Under the pieces are notes generated by a model, which was not told the origin of the DNA, ran no database searches, and saw only the letters and a list, made by a program, of their open reading frames with translations. This document shows, piece by piece, positions 1-32,112 of a stretch of 32,112 nt of DNA (within the stretch, counting starts at the first letter, position 1; the number at the start of each line of letters is the position of its first letter). The stretch comes from SAR324 cluster bacterium (GTDB taxonomy: Bacteria > SAR324 > JACQKK01). Location: contig JAPUIH010000028.1 in NCBI GenBank assembly GCA_027297205.1, positions 1-32,112 of the forward strand, read 5' to 3'. The translations under genes were made by a program, and so were the position numbers.

Positions 1-1668
<1,668 letters not shown>

Positions 1669-1725
1669 CGCCCTCCCCATCATAGTAACCCATGAGATTC
1701 CGGCACTCCCGCAGTGGCACTGGAA

Positions 1726-2061
1726 GGGGGCATTTTCCTTGCCATTGCGGCGGAAAGGACAGTTCTACCATGGCGATGCTGCGCAGCTTCCTTGCCAAAT
1801 CGCGGTTCACGTCGTTTATGAAGAACGAGGGGAGAACCCTGGCCTACGTGTTGGAACGGCAGGCCGGCCTTCGTGCGCATTATGGCCGAGCCCCAAATGA
1901 CGACCACTCTGAAATACCGCAAGGCCGATCTGGTGCGGGAAGGCTACGATCCCACACAGGTGCGGGACCCACTCTATTACCGGGATGATGCTGGGGAAAC
2001 CTACCAGCCTCTGGATAGCGCGGCGACGAGAAAAATCGCGGACGGATCGCTGCGGTTCTAG
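1726..2061 (+). pseudogene. Remnant of a second FATP-type acyl-CoA synthetase (C-terminus only)
   Basis: The last 66 codons before the TAG at 2059 read RPAFVRIMAEP...LKYRKADLVREGYDP, then DPLYYRDDAGETYQPLD. This parallels the tail of the preceding gene, which has QPAFVRIRPE, KTGLKIAGYDP and DPLFFRD...YVPVD. Upstream the similarity continues in pieces and in changing frames: GIFLAIAAE-like residues near 1729 in one frame, then MLRSFLAK near 1780 in another, with in-frame stops between them. No intact adenylation domain exists. It is therefore the frameshifted end of a former tandem paralogue. A short protein could still start at the GTG at 1873, but I see no good ribosome binding site. The two tails differ at many positions, so this is not a recent duplication. 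Confidence 0.75.
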
Positions 2062-2126
2062 GGGTGGGGTGCCAATTGTAGAAATGGTGAGCGGAAGTTA
2101 GTCCGAGAGTCTACTAATTACGACCT

Positions 2127-2975
2127 TCATCGGCCCTTCTTCAGCCCCTCGTTGAGAGAGCCGGAGCGGAAGCCCTTCAGGTCCACGGTGACATAGCGGT
2201 AGCCCAACGCTTCCAGTTCACGCACGATCTGCTCGCGCTGTGGCAACAGCCGCTCAATATCCTCAACGGGCACTTCGATCCGCGCCACATCGCCGTGATG
2301 ACGAACCCGCAATTGCGCGAATCCCATCCGCTTCAGGACCTGTTCCGCCTGTTCAATTTGGGAGAGCATGGGCAATGTAATCGCCAATCCATAGGGGACG
2401 CGGCTGGACAGGCAGGCGGCCTGAGGCTTGCGCGCATTGCGCAGCCCCAAGTGCGCCGCCAGCCGTCGGATATCCGTTTTTTGGAAATAGTACTCCGCCA
2501 GGGGCGAGCGCACCTTGTATTCCGCTGCGGCCTGCAGGCCCGGACGGTGGTCGCCCAGATCGTCCAGGTTGGTGCCATTGATGATGACCGCAAAGCCCTC
2601 CTGGCCGGCCAAGGCCGCCAGGTCGGCATACAGCGTCGATTTGCAAAAATAGCAGCGGTTGACCGGGTTGGCCAGATAGGAGGGGTTGCTTGTCTCGGCG
2701 GTGCGGATTACGCGATGCGCCATGCCCCAGTCCGCCGCCAGGCTCTCGGTGAGCGCATAGTCATCCCGGGTCAGGCTCTCCGAACAGGAAGTCACGGCCA
2801 GCGCACTTTTACCCAGAACGCTGTGCGAAAGATACGCCACCAGCGAGCTGTCCACACCACCGGAAAAGGCGGTGATGACACTGCCCATGGCCTTAATTGC
2901 TTCCTGGAGCGCCAGGTACTTGCGTTCCAATTCGGAGTCCAGGGGGACGGTCTGTGTTTGCTGCAAGGCTTCCAC
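2127..2975 (-). CDS. larE: LarE-like ATP-dependent sacrificial sulfur transferase (PP-loop protein)
   Basis: LarE proteins adenylate and sulfurate the pyridinium-dicarboxylate nucleotide precursor of the nickel-pincer cofactor of lactate racemase and related enzymes. The PP-loop SGGVDSS is close to the N-terminus, and the family blocks NRCYFCK, NGTNLDDLGDHRPG and ACLSSRVPYG follow in order. Three cysteines are visible, CYFC plus the one in ACLSSR. That set suits the iron-sulfur type of LarE, which transfers external sulfur, rather than the type that sacrifices a single cysteine; this subtype is inferred. The open frame extends to an ATG at 3149, but its first ~58 residues are proline/arginine-rich and overlap the next gene. 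I prefer a GTG at 2975 (282 aa, normal family length); a TTG at 2966 is also possible. No larA, larB or larC is in the window. Confidence 0.85.
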   Translation of the reverse strand: MEALQQTQTVPLDSELERKYLALQEAIKAMGSVITAFSGGVDSSLVAYLSHSVLGKSALAVTSCSESLTRDDYALTESLAADWGMAHRVIRTAETSNPSYLANPVNRCYFCKSTLYADLAALAGQEGFAVIINGTNLDDLGDHRPGLQAAAEYKVRSPLAEYYFQKTDIRRLAAHLGLRNARKPQAACLSSRVPYGLAITLPMLSQIEQAEQVLKRMGFAQLRVRHHGDVARIEVPVEDIERLLPQREQIVRELEALGYRYVTVDLKGFRSGSLNEGLKKGR

Positions 2976-3108
2976 GGGGCTCGGCGATAGGAAGATTTGA
3001 ATGCGATCGGGCAGGCAGTTGCCTGACCACCGTTTATACGGGCGCCGTGGTTGCGGTGTCAATCGCGGACGTGCAATTCCGGAGGCTACAGGCCGCGGGC
3101 AGGGAGGC

Positions 3109-3795
3109 TCAGGAATCAGGCTCGGCCGCGGGCTCTGTCTCGGATTCAATCTCGTCGAGTTTTATTTGAGCATCCGCCGCTGACACTTCCCCACTTTCCA
3201 CACCTTGCTGAATATCCTTCAATTCCTCGCCCCGCACTTCCGCCGCCATTTCGCCATCGGCCACGGTCTCCTTTGTGGCCATAAAATCCGCCTCGTCTTT
3301 GAGATCGGAATTTTTCTTGAGAAACGAGGATTTAATTTCAAGATAATTCTTGAACAGTCTCGTGTCTCGCAGGGTCTGCACCAAATTTTTGAAGGTCACC
3401 ACCGCTTGTTGGTCGCTCGTGTCAACCGTATTCTTGGTCAATTTATCGATGGAACTCTTCAGCTCTTTGCCACCCTCGAATTCTTCCACCTTCAGGAAGG
3501 CATCAATCAGGCTTCCCGTATTGTGCAAGCGGCGATTGGTGCGTTCCACGAACTGGGGTGGCGTCAGCGCGTGCTGTGTCGATTTGGCGAAATGGCGGAT
3601 ATCCGCATTGTTAAATTTAAAAGCCCCCGACTGCTCCAGTTGCCGAAACTGCACCGCCTTGATTCCTGGAGGCATTTTTTCGATTACCTCGAGCTTCTCG
3701 TTGAGTTCCTTGAAATGCTCGATCAAATCGTCGTTATCCGCAGTCAGCAACTCCAGCGTGGCCCTTACCGCCGCGATTTCGTCAACATTTTCCAT
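3109..3795 (-). CDS. Hypothetical acidic, helical cytoplasmic protein
   Basis: I do not recognise this 228-residue protein. It has no signal peptide or membrane segment and is almost free of cysteine. It is rich in Glu, Asp, Lys and Gln, with heptad-like stretches (residues 15-45 and 165-215) that suggest amphipathic helices or coiled coil. The last ~35 residues are strongly acidic with ESETEPAAEPDS at the end. The ATG at 3795 is preceded by CAGGAG ten bases upstream, which supports the start. The 3' end lies just upstream of the larE-like gene on the same strand, so the two may be co-transcribed. GC content at third positions looks lower than in its neighbours, with many AAA, GAA and TTT codons, which may mark it as acquired or weakly constrained. 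Confidence 0.7.
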   Translation of the reverse strand: MENVDEIAAVRATLELLTADNDDLIEHFKELNEKLEVIEKMPPGIKAVQFRQLEQSGAFKFNNADIRHFAKSTQHALTPPQFVERTNRRLHNTGSLIDAFLKVEEFEGGKELKSSIDKLTKNTVDTSDQQAVVTFKNLVQTLRDTRLFKNYLEIKSSFLKKNSDLKDEADFMATKETVADGEMAAEVRGEELKDIQQGVESGEVSAADAQIKLDEIESETEPAAEPDS

Positions 3796-3920
3796 GGACG
3801 CCCGCTCCTGGTTTTTCGTTCCTTGATTCAGCTCGGCCTGCCGGGACCGTGCTGAAAGTTGTACAGTCGCAGATTATCGCTAGATCAACGTGTGGTCTTG
3901 TATAAGAGTACGTATTATCC

Positions 3921-3930
3921 CACCTGGAGG
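3921..3930 (+). promoter_or_regulatory. Ribosome binding site deciding the DUF423 start
   Basis: CACCTGGAGG with GGAGG at 3926-3930 stands four bases before the ATG at 3935. The frame also has an ATG at 3890, but no such site precedes it and the extra 15 residues are not family-like. The internal ATG is therefore the start. Confidence 0.6.
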
Positions 3931-3934
3931 TTGT

Positions 3935-4324
3935 ATGTCGAACCGTTGGATTGTGCTCGCCGCCCTGTTGGCTGCGCTCGGCGTGGCCATGGGCGCCTTT
4001 GGCGCACATGTGTTGAAGTTGTGGCTGCCCTTGCAGAAGATGACCATCTTCGAAACGGCTGTGCGTTATCACTTGTTTCATACCTTGGCGCTGCTGGCCT
4101 GCGGAGTGCTGATAACCACCCACCCCGCGCACGCAGCAGGCCTGCGTTGGGTGGCTGGATTGCTTACCGCGGGAATCGTGCTGTTCTCCGGTGGATTGTA
4201 CGCCGCCGCGCTCAGCGACCTGGATCCATTCATGTGGGCCACGCCCTTTGGGGGGCTGGCCTGGATTGCCGCCTGGCTGCTGCTGGCCTATCTGTTTTGG
4301 CGAAAGCCCGGCCGCGGCGCCTAA
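3935..4324 (+). CDS. DUF423 family small inner-membrane protein
   Basis: This 129-residue protein has four hydrophobic segments (roughly residues 5-27, 45-62, 70-90 and 98-118). It has the DUF423 (YgdD-like) landmarks: an N-terminal AALLAALGVAMGAFGAH, then FETAVRYHLFHTLAL and a C-terminal GGLYAAALS...TPFGGLAWIAAW. The family is widespread in bacteria and its molecular function is not established. The start is set by a GGAGG at 3926. The gene runs head-on into the 2-hydroxyacyl-CoA lyase gene and the two stop codons overlap by four bases, so no intergenic terminator is possible between them. Confidence 0.85.
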   Translation: MSNRWIVLAALLAALGVAMGAFGAHVLKLWLPLQKMTIFETAVRYHLFHTLALLACGVLITTHPAHAAGLRWVAGLLTAGIVLFSGGLYAAALSDLDPFMWATPFGGLAWIAAWLLLAYLFWRKPGRGA

Positions 4325-5976
4325 CGGGACAGCCAGTGATGGGACTGCGGGGCGCGGTTCGCCTCCGGAGCGATGGGCACGTTAATCAGCGCCGGTTCCC
4401 GCTTGTCCAGGGCTTCCTGGAGGGCCTGTGCCAATTGCTCGGGCGTATCGCAATGGTATCCCGTGCCTCCGAAAGCCTCGATCACTTTGTCGTAGCGGCT
4501 GCCGGGTGTGTACACGTTAACCGGCGGTGGCTCGTCCTCCGGCCACCCGGCCACTCCTCGGCCGATGCCGTTATTGGCGAATATAATCCATACGATGGGC
4601 AACTTGTAGCGCACCGCCACTTCCACTTCCATGCCGTCGAAGCCGAAAGCGCCATCGCCCATCAGTGCCACTACCGGCTTTTCCGGGTGCACAACCGCCG
4701 CAGCCAGGGCAAATCCACAGCCCACGCCCATGGTGCCCCATGTGCCCGCGTCCAGGCGGTGCCGGGGCAGATAATTTTCGATCACGGAGCGGCTGATGTC
4801 CATGGTGTTGGAGCCCTCCGCGATGAACAGTGTCTCTCTGGGCAGCAGCTTTTGAATTTCCGACAACGGACGGTAAAAGCCCATGGGCACCTCGCTGGAT
4901 TCCAGGGCGGGCTGCAATTCATTCTTTTTCTTCTCCACTTCCCCTGCCAGTTCCTTCAGCCAGGGAGCCTTGGGGTCCAGGCGCCAGGGCTCTTCCTCCA
5001 GCCGTGCCGCCATCTGCCCCAACACCGCCTTGAGGTCTCCTGCGATGCCGATCGCTGCCGGCACATTGGTGCTCAACTCTTCCGGCGCAATGTCAATCTG
5101 CACCACCTTCACGTCCGGCCGGTAGCGCGGTTCAAGGCCGAAATGCATAATCCAGTTGAAGCGCGCCCCGGCCAGCAGAATCGTGTCCGCATTGGCCAGG
5201 GCATAGCTGCGTGCCGCCGCCACGGACGCTGGATGATCGTCGGGAACGACCCCTTTTCCCATTGGGGTGGGCAGGAAAGGAATTCCAGTCTGCTCCAGCA
5301 ACCGGATCAGTTCCGGCGCCGCATCCGCCCATGCGGCCCCCTTGCCTACGATGGCCAAGGGCCGCTCCGCCTCGCGCAGCGCGCGCAATGCCTCGTCCAC
5401 CAATGCCAGGCTGCTTCCTTCGCGGGGAGGTTCCGCCAATAGCGGAGGGTGTTTGATCAAGCCCTCGTCCACGACTCCGTCGATCACGTCCGCCGGCAGG
5501 TCCAGATAGGTGGCGCCCGGCCTGCCGTACCATGCCTGGCGCAGGCCCTGCTCGATCAGGCGCGGGATTTCCTCCACGCGCCTGGCCTGGGCTACCCATT
5601 TGCAGAATGGCCGCGCCGCTTCCATCTGGGGGGCCTCCTGAAATGCGCCGCGATTCGCGAGAGGCGAATCCGAGGAGCCACTGATAACCAGCAGGGGCCA
5701 GCAGTTGGCTTGGGCGTTTCCCATCGCGGTGATGGCGTTGGTCATTCCGGGCCCCGAAACGGTGAGGGCCACGCCGGGCCGTCTCCGCAGATAGCCGGCA
5801 CCCTGGGCGGCAAAACAGGCGGCCTGCTCATGACGGGTTCCGATGAAGCGAATCCCCGCCTCCTGGATGCGATGTCCCACCTCCACCACGGGATAACCCA
5901 CCAGGCCGAACACTTCCTCGACCCCTTGCCGCTTGAGGCACTGGGCAATCAGCACCGCTCCTTTGATCTCCGCCAT
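4321..5976 (-). CDS. 2-hydroxyacyl-CoA lyase (thiamine-diphosphate enzyme)
   Basis: This enzyme is predicted to cleave 2-hydroxyacyl-CoA to formyl-CoA and an aldehyde one carbon shorter, the key step of alpha-oxidation. The 551 residues cover the full three-domain ThDP fold. The catalytic glutamate is E50 in GTRHEQAACF, the FQEAPQMEAARPFCKW block (111-127) is typical of HACL, and the cofactor motif GDGAFGFDGMEVE begins at 440 and ends at NN468-469. The C-terminal HHWLSR resembles the HWLTR tail of animal HACL1. Oxalyl-CoA decarboxylase is the nearest alternative, but its tail and active-site blocks fit less well; acetolactate synthase is unlikely. The gene is the last of a same-strand run after PilZ and AlaX genes (65 bp gap). 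A formyl-CoA-using enzyme is not in view. Confidence 0.85.
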   Translation of the reverse strand: MAEIKGAVLIAQCLKRQGVEEVFGLVGYPVVEVGHRIQEAGIRFIGTRHEQAACFAAQGAGYLRRRPGVALTVSGPGMTNAITAMGNAQANCWPLLVISGSSDSPLANRGAFQEAPQMEAARPFCKWVAQARRVEEIPRLIEQGLRQAWYGRPGATYLDLPADVIDGVVDEGLIKHPPLLAEPPREGSSLALVDEALRALREAERPLAIVGKGAAWADAAPELIRLLEQTGIPFLPTPMGKGVVPDDHPASVAAARSYALANADTILLAGARFNWIMHFGLEPRYRPDVKVVQIDIAPEELSTNVPAAIGIAGDLKAVLGQMAARLEEEPWRLDPKAPWLKELAGEVEKKKNELQPALESSEVPMGFYRPLSEIQKLLPRETLFIAEGSNTMDISRSVIENYLPRHRLDAGTWGTMGVGCGFALAAAVVHPEKPVVALMGDGAFGFDGMEVEVAVRYKLPIVWIIFANNGIGRGVAGWPEDEPPPVNVYTPGSRYDKVIEAFGGTGYHCDTPEQLAQALQEALDKREPALINVPIAPEANRAPQSHHWLSR

Positions 5977-6041
5977 GGTTCAGGTTACTCCTATTGGCCC
6001 GCGCCAGGGGGTGGCGTGGGTAGGTTGACAATCGCACTGGC

Positions 6042-6752
6042 TCACTGTTCGAGCACAAAATACACACGGCGATTGGCCTTGCCTTTGTTCTCGGACTTGG
6101 TAAGAACGAGTTTGCCAATTTCCGATAGTTTGGCTACGTGGCATCCACCGTCGGCCTGTACATCGAAATTGACAATGTCCACAAGCCGCAGTTCGCTGTA
6201 GTCGTGGTGAAATGCAGTTTCCAGCTTGAACAGCTCCGGACGCGCCTTGGCTTCCTCGGCCGGGACAAAGGAAATTTCCACTGGCAGGTCCTGTGCGACG
6301 AGTGCATTGGAGCGCCTGAAACCCTCTTCCAGCGCCTCTCTGTCGAAAGTCTCGAAGGCAAAATCCACACGGCCCTTTTCCGGCGTGAGTTGATTTCCCG
6401 TAACGCGCACGCCGTAATCCTTGAACATTATGCCTGTCAATACGTGGGTGGCCGTGTGGTACCGCATTAGGGTAAAGCGCCGCTGCCAGTCCAATGCGCC
6501 CTTTATTGCATCGCCCTGCCGAAGCCCCTGGTGGTCCAGCCTGTGCAGAATGCCTTGCTCGCCATCCAGAGTTTCCATTACCCGGTAGGTCTCTCCGCTC
6601 TGGCTGGTCAGCGTGCCCTCGTCCCCTTGCACGCCGCCGCCGGATGGAAAGAAGGCGGTACAATCCAGCATGACCCCATCCGAAGTGGTCTCAATCACTT
6701 GGGCGTTAAACTCTTTCAGATAGGCGTCATGCTGATAAAGCCGTTCAGTCAT
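6042..6752 (-). CDS. AlaX-type alanyl-tRNA editing protein
   Basis: Free-standing AlaX proteins hydrolyse Ser- or Gly-tRNA(Ala) made in error by AlaRS. The 236 residues show the AlaRS second-additional-domain pattern: FPSGGG (35-40), the zinc motif HTATH (H99, H103) and a second metal motif around DGGCHVAK (C204, H205). In the usual CxxxH form of the second motif the cysteine is four residues before the histidine. Here an aspartate is in that place and a cysteine sits next to the histidine, so zinc binding may differ or the protein belongs to a variant subgroup. The ATG at 6752 is chosen because GAGGGG stands just upstream; a longer reading to 6983 would overlap the PilZ gene and adds no recognisable sequence. 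Confidence 0.85.
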   Translation of the reverse strand: MTERLYQHDAYLKEFNAQVIETTSDGVMLDCTAFFPSGGGVQGDEGTLTSQSGETYRVMETLDGEQGILHRLDHQGLRQGDAIKGALDWQRRFTLMRYHTATHVLTGIMFKDYGVRVTGNQLTPEKGRVDFAFETFDREALEEGFRRSNALVAQDLPVEISFVPAEEAKARPELFKLETAFHHDYSELRLVDIVNFDVQADGGCHVAKLSEIGKLVLTKSENKGKANRRVYFVLEQ

Positions 6753-6841
6753 TGCCCCTCTACTCCATGGAAATATGCCGCGAGATCTACCCTGGGCGGG
6801 TCCGGCCCGCGGAGACCGGAAATCATCCCGAAGCAGATGAT

Positions 6842-7387
6842 CTACTGTTTTTCCTGAATTTGCTTGACGAACATTTCGCGGGAAAGCACGTAGACCAGAT
6901 ATCCGTTGACACGCGGGGAGAACTTTGCGCGCACCAGGTATTTGTATTCCATGAAGTTGGAATCCGTTTCTTCCAACACGCATTCCACCACGATCACATC
7001 CAGGGCCACCATGCTCAGGGCGCTCATTAGCACGTTGGTGCCCGGTTCGAAATAAGTGTCGGAGTGAAATGCCAGCCCGCTCACGGAAATGTCGAGAATG
7101 GGGAATGCCTGCGGGCCGATATGGGCATAGATATTAACGTCCTTATCGTGGTCGAAGCGGTAACGGGGCTCGGTGCGCCGTTCGTCAATACCAGGCGGGG
7201 CCTGGGCCGCCTTCAACGCTTCCATTTCTCCAAGCACGTCCTCGTCTGGATTGATGCTTTGCAGTTCGGATTTAAGTGAGTCGTACTCCTCTTTCCAGCG
7301 TCCTCTTTCTTGTTCTTCATTCCAGACTTTACCTTCTCCATCGCTGGAAAAGTTGTCCTCTTTATTGTGATCGCCCATCGGGTTCAT
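6842..7387 (-). CDS. PilZ-domain protein (predicted c-di-GMP receptor)
   Basis: The PilZ fold occupies roughly residues 73-175 of this 181-residue protein. Both halves of the c-di-GMP site are present: RTEPR (RxxxR) at the domain entry and DISVSG (DxSxxG) about 28 residues later. The first ~70 residues are charged and probably helical (KEDNF...EEQERGRWKEEYDSLKSELQ) and may mediate partner binding or dimerisation. No transmembrane segment is present, so it acts in the cytoplasm. The ATG at 7387 has GGGAGA directly before it; a second ATG follows three codons later. The gene is 167 bp after senB on the same strand and 89 bp before alaX. The target process is unknown. Confidence 0.85.
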   Translation of the reverse strand: MNPMGDHNKEDNFSSDGEGKVWNEEQERGRWKEEYDSLKSELQSINPDEDVLGEMEALKAAQAPPGIDERRTEPRYRFDHDKDVNIYAHIGPQAFPILDISVSGLAFHSDTYFEPGTNVLMSALSMVALDVIVVECVLEETDSNFMEYKYLVRAKFSPRVNGYLVYVLSREMFVKQIQEKQ

Positions 7388-7554
7388 TCTCCCTGATTCC
7401 CCATAAATAGGTAACCGGTGCGGTAATGCTGGAATGCAGACTTCCTGCACCAATAGCACTAACGGGAGCATATTTCCACTCCGCCACTATTCGGCGGGGA
7501 GGCGTTAACGTCCTAATGCGCGCTTTGCAGGGGCCGGTGGCGCACCATTTGCTC

Positions 7555-8508
7555 TCACAATTTCAGTTCGGCCAGCAGGTTTCTCCAGCCTGCAATTTCC
7601 CGGGATGGCTGGAACATGGGGGCCAGCCTAGCCATGTGCCGCTGCAGCGCTCTCAAGAAGGCAGCATCGTCTTCGGCGCGCGTCAGCAGTTCCCGCAGTT
7701 CTCCCGTGTCACCCACCCTGAAATAACCAGGATAGCTGTCACCCAGCAGGCCCACCGTGCCTGGAATTTTCGAGGCCAGGACGGGCAATCCCGCGGCGCC
7801 CGCCTCCGAGATCACATTCGCGCCACCTTCCATGCGGGAAGACAGCACCATCAACCTGCATGCGGCCAGCAGCCTCCGTACCCGCCAACGGGGCAATTCC
7901 CCCAGCCAGCTGTAACGGGAATTCGTCTGCGCTTCCCGTTTGGCCTTGCGTTCCATCTGCGGATTTAGGGCTTTCCCTGCGTGCAGCACGCGGATGCGTG
8001 AAGAGGCGGGCAATCCCCGCACGGCCATTGCGGCCCGGAACGGGTCTTTCTCCTCGCGCAAATGGCCGACCACACACACTGGAAAGCCCGTGTGCGGGGG
8101 CTTGACCCCTGCTGGAGGGGCCTGGGCAGATTGCACAATCACGCGCAGTTTACCCCGCACCGCGCGGGGCAACTCGCGGCTGGCCAAGGGCTGCAGGGCA
8201 ACCAACCGGGTGGCCATCCGCAACGACGCCCGGGCCTCCTCGCTGTTTTGCATGTCCCTGTACAGATCGGTGCCTGTCAAGGCCAGCACCAGCGGCGCCC
8301 TGGGATAGTGATCCCGGTAGGCGCGCAAGGCGGCATGACTGCGCCGGGCGTGGAGGGCGATCATCAGATCGCAGCGCTGGGCGTCATAGGTCTGGGCCAG
8401 GGTCACACGATGGCCCAGACCCTCCAGGATGCCGCGCCAGCGGAGGGCCGTAACCCGGTTGCCATGACGGGTGCGGGGCGGGGCGGGCGTAATCATGATG
8501 ATTTTCAT
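7555..8508 (-). CDS. senB: Selenosugar synthase SenB (selenoneine pathway glycosyltransferase)
   Basis: SenB couples selenophosphate with a UDP-hexosamine to give the selenosugar that SenA uses. The 317-residue protein is a GT-B glycosyltransferase with the features of the family once called TIGR04348. It opens with MKIIMITPAPP, GNRVTALRW and ALHARRSH. LALTGTDLYRD and VVGHLREEKDPFRAA follow, then RYSWLGELPRW, SSRMEGGANVISEAGAAGLPV and the ending GLLGDSYPGYFRVGDT. The C-terminal EGGANV...EA block should hold the nucleotide-sugar site. AGGG stands eight bases before the ATG. It lies 82 bp after senA in the same orientation, the usual order in selenoneine clusters. senC, the dedicated selenophosphate synthetase, is not downstream here; the next gene encodes PilZ. 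Selenophosphate may come from a distant selD or senC. Confidence 0.9.
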   Translation of the reverse strand: MKIIMITPAPPRTRHGNRVTALRWRGILEGLGHRVTLAQTYDAQRCDLMIALHARRSHAALRAYRDHYPRAPLVLALTGTDLYRDMQNSEEARASLRMATRLVALQPLASRELPRAVRGKLRVIVQSAQAPPAGVKPPHTGFPVCVVGHLREEKDPFRAAMAVRGLPASSRIRVLHAGKALNPQMERKAKREAQTNSRYSWLGELPRWRVRRLLAACRLMVLSSRMEGGANVISEAGAAGLPVLASKIPGTVGLLGDSYPGYFRVGDTGELRELLTRAEDDAAFLRALQRHMARLAPMFQPSREIAGWRNLLAELKL

Positions 8509-8533
8509 GGAGCGTGCCCTGGACGAGGAAACC

Positions 8534-8549
8534 GCCCCGCTGGCGGGGC
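8534..8549 (-). repeat. Hairpin between senA and senB
   Basis: GCCCCG-CTGG-CGGGGC forms a perfect six-base-pair stem with a tetraloop in the 82-bp spacer between the senA stop and the senB start. No U-run follows in the direction of transcription, so it is not a classical terminator. It could stabilise or attenuate the bicistronic mRNA. Confidence 0.35.
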
Positions 8550-8590
8550 TGAGAGGGAGCCGGAATGACTGGGCACGGGTCTGGCCGCCG

Positions 8591-9916
8591 CTACTGGGAG
8601 CAGGTGCGGAATCCGGCGAACACGTCGCTCCGATCCGGCATGAAGAAATTGCGCCAGGTGTTGCGTATCATGCGGGAGCGGGTGGCCCAGCTGCCGCCTC
8701 GCAGCACTTTGTGATACCCAAACCAGGGTGCGGAATACTCCCGGTAGGGATCGACCACAAAGCCGGGATAGGGATAGAAGGCGTCGGCGGTCCATTCCCA
8801 CACATTACCCAGCATTTGCCGGCAGCCATGGGCGCTATCTCCATCCGGCAAGGCCGCTACGTCCGCCGGTGCGGTGGAATGACAATCCAGGTTGGCGTGT
8901 TGGGGTGTGGGCGCCGCATCACCCCAGGGATAGCGGCGCTTTTCGCCAAGCAGGGAGCCGTTGGCGGCGGGCACCGTGGCCGCGGCCAGCTCCCACTCGG
9001 CCTCTGTGGGCAGTCTGCGTCCGGCCCAATTGCAATAGGCCTCCGCTTCAAACCAGTTGACGTGCAGCGCCGGCTGATGCTCCCGTATCGGCTCCCAGCG
9101 GTCGAAGCGGCGGCAGCGCCAGCCGCCCCCCCTGCCGGGACGCCAGTAAACTGGGTGCTTCGCGCGGGAATTGCCCAGCCAGAGCCGGCCCCGGATGCTC
9201 CAGAATTGTTCGCTGCGGTAACCCCCCGCTTCCACGAACTGAGCAAATTCGCCATTGGTGACAGCTGCGCGGGCGATGTGGAACGGCGCTACGTCCACGG
9301 GATGCGCCCATTTCTCGTTGTCGAAAACGTAGGGCATGTCCTGGCTGCCGCCCAGCATATAGCCTTGCGCGCCGGGCACCTCCACATCGCCCGGCAAGGG
9401 CCCCGCCGGTTCCGCTTCCGGCGGCGGTTCCACAGCCCTGGCCTGCAAGGTTGGAGCGGAATAGCGCTGGGTCTGGCGGTCATGGATCATGGCCTCGTCG
9501 TGCATGTCCTCATGAAACACAGACAGCCTGTTGTAGTAAGTGGCCTCCTCACCAAGTGCCGTGTCGCGCACGGTCTCCAACACGTTCTCCAATACCTCCG
9601 CCGCATAAGCGAGCGTACTTTCCCGCCCGGGCATGGCAAGGTCCCAGCGGATTTCGTGGGCCACTTCAAAGGAATCGTAGAGTGCGTCCACCTCCGGCCG
9701 CAAGGTGGGACGTCCGTTCAGGTGGCGCAGCACCCATCTTTCCTGGAACCAGGCGATATGGCCTACGTGCCAGATCATGGGATTTACCGTGGCCACTATT
9801 TTCCCAAGCAACTGTTCATCGGTCAGGTCTTCCACCAAATGGAAAGTGAAGTCCCGAGCGTCGCGCACCCAACGCGTCAGTTCCTCTTCCGCCGCGGCTT
9901 TGCAGGCCAAATCCAT
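8591..9916 (-). CDS. senA: Selenoneine synthase SenA (EgtB-like non-heme iron enzyme)
   Basis: SenA oxidatively joins hercynine (N-trimethylhistidine) to the selenosugar made by SenB, forming the C-Se bond of selenoneine. The 441 residues have the EgtB layout. A DinB-like N-terminal domain carries the predicted iron ligands: H50 in WHVGHIAWF and H135/H139 in FHEDMHDEAM. A C-terminal sulfatase-modifying-factor (FGE-like) domain carries LPTEAEWELAAA, GNVWEWTAD, PYPGFVVDPY and VLRGGSWATR. The EYSAPWFGYHKVLRGGSW stretch and the neighbouring senB favour SenA over the ergothioneine enzyme EgtB; that choice rests on context as well as sequence. The ATG at 9916 matches the family N-terminus; an upstream start at 9994 would add a proline-rich tail. 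Hercynine requires an EgtD methyltransferase, which is not in the window. Confidence 0.9.
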   Translation of the reverse strand: MDLACKAAAEEELTRWVRDARDFTFHLVEDLTDEQLLGKIVATVNPMIWHVGHIAWFQERWVLRHLNGRPTLRPEVDALYDSFEVAHEIRWDLAMPGRESTLAYAAEVLENVLETVRDTALGEEATYYNRLSVFHEDMHDEAMIHDRQTQRYSAPTLQARAVEPPPEAEPAGPLPGDVEVPGAQGYMLGGSQDMPYVFDNEKWAHPVDVAPFHIARAAVTNGEFAQFVEAGGYRSEQFWSIRGRLWLGNSRAKHPVYWRPGRGGGWRCRRFDRWEPIREHQPALHVNWFEAEAYCNWAGRRLPTEAEWELAAATVPAANGSLLGEKRRYPWGDAAPTPQHANLDCHSTAPADVAALPDGDSAHGCRQMLGNVWEWTADAFYPYPGFVVDPYREYSAPWFGYHKVLRGGSWATRSRMIRNTWRNFFMPDRSDVFAGFRTCSQ

Positions 9917-10009
9917 CGGTATTCCATCCTGCGGGATCCAGGGGCGCCCCGTGGCGGGTTTCGCCAAAAGTTTCGTGGCCGGGCGGAGCACCACCCGTAC
10001 CGCCGCTTA

Positions 10010-11386
10010 TTACAAAGGTTTCAGATCACCCAGCAAAGTTGGCAGGAGTTCCGAAACCGTGGGATGGATGTGTACCGCGCGGGTCACCGTCGTATAGGGC
10101 GCCTTGGCATACATCAGATCCAGCAGGGAGTGGGCTATCTCGTCGCCCCCGATACCCAGCAAGGCCGCACCCAGTATCTCCTTACTCTCCGCATCCACCA
10201 CCACTTTCATAAAGCCCTGGGTTTCGCCGCGTTCCCGGGCACGGGCCACTCGCTCCATCTGCATTGTCCCCACCAGGGCCTTGCGTCCCGATTCCCGCAC
10301 CTGCTGCTCCGTCATGCCGGCCCGCCCCAGCGGGGGGTCGATAAAAAGACCGTAGCAGATGATGCGGTCCGCCACGCTGCGCGGGTCGTTGTCGAACAGA
10401 TTGGCCGCCACGATCTCATAATCGTTGTAGGAAGTATGGGTAAAAGCGCCCAGGCCATTGCAATCTCCGATGGCCCAGATGCCTTCTACGTTGGTGCGCA
10501 ACTGGTTGTCCACCGTGATCATTCCCTGGGGATTGGTGGCCACCCCGGCCTTGTCGAGGCCGAGGTCATCGGTATTGGGGCGGCGTCCTACGGCAACCAG
10601 CAGATGGGAGCCGGCAAGGTCTTCCTCGCCGCCCGCGCCATTCAGTTTGACCGAAATGCCGCCGCTCTGCTGCCCGGCTTCCGCCAGGGTGGTGTCAAGC
10701 CGGATGTCGATGCCCTCATTTTCCAGTATTTTCTTGATGGCATCGGAGATATCTTCATCTTCCCGTGGGATCAGGCGGGGTCCTTGTTCCACCACCGTTA
10801 CCTTGCTCCCGAAGCGCCGGTATATCTGGGAGAATTCCAGGCCGATATAGCTGCCGCCGAGCACAATCAGGTGCTCGGGCACCGCTTCCAATTCCAGCAT
10901 GCTGGAGTTGGTGAGGTACTTGATACTGTCCAGACCTGGCACCGGCGGCACCATGGCCCGCGCACCCACGTTAATGAAAATCTTATCAGCTTCGAGCACC
11001 TCTCCGTTCACACTTACCGTATTTGGGCTTTCCAGGCGGCCATGGCCCTGGAAAATCGTACCGTTGTCCAGATTCTTCATCCAGTTGGTGACGCCGGTGT
11101 TGGAACGCTCCACAATTTCGTCTTTGCGGGCCTTGACCCGCTTCATGTCCACCCGGATCGGCGAGTCGATCATGACGCCGAATTCCGCGCCTCGGTTGGC
11201 CATGTATGCTGCCCTGGCGCTAGCCACCAAGGTTTTTGTGGGAATTCAACCTGTATTGACACAGGTGCCGCCGAATTTATCTCTCTCGATGACAGCCACC
11301 TGCATGCCCTCCTGGCTCAGGCGGGATGCCAGAGAGGGGCCCGACTGGCCGGTGCCGATTACGATTGCGTCGAACTTGGTTGTCAT
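10010..11386 (-). CDS. Selenocysteine-containing (in-frame UGA) FAD pyridine-nucleotide-disulfide oxidoreductase, mercuric-reductase/DLDH-like
   Basis: This is a class I flavin disulfide reductase of 458 codons. Residues 1-46 hold the FAD motif VIGTGQSGPSLA and the start of the redox site, GGTCVNTG; codon 47 is TGA (11246-11248), and IPTKTLVASARAA follows. Every close relative I know has Cys at that place (CVNTGCIPTK), so UGA replaces exactly the second active-site cysteine. Downstream all parts are intact: NAD(P)H site LGGSYIGLEF, AIGDCNGLG, and the dimer-interface catalytic HIHPTVSE. AAGGAG precedes the ATG by four bases, and a SECIS-like hairpin follows the UGA. There is no C-terminal cysteine pair and no heavy-metal domain, so it is not a true MerA. 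Its substrate is unknown. It lies 93 bp upstream of senA, same strand. Automated callers would start it after the UGA (near 11230) and lose the FAD motif. A nonsense mutation or sequencing error is the alternative. Confidence 0.85.
11212..11232 (-). promoter_or_regulatory. Candidate bacterial SECIS element
   Basis: On the minus strand CCTTGGTG-GCTAG-CGCCAGGG folds into an eight-pair stem (two G-U pairs) with a five-base loop that begins with G. The loop begins 22 bases after the last base of the UGA at 11246-11248, inside the 16-37 range usual for bacterial SECIS elements, whose loop needs a G in its first two positions. The stem lies in coding sequence for a conserved block (TLVASARA), so part of the pairing could be coincidental. 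Confidence 0.65.
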
Positions 11387-11390
11387 ATTG

Positions 11391-11397
11391 CTCCTTT
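11391..11397 (-). promoter_or_regulatory. Strong ribosome binding site of the UGA-containing oxidoreductase
   Basis: AAAGGAG on the minus strand ends four bases before the ATG at 11386. It fixes the start upstream of the UGA codon, which argues that the N-terminal 46 codons are translated and that the frame is meant to be read through. Confidence 0.75.
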
Positions 11398-11409
11398 CTT
11401 CGCCCCTCA

Positions 11410-11435
11410 GGCCGGCTGCCTAGGCAGGACCGGCC
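11410..11435. repeat. Nested inverted repeat in the selenoprotein gene leader
   Basis: GGCCGG and CCGGCC flank the perfect palindrome TGCCTAGGCA (11417-11426), so the whole can form a long GC-rich hairpin. It starts 24 bases upstream of the selenoprotein ATG and may lie in its 5' leader. It could be an operator or leader structure. No U-run follows. Confidence 0.4.
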
Positions 11436-11475
11436 GGCGTGGCGGGGGCGCTTGTTGATCGATTCCCTTCCCCTG

Positions 11476-11487
11476 TCCGGTACCGGA
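11476..11487. promoter_or_regulatory. 12-bp perfect palindrome, possible operator
   Basis: TCCGGTACCGGA is identical on both strands and lies 90 bases upstream of the selenium gene run. Its position suits a dimeric regulator, but no regulator gene is nearby and the match could be chance in GC-rich DNA. Confidence 0.25.
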
Positions 11488-11790
11488 GTTGAAGCACAAA
11501 TGAGGGTGCCGAACTGGAATTTGAGACGTTAAACTAATTTGATGCCGGTACAGTTACCACGAAATTTTTTGGAAGTCGCGGCTTTATTGACCCCATGGCG
11601 GACGGGACAGCACATGGCGCGGGTTGACCGGTGGCAGCACCCCCCGCGGCGTGGTTTGAGGGCCGAATTGCTTGTGTTCCAGGAGTATTACCTATATTAA
11701 TTTGAGTTCTGTAACCACAACCACGCCGCGCTGAATTCAAATCCGTGAGGCGATCAAAAAATACGGGCGGACTCTCCAGGATAGCCGGTT

Positions 11791-12579
11791 ATGCCCTCCA
11801 CAATCGCGTTTTCTAGCCAAAAGGGCGGTGTCGGAAAAACCACCTCCGCGGTAAATCTGGCCATGGCCTTTGCCGTGGGCGGCTACCGGGTATTGTTGAT
11901 TGACCTCGACCCGCAAGGGTCGGTGCGTTATTCCTTCGGCATCAAGGAGGCCGCTGAGCGTGGAACCCATCAACTGCTGACGGACCCTTCCGTGCCCCTG
12001 CGGGACCTGCGCATGTCCGCCGATGGACAGGGCCTGGATTATGTCCTGTCCAACATCGATACCCTGAAGCACGAGCGGGAACTGGCGGAGAAAATCGGAG
12101 ACCTGACCAGCCTCAAACGGCGGCTGGACGAGGAAGCCCAGGATTACGATTTTGTATTGCTGGATTCTCCACCATCCACAGGCATTCTGGCCCTTAATGC
12201 CATGACCGCCGCCGACTATGTAATTCTGCCCCTGCAATGCGAGTCGTTGGCCATCAAGTCCCTGAAGCGATTTCTGCACTCTTTCCGGGAATTGCAGATG
12301 ACCCACAACCCGGACCTGCGCATCGCCGGAATTCTGATGACCATGTACAACCGCCGCCTGGCCGTGCACCGCAAAATCTGCCGGCAAATGTACGAGACTT
12401 TGTTCGATTCCGTATTTTCCACCATCATTCCCCAGGCCAAGGAAATCGCCGAAGCCAGCGCCATAGGCCAATCGGTGATTACCTATAACGTCAATTCCAT
12501 TGGCGCAACGGCCTATATTCGGCTGGCCAAGGAGATGCTCGATCGCTTTGGGTTCAGGCCGGAACTTGCCGTCAAGTAA
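11791..12579 (+). CDS. ParA/Soj/MinD-type ATPase, orphan
   Basis: The protein carries the deviant Walker A motif KGGVGKTT (residues 11-18) with both signature lysines, then the A' motif LLIDLDPQGS and the Walker B-like VLLDSPPS. Its 262 residues equal a minimal chromosomal ParA/Soj with no N-terminal DNA-binding extension. Such ATPases dimerise on ATP and position DNA or protein cargo on the nucleoid. No parB, parS-like cluster or cargo gene is adjacent; the next gene, nusB, begins four bases after the stop and is likely co-transcribed. AGGA stands about nine bases before the ATG. The role could be chromosome segregation or placement of another complex. True chromosomal parA usually neighbours gidB and parB, so an orphan role is more likely. 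Confidence 0.85.
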   Translation: MPSTIAFSSQKGGVGKTTSAVNLAMAFAVGGYRVLLIDLDPQGSVRYSFGIKEAAERGTHQLLTDPSVPLRDLRMSADGQGLDYVLSNIDTLKHERELAEKIGDLTSLKRRLDEEAQDYDFVLLDSPPSTGILALNAMTAADYVILPLQCESLAIKSLKRFLHSFRELQMTHNPDLRIAGILMTMYNRRLAVHRKICRQMYETLFDSVFSTIIPQAKEIAEASAIGQSVITYNVNSIGATAYIRLAKEMLDRFGFRPELAVK

Positions 12580-12583
12580 CGCC

Positions 12584-13030
12584 ATGCGCGGCACCAGATC
12601 CCAGGGCAGGTCATTCGCCCTGCAACTGCTTTACCAAGCCGAAATGAATGAAGAATTGGCGGAGGCGTCCGCCAGCCGATTCTGGGAAGAGCAACATCCT
12701 TCCCGGAAGGCCAGAGCCTTTGCCGAGGCGTTGGTGGAAGCCACTCTGTCGCACATGTCCGAGATCGACGCCAGGCTGGGCAAGGAATTGGAGCATTGGA
12801 AGCTGGGCCGTCTCTCGGTTGTGGTGCGCAACCTGTTGCGTATGGCCGTGTGCGAGATGCTGGTGGTGGGTGAAGTGCCGTTTCCCGTGGTGATTGACGA
12901 ATCGGTGGAGTTGGCCCGTAGATTCATGGACGAGGAGTCCGCCCGATTCGTGAACAGTGTGCTGGAAAAATGCTGGATAAATGCATCCGCCGCTCAAGGC
13001 GGCGCGCCCGCATCCCAGGAGGGCGCCTAG
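12584..13030 (+). CDS. nusB: Transcription antitermination factor NusB
   Basis: NusB with S10 binds boxA RNA and supports antitermination on rRNA operons. The 148-residue all-helical protein starts MRGTRSQGRSFALQLLYQ, which matches the RxxAR...LQxLYQ opening of the family. VVVRNLLRMAVCEML, PFPVVIDESVELAR and FVNSVLEK follow, the usual C-terminal blocks. The ATG at 12584 is preferred over an upstream in-frame ATG at 12500 that lies inside the parA-like gene. Normally nusB follows ribH; here it follows a ParA-like gene and precedes ligA. The last ten residues (AAQGGAPASQ) are a low-complexity tail. Confidence 0.9.
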   Translation: MRGTRSQGRSFALQLLYQAEMNEELAEASASRFWEEQHPSRKARAFAEALVEATLSHMSEIDARLGKELEHWKLGRLSVVVRNLLRMAVCEMLVVGEVPFPVVIDESVELARRFMDEESARFVNSVLEKCWINASAAQGGAPASQEGA

Positions 13031-13103
13031 GCAGAATCCTAGGCAGAGTCTATCGCCATGCGCGGAAGTCTGCCCACAAGGCAGGGCCGCGGGTATTGGC
13101 TAG

Positions 13104-15109
<2,006 letters not shown>

Positions 15110-15110
<1 letters not shown>

Positions 15111-16468
15111 TGAAAAAAATCGCCATCGTTGGTGCAGGGGAAATCGGTGCATTTATCGCAGAGCGGCTCAACGCAGAGAAGTTTGACGTCACTGTGATTG
15201 ACCGTAATCCGGAGGTGCTTTCCAATCTGCAAAACACCCTGGATGTGGCCGGGGTGCAGGGGAATGCCACCAATATCAAGGATTTGATCAACGCCGATAT
15301 CCAAGACGCGGACTTGTTTATCGCCACCACGCGCCAGGATGAGACGAATTTGGTGTCCTGTCTGCTCTCCCGTGAGCTTAAGATTCCGCACAACATTGCC
15401 GTTACGCGTTATCTGGGGTCCAGGGACAAAGTTTTCAACGTCGACAATGCGCCCCTGGGTATCGACATGGTGGTCAATACCAGCGAAGTGGTGAAGGACG
15501 AAATCATGGACGTGGTGGAAACCACCGGCCCCAGCGAAGTTGCCACCTTCGCCGAGGGCCAGATTATTTTGATCGGCTATCAGATAAGCGCCGATTCGCA
15601 CCTGATCGACAAGAAAATTTCCGACGTGGCCGGTAAGGGTACCGATCTTAAATTTTTTGTGGGCAGCATGGTACGGAACAACAAGTTAATGACGCCCACC
15701 GCGGATACGGTGTTGGAACGTGACGATTATCTCTATCTGATCACTATAGAGAAGCACATGCAGGAGCTCAACGCGGTACTGCATGTGGAAACCATCAAGT
15801 CCCGCACCGCAATTGTCTATGGGGACAATTACCTGTCCCAATTACTGGCCGGGGCGCTGCTCAATCGCCATTTTCAAGTCACCATGCTGGCCGCCACGGA
15901 GGGAAAAGCGGATTTTCTCAAACAGTATTTTGCAAACCGCCGCCATTTTCATGTGGAGGTGGGGGAAGGCACCGAAGCGCGTCTGTTGCGCAGAGTCAAA
16001 GCGCCGGCCACCAGTTTGTTCGTGGCCACCAAGAGCGATGATGCGAGCAATCTGACCGGTTGCCTGGTAGCCAAAAACCTGGGTGTCGGCAAGACGGTCG
16101 CTTCCATCAAGCGCAACGACATCATGCTGCTTTGCCCTCAGGCCGGAGTGGACGCGAACATTGCGCCGCGTCTGGCCACAGCCAAGGTAATTCAGAAGGT
16201 GGTGCACGAGAACAGGGTGCTGGACTACCGGGCGGTCTCCCGTACGAATCTGGAAGTGATCGAGTTGGAGGTCAAAGGCAAGTGCGGATGCACCAAAGCG
16301 CCCATTGGAAAATTGAAACTGCCTGAGGGGGTGATTATCGGGGGGATTGTTTCCGACGGAGTGCCTTCGCTGCCCAATTCCGGATACACACTCAAAGCGG
16401 GGGATAAAGCCATCGTGCTTACCCTGCCCGAGCATATCGTCAAGGTGGAAACTCTCTTCGGAGAGTAG
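15110..16468 (+). CDS. trkA: Trk potassium uptake regulatory subunit TrkA
   Basis: TrkA is the peripheral NAD(H)/nucleotide-binding subunit that gates the TrkH/TrkG potassium channel. The 452 residues contain two tandem RCK_N/RCK_C units. The first Rossmann motif is VGAGEIGAFIAERL (residues 7-20), ending in the acidic VIDRNPE; the second begins near TAIVYGDNYLSQLLA (about residue 235) and lacks the canonical glycines, as is common for the second half of TrkA. The ATG overlaps the ligA stop. trkH is not in the window. The 3' end forms a UUCG hairpin that includes the last codons and part of the stop codon. Confidence 0.93.
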
Positions 16469-16490
16469 CCGCGGCCGGGGCGCCCGGCCG
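16451..16490. terminator. Double hairpin between convergent trkA and lptC
   Basis: Two perfect hairpins follow each other. ACTCTC-TTCG-GAGAGT (16451-16466) has the stable C(UUCG)G tetraloop and overlaps the trkA stop. CGGCCGGG-GCG-CCCGGCCG (16472-16490) comes next. Both are symmetric and could stop transcription from either gene, though no T-run follows. Confidence 0.5.
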
Positions 16491-16505
16491 ACGGCCGCGC
16501 CACGG

Positions 16506-17048
16506 CTATTGGTAAAACAGTGGCGCGGAGAAGGTCATTTTCTGTGCGGCGATATCGTAAACCAGGGAATCCCCCTGGTGAATGCCGTTCCTGGTTTTCA
16601 CCCACACTTCCCCAAGGGCCAGCAAGCGATTTTTCTTCTCTTCGAATTCAACGCGCTGGCTGTGGATTTCCGAGCCGTCCCGGTCCACCATCCGCACTTT
16701 TCCTATCAGCACGAGTGTGTCTTTCTTTTCGGCCAGCAGGGCCTTTTCCGCTCGTCCTTCCAGAAGCGTCGAGCTGGGGTCGGCTTTCGTTGCCGTAAAT
16801 ACCTTGAAGCGCACGGTAGTCAACTCCGCCGTATTGGCGGTCTCATCGTATTTCAAACTATTGGCGAACAGCTCGTATTTGAGCAGAGAGCCATTGTGCT
16901 GGCGGATGGACACCTTCCTCAGGGCCAGCACGTTGGTGGGAATGTCTTCCCGGGGCCAATTGGGTTGTGGGGAATTCTGCACAGTGAGCAGATAAATTGC
17001 CCCCGACCCGAAAGCCATGAATGTGAGGAACAGTAGCAGCCTTCCCAT
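16506..17048 (-). CDS. lptC: LPS export periplasmic protein LptC
   Basis: LptC is the inner-membrane-anchored part of the Lpt bridge that passes LPS from LptB2FG to LptA. The 180-residue protein has one N-terminal membrane anchor (LLLFLTFMAFGSGAIYLLT) and a periplasmic beta-jellyroll region. It contains the family-like FANSLKYDETANTAELTTVRF and later TLVLIGKVRMVDRDGSEIHS, where the repeated strand pattern is visible. KdsD, kdsC, lptA and lptB, its usual neighbours, are absent. Instead it follows the Cdc48-like gene by 24 bp on the same strand. Sequence identity in this family is low, so the call rests on topology and motif. Confidence 0.75.
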   Translation of the reverse strand: MGRLLLFLTFMAFGSGAIYLLTVQNSPQPNWPREDIPTNVLALRKVSIRQHNGSLLKYELFANSLKYDETANTAELTTVRFKVFTATKADPSSTLLEGRAEKALLAEKKDTLVLIGKVRMVDRDGSEIHSQRVEFEEKKNRLLALGEVWVKTRNGIHQGDSLVYDIAAQKMTFSAPLFYQ

Positions 17049-17072
17049 TGGGTGCTCTGCGTAGGGTCGGTG

Positions 17073-19268
17073 CTACTGGGGGGCGCTTCCGGAATTGCGT
17101 GACTGCAGGGCGGAAGCGGCCGTGAGCGCGTGGCTGAAATCTTCCATGCGCACAGTGAACTGCTCAATCATTCGTTCCACCTTGTCGCCATGAGCGGCGA
17201 TGTAGCTTTGCAGCCGCTCAAAGCCCGTGCGTCGGCAGAGGGTGGTCAGGTCCGCACCACTCATTCCCTCCGTGCGGCGGGCCAACTCTTCCAGCCGCAC
17301 GTCGGCATCCAGTTTCATATCGGCGGTGTGAATGGCCAGGATTTCCAGCCGTTCCTGCTCGTCCGGTAATTCCAATTCTATCACGATGCCGAAGCGGCTG
17401 GGGTTTAATAGCGCGGGCTCCACCAGATCCAGGCGGTTGGTGGCTCCTATGACCACCACCTCGCTGAACTTCTCCAGGCCGTCCATTTCGCTCAAGAACT
17501 GCCCGATTAGGCGTTCCCGGCCTCCCGCGTCATGGCTTTGCCCGCGGCGGGGGAATATGGTGTCCAATTCATCGAAGAACAAAATACAAGGGGAGGCTTG
17601 CTTGCCCTTGATGAACACCTGGCGCAGGGCCTTTTCCGATTCCCCCACCCACTTGGAAAACAGAGCCGCGGCATCCACGGTAATAAAGCTGAAGCCCCCT
17701 TCGGTGGCCAGGGCCCGCACCAGCAGGGTTTTTCCGCTTCCCGGTGGGCCGCTCAGCATGATTCCCCTGGGGGCCGTGGCGCCAGCGGCCTTGCTCAAGT
17801 TGGGATACAGTCGTGGCAGCTCGACCGTGGAGCGCAGCAGCGCCTTGCCCGCATGCAGGCCGCCCACCTCTTCCCATTTCACATTGGGCCGTTCAGCGAA
17901 AAACTCCCTGGTGGCGGTAGGCTCAATGCCCTTGAAGGCATCGAAGAAATGGTGCATGGAGATGGAGGTTTCTCCGGCCAGTTCCGAGATTTCCTTCTCC
18001 GCGAAGTCCTCCCGCTCCAGCACGTCCTTCAGCGCGGACATGCCCGCTTCCTTGCACAGCACCTCCAGATCCGCGCCGACGAATCCATGGGTGATTTCCG
18101 CCAACCGCTCCATGTCCACGTCATCGGCCAGGGGCATGCCGCGGGAATGAATTTTCAGGATTTGCAGCCGCCCTGGCCGGTTGGGTACTTTTACCACTAC
18201 TTCCCGGTCGAAGCGGCCCGGACGGCGCAGGGCATGGTCCAACAATTCGGGCACATTGGTGGCCCCGATGATCACCACCTCCCCGCGGGAGACCATCCCG
18301 TCCATCAGGGCCAGCAGTTGGGCCACCACCCGTTTTTCCACCTCGCCCGCGACTTCAGTGCGCTTGGGTGCGATGGCGTCAATCTCGTCGATGAAGATGA
18401 TACTGGGTGCGCGGCGCTGCGCCTCCTCGAAAATTTCGCGCAGCTTGGCTTCGCTTTCGCCGTAAAACTTGTGGATTACCTCCGGTCCGTTGATGCGGAT
18501 GAAGTGCGCGTTAACCTCGCTGGCGATGGCGCGGGCGATCGTGGTTTTCCCGGTGCCCGGAGGGCCGTACAGCAGCACCCCTTTGGGAGGCTCGATGCGC
18601 AGTTGCGCCAGCAACTCCGGGTATTTCATGGGCAATTCGATCATTTCCCGGATTCGAGTCAACTCCTCTTGCAACCCGCCGATATCCTCGTATTTCACCG
18701 AGGATTTGATCTCCAGGCTGGTGCGTACCTGTTCCTGGATGCGTACGTCGGTGTGCAGTACGGCGATGCATCCCGCACCTTCCGGCTCGAAAGCGGCCAC
18801 CTGGAATTGTGTGCCCTTGCGGGAATGGAGGGGTACCATGACTTTGTCCCCCAAGGTCAGGATCCGCCCCGCCAGTACTTCGCGAATGCGCCGCACTTCC
18901 GCCGGACCGTAGCTGGCCTTCTCCAGGGGGGTAATGAGCAGGGTTTGGGCATAGGGTGGGTCGCAGGGCGTGATGCGGATCCGGTCGTCTAGGCTGATGC
19001 CCGTATTTTCGCGAATCAGCCCGTCCATTTGAATGATGAGGCGCTGTCCGCTCTCCTCCTGCAGGGGCAACAGGCGGGCCATGGTGTTGCGCTCGCCTTC
19101 GATGAGCACCGCACCTCCCGGTTGTACGCCCAACGCGGCCATGGTTGCTTCGCTGGTGCGCACCACGCCCTGCTCTACGTCTTCTAGATGGGCCTCCACC
19201 ACACGCAGCCGGGGTCCTACCGCGGCTGCAAGGTCTTCCACCAGGTATTTGTCGAAGGGAACGGTCAT
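17073..19268 (-). CDS. Cdc48/VAT-type double AAA+ ATPase
   Basis: This is a bacterial homologue of archaeal VAT and eukaryotic p97/Cdc48, an unfoldase that pulls proteins apart through a hexameric pore. Residues 1-185 form the double-psi-barrel N domain. D1 has Walker A GPPGTGKT (235-242), Walker B IIFIDE (290-295), pore loop KFYGESE and arginine fingers R349/R352. D2 has Walker A GPPGSGKT (507-514), Walker B ILFFDE (562-567) and pore residue W540. In D2 the expected RPGR is NPSR: the first arginine finger is Asn622 while R625 remains. D2 may therefore hydrolyse ATP slowly or be regulated differently. No ubiquitin-like or proteasome gene is near; lptC follows by 24 bp. Confidence 0.93.
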   Translation of the reverse strand: MTVPFDKYLVEDLAAAVGPRLRVVEAHLEDVEQGVVRTSEATMAALGVQPGGAVLIEGERNTMARLLPLQEESGQRLIIQMDGLIRENTGISLDDRIRITPCDPPYAQTLLITPLEKASYGPAEVRRIREVLAGRILTLGDKVMVPLHSRKGTQFQVAAFEPEGAGCIAVLHTDVRIQEQVRTSLEIKSSVKYEDIGGLQEELTRIREMIELPMKYPELLAQLRIEPPKGVLLYGPPGTGKTTIARAIASEVNAHFIRINGPEVIHKFYGESEAKLREIFEEAQRRAPSIIFIDEIDAIAPKRTEVAGEVEKRVVAQLLALMDGMVSRGEVVIIGATNVPELLDHALRRPGRFDREVVVKVPNRPGRLQILKIHSRGMPLADDVDMERLAEITHGFVGADLEVLCKEAGMSALKDVLEREDFAEKEISELAGETSISMHHFFDAFKGIEPTATREFFAERPNVKWEEVGGLHAGKALLRSTVELPRLYPNLSKAAGATAPRGIMLSGPPGSGKTLLVRALATEGGFSFITVDAAALFSKWVGESEKALRQVFIKGKQASPCILFFDELDTIFPRRGQSHDAGGRERLIGQFLSEMDGLEKFSEVVVIGATNRLDLVEPALLNPSRFGIVIELELPDEQERLEILAIHTADMKLDADVRLEELARRTEGMSGADLTTLCRRTGFERLQSYIAAHGDKVERMIEQFTVRMEDFSHALTAASALQSRNSGSAPQ

Positions 19269-19483
19269 GCGGCCTGCCGTTGCTCCGGAGAAGTTTAAAA
19301 TTTACTCGCAAGCGGCCCTGGAATAAAGCCAATGATAGGCGATTCCCCAAGGGGTTGGCAACCAGGCTCCATCGCGGTTCGCCCGGTGGTGATTGCAATG
19401 GCCTCGGCTCTGCGGGTAAGCTGGTTGCGCCCCGTACCTCGAGGGGTGCCTGCACTACTGCAATTCCCAAGATTCGGCGCTAC
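19269..19483. other. Divergent spacer between cdc48-like gene and lspA
   Basis: The 215-bp spacer must hold promoters for both directions. I see an AT-rich patch (AAGTTTAAAATTTACTC, 19291-19307) but no convincing -35/-10 pair or operator. Confidence 0.4.
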
Positions 19484-19975
19484 GTGAAACTGCTTCTTAC
19501 CTCCCTGATCCTGATTACATTATCGGTCATCGCGGATCAGGGATCCAAGATCTGGGTGCGCATAAACGTAAATCCCTATGAGTCATCAACCCTGCTGCCG
19601 AATTTGCTGGAACTGACCCATGTGCAGAACAAAGGCGTCAGCTTCAGCTTTCTGGGCAATATTGCAGACTCCATGCGCGTGCCCCTGCTGATAGTAATCT
19701 CCCTGCTGGCAATGGCATTACTGACCTATTACTGGTGGCGGCAACGTCACCAGCTGAACGCCCTATCTCATTTGGCCTTTCAACTGATCCTGGGAGGCGC
19801 AATTGGGAATCTAATCGACCGCACCTTGTTTGGCGCGGTGACGGATTTCCTGCACTTTCGATTCTATTCCATCAGCTTTTTCGTGAACAACCTGGCGGAT
19901 ATTTTAATCAGTGCCGGAGTGGTGATTTATCTGTTGGGGATGTTGCAAGCGAGTAATAGACAGCGGGAGAGCTAG
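19484..19975 (+). CDS. lspA: Lipoprotein signal peptidase (signal peptidase II)
   Basis: LspA cleaves signal peptides from diacylglyceryl-prolipoproteins in the inner membrane. The 163 residues contain four membrane helices and all family motifs: DQGSK (residues 18-22), VQNKGVSFSFL, GGAIGNLIDR, VTDFLHF with the first catalytic Asp, and NNLADILIS with the second. The GTG at 19484 is chosen because it gives the normal short cytoplasmic start VKLLLTSLIL and no ATG lies near; no strong ribosome binding site is visible. Its usual partners ileS, fkpB or ispH are not adjacent. A candidate substrate, the lipoprotein MltA, is encoded in this window. Confidence 0.92.
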   Translation: MKLLLTSLILITLSVIADQGSKIWVRINVNPYESSTLLPNLLELTHVQNKGVSFSFLGNIADSMRVPLLIVISLLAMALLTYYWWRQRHQLNALSHLAFQLILGGAIGNLIDRTLFGAVTDFLHFRFYSISFFVNNLADILISAGVVIYLLGMLQASNRQRES

Positions 19976-19982
19976 CCGCCTT

Positions 19983-20008
19983 GGCCTGGAGGTCGGCGCC
20001 TCCGGGCC
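19983..20008. terminator. Hairpin between convergent lspA and degQ-like gene
   Basis: GGCCTGGAGG and CCTCCGGGCC pair over ten positions (one G-U) around a six-base loop. The hairpin sits in the 75-bp gap between two convergent genes, where a shared terminator is expected. No strong T-run follows on either side. Confidence 0.5.
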
Positions 20009-20050
20009 GTAATGGGCGGAGTGTATCAGCAGGGCGGCGGGGAGCGGCGC

Positions 20051-21526
20051 TCAGGGTTTCTTCACCGCCACGAATTGCGTCATTTGTCCCAATTGCAGAA
20101 GGAACAACACCTGCTTGCCCTTGGGGGCACTGCCGTAGATCCTGCGGAAATCCTGAATATTGCGGACGTGCTTGCGGTCCACCTCGACGATCAAGGATCG
20201 TGGCCGGAGATTGGCCTCCGCCGCGGGGCTGTTGGGCTTCACCTCCACGATCAGCACCCCGGACAGTCCCACATATCCCAGTTGTTCGGCCAACTCCCGG
20301 GTCAGCGGCCGCAGTACCAACCCCAGTTCTCGCTCCGGTGACGCGTCACTCTCTCTTCCCTGCCGGCCCGGCCCGGGTGCGCGCCGTCCGCTGATCGCGG
20401 CGCGCATGTCCTCGGGTTGCTCACCAACCTTGACCATCAGTTTCATGTCTTCGCCATCCCTGGTCAGATTCACCGGGACGGATGTGCCGGGCTTCACGGC
20501 GGCAACCGCATTGCGCAGTTCGTTCGAATCTGTCACCGCTCTCTGGTTGAATTTGGTAATCACGTCCCCCTGCAGGATTCCGGATTTCCCGGCAGGAGTG
20601 TCTTCGCCCACATTGGCGATCAGCACGCCGCTCTTAACCTTAATATCCAAGGCCTCCGCTATTTCCTGGGTGACGTTCTGAATGACCACGCCCAGAAAGC
20701 CCCGCGTAACCTTCCCCGTATCAATGAGGGACTGCATAACGCTGCGCACCATGTTGATCGGTATGGCAAATCCAATGCCTTGATTGCCCCCGGTACGGCT
20801 GAAAATGGCCGTGTTCACACCCACCAGCTCTCCTTTCAGGTTAACAAGCGGGCCCCCGCTGTTGCCCGGATTGATGGATGCATCGGTCTGGATGAAGTCC
20901 TCGTAGTCGGTCAGGCCTACCTGAGAACGGCCCTTGGCGCTGACGATTCCCGCGGTGATGGTCTGTTCCAGGCCAAAGGGATTTCCGATGGCGATCACCG
21001 ATTCTCCCACCTCCAGTTCGTCCGAGTCGCCGAAATTTGCCACGGGCAGATCCTTGCCTTCAATCTTGATCACGGCAAGGTCCGTTGGCCGGTCCGCACC
21101 CACCAGTTTCGCTTCGAATTGTCTGCCGTCGGGCAGCTTCACGGTTATTTTGTCGGCCCCTGCCACGACATGGTTGTTGGTGATAATATATCCGCGTTTG
21201 TCCACGATGGAGCCGGAGCCCAGTCCCCGCTGTTTGAATTCCCTGGGCATGCGCGGCTGAAAAAAGCGCCGGAAGAACTCGTCATCGAAGAAATCCTGGG
21301 ATGGCTCCTGTGGCTGCTCCGAGCCCTTTACGGTCTTTTCCACCCGGATATGCACCACGGCGGGACTGATCCTCTTGATGATGGCCGCACGGGCCTTGGA
21401 TGCGCGCTGCAGCGCTTTGATGTCATCGGTCACGTCCGCCATGGCGGCCCCGGAAAAGGCGCCGATACCCAGTACAATCGCCAGTGCCGTGGCGATAAGA
21501 CAGCCGCGAGCTTTTAATACGTTCAC
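20051..21526 (-). CDS. Do-family periplasmic serine protease (DegP/DegQ-like)
   Basis: These proteases degrade or hold misfolded envelope proteins. The 491 residues begin with a signal peptide (VLKARGCLIATALAIVLGIGAFSGAAMA, cleavage after AMA). The trypsin-like triad is H119 in TNNHVV, D149 in TDLAVI and S223 in GNSGGP. The long LA loop contains FFDDEFFRRFFQP, common in MucD/DegQ-type proteins. Two PDZ domains follow (roughly 245-335 and 385-480) separated by a Pro/Gly/Arg-rich linker. The GTG at 21526 is preferred because GGAG stands about nine bases upstream; the frame continues to 21571 without a better site. No anti-sigma factor genes of the algU-mucD kind are adjacent. Confidence 0.9.
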   Translation of the reverse strand: MNVLKARGCLIATALAIVLGIGAFSGAAMADVTDDIKALQRASKARAAIIKRISPAVVHIRVEKTVKGSEQPQEPSQDFFDDEFFRRFFQPRMPREFKQRGLGSGSIVDKRGYIITNNHVVAGADKITVKLPDGRQFEAKLVGADRPTDLAVIKIEGKDLPVANFGDSDELEVGESVIAIGNPFGLEQTITAGIVSAKGRSQVGLTDYEDFIQTDASINPGNSGGPLVNLKGELVGVNTAIFSRTGGNQGIGFAIPINMVRSVMQSLIDTGKVTRGFLGVVIQNVTQEIAEALDIKVKSGVLIANVGEDTPAGKSGILQGDVITKFNQRAVTDSNELRNAVAAVKPGTSVPVNLTRDGEDMKLMVKVGEQPEDMRAAISGRRAPGPGRQGRESDASPERELGLVLRPLTRELAEQLGYVGLSGVLIVEVKPNSPAAEANLRPRSLIVEVDRKHVRNIQDFRRIYGSAPKGKQVLFLLQLGQMTQFVAVKKP

Positions 21527-21789
21527 GTTCTCAAACTCCAGACAGATGTTATTGCGTATACCAAGTGCCACGCCAGCCGGGCACCGGAAATTCGGCTGCT
21601 CCGGACGAGTCCGGCAAGGCGGTGAATTCCGGCTGGCGGCGGCGCCATCTAATTTGATAGATCGATCCTGGGGCGATATCGTTCAATCGCCTATCCAACC
21701 AGTTTAATGAAGGGCGCGGATTTGTTCAACGGAAAGCATGCGCGGCCATGCTCTTGAGTTTCTGCGCGCTCCCCGGCTATCGCCGCCGG

Positions 21790-22512
21790 CTAGCCTGTCA
21801 TCCAGTACCAGGCCGCGCTTACGGCGTGGTTGATGGGTGTGATCAACAGCTCGGGAAGCAGGTCGTGCTGAAACTCCGCCCATTGTCCTCGCGAATGGTA
21901 ACGGGAGATCAGCACAAAATGTATCCATCGCCATGAGGCCACGGCGTACAGAAGCCATGCCGCCGATGCCAGGAACATATTTAATTGGGGTTTCCATCTG
22001 GCCAATGCGCGCAGTCCCGCGGCGATGAACAAGGTCGTCATGAACAGCCACAGCAGGTAGGGGGTAAACCAGCCGATGTGGCTGTAGCTCCCGAATCGGA
22101 CCACCGCGGGCCAGAAAATCGGCATGGACCAGCCGGGCGTGAAGAAATCGCCGAACAGGTGGATTATTGTGCCAATCCACAAACCGCCGGTCAGCCAAAG
22201 ATAGGCCGCCAGCGCCGAGCCGCCTTCACGGCGGGAGGCCAAGGGGCGGTACAGCAATGCGGCAACCAGCAGTGCCATCAGCAACCCGCCCAGCAGGGAA
22301 TGTGACGCCGCGCGGTGACCGTACCAAACCCCGCTAAAATATTCCGCCCGGCCCAGCAGCAACTTGCTCAGAATGTCCGCATCGGGCAAGGCCGCCCCCA
22401 GCAAGAATGCCCAACCCAGGGATCTTTCGGAAATGGCGCTATGCTTTTTCAGCGCCGGCATGACCGTACGCGCACATACGTAGGCGCTCAACCCGTGATT
22501 GATTGTAATCAT
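21790..22512 (-). CDS. YdjM-like integral membrane protein (putative metal-dependent hydrolase family)
   Basis: This 240-residue membrane protein opens with MITINHGLSAYV, followed by GAALPDADIL and YGHRAASHSLLGGLL. A conserved Asp pair and His residues at the start of helices mark the LexA-regulated, YdjM-type 'membrane-bound metal-dependent hydrolase' family (DUF457). A further IIHLFGDFFTPGW completes the metal-ligand set. Five or more hydrophobic segments are present. The biochemical activity of the family is not established. The ATG at 22512 with CAGGA upstream is chosen; the frame is open further but the added residues are not family-like. The gene diverges from hldE across a 242-bp spacer. 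Confidence 0.75.
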   Translation of the reverse strand: MITINHGLSAYVCARTVMPALKKHSAISERSLGWAFLLGAALPDADILSKLLLGRAEYFSGVWYGHRAASHSLLGGLLMALLVAALLYRPLASRREGGSALAAYLWLTGGLWIGTIIHLFGDFFTPGWSMPIFWPAVVRFGSYSHIGWFTPYLLWLFMTTLFIAAGLRALARWKPQLNMFLASAAWLLYAVASWRWIHFVLISRYHSRGQWAEFQHDLLPELLITPINHAVSAAWYWMTG

Positions 22513-22754
22513 GGACAGTCCTGCTTCCTGCGACCTTGGAACGTCCCCGGGTAGCGTGAAATCCCCGTGCTGCCGATTCGCGCTCCCATTTTCACACCGC
22601 GCCTTGTAAGATATGACCCAGCCCGGCGGCCGCCGCATTATACCCGATGGCGTGGGAGGAGAGTAATAATAGAATTATTCGCCGCTTTTTCCTTGCCCGC
22701 ACCGGTACGGTGCGGCGGATGCTTACGAATCGTGCATAAACCGGGAGATTCGCC
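22513..22754. promoter_or_regulatory. Divergent spacer upstream of hldE with a perfect hairpin
   Basis: The 242-bp spacer contains an AT-rich block (22663-22679) followed by the perfect hairpin CCGCACCG-GTA-CGGTGCGG (22696-22714), 41 bases before the hldE start. The AT-rich block suits a promoter and the hairpin a leader structure or operator. No clear -35 hexamer could be set. Confidence 0.35.
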
Positions 22755-24185
22755 TTGAAGGATGTCCTTGACCAGTTGCGGAAGACCAGTGTCCTCGTGA
22801 TCGGCGACCTGATGGTGGACAATTACCAATGGGGCAAGGTGGAGCGTATTTCGCCGGAAGCGCCGGTGCCCGTGGTGAAAATTCAGAGTGAGGAACTGCG
22901 GCTGGGCGGGGCGGCCAACGTGGTGAGCAACCTGGCCGCCCTGGGTTGCCAGGTGGGGGTGTGCGGGCTGATCGGCGACGACGCCATGGGCGTGAAAATC
23001 TCCGCAATGCTTGACGGGATGGGCGTGGACCGCACCGGGCTGATTACCGACCCGCATCGTCCAACCATCGAAAAGACCCGCATCATGGCCCAGAACCAGC
23101 AGATGCTGCGCTATGACCGTGAGCAGACCGGCCCACCGGCGGACGCCGTGGCCGAGCAGGCCGCTAATTATCTGGAACGGCATGCGCAGTCCTACGACGG
23201 CATCATTGTCTCGGACTACGGCAAGGGGCTGATCAGTAAGGAATTGCTGGGGGCGCTGAATTCAGGAAAGTCCAAGCCGCCGGTCTTCGTGGATCCGAAG
23301 GGAATGAATTATGGGCTTTATCGCGGGGCCGCCTGCCTCACCCCCAACGAGCAGGAGGCCGCCCTTGCTTCCCGCATCGCCATATCGGACGACGCGTCGG
23401 CCCTGGAGGCCGGCCGGGCGTTGATGAATGAACTTAAGCTGCTTCATCTCTGCATCACCCGCGGTGCGGGGGGCGTGCTGGCCATGACGGGAGGAGAGCA
23501 TCGCTTTCTCCCGGCGCGGGCGAGGGAAGTGTTCGATGTTACCGGGGCGGGAGATACTTTCATCAGTGTGGCGGCGGCCCTCAGCTTTTCCGGGCACCCC
23601 TTCTTTGAGTGCGTAGAGATGGCCAACCTCGCCGCCGGAGTGGTGGTGGGCAAGCTGGGCACTGCCGCCGTTACGCCCCATGAAATTCTTGGTGCCGCGG
23701 AAGGCGGAGCGAAGTACTACACAGCGCTTGAAATTGTGGAGTTGGCCGCCTCCCTGCACGCCCAGTCCAAGCGCATTGTGTTCACCAACGGCTGCTTTGA
23801 TCTGATTCATACCGGGCATATCCAGTACCTGCAGGCCTCCCGTGCTTTGGGAGACGTGCTGATTATTGGTCTAAATTCCGATGCGTCGGTGCGGCGCCTG
23901 AAAGGGCCGGAGCGCCCGCTGATCGGCGAGGCGGATCGCGCGCATCTGCTGGGTGCATTGTCATGCGTGGATTACGTGGTGGTGTTCGACGATGACGACC
24001 CGTTGGAACTGATCCGTGGTATTCGGCCCGATCTGCTAACCAAGGGGGCAGACTACACCGTGGAAACCGTCGTGGGTCACGATATGCTGTCAGAATGGGG
24101 TGGCGAGGTGCGTCTGATTCCCCTCGTCGAAGATCGCTCCACTTCGAGACTGATCGAGAAACTCGCGAAGCAGAGCCGGGGCTAG
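22755..24185 (+). CDS. hldE: Bifunctional heptose-7-phosphate kinase / heptose-1-phosphate adenylyltransferase HldE
   Basis: HldE makes ADP-D-glycero-beta-D-manno-heptose, precursor of the LPS inner core. The first ~320 residues are a PfkB-type kinase with ISPEAPVPVV, LGGAANVVSNLAALG and the catalytic VTGAGDTF (near 262). The last ~135 residues are a cytidylyltransferase-like domain with FTNGCFDLIHTGH (near 342-355) and LIIGLNSDASVRRLKG. At 476 residues it matches the fused form. The start is a TTG at 22755 preceded by GGGAG seven bases upstream; no ATG fits. hldD and gmhA/gmhB are not in the window. Confidence 0.95.
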   Translation: MKDVLDQLRKTSVLVIGDLMVDNYQWGKVERISPEAPVPVVKIQSEELRLGGAANVVSNLAALGCQVGVCGLIGDDAMGVKISAMLDGMGVDRTGLITDPHRPTIEKTRIMAQNQQMLRYDREQTGPPADAVAEQAANYLERHAQSYDGIIVSDYGKGLISKELLGALNSGKSKPPVFVDPKGMNYGLYRGAACLTPNEQEAALASRIAISDDASALEAGRALMNELKLLHLCITRGAGGVLAMTGGEHRFLPARAREVFDVTGAGDTFISVAAALSFSGHPFFECVEMANLAAGVVVGKLGTAAVTPHEILGAAEGGAKYYTALEIVELAASLHAQSKRIVFTNGCFDLIHTGHIQYLQASRALGDVLIIGLNSDASVRRLKGPERPLIGEADRAHLLGALSCVDYVVVFDDDDPLELIRGIRPDLLTKGADYTVETVVGHDMLSEWGGEVRLIPLVEDRSTSRLIEKLAKQSRG

Positions 24186-24250
24186 AGTTTTCCTACAACC
24201 CTCCGAGTAGTCAGTGGGCTGCAATTCCGGCCTGCGTTGCCGAGGAAGAG

Positions 24251-24643
24251 ATGAAAATTGACAGGATGGACCATCTTGTGCTGACGGTGAAAGACCTCGC
24301 CGCCAACTGTGAGTTTTACTCCGGTGTGCTGGGCATGCAAGTCATCAATTTTGGCGAAGGGCGCACCGCACTGCGTTTCGGCAACCAGAAAATGAATCTC
24401 CACGAGGCGGGCCGGGAATTTTCTCCCAGGGCACGCACCCCCACCCCCGGCTCGGGCGATCTTTGTTTCATCACCAGTGTTCCCATGGCGCAGGTGATCG
24501 AACATCTGCGTGGTTGCGGCACGGAAATCGTCGAGGGCCCGGGACCGCGCACCGGCGCCCGGCGGATGCTGGATTCCGTCTATATCCGCGACCCCGACGA
24601 CAATCTAATCGAAATCTCCAACGAAACTTCCGAGCCCAGCTAA
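24251..24643 (+). CDS. VOC (glyoxalase/dioxygenase superfamily) protein
   Basis: This 130-residue protein has the two beta-alpha-beta-beta-beta modules of the vicinal-oxygen-chelate fold. The predicted metal residues are H8 in MDHLVLTV, H56 in MNLHEAG and the glutamate in DNLIEIS. The family includes glyoxalase I, fosfomycin-resistance enzymes and extradiol dioxygenases; the close type here is the small 'VOC family virulence' group without assigned substrate. CGAGGAAGAG directly before the ATG supplies the ribosome binding site. It follows hldE by 65 bp on the same strand and may share its transcript. Confidence 0.8.
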   Translation: MKIDRMDHLVLTVKDLAANCEFYSGVLGMQVINFGEGRTALRFGNQKMNLHEAGREFSPRARTPTPGSGDLCFITSVPMAQVIEHLRGCGTEIVEGPGPRTGARRMLDSVYIRDPDDNLIEISNETSEPS

Positions 24644-24723
24644 GACAGCTTGTGGGACCCTCGCCACGGGTTGAGGCGGGGGGTGATCGGCGCGGTTGGG
24701 CCACGAATGGGGCAATGCCTCAT

Positions 24724-25554
24724 TCACCTGCGCGGCAAGGAATCCAGAAACCCGCTCAGCCAGGCGTAGTAGGCGGGCCCGGGAACAAGGTAGGTGTCGT
24801 TGTGGCTTCCTCCCTGCACCGGCTGAAAGCGCTTGCGGGAGGAGGCGGCTTCGTCGAAAATCCGCTTGCCCATCACAAAAGGCACAAGCTCGTCCTGGGT
24901 GCCGTGAATGACCAACAGGGGCAGTGCGAGATTCCTCACCGCGGCCAGGGTGTCAAAGCGGGAGCGCACCAGCAGGTGGATGCCGGGCAGCGGAAGCACC
25001 CGCTTGGCCATTTCCGGGGCAGAGGTGAAAGCGGATTCCAGAATTAGCGCTCGCGCCGGGCGTTTGCCAGCCACCTGGGCTGCCACGGCGGCTCCCAGGG
25101 AGCGTCCGAACAGCACAATGTCATGGGACCCGGTCTCCTTTTGCAGCCAGTCGAAGGCGGCCAGTCCGTCGGCCAACAATCCTGCTTCAGAGGGCCTGCC
25201 CGTGCTGCCGCCATAGCCGCGGTAATCAAAGATCAGCACGGATATGCCCGCCCGCCACAGCCCCGCCACATTGTGCAGCCGGTCCTCCCGGTTGCCGGCA
25301 TTGCCGTGGAAAAACAGCAGCAGCGGCGCTTCTCGTTCCGGGCGGGGGCACCACCAGGCCCCCAGGGTTTCCCCATCCTCTGTTTCCAGAGCCACTTCCC
25401 GATAGGGCAGTGCAAAGTCCCTGGGGGTTGTGCCGCCCAGCGAGGTGGGATGGTAAAGCATGGAAGGTTCCAGCCCATAACGCAGCCATGCCACGAGCAG
25501 CAGCGCCAATGCGGCTATCACGAGCAGGGTTGTCACGTTTTTCCCGAGTTTCAC
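24724..25554 (-). CDS. Membrane-anchored alpha/beta hydrolase (ABHD13/YfhR-like)
   Basis: An N-terminal signal anchor (TTLLVIAALALLLVAWL) precedes a single alpha/beta-hydrolase domain in this 276-residue protein. The oxyanion-hole stretch is FFHGNAGNRE, the nucleophile serine lies in GRSLG, the acid is the Asp in HGTQDELVP and the base is the His in GGSHND. YRGYGGSTGRPSE is characteristic of the BEM46/ABHD13/YfhR group. Substrates are unknown, esters or thioesters being likely. The gene lies 103 bp downstream of the biotin carboxylase fusion on the same strand. Confidence 0.85.
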   Translation of the reverse strand: MKLGKNVTTLLVIAALALLLVAWLRYGLEPSMLYHPTSLGGTTPRDFALPYREVALETEDGETLGAWWCPRPEREAPLLLFFHGNAGNREDRLHNVAGLWRAGISVLIFDYRGYGGSTGRPSEAGLLADGLAAFDWLQKETGSHDIVLFGRSLGAAVAAQVAGKRPARALILESAFTSAPEMAKRVLPLPGIHLLVRSRFDTLAAVRNLALPLLVIHGTQDELVPFVMGKRIFDEAASSRKRFQPVQGGSHNDTYLVPGPAYYAWLSGFLDSLPRR

Positions 25555-25657
25555 ATCCGGGCGCCTTGTAATGGCTGATGCGGCGGAGACCCCACGGAGT
25601 AAGGAGCGCGAACGCCTTTTCCAGGGGCGGGTGCGGTCACGGGGAAGCGCCGAGGGG

Positions 25658-28447
25658 TCAAACCTGCAGCATGGCCACCAAAGCGCGGGTTTTTTTCAGG
25701 CGCCGTGCGTGAATCTGTGCCTCACTCTCCTGGCTGAGCGGCACATCCGGCTCCACTTCCAACAGGCCCTGCCCCTTACGGACAATGACTCCGCCGTCGG
25801 TGGAGACCAGCACCTTGGTGACGGTGCCGGAAAATTCGGCCCGCAGTGGATTAAACATCTTCATCACTTCCAGCAGGCCCACCACCTCACCTGCTTCGAT
25901 ATGGATGCCTTCCTGTACATAGGGCGGGCTGTGCGGAGAGGGGCGGGAGTAAAAGGTGCCGCCGCTCCAGGCGAGAATGCGGTTGCCGCTTACCGGGAGT
26001 GGTGGCGCCAGGGCTGTGTGGTATTCCTCGATCAGCTGTTCGTTCTGCAAAATCTGGGGCAGCACCGGTTCCAGCCGCTCGTTGACTTTGAGGGCGGCAA
26101 AGCCGGATTCCTCTCCGCTTAGGATGGGCAATGCGAGCAGCTCCAATCCGATCTGATAGCCCCGGTGACTGGCCCGCACCGCCTCCCAGCAAGAGGAAGT
26201 AAAGCCCTTGGGAGGCGTGGCGCGCTTCAGCAGGACGCACAGCTCGGGCCAGGAAGACACGGCCGGGCCCAGCCGCGCATGCAATTCGCCATAAAAGTCC
26301 AGTCCGTCCCGCAGCAGGCGTTGATCCTGCTCCCAGATTTTTTCCTCGGGGGATACGCCCGGACGATTCTCCAGCAGCAAATGAAAATACAACAACTCCA
26401 GCACGGCCAACGGATTCTGGTGCCACGTGATCTTTCCACGGTCGACCGTCCAGCGGCGCGGATTCCATGGCGCCAGCCAGCCAGCCATCAGATGCGGGTG
26501 CCGGTACAGCAGGTGCAACGGCCGCATGACAAGGGTGATTTTATCGGCCAGGCTCTGCGCGGCATCGTCGCCCAGGCGGGCCACCCGCTCGCTTAGCAGC
26601 GCCCAGGCCTCCTCCAGGTGCACTTCCCGGCAAGCCGTGCGCAGGGCACCCACCGCCGCCAGATAATTGCCCACAAAGCGCGTGGAGGGCTTGACCATTG
26701 GCTCGTGGCCCAGCATCCACCGCAGCAGGCCGTAATGAAAGGCGCGATTGGTCAGCACGTCATCTCCCCGCACTTCCATTCTACGCAGTATTTCCGCCAG
26801 CCGGCTGAAATTGTGCTCCCGGTTTTCTCCATGAGTCACCACCAGCGCCGCGTTGGAGTCGTAAGCGCCGGCAAGGTGGTAGGGCATGAAGGTGCCGGTA
26901 TCCGGATTGGGAATGCCGATCCCTTGATCGTCGCGCAATTCATCGTCAACCGGCGGGGACCAATCCAGCACGACACCGCCCGCATGGGGCTGCAGGGCGT
27001 CATTGGTGGCGTTCACCCGCGCCTCTGCGCCGCTGCCATGGCGGGGAACCCGCTCCGGCCGTGGCAGGGCCTGGCCGTGCACCGCCAGCCGCAGCATGGC
27101 CTCCACCAGGGAGTCCACCTGAAACGACTGCTCCGGCCTGGACGGGTTGGAGAAGCGCAGACCGTAAACCATTTCCGTGACCCGGTGCTCCACCTGCACA
27201 CGGGTGTTGATCTCCATGAAATAGTGCTGCTTGCCATGCACGATGGATTCTAAGGTGGAAGCGGAATCCAGTCCCACCGCCGCGCCGATCCGCTCCGCCT
27301 CGCTTTCCATCTCCGCCAGCACCCTCATGTCGTCCCGCAGCACGCGGGCCTGGCGCAGCTTTCCCTCGGCCTGGTAGCGCGTGGCTGAGCTTTCCAGCAA
27401 TTCCGCGGTGATGGAGACCTCCAGCAACTTTTGTTCGTGCATCTGCAGGGAACAGTCACGGCCCCCCAGGGCGATGCACCACTCGCCATTGCCCAGTAGC
27501 TGAATTTCGTTATGGCGGGCGTCCTCCACGTTGAGTTCCATCAGGAAATTCTTGTTGTCCGCCGGCCCCATGGCCCTGGACTCGCTCAGCACTTCGAACA
27601 CCGCATCGGGCACCTCCTGTGTGGCGGAAACGATACGCTGGCCCTTACCGCCTCCCCCTTCGACATGCTTCAAGCGCAGGCGCATGCCCGGATGATCCTT
27701 CAGGAGGCGCGCCGCCTGCCGCTTCGCCTCCGCCTGCAGTTCGGGCAGGCTCAGCAGCGCCTTTCCCTGGATCACCGCTGCCTGCAGCACGGCTTCCGCC
27801 GCTTGGGCCGGGGGCAGCTTCTCCCACCCCGCCGCGGGCCTCAGCCGCTGCTTGCGCACGAGCCGCCTGAGATGCGCCGCCTCGTCCCCTTTACCGGACT
27901 TGGCCAGCAGGGTCAGCGCGGCCACGTTGTCCAGGCCCGGAGTGACGGAGACTCCCAGGCTGCGCGCGAGGGTTTTGGCCGCGTCCTTGGCTCCGGCCCT
28001 GCGCACCACCTGTGAGGAGGGACCCACAAATCCCAGCCCGGCGTCCTCGATGGCTTTGATGAACTCGTGGTCCTCGGCCATGAAGCCGTAGCCGGCAAAG
28101 AGATGGGTATAGCCAGCGCCGTGGGCGATCTCCAGAATCTCCGCGATGCGCTGCCGCTTATCCCCTTCGGCCAGGGAACTGCCATAATCGGAAATACGAT
28201 GCACTCGGGCGTTGCGCCCCACATGGCGCAACTCGGGCGCCAGGGCGCGGCTGTAGATCACGCTGTCTTTTTGCGAGAGTAAAATGCCGCTCGGCTGGGC
28301 ACCCAGCCGGTCAAAGGTGGTCACCGCCTCCAGCCGGATCGGGCCCCGGCACACCACCAGTACCTTCACATGGTCGAACCGGAACTGCTCCCACCAGTTC
28401 TCATGCTTGGCGCCGCGTGCCGGGTTTTTTTTCTCAAAGGCTTGCAT
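25658..28447 (-). CDS. Biotin carboxylase / biotin-carrier fusion, atypical
   Basis: This 929-residue protein joins a biotin carboxylase (ATP-grasp) to a C-terminal biotinyl domain. The N-terminal pre-ATP-grasp part has CRGPIR where most carboxylases have NRGEIA, followed by AGYGFMAED and GFVGPSS. The ATP-grasp glycine loop is VEGGGGKGQ, and the active site is intact: RDCSLQMHEQK, FMEINTRVQVEHRVTE and ARVNA. An insert of about 70 charged residues (around 160-235) precedes the glycine loop. A helical region of ~300 residues links to the biotinyl site EVMKM near residue 860. No carboxyltransferase is encoded nearby, so the acceptor (acetyl-, propionyl-, other acyl-CoA or urea-like) is unknown. 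The ATG at 28447 is used; no clear ribosome binding site is seen. Confidence 0.85.
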   Translation of the reverse strand: MQAFEKKNPARGAKHENWWEQFRFDHVKVLVVCRGPIRLEAVTTFDRLGAQPSGILLSQKDSVIYSRALAPELRHVGRNARVHRISDYGSSLAEGDKRQRIAEILEIAHGAGYTHLFAGYGFMAEDHEFIKAIEDAGLGFVGPSSQVVRRAGAKDAAKTLARSLGVSVTPGLDNVAALTLLAKSGKGDEAAHLRRLVRKQRLRPAAGWEKLPPAQAAEAVLQAAVIQGKALLSLPELQAEAKRQAARLLKDHPGMRLRLKHVEGGGGKGQRIVSATQEVPDAVFEVLSESRAMGPADNKNFLMELNVEDARHNEIQLLGNGEWCIALGGRDCSLQMHEQKLLEVSITAELLESSATRYQAEGKLRQARVLRDDMRVLAEMESEAERIGAAVGLDSASTLESIVHGKQHYFMEINTRVQVEHRVTEMVYGLRFSNPSRPEQSFQVDSLVEAMLRLAVHGQALPRPERVPRHGSGAEARVNATNDALQPHAGGVVLDWSPPVDDELRDDQGIGIPNPDTGTFMPYHLAGAYDSNAALVVTHGENREHNFSRLAEILRRMEVRGDDVLTNRAFHYGLLRWMLGHEPMVKPSTRFVGNYLAAVGALRTACREVHLEEAWALLSERVARLGDDAAQSLADKITLVMRPLHLLYRHPHLMAGWLAPWNPRRWTVDRGKITWHQNPLAVLELLYFHLLLENRPGVSPEEKIWEQDQRLLRDGLDFYGELHARLGPAVSSWPELCVLLKRATPPKGFTSSCWEAVRASHRGYQIGLELLALPILSGEESGFAALKVNERLEPVLPQILQNEQLIEEYHTALAPPLPVSGNRILAWSGGTFYSRPSPHSPPYVQEGIHIEAGEVVGLLEVMKMFNPLRAEFSGTVTKVLVSTDGGVIVRKGQGLLEVEPDVPLSQESEAQIHARRLKKTRALVAMLQV

Positions 28448-28564
28448 GGGGCGGGATAGCAATCGTGAGTCGGGTTGGCCGGGCCGTTCCCGGCTGTGGC
28501 AGGGAGGTTATGGCTGGGGACGCACCTGCTGCTCCTGCCTCGCCAGGGTTAGCACAGTTGCCGG

Positions 28565-29860
28565 TCATTGGGGAGTGGTGCGCGCGGGGAGGGCGGTGCC
28601 CGAAGCGCTCCGCTCATTGCCCAGGAAAGCCTTCTTGGCCACCAGCAGCACCAGGCGTCCGGGGTGCTTCATATGTCCCGCGGCCCATTCCGCCTTCATG
28701 CCCTGGCCCCAGAACACGTCCGCCCGCCCGTGGCCGCGGATTACACCACCAGTATCCTGAACCAGCATAAAGCGCCTGAAGGGCCGCGTGGCGGAATCCC
28801 CGAACAAGGTTGCCTCCGTCTCGATGTAGGCCAGCGCCCCCTTTGGCAACAATCTGTGGTCCAGGGCCAGGGAGCGGCCCGGCGTGAGGGGCACCTGGAT
28901 ATTGCCCAAGGGTCCATTCTCCACCTGGCGGAAGAATGTATAGCTCGGATTTGAGTTCAAAAGCGGACGCACGGACTCGGGGTTTGCATTCAGGTAAGCC
29001 CGAATGCTTTGCATCGTCACTTCCTCCGCGCTGAACACTTCCTGGCGGATCAGTTCCGCGCCGATGCTGCGGTAGGGATGTCCGTTTCCCGCCGCGTAAT
29101 TCACCCGTATTTCCCCGCCGTAGAGAAAACGCACAATGCCCGAGCCTTGAATTTGCAGGAAAAACAGGTCGATCTCGTTCACGTAGGCCAAAGGTTCGGC
29201 CACGCCCTCCAGCACGGCCTTTTCCTGAATTTCCTTGCGCGAGTAAAAGGGCAGCACGGTGCGGCCAGCCAGTCTTCCCACCAGGGTCTGCCTGGGCAGG
29301 GAGGTATTGAATCTGGAAAGCTCCACCGTAACCAGATTGCGCGGCAATTCGTACAAGGGGGCTCTGAAGCCTGGCTCGGATTTTTTGCGGCCCTGAATTA
29401 CCGGCTCGAAATAACCGGTGAACAGATTATTGCCATTCTCCGAGATGGACTCGAACAGATGAAACCGCTCACCCAGCAGGCGCACGAACTGATCCTGGAC
29501 CCGCGCCTCCCGCCGCAGTTGCAGGAACAGTTGGTGGGAGCGGATCATTTCCACCGCGGTATAGGCCAGCTTGCCGAACCGGACGGTGTGGGATGGGGGC
29601 AGCCGGCGGAAATAAGCAATGGAGTGCCGCACCGCTGTCTCCAGGCTATCTGGAGTGCCGTCGTCCTCCCAACTGATATTCAGATCTTCGGGGGCATCGT
29701 GGGCCACGAATCCGGTCTGGGTGCAGGCGGCCATCGCCAGCATGCACAACAGCAGGAAAGCAGCGGCCAATGCTCCCGGTACCTGATGGTGCCGGACATG
29801 CCGGGCCGATGCCGGCTCGTAGAGTGCTCGTGATATATACTGTGAAATTGCTGGGAACAT
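28565..29860 (-). CDS. mltA: Membrane-bound lytic murein transglycosylase A (MltA)
   Basis: MltA cleaves peptidoglycan strands to 1,6-anhydromuropeptides at the outer membrane. A hydrophobic stretch FLLLCMLAMAAC ends in a lipobox cysteine (residue 46 from the chosen start), so it is a lipoprotein. The MltA barrel carries LFTGYFEPVIQG, FFLQIQGSG and AAGNGHPYRSIG. The 3D-type domain carries QDTGGVIRGHGRADVFWGQG, which contains the predicted catalytic aspartate. The start is uncertain: ATG at 29860 leaves an n-region of about 34 residues before the hydrophobic core, and a GTG at 29911 would lengthen it further. Confidence 0.9.
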   Translation of the reverse strand: MFPAISQYISRALYEPASARHVRHHQVPGALAAAFLLLCMLAMAACTQTGFVAHDAPEDLNISWEDDGTPDSLETAVRHSIAYFRRLPPSHTVRFGKLAYTAVEMIRSHQLFLQLRREARVQDQFVRLLGERFHLFESISENGNNLFTGYFEPVIQGRKKSEPGFRAPLYELPRNLVTVELSRFNTSLPRQTLVGRLAGRTVLPFYSRKEIQEKAVLEGVAEPLAYVNEIDLFFLQIQGSGIVRFLYGGEIRVNYAAGNGHPYRSIGAELIRQEVFSAEEVTMQSIRAYLNANPESVRPLLNSNPSYTFFRQVENGPLGNIQVPLTPGRSLALDHRLLPKGALAYIETEATLFGDSATRPFRRFMLVQDTGGVIRGHGRADVFWGQGMKAEWAAGHMKHPGRLVLLVAKKAFLGNERSASGTALPARTTPQ

Positions 29861-30053
29861 CGGGGAAGACCCAAATGGGCGGAACGGAGCGGCGAATGGC
29901 CTTATTGCCACAGCTTGTCACGCCAATTTAGGCAGGCCCCCGGTTGAAGTCAACCGGGCCGAATAAGGTAGGCCGCCTGGAGTGGAGGATCTGTGGGGCC
30001 GGATGAGCCGCCGCGGGACTGTAATCTCCCTGCCAAATTCGGCGGCGCCACTG

Positions 30054-30062
30054 TGGTATGAT
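30054..30062 (+). promoter_or_regulatory. Possible extended -10 promoter of the FG-GAP gene
   Basis: TGGTATGAT matches an extended -10 element (TGn followed by TATGAT), about 100 bases upstream of the ATG at 30160. No good -35 is seen, which extended -10 promoters tolerate. The remaining spacer between mltA and this gene (29861-30159) shows nothing else I can name. Confidence 0.35.
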
Positions 30063-30159
30063 CGCGGCGGCTGAAGTTGCAGGCAAATCGCAGTTGCTTA
30101 CTGCGCCGGCTGCCAGGGGAGGAAGGCCCCGCTTCGCGTGCGTCATCGGGAATGAGAAC

Positions 30160-31758
30160 ATGAGGCCGTTGGATTACAAAATGCGTGCTGTGCAATGGCC
30201 GGGACGGCTTTCCGTCCCCCGCCTTTTGTCAGGAATACTGCTGGGCTTCGTGCTGGCAGTGCTGCCCTTGCGGGCGGAGGGACCGGGGTTTCAGCGTTAC
30301 CGCCTGCCCGTGGAGAAAGAAACCGCCGCGGTATTTGCCTTTGACCTAACAGGCAATGGCCACAAGGAAATTCTCACGGTGGAAGTGGATCGGGCTGTGC
30401 GCAACCCCGTGCCGCACTTGAGGGTGTTTACCCGCAACGGCAAGGGCTTCGATGTGGTCGCAGAAACCGGCCTGCCCCTCCCCGCCTCCCTGGCCATGCT
30501 CGGCGTGGGGAGGTTTCCCGAAGGGCCGGCGCTCGTGATGCTCATGCCCGGCCAACTGCAAATCCTGCCCTGGAAGGAAGGACGGTTCCGGTTGGAGGAG
30601 ACGGTCACCATTGAGCTGGAGAGCATTAATCTGAAGCCTGGCGGGGATCTCAAGACTGGATTGCAATGGATCGTGGACCTGGATGGGGACGGCTTTGACG
30701 AGATTGCCGTGCCGCGCCTCGACGGGCTCCAGATTTTACGGGTACCGGCCTTTGACGCCGTGGAGCGGCATGTGCTGCTCCTCACGCGCAGCAAGAGCCG
30801 CCTGTGGATTTACCTGCGCCAGAACATCGTGGCCTACAGCATTCCCGTGGTGCACTTTCTGGACATCGATGGGCGGGACTGGAAAGACGTGGTGGCTTTC
30901 AACGATGGGCTGGTGCAAATTTTCTACCTCGGTGAGGAACCCGGCGCCATGGTCAAGACGCCCGACGCCGAGCACGACTTGCAACCCCCGAAACCTTTTA
31001 ACCCCGACGCCCCCTGGGATCCGCCACTCAAGATGGTGAAGGCGGGCGATCTTAACGGAGACGGAACGCTGGATTTGGTATTCGTCAAGATCGCGCCCTC
31101 GGATTCTGGTGTGAGCACAAGCTCGCGCGTATTGATTTATTACGGCCGGCGCAATGCGGACAGTGGAATGTATGAGCTGCCGTCCAAACCCGACCAGGTG
31201 TTCGCGACGGAGGGGTTTTCCCATCCCCTGCTGGTGGATATTAACAACAACGGCCGCACGGACCTGGCGCTGGTTAACGTTGAGATCGGATTCTGGGCGA
31301 TGCTCAAGGCGCTGATCGCCCGCACGGTGAGCGCGGAAACGGCGTTTTACCTCATGCCCAAGGAAGGGCGGTATCCCCGGCAACCGGACGCTGTCGTGGA
31401 CTACTCGGTCAAGTTCTCCCTGGGACGTTTCAGCCACCAGCCTCTCACGGCTTTCGGGGATTTCAACGGGGACGGCCGCCCCGACCTGCTGCTGTCAGTG
31501 GACAAGTCGAATCTGGGTATTCATTGGGGGCTTGAAAACGAGTTCTGGGACGACGATTACGACTATCTTTTGGAAGATTTCCTGCCCACCCGGAAAAAAG
31601 GACTGCGGGTTACCGATTTGGACGGAGATGGCCGCGACGACTTGATTTTTACCTACAATCGCAACGATATTAGGCAAATGCCGGAAGTGAATCACAAATT
31701 CACCGTCCTGCTGAGCCGGTTTGCATTACCCGTAAATCAAATTGCCGGTTCCCCCTGA
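30160..31758 (+). CDS. Secreted seven-repeat FG-GAP/VCBS beta-propeller-like protein
   Basis: I do not know a function for this 532-residue protein. After a signal peptide (LLSGILLGFVLAVLPLRAEG, cleavage near LRA) it shows seven calcium-loop-type repeats of the D-x-[DN]-G-x-G-x-x-[DE] kind. These are DLTGNGHKEI, DLDGDGFDEI, DIDGRDWKDV, DLNGDGTLDL, DINNNGRTDL, DFNGDGRPDL and DLDGDGRDDL. Each is followed by a hydrophobic strand, as in integrin-like seven-bladed propellers. The third repeat is degenerate. ATG 30160 is chosen; 30181 is a close alternative and an open extension to 30058 lacks a ribosome binding site. lpxK begins 22 bp after its stop, so the two are probably one transcript, which hints at an envelope role. 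Confidence 0.8.
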   Translation: MRPLDYKMRAVQWPGRLSVPRLLSGILLGFVLAVLPLRAEGPGFQRYRLPVEKETAAVFAFDLTGNGHKEILTVEVDRAVRNPVPHLRVFTRNGKGFDVVAETGLPLPASLAMLGVGRFPEGPALVMLMPGQLQILPWKEGRFRLEETVTIELESINLKPGGDLKTGLQWIVDLDGDGFDEIAVPRLDGLQILRVPAFDAVERHVLLLTRSKSRLWIYLRQNIVAYSIPVVHFLDIDGRDWKDVVAFNDGLVQIFYLGEEPGAMVKTPDAEHDLQPPKPFNPDAPWDPPLKMVKAGDLNGDGTLDLVFVKIAPSDSGVSTSSRVLIYYGRRNADSGMYELPSKPDQVFATEGFSHPLLVDINNNGRTDLALVNVEIGFWAMLKALIARTVSAETAFYLMPKEGRYPRQPDAVVDYSVKFSLGRFSHQPLTAFGDFNGDGRPDLLLSVDKSNLGIHWGLENEFWDDDYDYLLEDFLPTRKKGLRVTDLDGDGRDDLIFTYNRNDIRQMPEVNHKFTVLLSRFALPVNQIAGSP

Positions 31759-31780
31759 TCCCCTCAGTAAGGCCGCGCCG

Positions 31781-32112
31781 TTGAGCCTCCTTTCCACCAG
31801 TCCTTTTTCGCCCTTGCTGGGTGTCGTGTTGATCCCTCTCTCGCTCCTGTACGGAGCCGCCGTGCGGCTGCGCTTGGCGCTGTACCGCGTGGGGATTCTG
31901 CGATCCCGCCGCGCCGCCGCGCCGGTCATATCCGTGGGAAATCTCACCGTGGGAGGCAGCGGAAAGTCTCCCGTGGTGGAATACCTGCTGCGCGAGGCGA
32001 AAAAGGCGGGCGTCAACGCCGTTTCCATCAGCCGGGGCTACGGACGGAGATCCGGTGTGGGGCTGCTGCGAGTGCGTATGAACGATCGCGTTCCGGCCAG
32101 CCCGGAGGTGAT
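31781..32112 (+). CDS. lpxK: Tetraacyldisaccharide 4'-kinase LpxK, 3' truncated by window
   Basis: LpxK phosphorylates the 4' position of the lipid A disaccharide precursor at the inner membrane. About 110 residues are visible and the frame runs off the window. An N-terminal hydrophobic helix (LLGVVLIPLSLLYGAAV) is followed by PVISVGNLTVGGSGKSP, in which GGSGKS is the P-loop, and by SISRGYGRRSG, both hallmarks of the family. The start appears to be the TTG at 31781; AAGG stands about ten bases upstream and no ATG fits. Confidence 0.88.
   Translation, partial: MSLLSTSPFSPLLGVVLIPLSLLYGAAVRLRLALYRVGILRSRRAAAPVISVGNLTVGGSGKSPVVEYLLREAKKAGVNAVSISRGYGRRSGVGLLRVRMNDRVPASPEV

Follow-up and report, generated by a model that had tools for sequence, protein, structure and literature searches.

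The question raised by this locus is whether a flavin-dependent disulfide reductase gene, in which a TGA codon stands where a redox-active cysteine is expected, encodes a selenoprotein, and what such an enzyme would do beside genes for selenoneine biosynthesis. The locus lies on a contig of a SAR324 draft genome, and the whole 32,112-nucleotide stretch that was analyzed is referred to here as the window.

A disulfide reductase gene with a single in-frame TGA

An initial sequence-only reading described a frame starting at ATG 11386 and broken once by TGA, with a strong AAAGGAG ahead of the start, and both descriptions are borne out. The frame begins at ATG 11386-11384 on the minus strand, downstream of the AAAGGAG, and translation through the TGA continues without further interruption over 458 codons to a TAATAA, the first TAA being at 10012-10010. 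The features of this gene are as follows.

10010..11386, minus strand: FAD-dependent disulfide reductase of the PRK06370 group, 458 amino acids with putative Sec47 (NF004992, Pyr_redox_2, Pyr_redox_dim)
11246..11248, minus strand: in-frame TGA, codon 47, taken as selenocysteine (TGA also in L010 and L210, TGC or TGT in other homologs)
11261..11263, minus strand: Cys42 codon, where the CxxxxU redox pair begins (from the alignment)
11391..11397, minus strand: ribosome-binding site AAAGGAG (from the sequence)

The codon occurs in the context GGTCVNTG-U-IPTKTLVASARAA, where it occupies the place of the second cysteine of CVNTGC, the CxxxxC redox pair, while position 42 is still Cys. Its assignment to the second redox cysteine, made at first from the motif alone, agrees with the alignment, in which column 47 is invariant when UGA is read as C. 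The plus strand has a 995-codon open frame (window 8471-11458) antisense to both the reductase and senA, for which the GC-rich coding sequence of the minus strand is the likely cause.

Enzyme class and active site

The best NCBIfam model for the reductase is NF004992 (PRK06370.1-4 equivalog) at 767 bits against a cut-off of 629, and its Pfam domains are PF07992, PF00070, and PF02852, which represent FAD/NAD binding and dimerization. The AlphaFold model has a mean pLDDT of 91 and superimposes with a TM of about 0.9 on Lpd, RclA, and MerA. C42 and position 47 align to the CxxxxC of Escherichia coli RclA, and C42, C47, H441, and E446 do not vary across the 33 proteins of the alignment if UGA is counted as C; the active site of the reductase therefore appears to be otherwise complete. 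With domains, modeled fold, CxxxxC spacing, and His-Glu pair all met, the predicted product is a class I flavoprotein disulfide reductase of the GR/Lpd/MerA type. Position 47 corresponds to the flavin-proximal, charge-transfer cysteine of glutathione reductase.

Members of the PRK06370 group (NF004992/NF004990) have the CxxxxC at the same position and the HPTxxE motif, and the window protein matches over its full length above the NF004992 cut-off; known members carry Cys, whereas the window gene and 2 others carry UGA. The RclA, MerA, and Har disulfide reductases are the closest solved relatives by sequence and fold. Unlike the window enzyme, they have Cys at both positions, and, judging by the names of their database entries, their substrates are metals, HOSCN, or products of reactive chlorine.

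Recurrence of TGA at the catalytic codon

A search for the active-site pattern with TGA covered 52 genomes of the phylum, 82 genomes of another phylum, 383 relatives, and IMG/VR, and returned only 3 UGA forms in all. Two come from the 52 genomes of the phylum, namely the window gene and L010, which belongs to a genome of another SAR324 genus (G008), has TGA at the codon 47 position, and is 71% identical to the window gene. The third, L210, was found among the 383 relatives in a genome of another phylum (G180); it has 456 codons, reads GGSCVNSG-U-TPTK, is 45% identical, remains open past the TGA to its own TAA, and scores 559 bits against NF004992, under the 629 cut-off. TGA at the catalytic codon is thus present in 3 assemblies from 3 genera and 2 phyla, and tRNA-Sec was found in all 3 genomes. 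The tree gives no support to a single origin of the UGA form (0% of bootstraps), and long branches leave the placement unsure.

At the codon 47 position the other homologs read, some 75 loci spread over many phyla, carry TGC or TGT, which gives exactly the mixture of Cys and UGA in this column that the sequence-only reading had proposed to look for. Neither TAA nor TAG was seen at this codon in any homologous locus read (about 75 plus the UGA forms). The sequence-only reading argued that a random nonsense mutation would have no reason to fall on this codon, and recurrence in 3 genomes without TAA or TAG exceeds chance. Other stops or frameshifts among the homologs would have spoken against a selenoprotein; none occur at the codon, and the downstream frame is conserved. 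Between the window gene and L010, dN/dS after the TGA is about 0.24, with similar values upstream of the TGA and against cysteine genes, and purifying selection acts on the codons downstream of the TGA.

These observations bear directly on whether a cysteine gene has merely acquired its TGA by nonsense mutation or base-call error. Stray stops are indeed found in draft metagenome contigs, as in the senB of genome G006 and at codon 14 of L106, and L010 has no clear SECIS. Against this stand the 3 independent assemblies, the tRNA-Sec of each genome, and the intact remainder of the frame. A pseudogene or an error is very unlikely because TGA recurs at the same codon, is never replaced by TAA or TAG, and is followed by sequence under purifying selection.

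The details of the 2 stray stops are these. L106 (OX638326.1) is a cysteine homolog with TAA at codon 14, in the FAD-binding motif, and is evidently a pseudogene or an error. L079 (G006 C220:6177-7109) is a SAR324 senB with an in-frame TGA at a noncatalytic position (..LPEDS-stop-IRVLHVGG), the probable result of a nonsense mutation or base error, and serves as a useful background case.

Selenocysteine machinery of the host

The 3.24-Mb draft genome to which the window belongs is 91% complete and encodes a tRNA-Sec (selC, 61.4 bits; ARAGORN agrees, anticodon TCA), SelB (360 bits), SelA (500 bits), and SelD (380 bits), the selD gene itself having an in-frame TGA. Absence of this machinery would have refuted the initial proposal, and with all 4 genes found that refutation fails. 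G008 likewise has selA, selB, selC, and selD. In G180 the tRNA-Sec scores 75.5 bits and is the only component recovered, selA, selB, and selD not having been found in the 1.2 Mb searched of about 4.5 Mb.

A UGA reassigned to, or read through as, an ordinary amino acid would also be compatible with a frame that is open on either side of the codon. However, other genes of the window terminate at TGA as an ordinary stop, the genome holds a full Sec system, and the codon stands in place of a redox-site Cys, so that we regard this explanation as the most improbable of those considered. We are highly confident that the reductase gene encodes a selenoprotein with Sec at UGA 11246-11248, an inference made from sequence comparison without reads, protein, or 75Se data.

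All 8 SAR324 selD genes above the cut-off (L173-L180) carry TGA. Their conserved hairpins have an apical loop of GGUC type (GGAC in one) 17 or 21 nt downstream of the TGA, and they fall into 2 stem types. They are a good starting point for a SECIS model of this lineage.

A SECIS-like hairpin of little evidential weight

A hairpin downstream of the UGA had been put forward in support of the selenoprotein.

11212..11232, minus strand: SECIS-like hairpin of 8 bp with loop GCUAG, a possible SECIS without independent support (predicted fold and geometry)

The geometry reported for this element stands: it has 8 pairs and a 5-base loop, is the predicted minimum-energy fold, begins 13 nt past the TGA, and reaches its loop after 21 nt, a loop position matching that of the SAR324 selD hairpins (17 or 21 nt). 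The weight originally placed on it does not. Its energy z-score against shuffles is 0.09, a synonymous-codon shuffle equals it in 3% of cases, and an Rfam search gave no SECIS match in the window. At the same place the cysteine homologs L112 and L119 fold into hairpins that are as strong or stronger, and in L112 a hairpin of the same form, with 8 pairs and a 5-base loop, lies behind TGC. The hairpin consequently carries little weight, since cysteine homologs form it as well. Among the other UGA forms, L210 forms a hairpin of 8 pairs whose loop, UGCG, is 26 nt after the UGA, and fold and shuffle tests revealed no clear SECIS hairpin near the UGA of L010. The SECIS was rejected as independent proof on the grounds that cysteine homologs fold alike, that L010 lacks a clear hairpin, and that the z-score is 0.09.

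Ergothioneine and selenoneine genes near the reductase

Directly downstream of the reductase are senA and then senB, both above curated cut-offs.

8591..9994, minus strand: senA, selenoneine synthase (ATG 9916 also possible; NF041186, 484.5 bits, cut-off 420)
7555..8508, minus strand: senB, selenosugar synthase (TIGR04348, 401.9 bits, cut-off 300)

These profile matches identify SenA and SenB in what had been called a selenium locus; that description had not extended to ergothioneine or selenoneine, and the link of the reductase to these compounds comes from the present analysis. The window also encodes a LarE-type ATP-dependent sacrificial sulfur transferase (2127-3149, minus strand; TIGR00268, 309 bits). 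In another SAR324 genome (G004 C104:22773-24779), selD directly adjoins senB, which ties selenophosphate supply to selenoneine synthesis. EgtD, which supplies hercynine, is over its cut-off in 7 of 9 other SAR324-family genomes searched. The window's own genome (G000), at 91% completeness, has no egtD match, leaving the hercynine source unaccounted for.

Cysteine-containing relatives of the reductase also occur near such genes. In L110, a cysteine form from Planctomycetota, an ABC ATPase and an OpuAC-permease fusion adjoin the reductase, and egtD, senB, and the end of senA lie within 6 kb. In L130 (6001-11893, Terriglobia), the reductase is followed in order by an EgtB-like gene, egtD, ATPase, permease, and substrate-binding protein, and this row of reductase, EgtB-like gene, egtD, and OpuAC-type ABC transporter is apparently a single operon. 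The EgtB-like protein scores under the EgtB, SenA, and OvoA cut-offs alike and for that reason may be a distinct sulfoxide synthase. In L119 and L148, genes matching egtB and egtD above cut-off lie within 4 kb of the reductase. A reductase only 44% identical, in G096, is adjoined by an OpuAC-permease gene whose product shares 68% identity with its L110 counterpart across 104 residues at the contig end. There are no specificity data for the L110 and L130 transporters, which are of the OpuAC type, as is EgtU. EgtU, the published ergothioneine transporter, is an ABC transporter (PMC9732360).

Across 80 loci, 4 egtD neighbors were seen versus 0.24 expected, with P about 1e-4 under the assumption of one egtD per genome everywhere.

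Proposed function and mechanism

The adjacency of senA-senB, the linkage of cysteine relatives to egtD and egtB, and the precedent of a selenium-dependent thioredoxin reductase together favor a reductase of oxidized ergothioneine or selenoneine. In the mammalian enzyme, reduction of ergothioneine disulfide is selenium dependent (PMC8868364). Our best guess for the window enzyme, with its activity inferred, is an NAD(P)H-dependent reductase of either oxidized compound. In the proposed mechanism, SelA, SelB, tRNA-Sec, and SelD of the same genome would insert selenocysteine at the UGA. NAD(P)H would reduce FAD, and the reduced FAD would in turn reduce a Cys42-Sec47 selenenylsulfide. Cys42, with the conserved His441/Glu446 pair, could then attack a small oxidized substrate, most likely, to judge by the gene neighborhood, a disulfide or diselenide of ergothioneine or selenoneine. 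In this way the enzyme would recycle the antioxidant product of the neighboring senA-senB.

A selenoprotein that acts instead on reactive chlorine, hypothiocyanite, metal ions in the manner of RclA and MerA, or another low-molecular-weight disulfide, with the sen genes adjacent by chance, is a substantial possibility even if we do not think it probable. The closest solved sequence is E. coli RclA, and RclA, MerA, and Lpd are among the best folds. Only about 5 of some 80 homologs are near egt or sen genes, most lying far off, and L010, the second gene from SAR324, has no senA next to it, the senA-senB pair of G008 being on another contig. Chance proximity is nevertheless hard to reconcile with egtD linkage in 4 separate loci of different lineages, and senA-senB is beside the reductase both in the window and in L110. 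Recycling of ergothioneine or selenoneine is accordingly the role we prefer, although in the absence of activity data it has, given a selenoprotein, only somewhat better than an even chance of being right. The complete statement, a reductase with Sec47 that recycles oxidized ergothioneine or selenoneine, with substrate and electron path inferred, is favored by no more than a slim balance. A broader proposal is more tentative still, and we would not call it likely: that bacteria have a dedicated recycling system in which a flavoenzyme with Sec at the position that contacts the flavin keeps selenoneine (or ergothioneine) reduced from the same operon as the biosynthetic enzymes, with the cysteine relatives representing an unknown bacterial ergothioneine disulfide reductase.

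Relation to known selenoproteins

Mammalian Sec thioredoxin reductase is likewise a flavin disulfide reductase that uses selenium, but its Sec is on the C-terminal tail, whereas that of the window enzyme would replace the flavin-proximal Cys of CxxxxC. Mammalian thioredoxin reductase has an ordinary CxxxxC.

A class I reductase with CxxxxU is absent from a 2026 table of 119 prokaryotic selenoprotein families and subfamilies (PMC13188914). It is also absent from the other selenoprotein lists consulted, and no earlier report of this selenoprotein was found; these searches were confined to open-access literature, in which absence is not proof. The table does contain FAD enzymes, whose motifs are UGxP and HxxU, and a metal-binding protein with UxxU. 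The former include a CoA-disulfide reductase/NADH oxidase (TIGR03385) and a type III sulfide:quinone reductase (NF049943), which are also FAD/NAD(P)-binding bacterial selenoproteins (PMC13188914), but their listed Sec motifs, UGxP and HxxU, are neither of them the CxxxxU of a class I two-cysteine reductase. The metal-binding selenoprotein NF041115, listed as a putative mercuric reductase, is tied by that name to the MerA family (PMC13188914) but has a UxxU motif with 2 Sec and not a CxxxxC site.

No dedicated reductase of ergothioneine disulfide or of selenoneine is named in the literature searched. The neighborhood of the window gene points to a testable candidate for this missing bacterial reductase of ergothioneine and selenoneine. 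Selenium placed beside the flavin, if true, would make for an unusual experiment of nature on an enzyme mechanism known from textbooks.
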